From the NCBI GenBank assembly GCA_963678705.1, contig OY783214.1, forward strand, positions 13,516,001-13,580,000: a DNA stretch of 64,000 bases, written 5' to 3'. The position numbers and the translations under genes are program-made. Below are positions 1-64,000 of the stretch, in pieces. Numbering within the stretch: position 1 is the first letter of the stretch; every line of letters begins with the position of its first letter. This DNA comes from Panorpa germanica. Taxonomy: Eukaryota; Arthropoda; Insecta; Mecoptera; Panorpidae. The notes under the pieces were generated by a model. It was not told the DNA's origin and made no database searches. It saw only the letters and a program-made list of their open reading frames with translations.

Positions 1-775
1 GTAAAAGTATTTTAAGAAGTAATATAATATTTACTCATTTTGTTCTTACGACTCTTTCCTTTTACATTAATTATTAACAAAGCAAATTAAACATGTTATC
101 AAAACTAAAACATCTTTACAACAAAGATTTTTTATAACTTCTATAAATATTTTTTTCATTTTTATTTAAGAACTAATAGTATTTAAAATATTACAGTTGT
201 ACTGTAAGATTAATTATTTATATTTTAATGTTTATAACACTTAAGTAAAATTATAAGATGTGCAAATTTGTATAATGAGTGTTTTTATTTATTAGTCATG
301 TCTTTATTCAGATACATTAAAATAGTTATAAATAAATAATGCAATCATTATATAAAATTGTTCACTAGATTTATCAATAGTAGGTTATTATTTTATACAT
401 TTATACTAAGGATAATATAGAAACAATAAAACAAAGTCAAAATATAATTAAAGTTTTTATTTTTAGATGTAATAGAAATTATATTATAGATGTAATTAAA
501 TTTATTTGTATTTTAAAATTTATATTTTCGCGGTAAGAATATGCTTCTACCAACCTAAGATTATCATATGTCAGATTATTTTATTTATTCGGCTTTGCAA
601 ACTACTTCATGTGGCAGAAAGTTAACACTGAGTTCCACTGAGTCCTGAGTAATGAAATTGTGCTGTGGCAGTGATGTCGTTTTTAAGTTAAAAGTAATTA
701 TTGAATCATTTACAAAGGATTTCTTAGGTTTTATATAATTTCTAGTCGGTAAATTAATTAAAAAATAACACAAAA
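1..775. other. AT-rich upstream region of HAPSTR1
   Basis: No gene is seen here. The stretch is AT-rich and presumably carries the promoter and 5' untranslated region of the + strand gene that starts at 776. No core promoter motif is clear enough to name. The reading frame on the - strand at 585-890 overlaps exon 1 and has no coding character of its own. Confidence 0.5.
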
Positions 776-2373
776 ATGCAAACTGACGCCGATGATACAT
801 GGTTAACAAATTGGGAACAACAATGCATTGATGCTGTCGAACATGAACCAGACTATGAAAAACATCTGACTGCAGAAAAAGACTCAACACACAGTTCTTC
901 TTGGGCTGTCTTTCAAGATTCAGCTACTTCAATAGCACAACTTTACAGAGGTAGGTAGTGCCCCAAAATATATTTAGACCTTCATATGGCCTTTTATTTC
1001 TTCAAGGACGCCGACATTTTGTCTGTATATTGATCAGCTGTTTGGGTGTGCTGCTTCTGTTGTGATTCTTATTTGAAAATATTTTCTTTTTCTTTGCAGA
1101 CCGCCATTCTGGAGATGCGGGGGCTCTTTGGTTATCTTTCCAGACAGCAGCGGGGACAGTAACAACACTTTATAAAGGCATGACATTACATATTAGTCAT
1201 TATTTATTTGTAGTATGTATTTCACAATAGTGTAATGAAATACTATTCAAGAAATCCGCAGTTTTATATTGTATGAAATTCAATATAAACAACTTCTTTA
1301 AAGTTTGATAATATATAAACGCTTTTATAATATGTGCCCTAGTTAATTTTGTTAATGTAACGATCTCCTTTAGGTTAGAGTTAGAGAACGTAAAAAAACA
1401 GTTTTATTAATGCACATTGAACTAAAACCTTTTTCTTAACAATATTATGAAGATTATTTTTTAAGTTTTTGCATACTGTTAATATATACAGATGTTTTCT
1501 TGGTTATAATATGCGATGTACTTATCTATGTTAAATTGATTACTTACTTGCTATGCATATAGATATGTAATGAATTGTTTTTAAGCTTAATCGTAATAAA
1601 CACAGTATTTTATTTGTAATAGATTCTGAAATTAATAACATAAGACTATTAGTTTATTCCATATCTATAATATATTATTATGTATTTACTCTTCAAATAG
1701 TTAGTATAATTACTAATTAGTGCCTTGCAACTCACAGTTTGTTTTTGTTTTCAAAAGAAAGTTTTGATCTTGAATGAGTTAGAAGTAACGAACTTTTTAT
1801 TGAGTTTGTAATAATTGAAATATTGATATTTATAGAATCTTGTGAAGGTATGAGAAGGACAAATGAATTAGCCTTGCAGTGTGGTTATCAAAGGCGAACT
1901 AAAGACATAATTAGTTGGGCAAGAAAAAAACGACGCTCAATACGTCGGGAGGATCTCCTGGCATATTTAGCTGGAAAACCACCACCTCCTAGAGCAGCTA
2001 CACAAAGGTATTTTGCGTTTCCGGGTGTATCTATAGTTGTGTAACTTTTTTTTTCCAAGTTGTGATTCAAAAAGTAATGTTTTGTATTCTTTCTCGTAGA
2101 TGTTCTCCTAGACCTAGAAATATTTCGCCAGTTCCAGAAGTGACATCAGATTTATTAGTAGGACCCCCCTCTTATCCTAAGCCTGTAGATTCTGAGTTAC
2201 AAACATTTAGAGAGGCCTTAGCTATGAACCCATTAGGTCGTAGACCTAGGGCACCTGAACTCTATGCTTTTGTATCTGGAGAGATTGCTCGACATTGTAA
2301 ACGCCCAGCCAGTCCATCAGACGTTAATATGGAATCACCTACACATCATGGGAAGAGGCAGCGGTTTATGTAA
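776..2373 (+). CDS. HAPSTR1: HAPSTR1 (C16orf72) orthologue, four exons, 232 aa
   Basis: HAPSTR1 binds the ubiquitin ligase HUWE1 and tunes stress signalling, largely in the nucleus (family knowledge). The exons are 776-950, 1100-1177, 1836-2007 and 2100-2373, and their lengths sum to exactly 233 codons including the stop. Family blocks are seen in order: a W-E-x-Q-C start motif (residues 13-17), WAVFQDSATSIAQLY (43-57), the related block LWLSFQTAAGTVTTLY (68-83), GYQRR (101-105), the basic run KKRR (115-118), IRREDL (120-125), and a C-terminal SPTH...KRQRFM tail. The human protein as I remember it is about 275 residues; this one is shorter mainly in the region after the basic run. The basic run and the K/R-rich tail could be nuclear localisation signals (inference). 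Introns 1 and 3 are GT-AG, while intron 2 begins with GC. The gene converges on Sans, with 3.4 kb between the two stop codons. The identification rests on remembered human sequence and is strong. Confidence 0.93.
1178..1835 (+). other. GC-AG intron 2 of HAPSTR1
   Basis: The exon before reads TATAAAG and the intron starts GCATGA; the acceptor is TTTATAG before AATCTTG. Only this junction keeps the phase and gives the conserved Y-K-E-S join at residues 83-86. No GT donor near 1178 gives that join, so the donor is the minor GC class. Confidence 0.75.
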
Positions 2374-2567
2374 AGCTACGTGCTTTCAATAACAGTAAGC
2401 TGATTTTCAATATTATTTCTAGTATGTCGTAGGCTCAACTTTGCAAATTTTTTGATGAATATAAAATATTCAATACATAATATTTATATTATTTTTTTAT
2501 ACACTTTTGGTATTAATTTGACTATGTGCTATGTATTACGCAATATAAATTTATTTATTAAATTCAA

Positions 2568-2573
2568 AATAAA
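2568..2573 (+). terminator. Poly(A) signal of HAPSTR1
   Basis: AATAAA lies 195 nt past the stop codon in an A-rich stretch. It is the first canonical signal found downstream of the gene, so it is the likely cleavage signal. Confidence 0.5.
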
Positions 2574-5500
2574 TTAAAAAAACTGCGTGTGAAAGATTTA
2601 TAAGACGGAAATAATATATTTAAATGCAATAAATTTATACATTAAAATTATAAAACTAATAATAATGATAATGTAAAAACATTACTGCTATAATGTACGG
2701 TAATTATTTATTTGTGAAGTTATAATACATAATGTTATATTCAGTCAAAGAAATAAACCCAGTTGGATATAATAGAGTTCATCAAGGTACTATTAGTACA
2801 TAATCATTTATTATCAGATGAGACGCGTTTAACGAATTTCTCAAACTACGATACGTTTCTTTATTTATAACAACAGTAGGAAAATATGAAAAAGTATTGA
2901 GATAAGTTGTCTCTATTGTAATTAACAATTTTTATACTATTTTACAGAATACATAAGCTTAATAATTGCGGAATACGCTCACGAGGCCTTCAATTTTTTT
3001 CTTTTAACTACAAAGGCTTCAAGTTATGTTGAAATATTTTTGTTTTATTTAAAAAAAAGATCTGTAACAAATGCATCCTATTAAAAATGTACACTTTTAC
3101 ACACGTTTATACGTCAGATTGAAGTAGTGAAGAGACAACATTGGGTTTATAATATCGTATCAATCCTATTTATTAATGAAGTAATATATTAAAATTAGTT
3201 AGATAATGATCAATTGTTAAAAAACAATTCAACATTTATAATAAATAAACAAAATTTATTGATCGCGTATTGATTAAATTAGAAAAAGCAATTTCTATTC
3301 ATTAAAATACTTTTGTAATGACAATGACGTATTTGTGATAATTCAATTTTTTCTGTTTCACTGCTTCATGGTATTCCTACGTTAATTTCAACGTGACAAC
3401 AATTATTGTAGGATATTAAACTTTAAAAAACAAAATATATTAAAGTTCTATATATCCATATAATTCAGTATATTGTAAGTTTACTGTAAATTTTAATTTT
3501 ATTATACAATATTGTCAATATTTACGTTGTTAATTGCATAATTTATGTGCTGTTTTATTTTTTAAAATATCTATAAATTATTTGTCTAAAACTCTGCATA
3601 GCAAACCATCTCTTATGGTTAATAGTATTGCAGTAATTGAAAGTACAACAATTATCCCTGGTAAACATACTTTTATTTTATTATATGTAAGCTAATTTAA
3701 AGAGATTTTGTAATAAATATTTCGTGTAATATTATTGCGTCTTTTTAACAATTATTTTCTGTAGGATAATATAGTTTTGGGTAAATTGTAATTTTACACT
3801 TATACTAATATGTTACTTTAATATATTTTTCTTACCTGCATATATATTATTGTTAGGAAGATAATTATAATATTAAAAATAATAGTTTGAAATATTAAAT
3901 AAGTCTTCCTTTAAAATAATAATTTCTTCCAGAATTTGATAAGCGTTATAATAATTATCGATAACAAATCGGAACAATGACAAGTAAAATTAATAACATA
4001 ATTATTTAAGCGCAAGATAATGTTAGAAATGTATACTAATTAATTTTTTTTTTTTTTTTAATAATTGTTATGAGAAGAATCTATTTAAGAAAACTATAAT
4101 TATGCGGAAGAAAACTAAAGTTATAAACCTGCGAAAATTAGAGATCGATTTACTCTCTGTCATTCTGTTTTTGTAGTTTTTTAATTTCTCGTAAGAGATA
4201 TGTAGTATCATACATTTGTAGTATGTAAATGACAGGCAATGTAGTTTACTCTTGTTATTCGTAGTCTCGTTTACTGTCACTTCGCAGCTAATGTCTAACG
4301 GAAAGTTCAAAATCGGTGTAAAGTTAATAAATATACTCGTAATATATTCCGTTCGATTGCTTTTATATCAACTTAGATGCGAAATGACAAAGCAAAATAT
4401 TTCTTTTTAATTTTAAGGTTGTATACGGTTCTTTTTCAGAACTGCAGTTATAAAAATAATTATTCGAAATATTAGAATATAATTAAGTATTCAAGGACAT
4501 TTTCTGTGAAAACTTACGAGGAATTGTTTATTTTGTAAGAAAGACGTGTCTGCATCTATATCCGTAAACTATTAACTTTCACTGCAACTTTAAATATTCT
4601 GTATATATTGCGAGAGTTAGATAAATATGATGTAGATTTTTTGTAAATAAAAATAAAACTATTTGTATATATTTAATATTAATTTATATAATTAAATAAA
4701 TAATGTTACTAAACGAGCTGCACACAGCTACGTAATTTTACATAAATGTAGTAAACATGACTGTTACAACTGTTTAGTAAAATAACATATCATTTCATAT
4801 GTTTTTTTGTGATTGTTTAGTTAAATAAAATTTCATAGTTATTATTGTTTATCGCTTATTTTATTTATAACATTTTAATGTATTTATTGTTTTTTAATTT
4901 TGATTACCATTGGATATTGAAATTATATTCACGAACTGTTAATAATTGTATTGGCGTTTTGCAATAAATTAATTTACGTATTTTTACATGAGCATTTTCT
5001 ATCTGTACCAATCTGTACCCTCCTTATGTGTTGTGTATTCTTTAGGTTTTAAGATTTAGTGTGGACTGCAATATACATAAGTATGTCCAGAGGGTCTATT
5101 CAAAGTAGTCTGAATTTGTATTTTCAAAAAAAAAATAATATATATTCTGAACGAAATCTTCTACTGAAGACTATTTTGTAAGATCGCTCTTAATAAATTA
5201 CACTTATAAATTACAGGTACGCAAAAGGGTCCTTATTCAGCGATGTAATTTTAAGATTGCTTGGAAGTGATAAACAGGATTTGAGCCTTGCTTTTACCTA
5301 GTTTATTTGGTGTCCAGACGTCGTCTACGTTGTGCTCTTGCGTAGCTAATTCTTAGGCTCCTATTTTGTAATATTTGACGATATTTAAGTCTAGTATGAG
5401 AACACGATTGTTATTACTTTAATAAAAGAAATGTTTTTTTAAGATAATAAGAATCTTATAAAAAAATCATGAAAATATAAGGAGCATTATCTTTTTTTTG

Positions 5501-5701
5501 TGCGCAAGACTTAAGAAGATTAACAGTATGAGTTCTTATATTACCATATAATTATAGGGCATTGTTTTCATAGAAATAATTAAATAGAAATGCAAATAAA
5601 ACACCTGATATTTTTCAATACTCTTTGGTTAAAATATAAATCATATAAATATTACGTCCGACATGTTATTACATTGCATAAATTTAATTTAAAAAAATTG
5701 A
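2574..5701. other. Convergent intergenic region
   Basis: AT-rich sequence between the 3' ends of HAPSTR1 and Sans. No credible coding exon is seen on either strand. It contains a T run near 4046-4060 and several A/T-rich stretches. The - strand frame at 4068-4310 has no coding character. Confidence 0.6.
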
Positions 5702-5707
5702 TTTATT
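5702..5707 (-). terminator. Poly(A) signal of Sans
   Basis: TTTATT on the + strand reads AATAAA on the - strand, about 60 nt downstream of the Sans stop codon at 5767-5769. Confidence 0.55.
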
Positions 5708-5766
5708 CACAAAAAACATCAAAAGAAAAATACAACAAAATATATAAATAATAATTAATTACAAAT

Positions 5767-8700
5767 TTACAATCTGCTGTCTACAATGGGTCCTGGATTT
5801 TGTAATGCAGCTTTTCTGTTAGAGATGGCTTGTTCTAATTTACGATGGGGGCCAAGTGGAAGTTTTAGTACTGTTTTAAGGTCATCCTCTGTTAAAAGTA
5901 ACAATGCATCAAGGTCTATGTGTTCTTGCTCGAATTTGGGTATGTATTCAGAAAGTCCATAGACGGTGAGGAACCTGGCCAAAGCATCGCGAGAGTTATC
6001 TTCGCTGGAATCACTATCTGAGAGGTCATCATCTTGCGGTGTCCAGGATTTAACTGCTCTGGGTCGATCACTAGCTGCTAGACTACCTGCAGAACCAATT
6101 GATAATTCTTCTCCACCCCCTCCAAATCCGTTTAAGGTAGCTAGAGATCGTCTAAAATATAAATTCTTAATTAAATAAAGAAGGTATGGTAGGTCAATTG
6201 GGACCAAGGGTAGTCCGGATATGGTAAAAATAAAGACAAGTAATGTACGAAATAGATCTTCTTTTCCTCTTCTAACCGTTAAAATAATACGTTAAGCGGT
6301 TTGAAGACCTTCGCATGAAAAAGTACAGGGATAAATGCCATAGCAGCAGTTTTTTCTTAAAAGTCCCGTGTCGTTGTTTAAAATCGCCGAGAACTTGCTA
6401 CAAATAAAGAATCTTCACCAAGTTTTTCTACAGACCATAAAAATTATAGATTTTCGGACGGCGCCTAGCGCAAAATTTACATATCTATTAATAATATTTA
6501 AATTATGATATAAATGGGTTTTAATATGTGTAATCATTTTTTTAATTTTAGATAAAATAACGGAAAAGTCTGGTACTAAAGATGCTCTCTAGAAAATATT
6601 AACACAATCTTATACCTGAAAACAACACTTCCGAATCCTGGTTTAACAAACATGCTGGCTGGTTCTTGGAGGAGCACGTCTTCACTGGGTCCATTCTCTG
6701 CTGAATTAAGGGCTAGGAAATCCGGCTGACTTAATGATCTAAAACATTGATAAGATGTTGGGCTTTACAATCATTTCATATATGAAACTATTAGTACAAA
6801 ATGTAGTATTAAATGCACATTAAATGTTCTTCGATATTAGATTTTAGTAATTGAGTTGTCAACTATTATTTTAAGAGTATTTTTAAAAATTGATTATTGA
6901 AATATATGCTAATAATATGTTATTGTCGTTTTTATTTTATTATATATCCAAAAAGTGATGGAGATATAGCTATTTTAAATTTGAATTTCGTTTTTTACCG
7001 CTTAATTGTTAGCCATATTTTTTGTCGTGGCAAAGGCTGTAGAATATAATAATTAGTCAAATTTATTTATCGTTAATAACTTCTATAATATAGCAAATTC
7101 AATAAAAATAGATATACAACCAAATCAACCAAAGTACTGTGCAGTTTAAAATAAATTCAGTTATGGTTTGCAACCCAATTATTTTAAAGTTTAGTTATTT
7201 TCTTTTTGCAATATTCTTAAGGTGGCAGCATTGTTAAATTGTGCATCAATTTGAGTTTAAATTTTGACATGGAAAGTTAGTCTAACTTTTCTAATATATA
7301 TTTGTGTAAAATAACTGCAATGCAAAATGTAAAAATTAATTGTATTTATACATAAAGTTCTTAAGTTTAATTCTTACTATTTACTTTTTATTATAATACG
7401 TTTCTAAACATGTAAACATACTGGTGATGAAGGTCAAATGAAGCAACTAGTGAAGTACTTAATTTTTTACACAGTGCTTTTAAAATATCAAAGTTTGCAA
7501 ATTATATATTAATTAGATTTAATTTAGATTACTTTTTCTCTATTATTAAAGGTTTTTAGTTAGTGATGTGTATTTGAATAACTGTATTGTGATCGCAATG
7601 TTGCCTATCTCCATATAAAGGTAAGCTTAATATGTTATCATTTCGAGTAATATTACATAATTCTTGAATTTGAATTGCATTAAATGTAAATTAGTGCTTA
7701 CGAACCTTGTCATTCCATTGCTTTCCCCGTTTTCACTTTCTGGAACATCGAAAACATTTGCAAGTTTTCCCCTTCGTGTATTGTTTGTGTTTTCGAACGT
7801 GCCAACATACAAAACTTCAGAGTCTCGACGAACTCCACTGAGAGACCGTACACTACGTTTACCATCGTCTTCAGTTTTCCTGACTGTAAATTCACCTGAT
7901 TGAGCAATTGTACCATTTCGGGCTGCGTTCTTGGCTGCATTGGCTCGTCTTTCTACCGCAGATTTACCGCCCCGGGGCCCTGACACGGTGCCGTTTACTA
8001 GTGTACTAAAAGTAGTGGGCGTAGCACTTGATTGAGCCAAATTACCTGAAATACGTCTTTTGTATTAAATTCTCTATATATAAGCAATTACTTTTTAATT
8101 GACTACAATTGAACGGGATACTATTGTTGCTTACAAATCAGGCGCAACATTTGTCTACACAGAATTTAATATTTCTTTAAATTTTATGAATTAATACCTT
8201 GGCTCCCAGACCATTTTTGTTTTAAAGCAGTGATTACTGTTGACGGTCGATGAGGCATTGGGCGCGGAATACCTTCCATCCGATCTTGCTCCTGTTCAAC
8301 TTTCGATTGTTTTTTATTATATTTCCTAGCTCTTTTTTCACTATCCTTTTTAGCTTTTTCTCTCATTGCCTTCGCACGTTTTCTGCACATAAGAAAAGCA
8401 TTAATTGTATATTGATACTATTAAAAAAAAATGACAAGATATCTTACTTGTCTGTAGCTTCCAGTTTTGCTGTTTCTCCATCTAGATATATTAGAATCGC
8501 ATCTCTGTTATTTATTGAAGCCAGCTCTTTCGCGCTGTGTTGATCTATGTCCAGGGCGAATAAGTTAACTCCAAAATTGATTAAGAAGCTAACACAGTCC
8601 TGGTGTCCACGAGCAGCTGCTAGATGCAGAGCTGTGTTGCCGAATTGATCAGCCTTGTCAGGATTACCACTATAACAATATTAAATATATAGTAACTCTC

Positions 8701-11700
8701 ATTTGTATATCTATTAAACAAATACAACAGACACAAGTGTCTAACACATACCCTCTTCCAACTAAAAGTCTGAGTGCTTCCAAACGACCTTCAAAAGCTG
8801 CCCATAGTGTTGGTGTCATGCCTGCTTCGTCGCGACCATTTGCTTCTTTTCTAGTAGCTTCCTTAAGAACATCAAGGAGGCCATCTTTTGCAGCCCTAGA
8901 AAATTTATTTATTAGACATTTATCTACGAATTAGTTACTTATAAATATATCATAGTTTAGAGTTATGTGGTTAAAAGAATCCATACTTGTTAGATTATCA
9001 GTTATGTTTTACATGCTATTATAATCTGGATAATATTTTATACAAATAACAATTAGATGTTCAACGTTCATTGAATAATATCACGCCGCTAAAAAACATC
9101 AAAGGAATTCTTTTGTGTTATCCTTACAAATATTTTGCACGTGTAAACAGTGGTTTCAAAATTGATTACATGGCTTTTATGATTTTACTAGTTCAGACAA
9201 CTGACTATTTGTTTATATTAATTCACTATTTGTTTTGTTGTGAAACAGTCCTCGTTTAATGACACTGTATTTTTAGTTTGCCATTTTAACAGACGTGTCA
9301 CTGCTTGCATTAAGTTATGTAGATTCTTTGGTTTACTTTCTTGTGATATATTTTCTTTTAATACACAAAATCTAATGGGCTTGTATCCTCATTTTTTAGT
9401 GGTCGATTTTTAAATTGTTGATTGAAATTGATGTTGATAAATGTGTATTGGCGTGTCTATTTTATTAAATATCTAAATATTGACGGAGATATAGCAATTA
9501 AAAATTTGAATTGTAGTTTTAGCGCTAGAAATGGTCGGCCATATTTGTACAACGTGAAACGCATTTTAGCGTCAGTTATTTCTTGAGTAGGTCAGTGCTG
9601 TGGTAATGTTTTGTAGCTGTTGGTAGTCGAAATAATCAAGTTAAGTCAAAGAATAATAAGTTTTTATTTTATTTAACCCTGCTAAGGCAGATATAATATT
9701 GGAATTTTATTGTTCCTTAAAATAGCTGTAAATAATATTTGATATTTTGATATATAAATACATACAGCAGAGATTTATGAGGTGTAAGGTTGGCAGTGGT
9801 TGTCACATGCATTTGGAATGTGTACAACGTTGAATCCCTTTAATAATTAAAGAGACAAAATGACTTTTTTAATTGTTAATATCTCTTAACATACATATAA
9901 GGAGTTATTAAATATATTATACCCACTTTATCAATATATAGTACACTTATAGAAATTAAGACGTAGGACACAAGCCCATTCTAATTCAACATTTTTATTC
10001 ATTAGTCAATAATTTTTAGCTATGGCATAGTCCGCATAAAAATTAAAACTGTTGGTGACTAGTGTCAATCACAAAACTGCGTCAGTAGCGACCGTAGTTA
10101 ATATGAAACCGTTTTCAGTCAATTTGAGTTGGTTTTATAAATGAATTGAAATTTAAATTTCTACTGAAATTATAATTTTTTTGTACTTGGTAACATACTT
10201 CCTCCATGACTTTTTATGACTTAATTTTATATACATATAAATCCTTTATCTGATGAAATTTTGTTATTTTTGTAATTATATTTACGTTATGCTGTTAATC
10301 ACATATTGTTGTATTAAATTCTTAATTAATAGCAACGCAAACTAATAAATTACACCACTGGCTCTCAAAATTTTTAATCATTGATAAAATCTATTAAAAA
10401 AATAAGAATGGGCTATAGATGAATCTAATCATTGATTGATTGACATTTGACTGTTAATAAAGACGCATTTGTAATTAAGTTTAACAATTAAATTTAAATA
10501 CAATGGTTCTCAAATTTTTGTGAGAGGTATAGGAATTTTTCTTATTCTGAATTAAATTACTTTCATTTAATTTTAAAGTTGTTGGTCATAATTAAACAAT
10601 ATTCGTTTTTGAAGATTGATTAAATTTGTTTAATAGTTTTGTGGATTATTATTTAGCGCATTTGTCATGCGTGATGGCACCAGCGCATGTACCAACCATC
10701 GCTGTTGGCAACTTGTTGTCTAATTGTTAAACAGATCATAACTACTCGGTCAGAGTCAGCAATTGTTACAAATGAGTTATAAAAATTAATTACTTATTAA
10801 CAACGAAAGTGTTAAGAACGGAACAAATTGTGAGGCAGTCGCGTTGATTTCATGAAAAATACATATTTTTAATATATACTTTTGTTACTTAATGTCGAGT
10901 TTACACATTGTGAGTTGGCATGGCAGTTACTGCAGTACAGCCACTCGCACTGTCATGTGCGATTGGGTCAGTAGCTCGCATGCGAGTTACTAGAAAAATG
11001 TTGTTTTCTTTTCCAACCATGCACACAACACAATTTGCAGCACTCGCTGCTACTCGCCTGTGTCCTGATAGCTACTTACGATCGTGTGACCGATTGTGAG
11101 GCTAGTCGAGCTACTGACGCTGAGGACCTCCGCACACGAGTCCACTGATTGCAACTAGCCGAGCAACGAAGTTTCCAACGAAAACGAAAAATGAGCCGGG
11201 TTTCGTGACTCTATAGAATTTTTAACAATAGCATAATATGGGATTTATTGTGTCATATTTGTATGTATGTATTTAAATACTTTTGAATAGTATTTGTTCA
11301 CATCTCTGCTCATGATGTCACCATTAAAAGCATACAACCAAGCATGCCCTGCGACATAGAAACACAGTCGCAGAAAACGTGCTCAAAACCAGTTTGAAAT
11401 CAGTGCCGTGTGTTTTCTCTCACTTCACTCGCCTCGTGGGGAGACGGCCTAACAGTATACAAAGACAATTAGCTATCTAACCAATACTTAACGCTAGACT
11501 GCTGCGTCTTCGTGTTTTAAAATTTATTACTATCAAATTTAATTGGTTATCTGATTACATAATCATAAAAATATTTGGACGGCAACATAGCAGGTGCTCT
11601 TCAGTGATTGGACTCAGCAACGGAAATAGGTTAATTTTAAATATAACTATATTATATCGATTGAGTATGCAGTTATATCTAAAAGTGATTCAATACTCAG

Positions 11701-14129
11701 ATATTTCAAAATGCAGATAAACTTGTCGAATATCGTTGGATTGCATTGAATTCAAATATTGTGTTCGTCGTTATCTCATTAATCACAAGTCTGAATAATG
11801 AATGCTTCTCTATTTAGTTGAGTTCATTGTTTTCATATAATGTTAAAAGGTGACTGCAGTTTAATGTTATCGAATGCAGGGAAAAAATGTAAATATCTCT
11901 TATCGAAGATAAGAGATTTCGCCATATGCTATTTACAAAACTATTCCATTTTTCAGGACAATTAAACATTTTTTTGTTTTCATGTACATTCATGATGTAT
12001 TGTTTTTAAAACTAAAAATGTACCAGATTTTTTATCAAAATTGTGTTGGTTTGGTTTTTACAAGATTGTCTTTAAGTACATTTTAGATTAGGCGGTAAAT
12101 GTGTTTTCTAACTATACCGTGTTAGAATAATCAATTTCAAAATAGATAAAATTACTGTAGATGTTAATAAGAGCCGAACTGTGGCGGATATAGACCCCGC
12201 TTCTATTCAAAATATATCACTGATGCTCTCTTTTTGTGGAGTTTTAGAAATTGGTATTGTAGGAAATATAATTTGAAGACTTGTTTTTAATTTAATCGCT
12301 GTTAAAAGTAGTTTTCTTAAGAAGTTTTAAGATCATGTTCATGCTCAGAAAGTCTAAATGTATTTTAGGTAACATTGTTCACATTATAGGTAATTTTTGT
12401 TATGTTAGCTAAACCTTACATACATGTAACTGTGTTGCAATTTTGCTATGATGGAACAAGTTGTATTGATTAAAATATATGTCGTTTTATCTAAAATATG
12501 CCCGTTATCATATCAGCACAAATATTATCAGGTTTTAGTCCACTTTAAATGTGATAAATACGTTTTGACACTTGTAAATGACAATTGGATCACATCCTTG
12601 GGCATGTGTATGGGCTGGATTAGAATAAAGCCCGTTCTGCAATAATTAGACCTACTGGAGCTCAATAAATTGATTGTATCAGTAATATATTTATTTGCAT
12701 ATCGCAATATTTTTGACAACTCTGCAAAAATTTAATATTACCGGATGTGCTTTTATTTGATTTGTTGACATTGGATATTAGTCATATCACATTTTTCGAC
12801 ATGTGTCGAAATTACGTCATTAGGAATATTATTACTTGAAATGAGTGGATTTTAGTATAGGTATTTATGAGAACAATAAGTAGAGCAAACAATATTATGT
12901 ATGGTTTAATGTTTATATAGAAAATATTACAATTTCTATGAAAATCTCTAAATACATATAAAAAAATTTCATTTGTTTATTTATTTACTTTATTTAACGG
13001 AGTACGAGTTATACGCTGTGTGCAGTAAATCATGGTTGATTTGTCCTCCACTCCTAAAGGTGTGCGATGCCAGTCTTTTACCCAATGTATTACCCAAGAA
13101 AGAATATGAAATGATTGTTTTGTATAAGAATTATAATAAGAGGCCCGTTTAAAAGGCCACTGACAACATCAAGTCGTCAACATTTCTTCCCATTTTCATA
13201 AGCTATTTCGAGATACAATTTTTGTCTTGCTCTTTCATATATATCCGTCCCGTTTTAAATATAAATATTTATTGTGTATCTTTTGCGTAAAAATTTAACG
13301 TTAAGAAGTAAGAAGATGTTTTCAAAGCCTAAAAAAAGATGTAAAGGATTATAAAGTATCAATATCAGGCAATTTGTGACTTAAAGATTAAGACTTCTAT
13401 GTTGTAACTTTTGCCCGGTAAAATGAAGTGATTATTCAATGGACTATTGTGCAAAATATTAGATTATAGACTTAAATTTAATTTTTAAAACGTTGGAGAG
13501 AACATTAGTAGCCTACTTTAGAAAATATAGACCTTCTGAAAATCGACTTAAAAAGTAATATAAATATTACTAGGTTTCGTCCATGTTTTGATATGCCAGG
13601 CATATAGTAATCTATTCAGTGTTACATTGCTGATAGTTATTAAAAAGTTGCTGCTTTCTTTAGTATACATTAAATGTAAGAACCATTTAAATCAATTAAG
13701 AAATTATCAGGGGAATTACAATTAAGATTAGATTAGTTAATATTCTTTAAAAACGTCATCGTCAACTAAATTAATTATTAAATTAATAAATAAACTAGAA
13801 TTAATTATCAGACCTTAAAATGATTCGAAAATAATCCAACTAAATATAAGTACCAACTGATTGCACAAATTCAATGAATTGTCACAAGATTACACGGTTA
13901 TCTATATAATCGAGGTTTACGTGCAGAAACATTGCATTGTTTGTTCTATTTTTTAAGAAAAGAAAGTATTTTCTATAAAGGAGAAAAGTACAACTAAAAT
14001 TTATACAGAAATAGGAAAAGACTACATAAAAATAAAAACGTTAAATATGTAAATTCAATATTAATCTTGTAGTTTTATATTATTATTAAATAAATCCAAT
14101 ACTTACTTATGAAATCTATCTGTGGACAT
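5767..14129 (-). CDS. Sans: Sans / USH1G orthologue, seven exons, 473 aa
   Basis: Sans (USH1G) is an ankyrin-SAM scaffold that joins myosin VIIa, harmonin-type PDZ proteins and protocadherins in sensory-cell protrusions (family knowledge). The exons on the - strand are 14129-14107, 8895-8752, 8669-8448, 8382-8198, 8045-7706, 6738-6616 and 6151-5767; they sum to exactly 474 codons. Ankyrin repeats fill about residues 9-125 (GMTPTLWAA at 33-41, GNTALHLAA at 66-74). A highly charged K/R/E segment follows at about 130-158. The central region carries the family motif SVRSLSG, and [10 protein letters not shown] precedes an acidic D/S stretch. A SAM domain spans about 401-457, and the protein ends DSRL, a class I PDZ ligand. 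Human USH1G is about 461 residues. In the genomic sequence a stop codon lies in frame just upstream of the start ATG. The exon 5 donor is the least certain join: AAG before GTTCGT keeps phase, while a stronger GTAAGC lies 5 nt further on but breaks it. Confidence 0.93.
6890..7030 (+). repeat. Diverged copy of the 9375-9979 repeat (Sans intron 5)
   Basis: The block running from TATTTTATTATATATCC through GATGGAGATATAGCTATT to TTAGCCATATTTTT matches the interior of the MITE at 9375-9979 (around 9455-9545) with many substitutions. Both ends are lost. Confidence 0.6.
9375..9979 (+). mobile_element. Non-autonomous DNA transposon (MITE), family A, copy 1
   Basis: The left end is ATGGGCTTGTATCCT and the right end AGGACACAAGCCCAT, which form terminal inverted repeats with one mismatch in 15. 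TCTA flanks both sides (9371-9374 and 9980-9983) and may be a 4-bp target duplication. The 605-bp interior has no open frame. A second copy lies in the opposite orientation at 53847-54483. Confidence 0.8.
10890..11123. repeat. Cluster of short inverted repeats
   Basis: A locally GC-richer patch. GTCAGTAGCTCG near 10968 recurs inverted as CGAGCTACTGAC near 11108, and several GCGAGT / ACTCGC words recur. It is probably the debris of one or more foldback elements. The class was not recognised. Confidence 0.4.
11124..11449 (+). mobile_element. MITE family B (TAA-type), diverged copy
   Basis: This copy aligns along its length with the element at 56642-57010. Shared blocks include TTCGTGACTCTATAGAATTT, ATTTGTATGTATGTAT and GCCGTGTGTTTTCTCTCAC. 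Its ends are degraded: the left one reads GGACCTCCGCACACGAG and the right one GAGACGGCC followed by TAA. Confidence 0.7.
11895..11917. repeat. Perfect 10-bp hairpin
   Basis: ATCTCTTATC and GATAAGAGAT are separated by 3 nt. No function can be assigned. It lies in Sans intron 1. Confidence 0.5.
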
Positions 14130-14470
14130 TATTAAAACTATGAAACTTCAATGTTTTTCTTTTTCAAATAAACTAACTGCGTTTTAATTCACTGAACTAC
14201 ATTTATAAGATTTTATTTAATACTATTTATTAATTGTTATTAATATTTTCTTTAGCGTTAATTTTTTATATTAGATATTCAACGTATAGCTTGGGATCGC
14301 ACTGCTTCTCTATTGTAACTTCAGTTGCGCGTCCCGTGCACTTGACACTGTGATGGTAATTCCGTTGCTCGCTCGCTCTGTGGAGCCACCTGGCTTCCTC
14401 CCGGACCCCTTGCCACTCGTGTATTAGTTCGCTCACCTGCTACAGGACCGCACTAAAAACAACTAGTGCC
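14130..14470 (-). promoter_or_regulatory. Presumed Sans promoter / 5' UTR with GC-rich patch
   Basis: The sequence directly upstream of the Sans start codon becomes GC- and CpG-rich at about 14290-14460, against a very AT-rich background. This fits a promoter or 5' untranslated region. No specific core element could be identified. Confidence 0.4.
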
Positions 14471-14519
14471 CACATTGTTTTACAATGCAATTAGATTCAA
14501 ATTCAAACTACTTTTCTAA

Positions 14520-14640
14520 GATAGAATTTTTTGAATTTTTATTGAAATATTCATTTGATTTAAATACCTAAAAGTTAATAGAGATATAACTATTTAAAAT
14601 TTTTATTTCTGTTTTATAGCTTAATTGTTACCTTTACATA
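14520..14640 (+). repeat. Diverged copy of MITE family A interior
   Basis: The blocks AATACCTAAAAGTTAATAGA and GATATAACTATTTAAAAT match the interior of the repeats at 9375 and 6890. The ends are not preserved. Confidence 0.5.
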
Positions 14641-14859
14641 ATTAGTATTCAAATCTGTAGAATGATAATTGATTTTATTTGTTTTTGTTTACCATATTTA
14701 TAATATCTAAATTTTATGTGTTGTTCGAGAGAACGGAAGAGGATAGTAAACTTTCATGACGTCATAAGATTAAATCTTTTATAGATTTTGAAATTTTTAA
14801 TGGTTGAGGGGACAAAAATGATTATTTTAATTGTTTTTTTTTTTAAATATTTCTTTGAT

Positions 14860-14990
14860 TCATTTTGAAACATTTGTAATACATAATTTACAACTTATAA
14901 ACACAAGTATAGGTATTTAAAATAAAGAGATTAAATTTGTGTTATTGATAAAATCAATAAGGTTTTCCAACGTTAAGGGAGGATTAACAG
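14860..14990 (-). mobile_element. 5'-truncated LINE 3' end, copy 1
   Basis: Read on the - strand this encodes ENLIDFINNTNLISLF and a stop, then a 3' untranslated tail shared with the copies near 30100, 42910 and 63590. The peptide resembles the extreme C terminus of insect non-LTR retrotransposon ORF2 proteins (inference). Only the last stretch of the element is present. Confidence 0.6.
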
Positions 14991-15652
14991 ATTTGCTTAC
15001 TTCTAGATATTTATAACCCAAAGAAAGAGATTAACACTTTAAATGTTATGTTGCATTTATTAGTATGTGACATACATAGATTTCTATAAGTACCCCTAAA
15101 TGTTTTGCTCAAATTATCAACAGTTTGTGGCAATACAAAACAATCAGCATAACGTCCCATATGATTAAACATTCTACTATATTTTACTTAATTAATCCAA
15201 GATTCTATTTATGGTAACATAGGAATTTATGAACTATATATGAACTATATTATGAACTATCTAAAAACTAACACTTGCAGATGGTTTGAATCTTTAATAA
15301 GTTAGAAATCTTTTTATTGAACCTATAATTATTTGTTTATTTAAATTACTATATATAAATAAACCATGCGATAATTACATATTTATTTGATTTCTATGTT
15401 TTATATTTAATTAATTACACAACTGAATAATATTTTGTTTTGTACATTTCTCCTCCCATAGATGTCAGCACGTGTAAAGTAGTTTTAAGTAATTCTCTTT
15501 CACAAGATAACCATATACAATAATAATTAGTAATAATATATTTTTTCAAAACATTATTAGAATTTATAATAGTTATTTATTTATTAATTACTTTTTAGAC
15601 TTTGGATAATAATTACAGATTTTATACAAAAATATTTATTTTATTTCGGTCT

Positions 15653-15760
15653 GGTTCCATTGCTGAGTCCTATTATTGATTACCTCCTACTATGTTGGCA
15701 GTTTTTATGGTATCGAGGCTCATGTGAGCTACACCTCAGCCTAATTACTTTACGATTATG
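15653..15760 (+). repeat. Dispersed repeat family F
   Basis: Contains TTGGCAGTTTTTATGGTATC and downstream blocks that recur in diverged form at 58995-59085. Part of it recurs inverted at 11578-11640 (shared word GGACTCAGCAA). Class unknown. Confidence 0.5.
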
Positions 15761-15946
15761 TAAATACATAATTAAATAAAATTGATAACACCAAACGCAG
15801 AAATTATAGTGCTGGTCAGAGGAGATAGATTCTAAAGACAAAGAAGTAGTGTGCCGTTAAATATGTAAAAAATTAAATAAACAAATGTTAATAATTAAGT
15901 AATAAACTGGTTTTTACTTAGTAATATTAATTATCAAAAAGAAGGA

Positions 15947-16018
15947 TGCCTCCTGTGAGGATTGAACTCACGACCCCTGGTTTACAAGACCAGTGCTCTG
16001 CCACTGAGCTAAAGAGGC
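15947..16018 (-). tRNA. tRNA-Thr(UGU)
   Basis: The - strand sequence folds into a complete 72-nt cloverleaf with no intron. The acceptor stem is GCCTCTT/AGGAGGC with one G-U pair, and the discriminator base is A. The D arm is GCTC/GAGC. The anticodon stem CTGGT/ACCAG closes the loop CTTGTAA, giving anticodon UGU for threonine. The T arm is GTGAG-TTCAATC-CTCAC. The box A and box B regions are intact. A T5 run just downstream on the - strand (15936-15940) is a fitting RNA polymerase III terminator. Confidence 0.95.
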
Positions 16019-18310
16019 TTATATTTGAAATCATCACATGATTATAGACAAGCCTCTCTCTCTCACTAGATAATTTAAAATGATATCTTGTTTGCTATCT
16101 CTGTGTTCATTATCTAATAAAGAAACATTCGGAAGTGTATCCACACCTAGCATTCATTCACTGTTAAAATGCAACCCATTTCCTTATTTGTCATACTAAT
16201 AATATCTATGCAAAAATATACATTTTTCAATAAATCATGAGCGTAATAATAAAATATGGTCTATAAGGGTGGAACTGATATTCACCCCCTAAACTAGCTG
16301 CGCTCTGCCGCCGGCTACGCGGGCGTTTTGTTTATGCGGCCGTTAATCAGTAATCGTCCAGAGATTACAGCTTCCGTTCCAATAAAAATATGTCATGCTA
16401 TTCGCTACTTTTTTTTGGCAATCCATTTGCCGAATAATGGAGGAAGGAGGGGTGTAGTGGAGGGAGTATTTTGACTGCCGGAAGGTATAGATTATTTTTA
16501 TGTTAAAAATTATAGGTCTGGAGTTTGGACCATATAAATAGTTTTTTTATTCGTATCGTACAACTGGTGTAGCATTTAAAATCAGTAATGTTCAGTGTTG
16601 TAATATAGCTAAGAGATCGGCGGTGAGTCATGCTTAAAACAAGTTGTGCCGTATCTAAAATGAAAAAACACTGTCTCCCACGATGATGACTTTCCACGCA
16701 ACATAAATTTGTTCCAAATAAAACAGTAAGATATTCGATTTTTGCATTCTATTCCCTGTAAACTAAAATTACTATTTATCTAAAAAAGATATTTTACATT
16801 ATACAGTCGATATAACTACTAATACAGTTGCAAAATTAAACTGAAATAAGCATTTGAAATGAAGAATATCAAAAGCACATTCTATACCTAATAACCCAAT
16901 AAACATTCAATTCAAAAAACAGAAATCAATTCCTTTTAACTCAGATTTTAAATAGATGTCACCTATGAAGAGAATTGTCAGAATTTTTTCATAAGAATAT
17001 TATTTCTCTTTTCAGCATCATACACTTAAATAGAAATAGATTGTTGTCTCTGTTACATTTTAAAATATTTCTTTTAGAGTTATTTCAAAATAATTTCATC
17101 AGAATCACAGACAAAGAAACAAGATATATCTCTCTGTTACTCTTCAATGGTTTATTTGCAACTTCATTCAATACTGGTACGGTAGTGAGGGCAGGTGAAG
17201 TGATTGGCTATTTCTAATTCATATCACTGACATTTGCTTGATCGAGTGAAATCAAATTGAATTGTTTTATGGAAAAAAATGCATACGCATCTTCAGCATG
17301 ATGTCTAAGTGACTCCAAAATGTTTACTGGGTAGTCAATTTTTGTGCAACTGAGTAACTTTCTGGGTTTTAAATAACACAGCCCAAAAGGTGCTGAAAGA
17401 AAAGTTGGATAGGGGAGAGGGGAAGGGTTTTTGAAATATTAAAACTAGAAGGTTACTCGTATTTTGCTTTTACATATTAGTAATTCACACATTAGGAATC
17501 GATTTTCCACAATCTGACTTGGTGCTCCACCGAGACCGAGGTATTTGGCGCCCACAGGAAAAGGGGGCCCCGACACCAGCAATTACCGCATCCAAGGTGA
17601 TTATTAAAGTGCGTTACGTGTTTCTAATGTGACCGCTAAATCTGAAAATAACAGCCCCAGGATCCCGATCTCCACGAAGATAACTTTATGACTTTATTTA
17701 CGAATAATAGAAAGGAATTAAATAATTTTTAGGGTTGTTTATCTGTATATAGATGTAAATCACTACCACTAACCCCTCAACCTTTACCCTTCACCCTTAC
17801 TCATTTGAAATTGATATAGAATTATTTTTACATTTTTATAACGTAAACATTCATGTTAATGTTTTTTTATGTGTTCTAAATTTGTACTAAGAATTTATAT
17901 ACCTATAGGGTATTCAAAAATAGCTTAAGAATATTTCGCTTACATAATTTACCTTGTATTTGACGTTTATTTAACATAAAAAAGTCACATCGCTTTGTAA
18001 AAAGTATTACCGAATATATATTTGTCTGCGACCAATGCCATTTCTATTAGCATCATGAAATTAAGGTCTATTTAGACATCTATAGAAAGTTCTAATATTA
18101 CTTGGTCTATTTATTTGCAGCAAGTTTTTAAAAAGGGAATCAAAAATTTAAATCTAAAAAACCTATTTGATGCCGGGGTGAACAAGTTTGGCTGTCATTT
18201 CAAAAATTCGTTACGGCGCATGCCTAGGGTAAATTCCCTATCACGCTTTCTGCGAATGACCATGTCCTTAAATACATACCAATCATATTTTACATGAGGT
18301 ACTAATACCA
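16019..18310. other. Region without recognised genes
   Basis: A GC-rich patch lies at 16290-16480 (CpG-rich words such as CCGCCGGCTACGCGGGCG) and another at 17515-17680. Either could be regulatory or a repeat fragment; neither was identified. The frames at 16503-16697, 16975-17217 and 18115-18297 show no convincing coding character. Confidence 0.4.
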
Positions 18311-18316
18311 TTTATT
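18311..18316 (-). terminator. Poly(A) signal of the 18427-18915 gene
   Basis: TTTATT on the + strand gives AATAAA on the - strand, about 110 nt downstream of the stop codon. Confidence 0.5.
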
Positions 18317-18426
18317 AAATTAAAACATGTTTACATAAAGTACAGTACCGTCATGCCTTTTTAGAACAAATCGAAATGACAGTGTGTTAGAAACTGCCTT
18401 CTTATCACTTAAAGATCTTCCTCAGA

Positions 18427-18915
18427 TCAGTCGTAGGGTCCTTCGCTGAACACAGATCCGTACACTACAACTCCATCATGAGGCTTCGGTTGTCTGGCGA
18501 AGAAGTTCCGAGGAGCCATCCTGTGGATATGACTGGCCAAGTTACTATCGGACACCGAGCTGGCATTTACAAGATCTTCAGTCCATGTTGTGTTATTTTG
18601 AATTGAACCCAAAACGTTTTCGTACAAATCTTTCGGTACAACATCTGTGAGAGGCAGAAGATCCCCAGGAGGTGGTGGGCTGGTGAATGGGATGACTAGA
18701 GGCTTTCTTTCCTGCAGCACCATCAACAGAAACCAGGTGTACATGTTCCTGTTGGCCATGTCCGTAATGTCACCTTCGGGCACCATGTGTTCTAACTTAC
18801 TTATCCAAGCTTGAAGATTTGGTTTGTCTTCGAATTTTGTTAGGGGAACTAATGCCTTTGCTATTTGAATGTTAAATTCGAAATTATCCTTTAATGCATG
18901 CGATGGATTCGCCAT
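18427..18915 (-). CDS. 162-aa protein, DUF4485-like (tentative)
   Basis: A single complete frame starting at ATG (18915-18913) and ending at 18427, clearly richer in G+C than its surroundings and with ordinary protein composition. Residues from about 30 to 90 follow the pattern W-x2-K-L ... R-N-x-Y ... L-L/V-L-Q-E-R ... P-F-T-x-P-P-P ... L-P-L. This resembles what I remember of the DUF4485 domain found in poorly studied cilia- or centrosome-related animal proteins. That match is from memory and moderate; the function is unknown. The C-terminal half is rich in N, S and P and ends GPYD. No signal peptide or membrane segment is seen. A poly(A) signal lies about 110 nt downstream. A copia element starts 259 bp upstream of the start codon and points away from the gene, so the presumed promoter is now partly element sequence. 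An intronless retrocopy is also possible. Confidence 0.6.
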   Translation of the reverse strand: MANPSHALKDNFEFNIQIAKALVPLTKFEDKPNLQAWISKLEHMVPEGDITDMANRNMYTWFLLMVLQERKPLVIPFTSPPPPGDLLPLTDVVPKDLYENVLGSIQNNTTWTEDLVNASSVSDSNLASHIHRMAPRNFFARQPKPHDGVVVYGSVFSEGPYD

Positions 18916-19168
18916 TTTGAATTTTTTTTATGAATTTATCACTTTAAATTTGACTTACTTCAAATTTTTATTAAGAAACAAATTTTTGTTTTTTTTTTCT
19001 TGCTTTCTTTTGTTATTAATAAATAAATGAGTAGTTTATTGACGAAACACGTGATCAACGAATTATTTCATCTAGTATCATTTTATAATTTCTGTATTTT
19101 CGTTAATGTTACACTTGTAACGTTTTGTCACACATTGTGGACAAAACTATAGAGACACCATTCATTTG

Positions 19169-19173
19169 AAATA
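19169..19173 (+). repeat. Target-site duplication of copia element, left
   Basis: AAATA directly abuts the left LTR and is repeated at 23472-23476 after the right LTR. Confidence 0.8.
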
Positions 19174-19295
19174 TATTGTAATAGGTATCAAAATATCACT
19201 ACTTTGTAACTAGTAACGCCATCTGTAATCTGTTGTGTAAAAACTTTTTCTTATGTCAAATATAGTCTGTTGCGAACTGCTAACGTGTCTTTATA
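19174..19295 (+). repeat. 5' LTR of copia element, 122 bp
   Basis: Runs from TATTGTAATAGG to GTGTCTTTATA. It is identical to the 3' LTR at 23350-23471 by eye. The first three bases (TAT) are assigned to the LTR because this makes the flanking AAATA duplications exact. LTRs this short are at the low end for copia elements. Confidence 0.9.
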
Positions 19296-19305
19296 GGTTA
19301 TGGGC
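19296..19305 (+). promoter_or_regulatory. Primer-binding site (initiator tRNA-Met half type)
   Basis: GGTTATGGGC directly follows the 5' LTR. Drosophila copia uses a similar site complementary to an internal half of initiator tRNA-Met (family knowledge). Confidence 0.7.
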
Positions 19306-19376
19306 AAATTTACCGGTTTATCAGTTTTTTTATAGTATAAAATAGATAAATTGTTACGTTTTTTTTTCGCGGAAAC

Positions 19377-22300
19377 ATGACTACGAACTATATTGCGAGT
19401 GTGCCAAAGCTAAAAGGCAGAGAGAATTACGATGAGTGGTGTTTCGCGGCCGAAAACTTGTTGGTACTAGAAGGGATGGAAAAGTACATCAAACCTAGTG
19501 CAGACTTCGAAGTTAAGCCAGTGGACGACTCCAAAACGAAGGCAAAGCTAATTTTAACCATCGATCCAGCATTGTACGTGCATATAAGGAATACCAGGAG
19601 CTCGGCAGAATTATGGACAAAATTGAAAGCCATGTTCGATGACTCCGGTTTCTCAAGAAAAATAACCTTACTTCGACATTTGATTTCGATAAGACTTGAA
19701 AACTGTGATTCGATGACTACCTATGTCACACAAATGATCGAAACGGCTCAAAAGTTAAATGGCACTGGATTTACAATAACAGATGAATGGGTCGGATCAT
19801 TATTATTAGCAGGTTTGACTGATCGCTATTCTCCAATGATAATGGCAATAGAACATTCTGGCATTTCGATAAGTGCGGATACTATAAAGTCGAAGTTACT
19901 CGACATGGAAGTAACCAGTGATTTTGAAGGTGCAGCTGGCGGTACGGCGGCATTTGCAGCGAGAAATAAATATAATTCTGGCAGCAGCGGTAAACCAAAG
20001 AAATATGGCGGCAACCCAATGTCGAACAAAAAGACCGCGGCAGATACATCAGCAAAAACAATCACTTGTTTCAAATGTAAAGAGGATGGACATTATCGAA
20101 ATCAGTGCCCAATGTTGAAGAAAAACACAAATAAATGCGTGTTTAACGTTGTTTTCCTAAACGGAAAGTATAACAAAAACGAATGGTACATTGACTCCGG
20201 CGCAAGTGCACACATAACAGCAAATAAAGATTGGGTAAAGAACATGAACACAACTCCATGTATACCAGAAATTGTTGTAGCAAATGAATCAAAAGTGCCA
20301 GTTGTTTGTTCCGGAGAAGTTGACATTATTTCTAAACTTGGATGCAATATAATAGTGAAAGATGTGTTGTGTGTGCCTAGCCTGACAACCAACCTATTGT
20401 CGGTTAGTGAGCTCATTCAGAATGGCAATCATGTGATATTTACAAAGAAAAACTGTTATATTAGAGACAAGAACAATGTTTTGGTGGCGACAGCTGATTT
20501 ATCTGATGGTGTTTATAAGTTGAGATTACAATCACAAAGTTGTATGTTGGCTACTACAGCTAGTGCAAAGTTATGGCACAGAAGACTGGCACATATAAAC
20601 AGCCAAGACATGCACAGAATGAGAAATGGTATTGTTGATGGTTTGTCTTATGATAACTCACTTGACATAACCAAATCACAATGTACTACTTGTTGTGAGG
20701 GAAAACAAATGAGATTACCATTTTCTCATGTGGGTGAGCGGAGTACAGAAACTTTACACAGAATCCACACAGATATTTGCGGCCCAATGGAAACAAGTTC
20801 TTTGAGTGGTGCTCGCTATTTCCTGTTATTTGTTGATGATTATAGTCGCATGACTTTTATTTATTTTCTGAAGCAAAAGAATGAAGCTTTGAACAGATTT
20901 AAAGAGTTCAAATCATTGGTTGAGAATCAACAGAGTAAGAAAATAAAGGTGATCAGGTCAGACAATGGACTAGAATTTTGTAACAAGGAATTTGAAGGCT
21001 ATTTGAAGCAAGCTGGAATTATACACCAGAAAACAAATTGTTATACACCTGAGCAAAATGGACTTTGTGAAAGGAGTAATCGTACAGTTGTTGAGAAAGC
21101 CAAATGTTTACTATATGATGCAAATTTAGATAAGAAATTTTGGGCGGAAGCAGCCAATACTGCTGTGTACTTGAAAAATAGATCGATTGCATCAGGATTG
21201 GATAAAACACCTCATGAGTTATGGTATGGATCAAAACCAGACTTAAGTCACCTACGTTTGTTTGGAAGCAAAATTATGGTGCATGTACCCAAACAGAAAC
21301 GTTTGAAATGGGACAAGAAAGCTACACAACATATTCTAGTTGGATATGGTGATGGTGTTAAAGGTTATCGTGTGTACAATCCTTCTAAGAACACTGTAAT
21401 GATCAGTAGAGATATAATAGTGATAGAAGATGTAACACCTATCAAGGAAGTCAGTGAAGAGTCAGCTATTTGGATATCCAATGAAGAAAATCCTACCGAC
21501 AATTTAGTGGAGGAAAGTAAAGATAAAGTGGGGGAGAGCAGAGATTCAGTGGGGGATCTGTCTAATAATGTTTCAGAAACAGATTTTTTAGATTGCTCTT
21601 CAGGTTCCTCATTACATACTGATGACAATGAAACACTGACTGAAATAAACACTGAAGATGTTCCAGAACAAGCAGTATCAATACCTGAGCAAGTGCCAGA
21701 TGTGCCAAGTAAGCGTCAGAGAAAGAAGCCTGAGCGCTATGGTATTAGCAACATATGTGTTTCCAGTACTGTTCCAGCATCGGAGGAGATTGTATTCTCA
21801 GAGGCTCTTGAAGGGCCTGACCGGGAGCAGTGGAAGCAGGCAATGGCTGATGAATTACAGTCATTTGAGGACAGTGATGCGTGGCAGCTTGTGGACCATC
21901 CAGGTGATGTGACAATAGTGAAGTGTAGGTGGGTGCTAAATAAAAAGTATGATTTTGAAAACAATGTAAGGTATAGGGCTCGATTAGTGGCAAAAGGTTT
22001 CTCGCAGAAACCAGGTGTTGATTATACAGATACTTTTTCACCGGTAGTGCGGCATTCTACTCTAAGATTGTTGTTTGCACTTAGTGTTCAAATGAAAATG
22101 AGTATAACACATCTAGATGTAACCACTGCTTTCCTTAATGGTTTTTTGAAAGAAAATATTTATATGTCATTACCTGAAGGTTTTGTAAACAAAAGTGGGG
22201 GAAAGGTCTTAAAATTAAATAAAGCCATTTATGGGCTAAAACAGTCTTCCCTGGCATGGTATGAAAGAGTTAAAGAAGTTTTGAGTAGATTAGATTTCAA

Positions 22301-23315
22301 AAATAGTCAATATGAACCATGTTTGTTTACAAAAATAACTGGTAAAATTAAAGTGATAGTGGCCCTGTATGTGGATGATTTTTTGATTTTTTCAAACAAT
22401 GATTTTGAAACAAATAAATTAAAAAGTGTATTAGGTTCAGAATTTAAGTTAAAAGACTTGGGACCTGTAAGACAATATTTAGGCATGAGAATAAATTTAG
22501 ATAAAAATAAAAATGTTATTACTGTAGATCAACAACAATATATTGAACAGTTAGTTTCTAAATTTCAAATGTCTGATTGTAAGACACAAAGTACTCCGAT
22601 TGAGCCTAAATTGAATTTAGATAAGTCATCTGATAAATGTTTACCTGATGTTCCTTATCAAAAACTTATTGGAAGTCTGATGTATCTGGCAGTATTAACA
22701 AGACCAGATATTGCTTACTGTGTTAGCTATCTCAGTCAATTTAATAGTTGTTATAGTCACATACATTGGAATTATTGTAAACGTGTATTAAGATATTTAC
22801 TGCATACTAAAAGTTATTGTTTAAAATATACCAATAATAACAATAGTAATTTACAAGGTTTTGTAGACAGTGATTGGGCAAGTGATGCTCTAGATAGAAA
22901 ATCCTATACTGGATTTTGCTTTATGTTGTCAGGGTCTGCCATTTCCTGGCAAAGTAGGAAGCAGAAAACGGTTTCATTATCCAGTACTGAGGCGGAATAC
23001 ACTGCTCTTTCTGAAGCTTCAAGAGAAGCTATTTATCTAAGAAATTTAATGCATGAAATTACTGATGTATTTAATGTAATTGATTTGTATTGTGATAACC
23101 AAAGTGCATTGAAGTTAGCTTCGAGTAGTCAGAGTCATAATAGATCCAAGCATATAGATGTGCGTTGTCATTTTATTAGAGATGTTGTAAAGAACAACTT
23201 TGTAAAAGTTAAGTACATTCCTACTGAAGAAATGCCTGCAGATATTTTAACAAAAGGTCTTTGTCATCTGAAACATTATAAGTTTATGAATTTACTTGGC
23301 ATTGTTTCTGTGTAA
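19377..23315 (+). CDS. Copia gag-pol polyprotein, 1312 aa
   Basis: One uninterrupted frame holds all copia domains in order. Gag comes first (about 1-230), ending in a CCHC zinc knuckle CFKCKEDGHYRNQC near 231-244. The aspartic protease follows with D-S-G-A near residue 272. The GAG-pre-integrase/zinc region has H-R-R-L-A-H and C-T-T-C. The integrase core has H-T-D near 464, S-D-N-G near 528 and the E of PEQNG near 559. Reverse transcriptase carries A-R-L-V-A-K-G-F and the catalytic Y-V-D-D near 997. RNase H starts at D-S-D-W near 1164 and includes STEAEY. All catalytic residues that can be checked are present and there is no frameshift. Length is normal for the family. Expression is presumably driven by the 5' LTR; copia makes extra Gag from a spliced RNA in Drosophila, which was not tested here. 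Gag and Pol share one frame. Confidence 0.97.
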   Translation: MTTNYIASVPKLKGRENYDEWCFAAENLLVLEGMEKYIKPSADFEVKPVDDSKTKAKLILTIDPALYVHIRNTRSSAELWTKLKAMFDDSGFSRKITLLRHLISIRLENCDSMTTYVTQMIETAQKLNGTGFTITDEWVGSLLLAGLTDRYSPMIMAIEHSGISISADTIKSKLLDMEVTSDFEGAAGGTAAFAARNKYNSGSSGKPKKYGGNPMSNKKTAADTSAKTITCFKCKEDGHYRNQCPMLKKNTNKCVFNVVFLNGKYNKNEWYIDSGASAHITANKDWVKNMNTTPCIPEIVVANESKVPVVCSGEVDIISKLGCNIIVKDVLCVPSLTTNLLSVSELIQNGNHVIFTKKNCYIRDKNNVLVATADLSDGVYKLRLQSQSCMLATTASAKLWHRRLAHINSQDMHRMRNGIVDGLSYDNSLDITKSQCTTCCEGKQMRLPFSHVGERSTETLHRIHTDICGPMETSSLSGARYFLLFVDDYSRMTFIYFLKQKNEALNRFKEFKSLVENQQSKKIKVIRSDNGLEFCNKEFEGYLKQAGIIHQKTNCYTPEQNGLCERSNRTVVEKAKCLLYDANLDKKFWAEAANTAVYLKNRSIASGLDKTPHELWYGSKPDLSHLRLFGSKIMVHVPKQKRLKWDKKATQHILVGYGDGVKGYRVYNPSKNTVMISRDIIVIEDVTPIKEVSEESAIWISNEENPTDNLVEESKDKVGESRDSVGDLSNNVSETDFLDCSSGSSLHTDDNETLTEINTEDVPEQAVSIPEQVPDVPSKRQRKKPERYGISNICVSSTVPASEEIVFSEALEGPDREQWKQAMADELQSFEDSDAWQLVDHPGDVTIVKCRWVLNKKYDFENNVRYRARLVAKGFSQKPGVDYTDTFSPVVRHSTLRLLFALSVQMKMSITHLDVTTAFLNGFLKENIYMSLPEGFVNKSGGKVLKLNKAIYGLKQSSLAWYERVKEVLSRLDFKNSQYEPCLFTKITGKIKVIVALYVDDFLIFSNNDFETNKLKSVLGSEFKLKDLGPVRQYLGMRINLDKNKNVITVDQQQYIEQLVSKFQMSDCKTQSTPIEPKLNLDKSSDKCLPDVPYQKLIGSLMYLAVLTRPDIAYCVSYLSQFNSCYSHIHWNYCKRVLRYLLHTKSYCLKYTNNNNSNLQGFVDSDWASDALDRKSYTGFCFMLSGSAISWQSRKQKTVSLSSTEAEYTALSEASREAIYLRNLMHEITDVFNVIDLYCDNQSALKLASSSQSHNRSKHIDVRCHFIRDVVKNNFVKVKYIPTEEMPADILTKGLCHLKHYKFMNLLGIVSV

Positions 23316-23340
23316 TCATGTGTACTTAGATTATTCTGAT

Positions 23341-23349
23341 AAGTGGGGG
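23341..23349 (+). promoter_or_regulatory. Polypurine tract of copia element
   Basis: AAGTGGGGG lies directly before the 3' LTR and is the expected plus-strand priming site. Confidence 0.75.
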
Positions 23350-23471
23350 TATTGTAATAGGTATCAAAATATCACTACTTTGTAACTAGTAACGCCATCT
23401 GTAATCTGTTGTGTAAAAACTTTTTCTTATGTCAAATATAGTCTGTTGCGAACTGCTAACGTGTCTTTATA
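23350..23471 (+). repeat. 3' LTR of copia element, 122 bp
   Basis: Identical by eye to the 5' LTR. It is followed by the AAATA target duplication at 23472-23476. Confidence 0.9.
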
Positions 23472-23476
23472 AAATA

Positions 23477-25675
23477 TAACTTCTTTAGTCTTTTTATTTT
23501 TCGGCATTGTTTCTTTTTTTTAGTCAAATTTTTAATATTGATTTATCATATTGAATTTATGATATGTTACAAAACATCATTCCATCTATTGGTAATTTCC
23601 TCAACTCTTTCAATCACTGTTTAAGTATGCTATTAACAAATTGCGTTTCTAAACAATTTAACTCTTGATTTCTGCTTGGGCCATCTGTCCAAAGTCCCAC
23701 TTCTGACGTAGACGTATCAATTAATTAAACACCGAATCTTATTAGCTGTAACATGATGAAGCAGATGACTTTGATACTGATGGTGATGTGCATGTAACCC
23801 TAAAATTCCAAAAGTGACCCAAGATATGATCAGGCAACACTAAAAACATCGGTTCAACTCAGAGCCACTTTATCGGTCAGATTGCCACTTTGACTCTTCG
23901 GTCAGAAATGAAGCCAAACCTCACCAACAGCTCCACGGGGTACCAAGCGGGGGGTCGAGGTGTGAAGCCCCCTGGGGTCCTCAAAGAGTCCGCGGGGTGA
24001 TTGATGAAGCGCCCCAATACTAAACCATTGCTACGAACTGTGATTATTATGTTGTTTAACACGAAACAAGGCGATCAAAAATATTTTAATTCTTTTTGAA
24101 TTATTTATTAAATTAATCATTTTCTTTTTTCTATTTAAGTTGATTTATTGTAATTTTATACGAAAGAGAATTTATAAATTAATATCACTGGTATCATTTC
24201 TGTATTAAGTGCGACTGGTTCAACATTATTAGAGTTTTTTTTAAATATACGATTAGATAATAACCATTGAATTAAACACATCGAAGTAAAGTTATTTTTA
24301 TTGCTCTTTTTAGATATTTCATAATTCAATCTTAAGTTAGAGTAATAATTTATATCAATAAATTTTGTAAATCAAATATTTGGGACTTGTTAAGAGATTG
24401 TAGGAGTTGTTGGTCAAAGAATTTAAAATTATTATCGAATGCTAAGAAGTTAATTCCGTGTTTATGCTTTTTCATTGCTAGCTCATACGAAACTGTATTA
24501 GCAGTTTATTTGGCATGGAAGATGATAAGTTTGTAGACTGTAATACATGATGTAAACACTGTATTATTTGGGGTATTCACAACAGAAGTGGATGGAGTTC
24601 CAATTAAGTATTTTGGGAGTAACTCTATAATTTTGTAACTCTTTCAGAGTTTCATTTATTATTATATAATATTTCAAAGAGTAGTTGGTCAATATTTAAC
24701 AAAATTAGACTACTTTAAACAAGGTGTTCGTTTAAAAGACGAGCTTATTTCGTTCGAGCGTATTATGTTGATCTATAACTAAGAAATAGTTGCCAGGTGC
24801 GGATTTAAATTAGATGGCATCTTCGATATGGTGCCTACCTTATATTGTGTTTGTATATATATATTACCAGATAAACACAGTTACGTATATTAAACGTTTA
24901 TCTAACATAACAAAAGTTACCTGTTACATAAACGATTATGCCTTTTAACTACATATACGCACCTTTTTTCATCCCCCCAATTTTCCTCACTCATTTCTAT
25001 CTATATTCGACTAGCGCTTTAATCTTCCACGCACTACATTATAAATATTTATAAAAATAATTTTAAATAATAAATACGTTGTCATTCATGCTCGATTTGA
25101 TGTAATTAAATTATAGATTTTAGGTAAAACAATATTTTTTCAACAAAATAATTCTACTTTTGACCTATTAGCATCTTTGAATTTTAAAAGTGAGAGGAAA
25201 AGGTTTAAAAATAGTTTTTACAACGGACAGAAAACCCCTTTGATTTTGAATTATAGCCACCTTTAATATTTTGTCGCTCTGAGCCTGGATCTCGCGGGTT
25301 CTTACCCAAATCCATTACTGATAGCTATTGTCAACAACGAAAATGTTGTATGGACCCCTTGGGCTAACGGCCCCTAACTTGGACAACACTGATTTAATTG
25401 CTGCTTAAAGATAGTTTATGTTTATATATTTACCTGTCAATAATGGTTTATTTTACTGTGCAATATTTCACTGTCTTAAATTTGCTCACAATGCCAGTAG
25501 AATAATTGCCTTTTAAAATATTTGTTTATCCTATTTTCTTTTGTTGAAATTACTCTAAATATACTTACATTAATATAATTACTCAGACCATGACAAACAG
25601 TTTTAAATAACTAAACTTAAAAACTAATAAAAAGTAAATATTAAAAAAAAAGAAACTCATTTTATAACATCAAAG
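23477..25675. other. Region without recognised genes
   Basis: AT-rich, except for a GC-rich block at 23870-24030 and another at 25260-25385 (…CGGCCCCTAACTTGGACAAC…). Both look like fragments of dispersed repeats but the family was not recognised. The frame at 23877-24062 falls in the GC-rich block and has no known motif. Confidence 0.4.
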
Positions 25676-25906
25676 TTATTTGGCTACATCCTCTTTTCTT
25701 AAATGTATGACAAATGAATTAAAAATAACGATTGATTGTTTAATTTCCATTACAAATGAATTAGAGTCACCCTGTGGCGTGGTGATGGACGGGACCTCTA
25801 TGAATTGCCGGCTAACTAATTCAAATAACACCTCAAAAATAATCCAATCTTCATACCATACAGCCAGGTGTATATGCAAGGATGTTTTCGAAATCAAATT
25901 CAAAAG
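25676..25906 (-). CDS. Putative terminal exon of unassigned gene
   Basis: A 77-codon open stretch on the - strand including the stop, preceded by an acceptor-like AACATAG at 25913-25907. Composition is protein-like, with W-Y-E-D-W-I-I-F-E near the start and a charged end R-K-E-D-V-A-K. It begins in phase 0, which fits the phase-0 end of the exon candidate at 27729-27954 on the same strand, so the two could be consecutive exons with a 1.8-kb intron. The acceptor has a poor pyrimidine tract. No family was recognised. It could also be a relic of a mobile element. Confidence 0.35.
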   Translation of the reverse strand, partial: LLNLISKTSLHIHLAVWYEDWIIFEVLFELVSRQFIEVPSITTPQGDSNSFVMEIKQSIVIFNSFVIHLRKEDVAK

Positions 25907-26527
25907 CTATGTTATTCCATAAAAAGTCAACAAGTCATCATAAAATATAATTAAGTAAACGTTGTTAATATTATAATAATAATAATTTGAATTATGTTGT
26001 ATATAGATATTTGTAATATGATTTAGACAAGTTGTTACATTTCTATTAGGATCGTATTGTCCACAGTGATATCTCTATTGTGTTGAGTAATGAAGAAATA
26101 CATGTGTTAGAGCGAGAGAGATGATGGAACCATTGGTTTATTGTTGTTTTGAATAATGAGAGGCGGTTTTTAAGGTTATATGTTGTATCTTATCTTATAT
26201 TGTAGTCGTTTTTAATTGGTTTTTAACAATATAAATATTTTGATTATCATATTCATAAAATTATTATAATTATTTAAATTATTTATTAAATGTAAACCAT
26301 TATAAATCGTTCGTTTTATAGAATTCATTGTGTTATTGTTGAAGTTATGATTTTACGTTTAATAACAATAGGTACACGCTTGTGGTGTTGACTGTTGCTT
26401 GGGAGGTTTATTAGTTCCATGGAACTTCATTTAGTGCAAGAAATTTATGACAAAGAAGCAGAATATCGTGGAGATTTACAATTAACTTGACCGAATCTCT
26501 GGAGGCCTTTATAAATTAAGAAATATA

Positions 26528-26934
26528 CACGGTGTTTGGTAGCAAGGTACAAAACCTTAAGGGGATGATAGTTTACACTATTTAGAACTTTTGGGCCATA
26601 CATGTCTTAGCCAAAGTCTGATTATTTATTTCTTACTGCTATTTTTGCGCAGTTTTGTTTTTAATTTTAAAAGTTTTTACGACTTCAATAGCGTCTACTT
26701 TTCTTTTAAAATAACACAGATGCTTGGAACTTGGTTTATTAGTTTAGGTACACATCTGACAAACACTAAAAAATAAAACAATTAACATATCAACTTAAAT
26801 TGGGCCACCGTTGGCATTTAACTGTCAGAAATTGCAGTAATAGTAGTAAAAAATAAGACTTCGCCTAAGACATGTTCTAAGTAGTCTCAACTGTCATCCC
26901 CTTAAAGCTTTGCAACTTGCTACCAAACAAACTG
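26528..26934 (+). mobile_element. MITE with about 40-bp inverted repeats (Tc1/mariner-like ends)
   Basis: The left end GTTTGGTAGCAAGGTACAAA... (from 26533) is mirrored at the right end by ...CAACTTGCTACCAAAC (to 26928). The inverted match continues inward through TTAAGGGGATGA. The outer bases are CA...TG flanked by TA/TATA, which fits TA-target transposons. No transposase is present; the internal frame at 26591-26776 is not coding-like. Confidence 0.8.
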
Positions 26935-27728
26935 TATATATATTCTTATAGGCTATTTATTGATATTAATGAAATCATCTGATACTGCACTGACTAAAGA
27001 AGAGACCTGCACATTAATAATTAAAAAGAAAAACTAAACTGTACGAAAATATCCATTTTGGAAATTATTCGAAGTACATAAAGGGTCATTTTCATTTCTC
27101 CTAAATTGGCACGTACCCAAAACTTATGTTTAGTTGCCCCCTCTTCTCAAACATAAAACACAATTCGTAAAGTAAAATAAAGTTGAAATCGATTGTTAAG
27201 TTTCGAAATGATGCGAACTATTTTCTAAATAAATTAGTAGATACATCGATTTCTTTGTTGTGGTCTAATTGCAACTTTAAATCATTCCAGTGCTTAGATT
27301 TCTGCTTTCTGTGACATTTCATACAATGCTTTTACGTTACAAATAAATAAAACTACAGAAATTGTTGTAGCAGTGAGAACGCTTCATAAGATCCTCTGAG
27401 CTTTAACATTGATCCTTCGACCGGATCATTTAATATTTAAATACACGTATTCTGATGTTCTCTTCTCACTGATTCCTTATAACGACCAGTTTATAGTGTT
27501 TCAACATCTTTCAGCTTATGTTGTGGTTATTATGACGGCTTCATTTGAACGATTGGTCACGGACCGATTCATTTTAGCTTTTTTTTAACTTTTCAACCAG
27601 TTATATATGTATATTTTTACCACAATTGAGTGTTCATTATTGAATTTACGACTGTGGGTTCGAGTTAATGTTTAGTGTGTTTTAATTTTGCTTTCAGTCG
27701 AAGATGTGTGGGAGTGGGAGGAACATAC

Positions 27729-27954
27729 CATTCCACATTTATCACTTTGTGATGTTTCAGTGAAAATTTTAAGCAATTTTCGGTTCTTGATTTGTAGCGC
27801 TGCAAGGCGTCTTGCTGTCAAATATCCAAATGATCTTTCATTTATTTCTGAATCACTAGTCCTTAACACTTTGGGAACATCGTCGTAATCGTTTAACAAT
27901 GATCCCGAGTAATATTTTGACCAGGTGCGGCAAGCATTATATTCTAATAAGGTA
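27729..27954 (-). CDS. Putative internal coding exon of unassigned gene
   Basis: A 226-nt open stretch on the - strand bounded by an acceptor TTTATATCAG (ending 27955) and a donor GTATGT (27728-27723). It starts with one base of a split codon and ends on a whole codon (75 full codons). The peptide is protein-like: TLLEYNACRTWSKYYSGS near the start, N-D-Y-D-D-V-P-K in the middle, and a basic, helical-looking L-T-A-R-R-L-A-A-L-Q-I-K-N-R-K segment near the end. No family was recognised. The phase suits the next exon candidate at 25906-25676. Upstream exons were not found, so the gene may continue to the right across long introns, or this may be a fragment. The opposite strand is also open at 27688-27888, so chance cannot be excluded. 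Confidence 0.4.
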
Positions 27955-30900
27955 CTGATATAAATGTATCATAGTTAGCAGCAAGCTTTAGGAGTAAATG
28001 ACTATCACACTGATGAACAAGCCCCAGTCAGGCTAATCGACCAGAGGCTTATGTGATATTTCTTTAGTTGAATAAGCCTTGCGAATACCCGATTACGACT
28101 CTGTTGAGAAGCCATACCTTGTAATAAGGTAAGGTAGGTGTAGTAAGGCATATCTTGACAATGTTTCACCAAGGCTTCATGTATCTCGGCTAAAATTTCT
28201 ACTATTTTTGTGTTTCTTATCTATAGTTCTGTAGAGGAATACCCAGGTAGAAAATGTACCTTGGAATTACCTTGTAAAAAGGCATCATCTATGAAACTTG
28301 CATTTTCTACATGGATTAGTAGACTAATTTTTTAAAAAGCTGTAACATAGGTTGTACAAAACGTTGTATTTTAGGTGACATTAATTACGAAACAGGTAAC
28401 ATGTGTTATGTTACGGAAGAACGTGCAATATAAATAATTGTGTTTAGCGGAAACAATAGTAAAATTTCATACAATATAAAGTTAAGGAAACTACCCAATT
28501 AATTTTATTACTAAATAATAAAGTTGTTTTTTATAAAAAGTGATTTATAACAATATTTTACACAACTGTTTTCTCAATTATAAATAATAAAAAATCAATT
28601 AACATTAAGTTAGGACTTTCATAAGTTAGCAGAAATTATTTTCCACGTCCGAAGAGGTGTAAATATAATATATTCTCGTAGTAAAACCCTTGCATAGTTA
28701 TAAAGCAGTTTGGTGAGGGTGGGAGGGAAGACTGGGCGTGCAGCGTATCGAAGCGCATAACACTACACTATTGTGGAACCTGATGCATAAATCACAACTT
28801 TATCACGTTGTATACAATAATAATAAATAGCAAAATTAATTTAGTACACCTCCGCCGTTCTCCATCGCATTATGGTTCTTTCTTAACGCGAACCAGGATG
28901 GCGTACGATGGACCACTAACAGGGCTGACCAGGGTTGCATCTGAACAAATTTATTTGTGGAGCGAATACATTAGCAAATTTATTACATTCCGAATATTGT
29001 CCGTAAGTCACCCTATATCGCTCAAATGTCGATTCAGATACTAGGTCGCGTCTTATACGCTTCTGACCTGTAGACAAACTGTAGTGCTGTAGTTTCAAGG
29101 ACTATTTGCTACCGGACAAAATAAAGATTCCAAAGACACTATTTTATCAAATTTATAGCAAGAAAATTAACAATAAAAACGTAATGTGCTATTTTAGTTG
29201 CAATAAATCAAGTCCGACTGTAATTGAGTTTATCACTGACTGAACTGGCCTGGAAGCAGGAACGGAGCCCCAATCAGCATCAGACCATAAACTCACCATA
29301 AAGTCCAAGAATCATCAGTGGCAGCTTATCTTCTTTAAATGTTTTCGTTTGGTCTCCAACTGTACAGAACTGATTGTTTATTAAAAAATAAAATTCGTCA
29401 CTTGGAATATATAATTCCTAACAAAAATCTGGCCATCCCTGGTTTATAATAATGAAATTTAAACATCGTCCAATATCTATCTAATACGCCATGGAAACAT
29501 AACTTTGTTAAAAAGGACTCAATGAAAAAAAATTATAAGTATAATGTTGCTAAGTAAAAAGGTAACAAACGAATCGGCAAACAAATCTACCACACGATCA
29601 CCTGGCTCGAATACGCCAGACTCTGGTAAAGACTCAGGCGCAAATATCTTAGGAATTGGCATTAAGATTGTAAGGGGATTCGATGAACATAAGTAATAGG
29701 ATGGGCGCACACTGGACGATATTATCTTTAAACAGTTAAGCAAAATATTTTTTCTAAATACAGACTTGTCGAAAGTATTTTTATGGCCCGTACTTGATAA
29801 TAGTTAGATTAGATATTAGTTAGTTGTGCTCTCTAGTTGAGGATGTTGCTGTACTTTAATGTATAGTACATTGGATTGATTGGAGAATTATCAGCGTCTC
29901 TGTGTTAGAATAGGAGCAGGTTTCCGAACTCATAGTTATCGCATAAGTAAATTAACGTAGCTAGTTAAAGAGAAATAACAGTAAATCCTTCGGCCAATCC
30001 AATACCGGGATGATTAAATTAAAAAATTGATAACATAATACTAAAAATTTAAATACTTAAAAAACGCAAATCGTAATTTTTATTTGATAGCATCAACTGT
30101 ACAATTATAAACATTAGTAATCTGTAATTTACATTTATAAATACGACTATGTGTATTTAAATTAAGGAGATTAAATTAAATTCATTCTTGAGGAATATTA
30201 CAGTTTGTCTTTGTGATGAGTAGTTGGAGTATTGAAGAATGTTGTTACATTGTTTACAGATAGGTTGTATTCTGTAAAAACGTAATTCGAACAACGCATC
30301 TTCAAATATATTAGATTCTATAAACGGCGCAACTTCCAAAATGAAGCTCTGGTGTTCTTTCTTTTAGATGGTGGCCCTTTTGTTTCGATGGTGACCATGG
30401 GCAGGCTGAAGGTTATTCCAATGTTCATACCCTGCATAACTATTATTAGCCTCAAGTTTCTTTAAACCTGAAGTCTAACGTAACGTAAGCAAAATAGCGT
30501 AACGTAGCAAAAGGATAACACTATATTTCTGAACATTTACAAAGTCGCTACAACTTCAATGTCAGTTTTTTATTATGAGTTACTACACTAATACCACCAC
30601 AAAGTGATTGAATTTATGGTGTGATTTTGCTGATGCAGATCAGAGAGAACTATGGACCATGAAGAAAATTATAGCCGTTGCTCGTAGCCAACGTAAAGCG
30701 AAATAGAATTCAATGATTTAGAATATAATCAATTATGATGGCGAGTGATTAAACAATTGAATTATTACAAATTATCTGTTGTGTAAAATTAACTATTTGT
30801 TGGGATAATGTATATGTAAATTTATATTCTACTGACTGTACTCTGCGCAACATACCTTGTTTCAACAATAAATTTCGTGATATTGTAACTAATTATTATT

Positions 30901-31159
30901 TAATTTTCTAACGAATTAATAATCTATTTTATATAATTATTATTTTACGATTATTTCAATTGTTAACGTTATATCTATTGGGTAATATTTAAGGCTATAT
31001 ATTTCGAATTGTCTATCAATGTAAGATTTATTCTTGGTAGCTTACTATAAGCCAATTCTCTAAGCTAGTGTTACATTGCGTTTCGTTTTTAATTGAATGG
31101 ACATATTTTAACTTACAGCCAATTGAATTTTACATTTTTATTATATTTTATTGTTACAG
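27955..31159. other. Region without recognised genes
   Basis: AT-rich. It contains a solitary transposon-end motif GGGCGCACACTGGACG at 29703-29718, similar to the TAA-type MITE ends elsewhere, and a LINE fragment at 30100-30265. The - strand frame at 29519-29743 is protein-like over a short part (IPKIFAPESLPESGVFEPGD) but lacks a supported acceptor and a known motif. Confidence 0.4.
30100..30265 (-). mobile_element. 5'-truncated LINE 3' end, copy 2
   Basis: On the - strand, N-L-I-S-L-I and a stop followed by the shared 3' tail. Upstream, TTCTTCAATACTCCAACTAC parallels the F-F-D-A-Q-G-T segment of the copy near 43100, but sequence between them is deleted and a frame is broken. Confidence 0.55.
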
Positions 31160-31824
31160 ATTTGTCCTTATTGCTGAGGAAGACAATTCAATTTCAATTG
31201 ATTATTGTGCAAGTGTCGTGTTTGCATAGACTTTGTGCAGTGTTGTCTTTAGTGTAACTGTAGTGTTGAATTACTGAAATCAGGAAGGATATAGCAGTTC
31301 CTGACCTCACAAAAGACATCGGGCACTAGGACGTATATGGAAAGGTAACAATTTAAATAATAATTATTTACTTTTATTATTTCAATGAACTTGTGGAAGA
31401 TGTTAACAAATTTTATTTTATAATTATTAGGATTATTTAAATCAGGAAGGATATAGTAGTTCTTGAACATGCATGGAGGCTTTAGGATATTAAAAAAAAG
31501 GTAATATTCCTAATTAATCTCATATATAGATGATTGAAACCTAATCCATTTCTATTCTAATTAACTAATTGTACTTTTAACGATTTTTTCTTCTTGTTTT
31601 AGGTTCACATCAGGTTTCCACTACTGTAACAATGAGCCCCAAGTAAGTGGAACTTAATTCTAAGCATGGGCCCCACTAACTGAAAAATTACTTTACAGAT
31701 GTCTAACAATTTTTAAAATGGAAATGATTATTAATCTTGAAAGATATTGGAGTCTGTTTCAGATATGTGTTGGACGTCCAAGATTACCGACGATGACTGA
31801 GGAATGAATGAAACTAAAATAAAG
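31160..31824 (+). ncRNA. Spliced non-coding-like unit, copy A (four exons)
   Basis: Four intervals have consensus borders on the + strand: 31160-31344 (acceptor TTGTTACAG, donor GTAACA), 31431-31500 (acceptor ATTATTAG, donor GTAATA), 31603-31642 (acceptor TTCTTGTTTTAG, donor GTAAGT) and 31763-31824 (acceptor TCTGTTTCAG, donor GTAATA). All four are repeated in copy B at 31906-32669. Stop codons occur in every frame of the first exon, so a protein is unlikely, although one frame of the CAAGTGTCG block reads Q-V-S-x-L-H-R-L in all three copies of that block. The first two exons share the core ATCAGGAAGGATATA, which shows an older duplication inside the unit. The unit may be part of a longer non-coding RNA or a decayed repeated-exon gene. 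Confidence 0.5.
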
Positions 31825-31905
31825 GTAATAATCCTTTGTATCATTTTGTAATTGAATTTATTTTCGTTAATATTATAATTTTAAGAAGGTTTTTTATTAT
31901 TACAG

Positions 31906-32669
31906 ATTTCTTAACGGATTTTGCAGCGTTCTTATTGCTGTAGAAGATAATCTGCAAGTGTCGCGTTTGCATAGACTCTATGTAGTGTTTAGTGCAAGTG
32001 CATTGTTAAACTATTTAAATCAGGCTATCCACGGCAGTTCTTGATCTTGTGGAGGACATCGTAAACTAGGACGTAATTGGAGAGGTAATCATCTAATTAA
32101 TAATTAGTTCGATTATCAGTTCAATAGACTTGTAGAAAATTTTAACTAATACCTTTTGTTCTAGACTCAAAATTAACAATTACATTGGATATGTGCAAGT
32201 GTCGCGTTTGCATAGACTTAGTGCAGTGTTTAGTGTAAGTGCATTGTTGAACTATTTAAATCAGGAAGGATATTGCAGTTCCTGAAAACGCACGGAGGCG
32301 CCCGGCTTTAGGATTTATTAAAAAAGGTAATATTCTAAATTTATCTCATATATAGATGATCCAAATTTAATCTATTTTTATGATAATAAACTTATTGTAA
32401 TCTTAACGATTTCTTCTTCTTGTTTCAGGCTCACATCAGGTTTCTACAGCTGTAACAATGAGCCCCAAGTAAGTGGAACGTATTTCTAAGCATGTGCCCC
32501 ATTAACTGAAAAATTACTTTATAGACGTCTGACAATTCTTAAAATGGAAATTATTATTAATCTTGAAAGATATTTGGAGTCTGTTTCAGATATGTGTTGG
32601 AGGTCCAAGATTTCTTCAGAAATTACAGCTAGCGGAGATGATTGAGGAAGGAATGAAACTAAAATAAAG
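31906..32669 (+). ncRNA. Spliced non-coding-like unit, copy B (four exons)
   Basis: Tandem duplicate of copy A. Exons are 31906-32084 (acceptor TATTACAG, donor GTAATC), 32165-32326 (acceptor TTGTTCTAG, donor GTAATA), 32429-32468 (acceptor TTCTTGTTTCAG, donor GTAAGT) and 32590-32669 (acceptor CTGTTTCAG, donor GTAATA). Every splice site of copy A has a counterpart, and the 40-nt third exon has the same length in both. Introns are conserved about as well as exons. Exon 2 is longer at its 5' side than in copy A and starts with its own copy of the CAAGTGTCGCGTTTGCATAG block. No long frame is present. The last donor faces an LTR fragment, so any further exon would be beyond 33.1 kb. Confidence 0.5.
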
Positions 32670-32730
32670 GTAATAATCCTTTGTGTAAATTTATAATCGC
32701 ATTTATTTTCGTTAATTATTGTTTGTTAAA

Positions 32731-32746
32731 CCCACTTCTGACACCA
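32731..32746 (-). promoter_or_regulatory. Retroelement primer-binding site (tRNA-Leu type)
   Basis: On the - strand TGGTGTCAGAAGTGGG directly follows the LTR ending ATTACA. It is complementary to CCCACTTCTGACA plus CCA, which I remember as the 3' end of insect tRNA-Leu. Confidence 0.6.
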
Positions 32747-32747
32747 A

Positions 32748-33092
32748 TGTAATGAATATGAAATGACAAGACTTTTGGACAAAACTTGAATTGAAAAACC
32801 CATTTCTTAGGTCATACATTAACTTTATGGAGAAAGCTGAGCAGACTGGTCGTACTTATTGGGCTAAAGGTTTTACGGGGTCCTTTTACTTACTTATTTT
32901 TTAACCTACTTTTTTGACTAGTGCCTTAAGCTTCCGGCACCGAAGGCACGTAATCCATTGATAATGAAATAACTCTTTTGTATTTATAAATCCTGATAGT
33001 GACACAGATAGCCTACCGTATTTAATCAAATTATTCCGTCGTTAATTATATCATTGTATAATTATATCTACAATTCCATGGGGGCAGTAACA
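32748..33092 (-). mobile_element. LTR fragment of a Ty3/gypsy- or BEL-like element
   Basis: On the - strand this runs from TGTTACTGCCCCCATGG to CATATTCATTACA, giving TG...CA termini, and includes a TATA-like TTTATAAATA. A primer site and about 15 further bases follow, then host sequence homologous to the end of unit A resumes. So it is a 5' LTR with a stub of the internal region, the rest deleted. The class was not determined. The left boundary (33092) is chosen from the TG terminus and has no target duplication to confirm it. Confidence 0.55.
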
Positions 33093-36000
33093 ATTTACAT
33101 TAGTTAATTACTAATTATCTGTTCACGTATAGTATACATGCAATACAGACACACACACGTTCATTTGAGTACGAGTACAATCTATCTATATAGTGAAATA
33201 GTCATTTAGATTGAGTTATTGCTCGGAGATTGTTATTAAGTGCAATTATCGAGATCGTATCCCGAGCAAATGCCGCTTGTCATATGTTAAATATATACGT
33301 ACTGTATGTCCTTCTATATCGCGGATTCTTACAATGCGAGACCTTATAACGCGGTAGTTGTGTATACCAAATGGTGAGGTTCCAACACCACAAAGCTGAC
33401 AATATTACTGTAGAAGAATTCGATTTTCAAAAAACAAAATAAGATAATATTTTTTTTACAACTTGGGAAGGGATTAACAATGTGTGACAAGATGTGGCAA
33501 TGAGTATGAAGTTGTTAAAAAATAATAAAGTTTTTGTTACGTAATTTTTGGATGACTATTTTCATTTATAATAATTCGAATGTAATTAAGAGTATTTCAT
33601 ATTTCAAATTTTATAGACGCATAGTCTCGAAGACAAATGTTATTTATGATTTGCCTGGACTATGCTAAGAATAAGTCATGTTGTAATTATTACCTTTCTT
33701 TGAGTTACATATTATAAAATCATTTGCTGCTATTCAACGTTCATGAATATGCTAAATGATTCCATTGCATGTTACTGATTCGTTTCACTATAAATTAACT
33801 GCGACACTTAATTTTATGTATTTTTAACGGTCTTTTCATTTTCATTCATCATTTGTTCATTTTGTTTATTCATTATTTTAATACAACAATGGTTATAGGC
33901 GACTTTTACACCTAAAAGTATCTGCTACATAAATTTTATAGAAATGATATTTTATGATTTAAAAAACAAATCACTCGTCGCATAATGACCTCCTATTATG
34001 TTTGTGATTATTATAGTGCCGATATGTTGGTTACAAGATGCTTAATATTTGTATATTTATATTTAGTATAAGCAATTGAACGAAACAACAGTATGTATAA
34101 TACTAGTTCGAGTTGATATCGTTTCAAATTAATATTGAAAACGGTTCGAAAACGGTATGAAAATAACGGTTATTCGCTAAAATATTGATAGAAACTTAAC
34201 CTAAAATGGTACGAAACATTACTTGTCACTAATTTTGGTAACCGATTTTTTTTACCGTTGGTTCTTTCTCCTCTGGTTTTATTATACATAAAGGGTACAA
34301 AAACGGTTGCAGTAAATGGAAATGGTTCTGTTTTTGAACTGAAATTTGTTCTATTTTCTCAGTTTGACGCGATATTTCAAAAGATAATTAATTTAAGAAT
34401 ATACAGGTTTCAAATATGGTTATCACAGTTTTATTTTCTGCTAGTGGCGTTTAATTCCTTCGCGCCTCTGGACGTCGGATTTATGTGGAACGGATTCAGC
34501 TCTCAGCTTATCCAGGAGGGCATCGGAAAAGACTGAACCATAATTAATAGCACGTCGGCCGCAGCCGCGATCGTGGTTCGCCGGTACTGTCGGTTGGGGG
34601 TGTTACCGAGAATCCACAGGGTGAACAATAATTACTAATTACTAATAACAATTCAATCAGTTTGTTCACATAGACATATTAAAAAGAATTGGGTTGTTTG
34701 TGTCTGAAATCACAAGAAAAGGCCGCTCCTCTACCCTCAGCACTTTACATTTTACCATTTTAGATACGAATATAAACAGTCTATCCAACTTTACAACAAA
34801 TCTTACAAGAAAGAGTTATTGTTAAAATTTGCGGAAAAGCGAATGGTTCTGAACTTAAGGATGTCGCAGAAACAGGACCTCAGAGTTTTTTAAATTTAAT
34901 TTGTATTTACCATGGTTCAGTGGCATTTATGCAAGCATGGTCGGAGTCTTTAAGAAACATAGAAAAAAATTGATTTTTGCAAAATATATTTAATAAAGTA
35001 AACAACAGAAAATAAAAATGTAATACACATTAAAATACGTAATAAAAAATTAGAGAAAATACAGATCATAATACAGTAGAATTTCTATATAACGGACTTG
35101 ATGGAAAAAATAATTAATAGAAATGTTAATAAAAATTTGTTGTATATATTTTTGGAGAATTTTCTAGTAGAAACCACAGTTTAATAACCTTATGGCAACC
35201 TAGGAATTGTGAATCTGCACTGCGAGATAATATTTAATCTAGGAGTAGTAAATTCTACGTATGGATTAGACTGAAAATTGTGTTTGTTTTATCCATAATC
35301 TATTATATAGAGGGCCGTTATATCGCATTAAAATTCTTTTTACTGGTTTCTATTTTTGCAAGTTCAGAAGAAACGTATAATAGAACGCTTTTACTATCAA
35401 TTTTCAGAAAAAAAAACACTTTTCATCATTCTATCCTGCCAAATTTTTAAGAGTACCTTTCTGTTTCGTCCTGTATTCTGAATTGTATTTATTCGAGTCA
35501 CATTGCAAGTGCGTTAGGCATCAATTTATTTATATTTTGCCTCAATTCTTACCACAAATGATACATTTAAAAATACAACTAGTAATTATTTTATAATTAT
35601 AGTTTAAATCCTTTCCTATTTCTTGCACTCCTTGTGAGGAACATGACGCATGACGCAGAGCAGCGGTATGGCGGGTTTCAGAGCCATCCATCTTCCAGCA
35701 GTTAAGTTAGGCGTTAAATTAATTTATATTCCCAGCTTAGAAGTTCCTTTACAATTTGCTTGATGTACGAGTACGATTTTGTGGTGCATTTTTCTGCCCT
35801 GTTTCATATCAATTTAAATAATAATACTAGCTTATTTAAAGGTAATTATCCATCTATAAATATACATACATAGTATGTGAGTTAAATGGGAAGTTAAATA
35901 TAATCAAATAATTTATTATGTAACACTATTATGGTAAGCTAATGAAACTTGCATTGCAAGACTATTGTCTACCTCGGAATCTTTTAGAATTATCTCATTG

Positions 36001-36548
36001 ACCACCGCGAAAAATTTTAATTAAAGCCTTGTATTTTTGCGCCTTGAATATATGCATCTATTATATCTTTCAAAGTGTACTACAACTAGTAAATCATTAA
36101 TGAGTCTCTTTTTTAAAGCATATTCAATTACTTTATGAAATTAGCGTGTTTAATTTTTAAATTAAATTTGCTGTATTCAAGATTCACTAAAAACACGAAA
36201 ACCTCTTCCCCTCCCCTCATATTCGTCTGGAGGCCAGACAAGATATTCCGGTGTAAAATAAAGACGTTTACAAAGTGGCTCTTTATTTGGTTCAGTTCCA
36301 ACAAAACCATTTAACACTTTTGCAGTCATAACACATAATTAAATATTCACTCGTTTTAAGATCATAACTCATCGTTCTCTCTGTTCTACGGTACAGATCT
36401 TGAAGCAGGTTTTTTTACGTAACAAAGTACTTAATTATGCAGTGTTTATACTCGTACACCAGTATACAGTGGCGTGCATGTATGACACAAGGGTCACTGA
36501 AATATAAAACGGAATATTTTAATACAGATTTATAAAAATACAAATTCT
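33093..36548. other. Region without recognised genes
   Basis: AT-rich, with a GC-rich patch at 34450-34620 (CACGTCGGCCGCAGCCGCG). No exon with good splice sites and a recognised product was found. The frame at 34258-34536 is low-complexity hydrophobic and is not supported. Confidence 0.4.
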
Positions 36549-36935
36549 ACGTAATTTCGTTTAACAGAAATACATTTTCTACATCATATCGGAAGTTTTT
36601 TGATCATTGACCGCAGCGTCGTCTTCAACTTTTTCCTCTCTTAATGTCTCGTTCAGTGTACCAAATATATGATAGTCACATGTGGGTACGTCAGTTGGGT
36701 GTTCAAGAGATTGCCTGTGTAACTTAGTGAGTTTATGATGAGTTAGAGAATGTGTAAGCGACCATGCGTTTTCGCGTAGAAAAAGAACACGGCCTCGTTT
36801 GTTACGATAAGCAATTTTGACCTCATTCAGCAGCTTGTAATAGTTTGCCGCAGTCACCATCCGCCGATCATATAGGAAGGAAATCAACAGTGCACCTTTT
36901 TAACCACAAAACACAGTAACTAAAACTTTCCAGCT
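36549..36935 (-). pseudogene. Mariner transposase remnant
   Basis: Read on the - strand, the translation follows mariner transposases over roughly their C-terminal 120 residues: K-V-L-V-T-V-F-C-G, an in-frame stop, then K-G-A-L-L-I-S-F-L, N-Y-Y-K-L-L, an F-L-R-E-N-A block where active elements have H-D-N-A, and C-D-Y-H-I-F-G-T-L followed by V-E-D-D-A-A-V. The second catalytic aspartate is replaced by glutamate, the proline-rich segment before C-D-Y-H is shortened, and the N-terminal two-thirds is missing. This is a dead fragment. The longest open part is 36579-36887. No inverted repeats were located. Confidence 0.85.
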
Positions 36936-38659
36936 GCCCGAGTCGAAATGTTAGACCTATCCTGATTCTAAAATGGATCTTTACTACCCTTTTCAGACTA
37001 AATATAGTAAAGTAAACCTCGTCTAGTCCTAAACATTATTATATGACCCTCCCTTGGTCCTAACCAAAATCATGATCCTATCGTCTTATATGTAATTCAC
37101 TTCTGGGCCTAATCAAATACTTGAGTGTTACTCAGAACAGTTTCAATGTACTTTGCTTGGAGTCTCTTCAAAATTTTGTCACTAAAAAATTAATCTGCTG
37201 ATAACTAATCAACACCTAGTGCCGTTTCAAAGGGTCGCGATGTTTTGAAATGGAACGGAGGCAAATTAATTTCTAAAGACGAAAATTTGAAAGACAATTT
37301 ATTAGTCATTTGGCGAAAAAGCTAAAGAAAGGTACTGAAAGATAGGATTAAAGACAGTTGTTACTAACAATTGTGTGGCGGCATTGTTCTTGTAGTCTCA
37401 CCCTTTCGATATATATTTAATATAGCTTTAATTATTAATACTGTTCAATTTGTTACGGCAGACCAGTGATCGTGAAATTTCATTGATAACTTTTTATTAG
37501 TATATGTTCATTTTTCCATAATTTTAGTTATTATCCCTCTTCTCTCCCCCAGTTGATTAGTATAGCCTACCACTCTGCTGTCATTCAATTCGTAACTTTT
37601 ACTTAATTTTCTGGTAGTATCCTTATTCGGCTATGTTCTGGCCAGTCGTTTGGTTCCCTCTTGTTCTTCCACTTGGCTCATACCGCTGGCGCGCTGATAT
37701 GACTCGAACTCCAGGTTCTCCAACATTATAATTACGTGATTACCCTCAGGTAATTAGCGTTTACCTTTCCCACTTCCCTTCTGATGATACAAGCATCACA
37801 ACACAACGACCCGTCGGCCCTCCACCCCGCTGGCTAAATATTTTAATTATCATAAGTAAGATATCAATCTTCCAATTAATCCTTGTACGGAATAAAAGCA
37901 GAAACGCTTTTTGGCCGTATAAATGCTGCCTTAATTTATATAAGAACTTAACTCTGATGGACTAAATATTATATATTTCTTATTTCTGTTGAAGTATAAT
38001 TTTAGTACATGACATTTTCTTAAAACAAAAAGTCAAGATGTATTTAAGTCTTGTACAATTTCCACTTAAAATATTAATAAAGTAAAATTGAATAATAATT
38101 GATTTGTGTAGATTTTGAGAACTATAATACAATTAAAAATGGCGTATAGAAGCGGTAAATTCAAATAAATTTTGGGCTGCAAAGTTCCAACAGCTCTGAC
38201 GTGAGAATTATTATTAATAGGGCGTTCGAAGTGGATAATTAAATTAATAAATAAGAAATATTATACTGAATACAAAATAACCGTAGTTTTTTCTTGCTTA
38301 TGTGTTTGTAATTTATTATAGTTTGAAACTTGTTAATTAGAATATAACACAGATATAATATTCTTGGACAGTTTTATGTATTGGTTTTAAGTTGGAACGA
38401 ATAAATATCATAATATGAATTATATACATTGTTGGCCTTAAAGTCAATACATTTCTTGTTTAAGGGCGGTCGCACACTGGAGACTTTCATGCCTGTTTTA
38501 AAACCGCGTCTTACGAGGCGAGTTGGGTGGATCATTAATTGTGCATTCAACAAAAGTTGAACACAGATTTAAAAAAACACATTCCATGAGTGAGTTAACA
38601 TAGGATTACAACCTACAGGTTTGTAAGGGCAAATCGATACAAGAATATATATTACTATG
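36936..38659. other. Region without recognised genes
   Basis: No gene seen. A solitary transposon end TAAGGGCGGTCGCACACTGG lies at 38461-38480, matching the TAA-type MITE ends at 44670 and 56642, but no partner end was found to its right. Confidence 0.4.
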
Positions 38660-39312
38660 TACATATTTTTGATAAAGTTTTTTGACGACACGGTTAATAT
38701 ATAATTATTTCTATAATTACTACATGATAAAATAACATTTAAAGAATACCTTGTGAAATTTGCATAAATAAATATCAAGAAATGAGTTATTGACAGCGAA
38801 TCTCTGCAGATGTGACAAAAAAAAGTATCATTGCGTTGTCCCTCATAACTCATCACTGGATTATTTGAAATCAAAAAACCAAAATGATTTCATTAGTTGA
38901 TAAGTTTCTGCAGGTAACGTTGTCGAGTTTTTCTTTTATTCAGTTTTAAATTTTTTACAGCACTTAGAAGTCAAAATACCGATTTTTCATAAAAGAAAAT
39001 CAGAAACTTTATCCTTTTAAAATACGTTAAAATTAAAAAAAAAACCGACAGCATTTATGTAAAGAAAGAGTGTGCTAAATTTCAAAAGGATCGGTCCAGT
39101 AGATTTTAAGCTAGAGAGGACACCGACTCTGAAAAAGCTAAGTGTGAGGAAAACGTGTTTAAAAGCTTCAAAGAAAGACGAAACCAGACCAGAGAGTTGA
39201 AGACTTAAATCTCTATATCTCCGACAGTTTTACTCCAATCGATTTCAAATTTTCACACAATAAACTTAATATGTTGTACATTAATATAAATAAATAGGAG
39301 AGAAATAAATAA
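38660..39312 (+). repeat. Unclassified dispersed repeat D, copy 1
   Basis: Direct copy of 48960-49541. Shared blocks include TTTTTTGACGACAC, CATCACTGGATTAT, CAGCACTTAGAAGTCAAAAT, AATTTCAAAAGGAT, and TTTTACTCCAATCGATTT near the right end. Copy 1 has an extra stretch of about 50 bp near 38745-38810. No frame or clear terminal repeats were seen. Confidence 0.75.
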
Positions 39313-39559
39313 GGCTAATGGTCGCAATGTCATAAAATACATATCACTTGAAGGTTGGTACTATCTAAAATCATATAGATTTGTCAATGGTGGATCCATT
39401 TACATGTCAACTGCAAAGCAATCCAACTTCTCTAATATCCAGTGTTAGTTTGTATAAATTATTTGTTAACTTAATAAAATATCACGTGGACGAATTTTTA
39501 ATCTTATTTTTAAAAAATATTTCGGGACCACTAGACATACATTTTGTAGTCAAGTTAGT

Positions 39560-39845
39560 TACAAAAGCAATCTTGCGTGGGCGGGGCGAACCGTGGTCGC
39601 GTTACATTCTTGTAAATTAGAGTCTTATGCTTAAGCTACACACAGTACTCGAATACTTGCATCGTTTCGCGGCGTTTCGAACAACTCATGGGTCGCGGGT
39701 CGCACTGTTCGCGTCGCAGTCGGTTCCCGTGCAAGACAAGCAAACGTGGGAATCTCAGGTGTGTTTATTGGCTGATAAAGGCATCGGCATATTGTTAGTG
39801 CCCAGTACCAGACGAACCGAACAACCTAAGCTGAAGACTCGATAA
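39560..39845 (+). promoter_or_regulatory. GC-rich island with a short frame
   Basis: A CpG-rich island starts with GTGGGCGGGGCG at about 39577. Inside it a 72-codon frame runs 39627-39845 and crosses a donor-like CAG before GTGTGT at 39759. It could be a promoter with a first exon ending at 39758 or a small frame. A stop lies in frame just upstream of the ATG, and the start context is weak. No partner exon is established and no family was recognised. Confidence 0.3.
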
Positions 39846-40119
39846 GTCTGATTATTCCGTATAATTACAAATTTAAAATAGATTTTATTAGAAATTGATG
39901 ATTTAGTATTGCCAGATAGGGATAAGTTTGTTTTATATTTGTCTATACTACAGCAGCAGCAAAGCTCTATCTCCAAAAGTGTACAAGTAGAACATGAACC
40001 ATGGAAATACATTGTCACAGGCAGTATTGAAACATATACTGCGTTGGAGCCTTGGAATTGACAAGCCAGCAAGTTGGAAATTGCACTGTTTGTCACTTCT
40101 TAGGTTTCAAATTCCATCC

Positions 40120-40245
40120 AAGATAGGAAATTGTTTCGGAATTGCTAGATTCACATTTGCAAGCTTGCAACAAGCTAATTCCAGGGTTCATTTTCTACTT
40201 TTTATATAGAAATTGCCTGGAGTGCAGGGTTTATTTCTTAAGACG
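40120..40245 (+). repeat. Dispersed repeat E, copy 1
   Basis: Shares AATTCCAGGGTTCATTTTC, TTTATATAGAAATTG and related words with 58392-58545, and more weakly with 46577-46636. Likely pieces of one non-autonomous element. Confidence 0.45.
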
Positions 40246-40249
40246 ATGC

Positions 40250-42900
40250 GGTGAACGTTTGATTCACATGCTTGCCTACAACGTGTGAGTTAAATATTGG
40301 AAGATTGACATGGCAAGTTTCCTACTACACGGTGGAATGAATGTTTGATCCGAATGATTTATTTATTTTATTAATTTGTTGATATTATTGACACTGACAC
40401 TGTTTAACAAAAACTTTCAAGTAAATAAAGAAACTTTCAAGTATAAAACCTTCCTTTGTTGGACGATTCGTGCAGTAGTGCATGACATATGGATCAAGTG
40501 AATGGTGGGGGTAGAAAAATCCTTTTTTGACGCTGGTCAAAAGACCGACAACAGCCTGAACTTCTTCCATAATGAACGTTGACACATGACATTGGACACA
40601 CTTAGTTCCAGCATCGATCGCACGACGCGTTCAACGTTGGGAGGTACATCTTTTTGTACCGACATTAACTTGATAAATTAAAATTTAAAATTTTTGCAAA
40701 TTGATTTGCTGAATAATTTTACAGAATATGTAAAATGTTATTCATAATCATAATGCAGTTTTCTTTTAAATTATTATTAATACGTTGCTGGGCCCAACTT
40801 CAGACCAATGTCCAGGAGTCCAGCTGGGTCAGCCAGCGTGGCGTAGCATACCGTGGTGCTGGTGTGAGATACGTAGAGGCTCATAAATATGGTTGAACAT
40901 TATATAACAAGAATCGTGAACGAGTGAACAACAAAATAGAACCACTTACTATAAAAATAGATTATTAGCTAAAGCAGTTCTTATTAGTGTTAGATAGAAT
41001 TAGAATGGGAATCTAATTCCTATCTGACAATTAAAGTTTGATCAATTTAATTCTTGGAAATTAAATTTAAATTATAGTATTTGTATCAGGATTGTAAATA
41101 ATTATGTAATTTAAATTTAATATACTTTCTTCTTAAGATTAATTAGTTGGTTATTTTTAGTAAATAAAGTAAGAAGAAATTTCTATCCAATCCAAATCCA
41201 AATAACGTCGATCTGAAGTCGCAGAGCTGAAATTTGTAGATAGCGTTTTAGCTTGGTATACAAAGCTTGTTTTATAGTTAAGCGCAAGGTTGCTGCTATA
41301 ATAAAATATGATACATCATTCAAACGAATAACTGAGCGTTAAAATTATCTAGCTGCAAGATTATTTTCCACGCGTACTATAAATTTTGTTAGTTACTAGT
41401 AATTTTGTTTTGTTATAAAGTTTTTAAAGTTAGTTTAAAGTTAGCCTAAAGTAAGTTTTGCGCAAGTTTGCTTCTAGAGTAAAAACCTTTTTTTTAATTT
41501 ATATAATTTTTTTTTAAATTATGATTTTCATTAAATTTTATTGTTTCTGTAAGTGCGCAATATTTAAGGAGAAAAAAATATTTAACGAAAGAGTTAATTA
41601 ATTATATTTGTTGGAATTACTTGAATACAAAATTGTTAACAGCTCATCAATAATTTATTAAGAAATTATATACGTTATTTGACAAACAATTTTTCAAAAT
41701 TTGAATTGTTTTATTCGATTTAAAACTGTGTATATAAATAATACCTACATACAACATCTTTAATATTCCATCGTATCTCTTTATCGAGTCTCTTTGTGAG
41801 CTCGGTGAATTATAATTTGACGTATAATATTGATCAATAAGAGATGTCTTATCTTGATCATAAATTCGTTCCAACAAATATGTTGGTAATGCATTTTAGA
41901 TTGAATATCGGAAATATTGAATAAAATAATTCTTGTTTCTTTTTATAGTATTTCGCCTATGGGAGATAAGAAAATAAATTGTTCAATTATTTTTATTTTT
42001 TATATGTTATACTTGACCGCAGAGGCGGATTAAGCACTTAAGCTAAAAGCGCAACTTAATTTTGAGATCCTCAAACACAACCCAGGTTTGATATACCCTT
42101 GTTCTACAAGTTTGAATAATGACCTAAGTAATGCTATGAAATCAATTGAACACTTAATAAAAAATATTGATTAATAATGAAATATCAAATGGCTTCATGA
42201 TCTGCAGAAATTAAGTATTCATAATTTTTTTTTTTAAATAATCGCGCGTCACTTTAAAAATTGTCTCCAAATTGTCTTAAAATTTCATATTTTTATTTTA
42301 TGTAAGCTATCAGTGTTCATGTCCTTAGCGAGGTTAAGGTGGTTGAGTCGTTAACTACAACACTTGGGTAGGTGATCGACGGAAACCTTGTGAACGAGTT
42401 ATTAAAATATGGCGAGGAAAGGTCTGTGAACCTAGCAAGCCATTGAAATAATCATAAAAGCATTCAATGTCCATAGTTTTTTAAGGGAGTACTTGGATAT
42501 TAAGAGAGACACTGTATAAATAACGAGTTCTGGAATCGAATTAATTTAATATTAAGATATCGGTCACTTTATTTGAATAAACAAAATTATTAGCAATTTA
42601 TTTCCCCTTCCATCTCACGCCATATGATTATGTTTTACCCAATCAAAATTAAATTGATAATCCAGTCAAGTTATAATAAATGTAATGTAATATTTTTTTT
42701 TATACTAATTTCTACTTCTTAAAGTGTAAACAATAAACTTTAAAAATAATTTTCTAATTAGTTTTGCAAAACAATATTATAATCTGCGGAAAACCGACGA
42801 CGGTCGTAAATCTCTCGAAGAATCGTCGGTTACACTTGCACTTTTGTACTATTATTTAATTCGCGTTCCTAATAAGAGAACCAAAAATTCCGACATAAGT
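40250..42900. other. Region without recognised genes
   Basis: AT-rich, with a GC-richer patch at 40790-40880. The - strand frames at 40385-40585 and 41647-41877 have no recognised motif and no supported splice sites. Confidence 0.4.
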
Positions 42901-42904
42901 ATTT

Positions 42905-43140
42905 CTTTCAAAAGTTATTAGCACTTAAAACAATGTATACATTTATAAACATTTACAATATAATTTACAACTTATAAATACTAGTAAGGTTACTTAAAAT
43001 ATAGAGATCAAATTAGTTTTATTGATAAAGTCAATAAGGTTCTTCAGACTGTCCCTGGTTTCAAATATTTGCCTGTATTCCTCAGGAATATTGTCTGTGC
43101 GATGAGTACCTTGAGCATCGAAGAATAATATGCTTATATA
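42905..43140 (-). mobile_element. 5'-truncated LINE 3' end, copy 3 (best preserved)
   Basis: On the - strand an open segment of over 40 codons reads FFDAQGTHRTDN..., then I-P-E-E-Y-R-Q-I-F-E, then N-L-I-D-F-I-N-K-T-N-L-I-S-I-F and a stop, followed by a 3' tail ending near GTGCTAATAACT. The pattern resembles the C terminus after the RNase H or zinc-knuckle part of jockey/R1-type ORF2 (inference). Copies occur at 14860, 30100 and 63590, all on the same strand. Confidence 0.65.
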
Positions 43141-44669
43141 CACCGAAATACAATATTATATTATAACATACTTCTTAAAAACAATATTACTTATGAATAA
43201 TTTAAAAAAGAAGTAGAAAGGGTAATATTATCTAAAAAAACAACTGTTCAATATTTTGACTATACTTGACTGGACTACAAAGAAGTACCACCGCGCCCCA
43301 CTCCCCAGCGCTCCTAAGTGGACTTAGCCAACACGCTGTATTGTATTTTTAATTAAAACCAACCGAATATTTATTAGATACAGTTAAATAGGCGTTACAA
43401 TTTCTGAAATCGAATTTTATTTATTATTATAAAATTGTTTAATTGCGGCTAGCGACTAGCGGTCAGCAGAACAACTTTGTTGTATCATATTGGTACAGAT
43501 GCAGGTTCTTCGATCTTGTTTCGGTCTTGTTCAACGCTCACACAATTAAATTTAATTATAATTAAATTTAATTAATTCTAATTACTTTAATTACACGTTG
43601 ACTTGGTTTGTTGGACTTGTTAGTTTGTTTATTGCTATTTTTGGTTACTTTCGTTTCGTTTGATGTTCTTTTTAGAGTAAATTACTTCTTGCACGCACGT
43701 TATGAACACACGGTGTTACGTTTTTGCTTCCTAAAAGGTTTCTGGGTAATTGTACTCGTACTTGCGAATTCGTGCAGGTTATTTAATAGCTGCAATATTT
43801 GTAAATACTTAAAAATCAGTTATGTTTTGAAATATAATAATTTGTATGTATAATAATATATAAAATATAAAACAGTGACCATATACTCATGAACACCATA
43901 GATGACGTTGTAGGAATAACGGCCAACACTGTAGATATTTGACGTCGACAGAACTCACTCACATATTGTTAGGTTATAATAAAATTAGATAAAAAGGAAT
44001 TACCAATTTAAATAATAAACTTCAAATGTCGTTTCTTTGATTTCATTTATGATAGTATGATTTAAGTTAAAGTATGTAAATTACTAAAATAAATTTTGAT
44101 TTCAGAGCAACACATGAGTTTGATTACAAACTTTACAATTCCTAATAAAATTGGAGATATTGTCTTATTAGATATTTCTGATAAGAAAATTGTAGAGGCG
44201 ATGTACCTCCTAACGTGGTGGTTAGATTTTGTAGAATAACTACTTATATTTAAAAAATACACTTAAAACTTAATTTTAGTTTGTGGTTAATAATAATTAC
44301 AGCTCAAGCTCACTGAACATAATTTTATTAATATATTAGGATAATAATAGTCGCAGTAAACATGCAACGCTTTATGGCATTCCAGTAACTATTTTTTTTA
44401 TACACATTTTAACTATTAGGTATACATATTTATAATTGTTTTAAATACATTCTTTTTTTTTCTAAACAACATAAAAAGTTGTTTCAAAAGATTTACGTGA
44501 TATAGAACTTCGACCATTTTATATTTTTTCTCACCTAAGGTATTAGCTTAAGTGATTAATGATTGAAATGTGTTTTTTTTTATTTACTATTAAATTATGT
44601 TATTAACACATTGAATTTACAACGCAGGACGGTCGTGTTAACGTTAACGCTAACGCTGTGAGACTTTAA
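43141..44669. other. Region without recognised genes
   Basis: Contains a strongly palindromic AT tract at 43547-43577 (AATTAAATTTAATT and its mirror). The hydrophobic frame at 43608-43853 and the - strand frame at 44062-44262 have no recognised motif. The last 40 bases are a TAACGC-type short tandem repeat. Confidence 0.4.
44634..44669 (+). repeat. Short tandem repeat with TAACGC core, left half
   Basis: GTTAACGTTAACGCTAACGC is followed by TGTGAGACTTTAA. It resumes at 45433 as TAACGCTGTGAGAATC, TAACGC. The repeat is interrupted by the MITE at 44670-45432. Confidence 0.7.
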
Positions 44670-45432
44670 GGGTGTTCTCACACTGGACAACACATCGACT
44701 ACTTGGAACATACGACATCTTCAGTAGGGAGTAGTCGCAATTTGAGCAGACTTTGAGAGGAAGTTTCTATTTTAATATTTCTAAATATACCGCTATATCG
44801 TAAAATATTCAAAATATTGTCCATACGCATTCACAAATTTTAGTTAAATCTAGATTGTAAATTAGTTTTCGGTGGGAAATAATTTTGAGTATGCCCAAGC
44901 TTCCTATGTTATATCTCTAAATTACCCTTTTTATAAATTACCCTAAACATGTTGTGTTTAGTAGCAATTGCATTCCTCTCTAGCTGAAACATCTTCACCT
45001 TAAACTTGTCCTTTATCATACCTAATATTGCTTTTTTAAATATTCTATTATAAAATATTACTATCTATCCAAATTAACCTATCTATCCAAATGACATTTA
45101 CCATAAAATGAGCGCGGACAATTATTTCACAACATGCGTTTTGAAAAACATGAAAGTAGAAACTTTATCTCATGATAAAGTTTACCAATGTGACTAGGCA
45201 CTATACGGGGAGGACAAATTTATTATATTTATAAGATCTGAACGACAAAACATGTTTACTAATTCGAACATTTCGCCCGAATTCAAGAAATTAATTAGAT
45301 TTCAAATAAATTCAATATAATTATGATTAATAAAGAAATTAAGCACATAAAAGAAATTCGAAAAAACTCGAATACGTGCTATTGAATGAGTCGGCGTGGT
45401 AAATCGTCGTCGGTTGCAGTGTGAGAGAGCCC
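44670..45432 (+). mobile_element. TAA-type MITE, 763 bp
   Basis: The left end GGGTGTTCTCACACTG and the inverted right end GGGCTCTCTCACACTG differ at 3 of 16 bases. TAA flanks both sides (44667-44669 and 45433-45435), the 3-bp target size usual for PIF/Harbinger elements. Removing the element and one TAA rejoins a regular 16-bp tandem repeat, which confirms both borders. No transposase is present. Confidence 0.85.
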
Positions 45433-45819
45433 TAACGCTGTGAGAATCTAACGCTAACGCCTTGGCTCTAAGAAACCGCTGCGTTCTAAACATGTTATTA
45501 AAAATATATTTATAAATAATTTATTTTAAAATAATTTAGATATTTACAGTCTATGAATTGAGTTAGCCATTAGAGTTTCTAAAGGAGCGTCCACACTCGT
45601 TATGGAGATATATTTGCGTTCAAAACAATATTAAATATAAAAAAGATTTCATAAAAACATGCACAAGATATTTCAAAGCCAAATTAGTAATAGAAAATAA
45701 ATTAAATCAATTTGCAGACAATATCTCTGGTTTGTTGCTAAAAGGGACAAAGGAATTATTTTTAAAAATTTAACCCATATTTTCTGCTTATCTTTAATCA
45801 ATGTATTCTTCTTTTGCAG

Positions 45820-45868
45820 GACTCGCGGCGCAGAGGCATTACAATTTCGGGCTTTTGATATTCAAACG
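45820..45868 (+). CDS. Putative 49-nt coding exon
   Basis: It is bounded by a strong acceptor (TTCTTCTTTTGCAG) and a strong donor (GTGAGT), and is GC-richer than its flanks. After one leading base it reads TRGAEALQFRAFDIQT. No family was recognised and no partner exon in matching phase was found, so it would belong to a gene with long introns. Chance is possible for so short an interval. Confidence 0.35.
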
Positions 45869-46576
45869 GTGAGTCTTTTTGTTCTATGATTGAATAATTA
45901 GCCGATGCAGCAGCTAAATAATTTAATTTATTGAAGACTTAACTATATTGTTAATAATCAGAATTGTTGCTGGAAAATGTAAATTTGAACTGAATTGTCA
46001 GAAAATATTATAATATTTAATGTTACAAAATTGCCGACATTTTATTAATAAATGGGAAAACATGGAATGTTACAAGCTATACATCTAGATATAAAATACA
46101 ACAAATTCAAAAGTTTTCAACCTATTTCATGTACAAAATCATTTTAAATAAAACATTTAATTTTATTATTTGAATATTTCGTCACGTTTAACCACATGCC
46201 TGTAATAACTATAATTATTAGTTCAGTTCTACCTCGTCGGTAGTTGGCAATACACAATGATATATTAAATATGTGAAGCTTCCTTTAATGGTTTCATTTC
46301 CTAAGATTTTTTGCTCGGCTGCGCGGAATCATTATTTCAATTTGTAATTCTTTTGATAGTAGCTGTTTCATTTTGTACAGTCTTGAAGGAATAACGAACA
46401 AGCTAATGTGGTGAAATGTAATTACATGTTTTTAGATAAAAGCAAAGTAAATCATAGTATTCAGGTTTTGTTCTGATGATGAATGGGTTTCATCAGAATA
46501 AACATAGAAAATTGATGTATTATGGTGACGTCATATTTGGCGAGCAAAATTATGTCGTTGAATTAAAAATTGTATC

Positions 46577-46636
46577 TACCAAGTTGGAAATTGTCTTGCA
46601 ATGTAAGGTTCACACTTACTAGCTTGTCACAATAAT
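46577..46636 (+). repeat. Dispersed repeat E, copy 2 (short)
   Basis: TGTAAGGTTCACACTTACTAG followed by CTTGTCAC matches the repeat at 58392-58545. Confidence 0.45.
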
Positions 46637-48959
46637 ACCTCCTCTTACATCCCACATAATATATTGCCCCGCCTGCCATTTCTCAATGCATTATCAGAAA
46701 GTTCTTCCTTAATTATTCATCTCTGCTCAATACCAACGATGATTTAACATTACAAAATATAATTGAATGTAATTTTTAATATCGTATCTCTAAATCGATC
46801 TATAATTTCTAAACATAAATAATTATAATGAATAGTACCTATCTCCACCTCCACCCCCATCCTCTCCAAAAACAAACTTAACATTATACGACCATTGTAA
46901 ATTTGTTATTGTATCCACTTCACTGTACGAGTATGTGTGTGTAAACGTATTTAATTAAAGTTGTTAATTAATATCGTTACCGTTCAATGGATGCCGTTGA
47001 ATACAATTAACGATTTGCAATTATTATCCAATGGCAGTTGGTTTTACAGCTATTGTTCATGGTTGAATTGATTCTGCAGTGGTGGTCGTGTCGTGTCGTG
47101 GCCGTGGTGCTGGAGAAGTGGCAAATAAACGATTACTCCCTGCTGCAGATGAATCATACCTGGAACTGAAACTGAAGCTGGACTTTTGTAATTAGTAATT
47201 TGTGACAATTATTTTGGTGGTAGTTTATAATAAAATGAATTTGCTTTATTTATTTTTATTTCTTTACTTGCTTTGACTTTTATTCGTCATAGACACCATC
47301 AAACATTTTTTATTTATATTTTACAATTTATAATTCAATTTTACAAATTTCTAAATATTTCAATAATTCACTAATTAATTTTGAATCACTTAACAAAAAT
47401 TTAGTATTAACAGAATTTTGATCTTTTTGAACAGATTGAATTTTGATCTTTCTAAACCATAATTTATACATTCAAATATAATATGATCCAAAGTTCCTTC
47501 TTTACCACATTGACATCTAAATTTGCTTTTGTTTGTTGAACAACTTTAAGAATTTGTAACATTTCTTCTAACTAGGGTTCATACTTGTTTGCTCGTATTC
47601 GAATATTCGGCTTTTGTATACGAAGATGCATGTGTGGACTCAAAGTTTGTGCTCACTCGGTAAACATTTGCAATCCGTAGACTAGAATAGATCAAAATGT
47701 CCGAATATTTGCATCCACGACTATGACATTAAAAAGTAACCTACAATGCTCAGTGTAGGTAACATATTTTTCATATTTTTGCCAAGTATTTGTATTATAG
47801 TAAACAAGTAACTGTAACAACCTACCCTTAATATTTGAACGAATGCGTCAAAAGTTTAGACGAAAGTTAGGGTGTTGAATATTAGCCATATTTTAAAGAA
47901 ATGAATTCGATTTCTTTCAAATGCAACATTGTTTCAAAAAGACCCGTAATTCAGAGGGACTCGGCACAATTTTGTACGTCAGCAATTGAAGTAGACGGAA
48001 CTGATTTCGCGTGGAACATAAAAAATATTGTCTTCTCATTTCTGTCACGTACTTAAAAATGTGGTAACTCTGGACGAAGGAGAAGTTCCTATGCGATAAA
48101 CTAGCTGGGTGCCGAAATTGCTCAAGTACCACAAGCATAATTAATAGCGCTATTTTCCATTCCTGAGATTTCGAAATGGGTTCGACTTTGCTTCGAAACG
48201 TATACTATATTCAGCACCTAGTAAACGTACTTGTTAATTTAACAGGTTTTTTGTTTCTCCAAATGAACTGTTGGTAACAGGCAACTCTGTGTATAGTAAC
48301 CATGTTTCTTGGAGCGGAGGAGAATGGGGTGCATGGGGGTCTTGTCCAGTGGAGCAGGGGGTGGGTGGTTATTCATTGCTAATGCTGAGGTGTTATTTTG
48401 TTGGCAACGAGACGCGTTGCAAACTCAGTAAATTGAAATTTTAAAACTGCTTAAAAACAAAACATATCTTTTAGAAACCACGTCATTGTAATTACATACT
48501 GTACAAACTACAGACAAGTTTCGTATTTTTTTAAATTAGTTTTTTTTTAGTATTTGTAATTATTAGTTCACTGTTAAATTAGTTTTATATGTGTAATAAA
48601 ATTTACAGTGACTAATTTTAAGGTTAATTGCTTGTATTAAAAAATATCAATCACAAGAAATTGTTGCCGAGTTATTTTAAGATTTGACATACATAAAAAC
48701 AAATAATATTTTAATACCGGATGTAATTGGTTAGGTAATTAGTCTTATATTGATCAGTTGTAGGTTAAAAGATTGTCTAAAAGTGAAAAAAAGGCAAATT
48801 CTATATATTGTAGATAAATTAGTGAATATCGTTTTGCTATATTTCTATAATCCACTTCTTTCTGTCTAAGTCACAGTCTTTGCAAATCAAAACCATTTTA
48901 CATAATAAATTTAATTTTTCTTTGAAAAATATATGAGTAAGCACTGAAACATGGCACTG
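46637..48959. other. Region without recognised genes
   Basis: Contains a short GTCGT-rich run at 47087-47105 and a G-rich stretch at 48310-48370. The - strand frame 47917-48138 was considered and not accepted. Confidence 0.4.
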
Positions 48960-49541
48960 GGCATATTTTCTATACGGTTTTTTGACGACACAGTTAATAT
49001 ATAATTCTTTCTATAATTACTACAAGATAAAATAACGCCTAAAGACGTCACAAAAAAAGTTTCACTGCGGTGTCCCTCCTAATTCATCACTGGATTATCT
49101 GAAATCAAAAAACCGAAATGATTTCATTAGTAGACACGTTTTTGTAGGTAACCCTATCGTGTTCTTTTTTTATTATTAATTTTTCAATTTTTTACAGCAC
49201 TTAGAAGTCAAAATACTGATTTTTCATGAAAAAAATCAGAAACTTTGTTATTTTAAAAAACGTTAAAATTAAAAAAAAAAAAACTCGACAGCGTTACCTC
49301 GGCATTTATGTAAAGAAAAAGTGTGCCAAATTTCAAAAGGATTGGTGCGGTAGATTTTGTGCTAGAGACGGCACAACTGAGAAAAACGTGTTTAAAAGTT
49401 TCAAAGTAAGACGAAACAAGACCAGAGAGATGAAGACTTAAAACTCTATATCTCGAACAGTTTTACTCCAATCGATTTGAAATTTTCACACAATAAACTT
49501 AATATGTTGTACATTAATATATATAAATAAATGAAAGAAAT
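48960..49541 (+). repeat. Unclassified dispersed repeat D, copy 2
   Basis: Direct copy of 38660-39312, same orientation and about 10 kb away. The frame at 49226-49441 lies within the repeat and is K-rich by A content, not a convincing gene. Confidence 0.75.
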
Positions 49542-51051
49542 TTAAACCTTCGACAAATATTCGTTATAGAAGTTGTTAAAGAATATTTATATATGAATTT
49601 GTTACGTTACGTACGTGTTACGAATACGTTATATAAAGAATTTGTTGATAATAATAAGAACTTATAACTAATGGTTTATTAATAAATAATCATTATAAAA
49701 GATTTTTTTCTTAATATTTTGTCTAGAGTTCCTGATAGTATGGTTAGCAACTACAGACCTAACCGGCCCTGCATTTATGAGTGTATTACTATGAGAACTA
49801 TACTTGAATTGATACGCATGTTCGTTAATAAGAACAATAATTGCATTATAAGTAATGGAACGTACTCAGTCCCCACAATGATTTCATTAGCCTGTGATTA
49901 ACATCTTGCATGAGACGGCCGCATTTCTCTGGCACTAGAAGTCGTATTTTTTGCAGTTTTTACCGTGCAAGAATTCTGCGTAGCTTTTAACTACATATGT
50001 ACATAATAACATGTAATCAAATTAAATTCATTTTATAATTAATCAAAAAGTAATTAGTTTGTATTTACGTCTACAATGATTCATAAATAAAAGTTTTGTT
50101 TTATTTTATGTGTTAAGAAAAAATGAATTTATTTAAATGTTATGGGAAGATGTCGGCACGCGAATAACTACATCAGGTAGCTGTAGCCAGACGCTGAAAG
50201 TATTGCTTTTCTTAAAGAACCGTCTTTAGGAAGAATATAAATCTTAAAGCAAAGCCTCATCAATTTTCTAGTTATTGTATAATATATGTGAGATTTATAA
50301 ATAGGTATTAGTGCTCTCAGTTAGGTACAAAGGTGAACTTTGAAAGCTCTTTTAAAAACGGTTCCAAATACGGTTATGGTTGTTACTAAAACAACGAATC
50401 TACTTAAATAACGAATATTGGCTATCCTCGTCCTCTAAAACTAGCGAACTTTCAACTATGGTAATAATTCTTGCTTCATCCATGGTACCAAAGAATATTC
50501 TATTATCAAAAACGGTTAGAAAGTCATTAATTTTGAGGGTGCATAAAATATACTTTCGTATTTATTTTCAAAGCAACATATTATTAAATATTTTTATTAC
50601 GATATAATTTTTCTTTACGTGTCAAATATCGTTAGAAAATAAAGAAAGTATATAATAACTATTTAAAAAAAAAACCGCAAAATTTTGAAAATTATAAAAA
50701 TATAACAGATACGATGAAAGAAATTTTTGTCACGATCACGACATCAGCATTGAGAGCTCAACGCGCAGCGCCATACCGGCTGCAAGAGTCATTATGTGAA
50801 ACCATTATTCCTGCCACAACAACAAATTGTCTAAATTAACGTCTTAATCATAGTATATTTATTATGGGTTATATATTTCCGTTCAAATATAAAATTATAC
50901 AGAAAATACATTTAAAATAATTCGCTACGAACCATAAATTAAGTGGTTAATACGGTAGGTTCACAATATTTAGCGCCTATAGGTTTGAAAATATGAATAT
51001 ATGCAATCCATTTAAGGATTTGAGGATAGAAAAATTATTTTAAAATTTATA
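49542..51051. other. Region without recognised genes
   Basis: AT-rich. The frames at 49719-49901 and 50380-50607 show no recognised motif. Confidence 0.4.
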
Positions 51052-51372
51052 GATAACTAGCTGTCCCGGCCACGCGTTGCTGTGACTAACGTTTTTGTCA
51101 TATTACATTACATAGCGCCATCTATTGAATATTTACTCAATCTAGTCAACAGAATATTTACTCAATCTATTTATCAACAGATGTCGCCATCTTTTAAAAT
51201 CAGATAATTAATAATAAATCATAATAATTAATCAGAAATTGAGATGTAAGCTATCCTATCTTTCAAGTTGGATCAAACTGCACCCGGTGTACAAATTTGA
51301 TTAAAATCGGTTAAGTAGTTTAGGAGTCCATCGCGAACACACAACGTGACACGTAATTTATATATATTAAGA
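51052..51372 (+). repeat. RTE/SINE-like dispersed repeat
   Basis: Starts AACTAGCTGTCCCGGCCACG and ends ...AACGTGACACGTAATTTATATATATTAAGAT. It includes AAAATCGGTTAAGTAGTTTA. These end sequences are a recurring theme of RTE-type and related non-autonomous repeats in insects (from memory). There is no frame. Confidence 0.6.
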
Positions 51373-53846
51373 TAATTACACTATAAATGTAAAAGAAAAT
51401 TAATTACTAAAAATTATAAACATTCAATTGACTAAAGAAAAAAGTACTCTAAATCGCTTAGGCATATTTGACAACACCGCTAGAGTACATAACCTGAAAA
51501 TTTAGACCTAATGGCTTTCGAGTATTCGCGATTGGTCAAAAATGTCAATTATTTTTGTTATCTCTTCGGAAACATACTATTTTTATTATTTTAATCGAAA
51601 GCTTGATGTTTTCTGAACATTATTCAGTTGAAATAATAATTTTCTCCATTAGCTACTTACATGAAATTTGCATTGTGAAACAAATGCACAAAGTAATGAA
51701 TCCCCATATACTTGTACCTGAAATTTCCATTTTTTAAAACTTACTATGTATTTACTAAAAGTTTCAGAAACCTACTCTTATTTAATTTTTTTGCAATAAA
51801 ACTAATAACTAATACCCTGAAAAAACATGCCCTTGTTTGTAAGGAAAACATTATATCATTCTCTGTAAAAGAAACCCTAGATATTAATTTCTTGTAATTG
51901 TGAATCTATCATTATTATTAAATTTGGCTTATTCGAGCGTGTAACATTTTTGACTTGTTTTATCATAAACAACTAATTTAGATATCAATTTCGCTTCGGC
52001 TCGACCACACCCACACAAGCACAGGCTAAGACCCTATGCCCATCAAGAGAACCCATCAAGCTCCCCTCTATCCCGCCTCCCTCAAAATAATAACAGAATA
52101 GATGGGAATTGGAGTAGACAGGAGCTTTGTTAGAAGCGAAGCCGAAAAGACTGATTGACCTATTCCTGGTTCTGGTTAAAACAAGAGCGAAATGTCTGGG
52201 AACAAAAAATTATATTTATTAATTATAGAGTCGATTTAATACTATGTTGCGCGGGCACTGGGCTTCAACTCTGTGCTTAGGGTATTTCAATTACCGGACT
52301 AAAGTTTTTTGCCTTTTTTTTGGCTTATATTAGTTTTGTTTTGTTTGCTGGAAGCGACAAGAACTAAATACTGGAATATAAATTGCATAGTCGATTGATT
52401 GTTTACAACTGTAATTTTGTCTTTGTTAAAAACTGCAACCGGAAATAATACTACCTACAGGTGTAGTTCTGGTTCCTTCCAATTTTCTAGTTTTAACATG
52501 TACTAATTGTTTTTATATTCCCGGTTTCTCCTTCATTGTGCAAGTTTGTCTTATGTTTTGTAGAAAAGATGTAGCTTGTAAACTATAAAGACAAATATAT
52601 TCTTAACCCTCCGTGTGAACACTATATTTTTCGAGTCATGGTGTGTACACTGGAATTTAAGGGAAAAGTTGAGTTTCTCGTGTTTTCTAAGCTTTCAAAA
52701 AATCTCAAAAAATTCAGGATTACTTCTTGAAGTGTCTACTGACATGCTACAGAAGCTGTCAGAGTCTAAAGTTTAAAACCGTTGTTAATAAAAATTGACA
52801 AATAGTAAAAAACGCGGAATATTGTTAAAAAATTCGTAACTTTATAACAAACAAATATAACGGTTGTAGACTTTCTTATCTTAGATTATTAGCTTTCGAA
52901 AGAATGTAGTGTCTTAGGCGTGGATTGTAAAAAAGTGGGGAATATTTTACGGATTCAGGCATGTCATAATAAACGGAACGGTGATTGTTCGGCACAAAAT
53001 AAGTTTTCATTGTTGAAAATACAAAAGTTATGAAATAATAATTAATAATAGCTAATAATAATTAGTGTCAAAAAGAGAATTTACGGTGCGCAACCGTTGA
53101 ATTGTCATCCATCTTGAAAAAGTTATTGTAGTAAAAAAATGAACTAATAAAAAAAATCTGTATATATAATCTAAGAAATAATATATTAACATAAATCATT
53201 TATTTTAACCGTGAAAAAACTGTAAAACAACGAGAAAAGCGAAAAAGAAGTGCATTTACTAACATTAGAAAATACTAACGTCGTTTGTACACTGACACCT
53301 CATGGGAACAGAGGCAAGTTTCACTGGCTCGCCTTTGCCGGTAAACTTCCACGTCCGGACACTGCTAGAACTTTAAATCCCTACCTCTACATACATTTTT
53401 GAGGAGGCATAGGTGAAGCGCGCGTTGTACTCATGATAGAGAAATAGGAGTTTGAAATTTCAACTGTTCCTTAAAAGACCCAGTATACACACGCAGCGTT
53501 AATTCCTTCAACGCTAATAAATATTCGATCAATCATCAAGCAATATTTTTTAATCACTCCCTTTCCAATAATCTTCATTGGTCGGGCGTTTTTAAGTTAT
53601 GAAGAGATACTTGAATATCGCCGTCGTGTCTTTCAACTTTCTTGTTGTGACGGATGCTTTTTGTTGTAGACAGACTAGAGTATACAACGTTTGAATCACG
53701 ATCTTTTCATTAACTTGTGCCGCCTACCCCTCCATCCCTAAATCTCATAGAATCCTATTAGAACAGCGATGGACAAGAAAGGGTCGCGAATTAAAAAAAA
53801 AATCTTCTAAAATTTTATTTTATATTTCGTGAACTAATGATTCCGA
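51373..53846. other. Region without recognised genes
   Basis: AT-rich, with a GC-richer stretch at 53290-53430. No splice-supported exon was identified; the frames at 51555-51737 and 51712-51897 are not coding-like. Confidence 0.4.
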
Positions 53847-54483
53847 ATGGGCTTGTGTCCTATGTCTTAATTTCTATAAAGGTGTTCTACATATTGATAA
53901 AGTGGGTTACTAGAACCTCAAATGTTTAATTATTTTTTAATAACTCCTTATATGTTAGGAGATATTAACAATTAAAAAAGTCATTTTTTCCCTTTAATTA
54001 TTAAAGGGATTCAACGTTGTACACATTCCAAGTGCATGTGACATCACAATCGTTGTGTGAGGTTACCAACCTTACAGCTCATAAATCTCTGCTATATGTA
54101 TTTATATATCAAAGTATCAAATATTATTTACAGCTATTTCAAGGAACATTCAAATTCCAATATTATGTCTGCCTTAGCAGGGTTGAATAAAATAAAAACT
54201 TATTATTCTTTGACTTGACTTGATTATTCGACTACCAACAGCTACAAAACATTACCACAGCACTGACCTACTCAACAAATAACTGACGTTAAAATGCAAT
54301 TCACGTCATACAAATATGGCCGACCATTTCTAGCGCTAAAACTACAATTCAAACTTTTAATTGCTATATCTCCGTCAATATTTAGATATTTAATAAAATA
54401 GACACACCAATACACATTTATTAACATCAATTTCAATCAACAATTGAAAAATCGACCACTAAAAAATGAGGACACAAGCGCAT
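53847..54483 (-). mobile_element. MITE family A, copy 2 (inverted relative to copy 1)
   Basis: Full-length relative of 9375-9979 in the opposite orientation. It has termini ATGGGCTTGTGTCCT and AGGACACAAGCGCAT; the second has one changed terminal base. No target duplication is evident. Confidence 0.8.
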
Positions 54484-56641
54484 TGTTGAATATAAGGTTT
54501 ATGTCCACGCTCGTGGGTAGTAGAACTGTGTAGGAGAACAGATATTAATATATATGTATAATACTAAAAGTAATTATCATCTTAAAACGATTGTGAAAAC
54601 CTTCGTCTTCACTGTCGTCGCTTGATAGAGTTGCTTCTCTGTTAAAAATGTTCTCAAATTGTTTCATTATCTTAAAATGAATGTGTTATTATTTATAATA
54701 CACGAGTATAATGATGTATTACAGATTATCCCTATATAATTGGAAGCTATAATTTTATAATTGTGTTTGAATGAAAATAATAAAAAATAATAAAAAAAAA
54801 ATTCGTTTATAAAATAATATAGAAATAGTTTAGACAAAATTAAACCTATAATTTGTACAAGTAATTATTATTTTAAATTAATTAATAAGGTATTTTTATG
54901 TCAGTAATTTGATGGACGTAAAGAAGATTTAATAAAAATGGATCTAGTTTTATAACAACTAAAATATTTTAAGTCATTTTTGTCCCTTAAGCGTTAAAAG
55001 AGTCAAAATTTCTAAAAAATTATTTATCTATCAACGTCATATTCGCTTTCCATCTTCTTCTCTTATATGCAATAGAGGATAACAAAATGAATAAGAATGC
55101 AACTTAGTTTTGATATTATAAATGTGATAAACAAGTTAATAAAATTGGTTACTTATTATTCTACAGACTTTAATACTAATCGTGTGACGTCAATATCGAG
55201 TGGCTAAAAATTAAACGGCGAAACAGATTCTCAAGTTTTAAATATCTAAGTCAACTATTAAATGTTTAAAAAAAACAATAAAGCAAACAAATTTGTATTG
55301 TAATTTATACCAACAAAAAATTAGCCTATTAGCTTCAAAAGTGAAGAATAGTTTGCTATTTGAAACTGCTTTTTCGCGGAAAAATTAACTAACCGACCGT
55401 AAAGAGATGCTGCCAAGGAAGAAAATACAAAGATTAAAAAATACAATTTTTATTATTAAAGTAGCTGTTTAAAATAAAAACTTATGGCGTCCACATTTGT
55501 TCTACACCTTGTTAATGCATTCAGTATTCTTCTCTACCGTTTTCTTATGAAGACAGTGCTTGCATCCCCCTGAAAGTAATCCTGCTGGAGAGCTTATGAG
55601 CTCTGAAGACATAGTTTTTTTAAATACTATAATATTATTAGAAGCTGTACTACAAATTAGGTTTTTGATTTCCTAGAATTAAATGTTGTTTAGAAATTAC
55701 ATACATTTTTAACATGTTTTTAAGGGGATGTGCGATATTTTTAGATTTTACAGGTGTTTTCTTATGTCAAATTGAATAAATATATACTATTACATACATT
55801 TACAATTCTACATTCCATAAATTATTTATATTTAGTCACTATTTCATTCACGAGCTTTGAAGTAATATTTCCATTTTCTGTTTACCTTCATCTAAAACAA
55901 AAATACATCTGTATTTCCTTGTAATCTTTTAGCTTTGTATTGTATGACACAAATTATCTAATTTACACGTTTATAATTAATTACCATCCACATTTAAATC
56001 ACACCATTTCCAGGTTTCCGCGTACATTTTCCCCGTCCCGTCCCGTTTTCTCTGCTGCCTGCTGCGCCCTCTATGATCCATTTCTGCCAACAACGCGGCA
56101 CGTACGTCAGACGTATAAATTTAATTGAATTGTTAATTTAGTTTTTTTCGTGTCGCTGTACCATGTACTCCTCCCCCTCAGGTCCCCTAGCCACGGTGTA
56201 CATGACATGTGACGTGTTCGCTAACACATTGAGTTCGACTCCCAGCGCAGCATAGCACAGCAAGCCGCTAGTAATTTAGCTGTTTTGTAATTTAGTGTAA
56301 TTTAGCTGTCAAGTCAAGTTATTAAGACATCACACCCCTCCGTGTCCCGCTACCTCCGCTGCTCCCCACAACGCTCCAGGAGACGAGCCTCCCCTGGGGG
56401 GCGCGGCATGCATTGCACGGTGCTGCGGTTGAGGGGATACCTCGACCAGGTATATCGTACACCGTACGCCAGGTGAAACGAGAGATTGCTTATTTGTGGA
56501 GTGGAGTGAATTCGGAGTGGATGAAATTAATTAAAGACTATTTTATTGCGGATGACTAAGGTCATATTTGAGGAGCAATATTATTTTTGGTAATAAGTAA
56601 AAATCCTGTAAAAACCCAACAAGTGTGACACTGCAGTGTAA
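54484..56641. other. Region without recognised genes, with GC-rich island
   Basis: AT-rich to about 55990. From 56000 to 56470 the sequence becomes GC- and CpG-rich (CCCCTGGGGGGCGCGGC near 56391). This may be a promoter or first exon; a short + strand frame MHCTVLRLRGYLDQ ends at a donor-like GTATAT at 56451 but has no support beyond that. Confidence 0.35.
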
Positions 56642-57010
56642 GGCCCTCCGCACATGAGGCGACTGATTGCAAACTAGTCGAGCCGTGTTTCGTGACTCTA
56701 TAGAATTTTTAACAATAGCATAATAGGGGATTTGATTGTGTCGTATTTGTATGTATGTATCTAAATACTTTTGAATAGTATTTGTGCACATCTCTGTTCA
56801 TGATATCACCATCAAAAACATGCAGCCAAGCATTCCCTGCAACAGAGAAGCATAACCCCTCAAAACGTACCCAAAACTAGTTTAGTTTTATTCGTGCCGT
56901 GTGTTTTCTCTCACTCGTATACACGTTCGTTCTCTCACTAACAACACAATTCCATTCTCATTCGGTTCGGAGCTAAGGTTAGCAATCAGTCGCCTCATGT
57001 GCGGACGCCC
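56642..57010 (+). mobile_element. TAA-type MITE, family B, 369 bp
   Basis: The termini GGCCCTCCGCACATGAGGCG and, inverted, GGGCGTCCGCACATGAGGCG match except for two bases, and the match continues through ACTGATTGC. TAA flanks both ends. A diverged relative is at 11124-11449. No frame of interest is present. Confidence 0.88.
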
Positions 57011-57307
57011 TAAGGCAATTTTCTACCTGAGAAACAGAAATATATTAGAACTAGCTTATAGCAATAGTCTAGCTTATAGTCTAGTGCGAAAGTCGTGGTT
57101 TATGTTCCCAAATGCGGCTCTGAGTTATAGTGGTTTTACCATTTTCGTCTGATTCACAAAATTATTTAATTTATCAGTAAGTACATTTCAAATTTAAATG
57201 AAATCTAAAGTTGTCCGTAGTTTTTCGTATTCAGTTCTTCTCCTTTTCGAATTCACAACGTGGTTTTGTACAGAATGCATGATACTTAGCGTCCAACGCA
57301 TCCTCAC

Positions 57308-57422
57308 CTCCTCGTGCATATCCAGGTCCAGGTCGAGGTCCAGTTCTACGTCCAGGTTCGTCCTGATCGCGGCGGGAACATGGGCGGCGTCCACTGTATC
57401 CTGGAACTGCTCCAACAGCGAG
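57308..57422 (-). CDS. Putative coding exon rich in D-L repeats
   Basis: A locally GC-rich open stretch on the - strand. After one leading base it encodes 38 residues beginning SLLEQFQDTVDAAHVP and continuing through a run of alternating D and L to M-H-E-E, where a GTGAGG donor follows. The acceptor side (TTTGAG) is weak, and the frame also continues to a stop at 57194. No family was recognised. It could be an exon, or a small frame of 57194-57427. Confidence 0.28.
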
Positions 57423-58391
57423 CTCAAATTATTAGATATTTTTTATAGATAGCATCAAACAAGCGGCGTTGTTTGATTGTTTTGTTTTTAATTATTGAGT
57501 ACAATACTTAATAACAATTATTATAAAATTATAAAATATACCTTGTTAATAATTTTCTATTGAAAAGAAATTGAACAGAATAGATTCTTTTTTTTTTATT
57601 ATTAACAATTTACAATTAAAATAATATTATTATTTAATAATTATATACAAAGTTTTAACTATAGGTATATCATATGAATAATAAAAGAAATTGTTAAAAA
57701 CAGGAAGCACGCATTTTACAAGTCTTAGGTGTTAACTATGAACGTATCAGCGTGTTAATTGGCCAGCTATTAAATTATTAATTGAGTTAAAATTCTAGAA
57801 TGTACGGATTATAACACTGTATATTCTCAAACTGTATTCGGAGTTGCCCGTTATTACCATAAGCTCTTTGTTATATACAAGAAAAATTCACTAGGTTATG
57901 GGGCGAAATATTTTCAAGCTGGGTAAGCTATCTACATATTACGTCACACACATTTCATGGTTTTTAACCATTTTTTAAATTTGTTTTTAATGGTTAAAAT
58001 TTTGCACTGAAATTTTGAGATCTTCTATAATTATACATATAATTTCAATTCTCTGTTTTTTGTTGCCTAAACGATTTGTTTTAGTTCACGATAGTGTAAT
58101 TCAACAGTCCGTTTCAATCAATCAAAATTTAGCAAAGCTATCCGTGCCTACAAGTATCTCTAAGCCAGCAGGTGTTTTTATAGAGAACGTCTTAAATGAT
58201 ACACCTAGAAGGAAGACACTGGCAACTAGAATCATTCAGAATTCCAACACCAGCACGACATCCGCCACTGTGAGTTATGTCACGTGACGACGATTTAGCG
58301 CGTCACGGCGTCACGCAATGAATTACAAATATTTAAATCATTTAAACATATAGCTTATTGGATTATACGAGCACTACTACAAAAGTATTGG

Positions 58392-58545
58392 AAAATATCT
58401 TCCCAGGTAGAAAATTGCCTAGCAGTGCAAGGTTCACACTTGCTGGCTTGCCATAAGCTTATTCCATGGTTCGTTTTCTAATTCTTATATAGAAGTGTTC
58501 TTGTAGTGAAAGCTTTACACTTGCTAGCTTGTCACTAGCTTCATT
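58392..58545 (+). repeat. Dispersed repeat E, copy 3 (longest)
   Basis: CAGTGCAAGGTTCACACTTG and GTAGTGAAAGCTTTACACTT, each followed by a CT[G/A]GCTTG word, form an internal direct repeat about 80 bp apart. Related to 40120-40245 and 46577-46636. Confidence 0.5.
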
Positions 58546-58994
58546 TCTATCTGGATTGTGACTTGAGGAGGAATACCGCCACTGGTTGGCGTATAATTTT
58601 CAACGCTTTCATATTTCGTCTGTAATTCACACACTTTCAAATACGAGTATAACAGTTATTCAAAAAGCAATTCAAAAATGTATTAAGTCTATATTTTAAT
58701 TAAAATCGCGTTCGATATATAAATATTAATTTGTCGTGCAATTTATAAAAAAATGAAAATTTAATTTATAACGTTAAATATTATACATTCACGCCAAACA
58801 TATAGGCAAGGTATTGGCTGTAATTTATGTGAAGCACATTCAAGAAGTTGGACACTTGTTTTATGCGTGTGTATGTAGTTTAATTAAAAAGTGATAGCTA
58901 ATTAAAAGTCAAACAATTGTAAGAAATAAATTATATACGAGTATGTATATTTTTAGAGATCGTAATTACAATGTTACTTTTCTTTTATTTATTT

Positions 58995-59085
58995 AATTTA
59001 ATGTTGGACATATTGGCAGTTTTTGTGATGTTGTGGCGTCATATATGTGAACCATACCGCTGCCTAGTTTATGATTATGCGTGTA
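58995..59085 (+). repeat. Dispersed repeat F, copy 2
   Basis: ATTGGCAGTTTTTGTGATGT and following blocks align with 15653-15760 at moderate identity. Confidence 0.45.
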
Positions 59086-59232
59086 CTTAATCAACTAAAC
59101 TTAATAGCAACCTAACCCGAAGATACAAGATGCAGTCAGAGACAGTGCCCTTGCTCACAGTGTCGTCAAGGCTGACGTAAAACTGTAAAGTACACCGCAA
59201 GACTGTAAGTTGCTGCAGAGACGAAGTAATGC

Positions 59233-59674
59233 CGGTTTCACACCAGAGAGACAGTTCAATAAAACACGAACAAAAATTTGTTTTTCTGAACAAAAACACC
59301 AATGTTTACACCAAAAATACAGTTCTTAAAACATTTTTGTCTTTAAAAACTATTTTAGTAAACAAAACACATTCCCATCTGGAGTCGGTAAGATCAAAGG
59401 AAAATACGTTTGTTGTTTGGTTTGGTTTGGCTTGGTTTGAACACACAATTTTGTTTTTTGTGAACATTTGCGCTTGTCAGTTGTTGTTTATCATGCTTAT
59501 AATTCTACACACAGAAAAACACTAAAAACAAAACCAGTCTGTTCACTGTGAACAGTTCTGTTTTCGAAAAACAGATTGAAAAACAGAACTGTTTTAAAAT
59601 AAAACAAAACATGATTTTGTTTTGTTTTTTGACAACAGAACTGTTTTCAAAACTGTCTCTCTGGTGTGAAACCG
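59233..59674 (+). mobile_element. MITE family G, perfect 24-bp inverted repeats
   Basis: The first 24 bases (CGGTTTCACACCAGAGAGAC and four more) are repeated exactly, inverted, at the right end. Inside, AACAGTTCTG-type palindromes and many TTTTGTTT / AAACAAAA words recur. No target duplication is clear and no transposase is present. A partial copy is at 62241-62440. Confidence 0.85.
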
Positions 59675-62240
59675 ACCAAAAAAACGCCATAACATTCTTG
59701 TCTCATGCCTTACCGCTTATTACGTTGAAGAGTGTTTTGTCTCCAGTAAACACCAAGCTTAAGAAAATAATAGAGAGAACATTAAAAAATATCTAAAATT
59801 TATAAATATAAGGACAAAACTATATAAACCTATTGTTATCTTTGTCTATTCTAACCTCAAAAATTAAATTATTATTTTTTATGTATTCTTTTCACTCTCG
59901 TAACATAATAAAATATAAACTAGTAGTTATGATATTATTAGATCCTTCATAAATTCAATTTAACTGTTTGGTCCGTCTGAAAGCCCATAGTACGAGTATT
60001 TAGGGTCCAGGCATGTGTTATTGTTAAAACATCTCAATACAATGAAGGAGAGAACGAGCATCAGCATCAACCATGTACCTTAATTCCATGGTAGAAATTT
60101 AATTAAGGTGAATCTTGATCGTTACACAATATCCAACATCAAATATGTAATTTAGTTATTTATGTTGTTTTGATTGATATATCAAAGAACATAATAACAA
60201 CAAGAAAATGAATTTGTTTTGAAAAAATAATACAAAAGAAACATTTAATAGAGATGGAATGTGTCGAGATTGAAATTAAATGATGACGACTAATTACGGT
60301 GAAGTTAATTATTTTGTTAATAAATCGAACAATACTTGAAGCTGTACTTCGAGTTAATTCATTTATAGAATCAGAAACTAATTATTTAAATGTATATCAA
60401 CATTTTCCATGGAATTATTTTTTCTTTGATAAAATACAATTTATTTTTAATTAGCTTTTATTGTCTTCGGGGTTTTTTCAAAATAAATCAACCTTTTTGG
60501 AATTAATTGAATTATAAAACTTATTTTTTAAACTTAATTTTAATATTATAAAATATTAAGTGGTACTTTTAAAATATTAAATGCTTATATATATTGACAA
60601 ATAAAAATTAAACCGACAAACATAATCATAAACGTATTAGGCAACAGTGTAGCCCACATATATGATATTACGACACCACAAAGGACTCAGCATTGAAAAT
60701 AGGCTGATATTAACAAATTAAATATATAAATACATCAGTCATTGTCGTTCTTCAAACAAATTAATAAAAATGCACAATCTATCTCTTGAAATGGCAAAAA
60801 TATAAAGAAACGTGTTGAATTTTTTGTTGTTGGTAATTAAAATAAACTTGCAGTTAAAATTGGATGGCCAGTGCAGAACTTTCAAAAAATTACACGGTTT
60901 CAGAGTATACAGTGCGACATTTTTTACAAAAGAACACGATAAAATTTGAAGTGCAAAATTATTTTCATAAAACTGCACGAGAAAGTGAAACGACTGAAAT
61001 GAAAGAGTGTAAGACCAAGTGTGTTTATATTTCATATCTACATAAATAGATTAAGGCGATAAATTGATTTTAACCTTGAAAAATAGTAAAGTAGTAGATT
61101 TTTTTAGCAAAACAAGATATATTACGGATCACGAACACAAGGAATCTATTCCAGGGCTTTCTCGTATAAGAGTTTTACGGGCATATCGACGGTTTTTTAT
61201 AATATAAGTAATTTTCTCTGTTTATTATAACTAGATATAATTGAATTTGGTATTATTAGAACATTTTGCGCCATTTTCAGAATTCCTAACTGCATTTGCT
61301 CCGCTACTTCGACTTTTCCGCAGGTGATAAATTTTATTCTGCCCTTTCATATTCACTCTGATTTTGGATGCAAATATTAACGGTTATTATATCGATTACC
61401 TCCTTGTAATAGTAAAACAAGACTTTCAAATGCTGGGCCCTTGTTATTTCCTTCGATAAAAAGAACAATACCTTTATGTTTCTTGTTGTTGATGACTTGA
61501 AATGTAATTTGAAGATTGACGTGTTTTATATCTTCATGAATAGTGATTGGTCAGCTAAATGCTTCTGGAAATAACATTCAGTTTTATAGTGTGTATTTCA
61601 GTGTTTCAGCTGCTTTGCATGCTATTAAACTTTATGTTGCCTTAGCACGTACACAGTGAATTTATTTTGTACAGAGCCAGCCCGAAAAAACGCAAAATTG
61701 ACTTGTGGGACTTTTTGAATAAAAAAATTAGAAAATACAAGATGGTATAAAATATTGTTTTGTATGCAAACCATAGAGACTAATTTTCAAAAAGAACATC
61801 AAAAAATAATTTCGTTAAAAGTATTATTGGTTTTAACATAATTATATAATATTTTATAATTTGGTGAATCGAAAATGAGCCCGGAATGAGGCCGGACACA
61901 TCAGGTGCTACGGACAATATCAGGTGTACTACGAGACCTTTTCTTAATCTTACGATTAATAAATAATGTAAACATATTGTTTACGAGTTACGCAGGTTTT
62001 ATGAATTGCAGTTTGCAGGATAATCATATAGAACAGATATAATAAAACGGTTGCATTTACTTTATAATATAAGATACAATTATAAACAATTATAAAAATA
62101 TGTTTTTACTTGAAAAAAGGGTACTTAACTATTAACAAGCTTAAAAGTAATATTCACGTGTACCTCAACGTATTGTTATCACATGGTATACATCATTTGC
62201 AGGCAAGAAGTTTGTCTGCATTAACAACAATGGCTTATGC
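59675..62240. other. Region without recognised genes
   Basis: AT-rich. A 43-nt interval at 61281-61323 is bounded by TTTTCAG and GTGATA but is too short and unrecognised to call. The frames at 60739-61049 are not coding-like. Confidence 0.4.
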
Positions 62241-62440
62241 CGGTTTTACACCAAAGAGACAGTTTTAAAAACAGTTTTGTTTTCAAAACACAAAACAACA
62301 ACAAACGTGTTTACCTTTGTTCGTACTGACTCCATATGGGAATCTGTTTTGTTTACTAAAACAGTTTTTACGTTCAAATTTTGCTAAACAAAATGTATGT
62401 CAAAAATTAAAAAAACAACCCTTAAAATATGAGTTCACAA
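62241..62440 (+). mobile_element. MITE family G, partial copy
   Basis: The left end CGGTTTTACACCAAAGAGAC matches the terminus at 59233 with two substitutions, and ATGC precedes both copies. The right terminus is missing. Confidence 0.65.
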
Positions 62441-63589
62441 GCAGAACAGCCTAGAAATATGAAATTAGACTTTAAAAAGGTTTGAATGTTTGTGTCTCTT
62501 TAAACTGTACTTCTAATTGCTACGCATGACTAATAAAACAAACAGTTCCGATCAAAGATAGATCAATTTGCAAGACTAAACACACAATCCAATTATATCC
62601 TTATTCATACTTCCTCATTTCCTCCCTTCCTTGGTGAGACCAAATCCATTTGCTACTAAATTCACGCATACCAACTCAAAACTTTATGGTTCTCAGAATT
62701 ATGTTCCCATAATAATTCTATTCAATTTAGAGTTAATATATTATTAACTTTTTATAGTAAACTTTTCAAACTATTAAATTGAAATTTACACCTGATTCCC
62801 TTTTATTCCTCTGGAACCATCGAACTATCCCGATTCCCGACCCCACTACACTAACCTGTTTACTCAATTTAATATCGCAGTGTTTTTTAAATCAATTTCA
62901 TTACATGTCATACTTTAAAATATGATATTTTAACACAATGGGTTTTTGTAATCTATATGCTATACTACACCTATATGAGATATACTTTAGTGAGAAAGGT
63001 ATTTTACTCGTTTAGATTTTTAAGGTTATGTATATGTTAGTGGGGTTTTAGGTTAGGTTTTTTTTAATATTTCGGCAGAACGTCCAGGTCTATCGAGCTG
63101 TTGGGTGTATTATTAGGAGTCATTAATCATAAACGTAAACCGGCCTTAAATACAGCATGCCTCATAAGGGCCTTGCATGGTTCAAAAATATTCATTTTAT
63201 GTTTAAAGAAAATCATTTTATAAGTTGTAATTATTTTATATGAATTATATTGGTAAAGTGAAGTAATTATTAGCGGTGGGGATGACTCAAATATGTATGC
63301 TATAATTGGTTTTTGGTGCACTTCTTTTTGTGTATATAAAGACGCAAAGCAAAGAGAATATACATACTACTTTATATAATTGCAAACGTCTTATTTGTTA
63401 TCGTTTCTATATAAATTGTCATATTATAATTTGCGTTACAATTTTTGCAAATTTTCTGTTTTATTTATGTACTAGTATTTACATAAAAGGTGTTACGGAG
63501 ACTGGTTTTCTCAATTATATTTTTTTCATTGAAATTATCACAAAAAATATTTTATATAATATGTAAATTTATTTGAATGCACCAACTTT
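62441..63589. other. Region without recognised genes
   Basis: AT-rich sequence with no supported exon. The frames at 63127-63321 and 63306-63566 show no motif. Confidence 0.4.
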
Positions 63590-63760
63590 AGATAGTTATT
63601 AGCACTAAAAACAATATATACATTTATAAACATTTGTAATACATAATTTATATTTATAAATACCAATATGTGTATTTAAAGTAAAGAGGATTCATTGATA
63701 AACCCAGTAAGATTTTTCCGATTTTCGAATATCTGCTTATAGTATTCAGGAATATAACAG
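63590..63760 (-). mobile_element. 5'-truncated LINE 3' end, copy 4
   Basis: On the - strand it encodes Y-I-P-E-Y-Y-K-Q-I-F-E-N-R-K-N-L-T-G-F-I-N-E and a stop shortly after, then the shared 3' tail ending TAGTGCTAATAACT. It is a diverged sister of the copy at 42905-43140. Confidence 0.6.
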
Positions 63761-64000
63761 ATTTGGCATTCCTATTAATTTAAATACGAAAATTATTTAT
63801 TATTAATTAATCATTCGTAAAAAATATTTTAAAAATTATCTTTTATAATTTGTTAATTAGAAGTTAAAAACTACAGCATACTAATTTGAGTTTTATTTAG
63901 CATAACAAAAGTTACTTTTAATTTAAATGATTTTAACCTATGTAAAAAATGTTTTATGACCTTCTTTACTAGTCCTTTTAAAATAAATGTATTATTTTAT

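Follow-up and report, generated by a model that had tools for sequence, protein, structure and literature searches.

A tandem pair of exon-like blocks as a probable decayed copy of a dispersed non-coding repeat, one lineage of which lies beside a Helitron-type end

Helitrons are copied by a rolling-circle mechanism. The non-autonomous Helitrons of silkworm, bat and maize that carry gene fragments resemble the repeat analyzed here in having a 3' hairpin and a CTAG terminus next to an A, many copies, cargo that retains its introns, a star-like decay and an often tandem arrangement. The present repeat differs from them in that its cargo has no match to a known gene, that its 5' end was not found and that its copy in the window, i.e. 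the whole 64-kb stretch of DNA under analysis, shows no Helitron end. A CTRR end, an AT target, captured fragments and single bursts are attributed to the silkworm Helitrons in the account used here (PMC3789558). The bat element HelibatN3 carries the NUBPL promoter, start and splice donor and likewise represents a gene piece with splice sites that was spread by rolling-circle copying, whereas the repeat of the window comprises several exons and introns, has no known source gene and is known from DNA sequence (PMC4778049). Tandem units dispersed by rolling-circle elements are also found in Cg_HINE and DINE-1-type Helentrons with central tandem repeats; these repeats are short and satellite-like, whereas the units considered here measure about 0.7 kb and contain splice-like sites (PMC7492417, PMC4067079). 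Additionally, the TE-LNCR element of Spodoptera frugiperda is similar in being dispersed, unclassified and non-coding and in that it could give a long RNA, but its transcribed region showed no large introns over the 1.24 kb that were examined, and its copy number is estimated at 1600-2050 (PMC3184123). A search of open-licence full texts, which was not aimed at this species, yielded no published account of the cargo itself.

The window (C11:13516001-13580000, from a genome of 464 Mb in 249 contigs) contains two adjacent blocks on the plus strand, unit A at 31150-31890 and unit B at 31906-32750, which carry the same four exon-like intervals, as the original prediction had proposed. In unit A, the exon-1-like interval (31160-31344) is preceded by TTGTTACAG, followed by GTAAC and includes an ATCAGG core at 31279. 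The exon-2-like interval (31431-31500) lies between TTAG and GTAATA, the third interval comprises positions 31603-31642, and the fourth as originally drawn (31763-31824) is preceded by GTTTCAG and followed by GTAATAAT; the unit ends in an inter-unit intron. The corresponding intervals of unit B are located at 31906-32084, 32165-32326, 32429-32468 and, again as originally drawn, 32590-32669. The third interval indeed measures 40 nt in both blocks, and the predicted ATCAGG cores are present at 31441, 32019 and 32260 as well as in the first exon of A, with two further ones at 31609 and 32435 within the third interval. The block CAAGTGTCG[CT]GTTTGCATAG occurs three times as stated, at 31210, 31955 and 32196, and unit B contains a 240-nt internal repeat of the CAAGTGTCG block (31950/32191). 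Missing from the proposed exon map is a short canonical-looking intron (GTAAGT...CTAAC...TTTACAG) at 31643-31698 in unit A and 32469-32524 in unit B. Because this intron directly follows exon 3, the acceptors drawn at 31763 and 32590 for exon 4 may not be the first ones used. The direct repeats of the window block, which include 271 nt at 87% (31478/32304), 87 nt at 87% (31785/32630) and a 75-nt block present three times with 60-100% identity, are far beyond chance. A high-copy short repeat with 756 candidates is located just upstream of the block, at 30100-30242 of the window.

Strict donor-like sites are concentrated on the plus strand of the window block, where seven were counted in 1.55 kb (4.5 per kb); the minus strand of the block has two, and the density elsewhere in the window is 0.53 per kb. 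This enrichment of approximately eightfold corresponds to a Poisson value of 2e-5, which overstates the significance, since sites that are copies of one another do not count as independent. Acceptor-like sites of the block are without clear enrichment, with five on the plus strand and six on the minus strand, or four and ten at another cut-off. Among 52 copies of the unit, exon 3 is bounded by AG and GT in 51 and has a length of 40 nt in 44 and of 39 nt in six. Intact dinucleotides are present in 50 of these copies at the exon-2 donor, in 51 at the exon-3 acceptor, in 52 at the exon-3 donor and in 50 at the exon-4 acceptor, and in 45 at the exon-4 donor. The share of core dinucleotides that are as intact as the former four sites is 17, 11, 3 and 17%, respectively, and the retention is suggestive at most because the copies were collected via the same stretch. 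Since splice-like sites are enriched on one strand, a spliced ancestry of the block is nevertheless credible. The block had been noted before to have no long frame, and no conserved reading frame was found among the copies; long frames were rejected on the aligned copies, and Rfam gave no match at E-values up to 1 for either strand of window positions 30500-33500.

The original prediction had interpreted the block as a spliced RNA gene or decayed gene that nothing familiar explains. The look of a spliced gene, with its strand-specific donors and the AG...GT frame of exon 3, was retained from this interpretation, and the isolated gene was not. A genome search with the window block yielded at least 106 matches on many contigs (37 of 81 candidates scored), and those longer than about 300 nt showed 74-89% identity to the block. 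At least 50 related units, each with 200 nt or more of the core, were found in 36 of the 38 loci fetched, the other two (L014 and L048) holding ends only. Many unlinked copies had been named beforehand as the mark of an ordinary transposon, and because such copies are numerous across the genome, the block is no solitary gene; the Helitron-type 3' end that accompanies units, described below, speaks likewise against a case without familiar explanation. The members of this dispersed family retain their introns and occur singly or in tandem sets, in which the sequence always continues from the last donor of one unit to the first acceptor of the next. The proposed growth by duplication of whole multi-exon units was thus seen in the family at large, namely in the arrays of loci L013 and L061. 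In many loci exons 1 and 2 are fused as one, and the split form of the window, with exon 1, intron and exon 2, recurs in loci such as L015, L020 and L026.

Over 358 core columns, the units differ from each other by a median of 14.3% and from the column majority by a median of 8.1% (unit A 8.6%, unit B 7.3%), and the decay is star-like, with terminal branches much longer than the inner ones. Over the core, units A and B are 11.7% divergent, with values of 14.9, 10.0 and 9.7% for exons 2, 3 and 4 and of 16.7 and 7.5% for introns 2 and 3. Unit B ranks third among the relatives of A and A eighth among those of B, both having nearer ones elsewhere; as a tree grouping the two was nonetheless not rejected (AU p 0.46), a local duplication from A to B is neither shown nor excluded. 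Across the copies, exons and introns changed at 0.069 and 0.087 per column (p 0.18), a difference that is not significant, with introns decaying at about the rate of exons. Exon 3 and its short intron are kept about twice as well as their neighbours (0.051 versus 0.094 and 0.099, in 43 of 52 copies), a peak that plain neutral decay would not give. This peak is real in the sample but probably inflated by the way the copies were collected: L062 and L063, found with an exon-1/2 query, are without the stretch. Two array units show a weak version of it only (17/190 versus 50/352, p 0.10).

Among the 39 loci, i.e. the 38 fetched ones and the window, a left module is located directly before the first acceptor in 18 according to a profile search (E < 1e-5; 11 of the 18 served as profile seeds). 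Its outer part of about 80 nt is highly repeated elsewhere in the genome (1336 candidates), and its outermost sequence, when reversed, consists of a CGTCGC-AAA-GCGACG hairpin (-6.3 kcal/mol, z -2.3), about ten bases and CTAG. This hairpin terminus has 340 genome matches at up to two mismatches, compared with none for the reversed control. Among the 100 matches listed, 51 end exactly in CTAG, and an A precedes the final 4-mer in 91 of them and in 50 of the 51 with exact CTAG, these counts referring to genome-wide termini and not to unit-bearing copies alone. The exact terminus ACTAGCGTTTACCCCGTCGCAAAGCGACG was found once in the genome and not at all with another letter in front, so that the family must be old and the mismatch-tolerant search alone is informative. 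Because this anatomy fits the published description of silkworm Helitrons, the terminus is regarded as a Helitron 3' end (PMC3789558). All 150 matches scored with a Helitron_like_N profile, out of 893 candidates, exceeded the cut-off. The Helitron replication-protein matches listed crowd on contigs C1, C2 and C5; this crowding and the identical scores of several matches point to recent activity of such elements. Two copies of one fetched Helitron end with a hairpin and CTAGT, in a sequence unlike the family terminus.

The copy in the window belongs to a sister lineage with the same cargo, a different right end and no visible Helitron terminus; the profile of the left module had no match in the window. 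The right end of this lineage, TTAAATCCCAC[AT]TCTGACACCAAT, was detected by a profile in 11 of the 39 loci, nine of which were seeds; besides the window these are L016, L020, L021, L029, L036, L043, L045, L048, L049 and L050. The two ends are mutually exclusive, with the Helitron module in 18 of the 28 loci that lack the tRNA-like right end and in none of the 11 that have it (p 2.3e-4). In a tree of 52 units, the end type changes three times, compared with 11.8 times in shuffles, none of 500 being as low, with labels that were set by the analyst (26 rows Helitron, 14 tRNA-like, 12 unlabelled) and that include L040 and L046 as tRNA-like by eye, neither of which the profile recovered. The left edges of the tRNA-like lineage vary, although L040, L043 and L045 start within 14 nt of each other. 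These three starts lie in the first intron, the window equivalents being 31371, 31358 and 31359.

We consider it reasonably probable that the window block belongs to a dispersed non-coding repeat, of which it is an old and decayed copy, and that the core of this repeat is a fragment of a spliced gene that was spread as DNA and, in one lineage, as Helitron cargo. That copying went through DNA rather than spliced RNA follows from the introns that still lie between the short exons of the unit. In the proposed sequence of events, several exons of a spliced transcription unit would have been captured together with the introns between them. In one large lineage, this fragment would have become cargo of a non-autonomous Helitron, the 3' end of which is located to the left of the unit in inverted orientation. 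Rolling-circle copying would then disperse the unit without loss of its introns and would easily yield tandem copies. The capture from a host gene, the rolling-circle copying and the transport of the window copy by the same machinery are what we infer from these arrangements. Several observations fit this explanation less well. The window copy and all loci with the tRNA-like end are without the Helitron left module, and in only five loci (L015, L025, L028, L038 and L042) can the terminal motif be read, within four edits, immediately to the left of a unit. Moreover, 49 of the 100 termini listed are not exactly CTAG, and no 5' TC end was found in the right tails of 14 loci, which fade without a common edge; the right tail of L049 matched only itself when used as a genome query. 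No autonomous partner with the 3' end of the family was identified, the two fetched Helitron copies ending differently, and no donor gene for the cargo was found. Finally, the better conservation of exon 3 and its short intron is unlike plain neutral decay.

Long tandem arrays elsewhere in the genome allow a different explanation, in which the primary entity would be a host gene that is built of tandem multi-exon units and gives a spliced non-coding RNA, the window block and the other dispersed units being its scattered fragments. We regard this as unlikely. Arrays of the same exon modules are located on C1 at 26.29 Mb (L013) and on C21, the largest contig seen, at 7.81 Mb (L061) and 41.32 Mb. 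An exon-1/2 query from L023 gave 12 main matches at C21:41320101-41338015 and nine at C21:7807448-7822352, with a spacing of about 1.5-2.3 kb (1.55-2.32 kb), in addition to the array on C1. The array at 7.81 Mb, read over 4 kb, consists of 1.58-kb copies that are 93.6% identical to each other and 92.7% identical to L013, on a different chromosome, over 2.36 kb. Its units contain several exon types, including further exon-like intervals, each after a pyrimidine-rich acceptor. The plus strand of the two arrays, 11.6 kb in total, carries 73 acceptor-like and 23 strict donor-like sites, i.e. 2.4 and 3.7 times the density in the rest of the window (2.69 acceptors and 0.53 donors per kb), whereas the minus strand with 33 and nine sites is near background. 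The intact core splice dinucleotides in 50-52 of the 52 copies point in the same direction. However, the array units are nested and long-branched in the FastTree phylogeny, which does not mark them out as the source, the repeats within the arrays are non-independent, so that Poisson values are overstated, and neither a reading frame nor an Rfam match accompanies the units. An extension of this idea, with at least three recently homogenised giant arrays that would be densely set with exons on one strand and would give a long, repeatedly spliced RNA, and whose pieces, including the window block, would have been scattered by Helitrons and by a second vehicle bringing a tRNA-Leu primer-binding site, appears improbable.

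The right end of the window lineage raises the alternative that this lineage represents an LTR retrotransposon's 5' leader seen from its antisense strand, on which the exon-like signals would be fortuitous. At the right edge of the block, on the minus strand at 32731-32748, lie 18 nt (CCCACTTCTGACACCAAT) that we take to be the 3' end of a tRNA-Leu with CCA and, when reversed, a primer-binding site. The related motif CCCAC[AT]TCTGACACCAA is present at the right end in nine of the 39 loci within three substitutions, and the 18-mer has 23 exact matches in the genome and none in the reversed control; three of eight fetched 18-mer matches are copies of another repeat. Beyond the tRNA-like edge, the sequence differs between loci, and a stretch past the motif is common to only four places, all of which belong to the repeat family of the window block. 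Furthermore, the fetched loci have no paired long repeats at the unit edges and no open reading frame of more than 121 amino acids overlapping a unit, although non-autonomous forms would be without gag-pol anyway. A direct repeat of 645 nt, located 282 and 1321 nt out at L043, is a repeat that is also present near other loci. On balance, we consider the leader origin doubtful.

A decayed family of protein-coding genes with short exons is very improbable: although spliced frames reach 63 codons in single copies, those that start with the ATG of exon 3 attain a length of 30 codons in 12 of the 52 copies and end at 18 or fewer in 39, there is no third-position excess worth the name (0.103, 0.089 and 0.128), exon 3 varies in length as given above, and Pfam had no match for two peptides read from aligned copies.

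When the dispersed-repeat explanation is followed, the window block is mostly ordinary, namely one copy of an old and widely scattered repeat. Dispersed repeats with intact pairs of splice sites are raw material for new exons, and if captured multi-exon cargo still amplifies in the arrays, this would clearly exemplify the spread of splice signals by a transposon. Transcribed arrays would represent an unusual kind of RNA locus; arrays that are not transcribed would still illustrate that a tandem pair met in a single window may be just one member of a family found throughout the genome. Among the other features of the window, an open frame of 1321 amino acids at 19350-23315 on the plus strand contains Copia-type gag, integrase and reverse transcriptase domains, and a SAM-domain exon is located at 5767-6291 on the minus strand, with ANKS4B and USH1G as the nearest solved structures.
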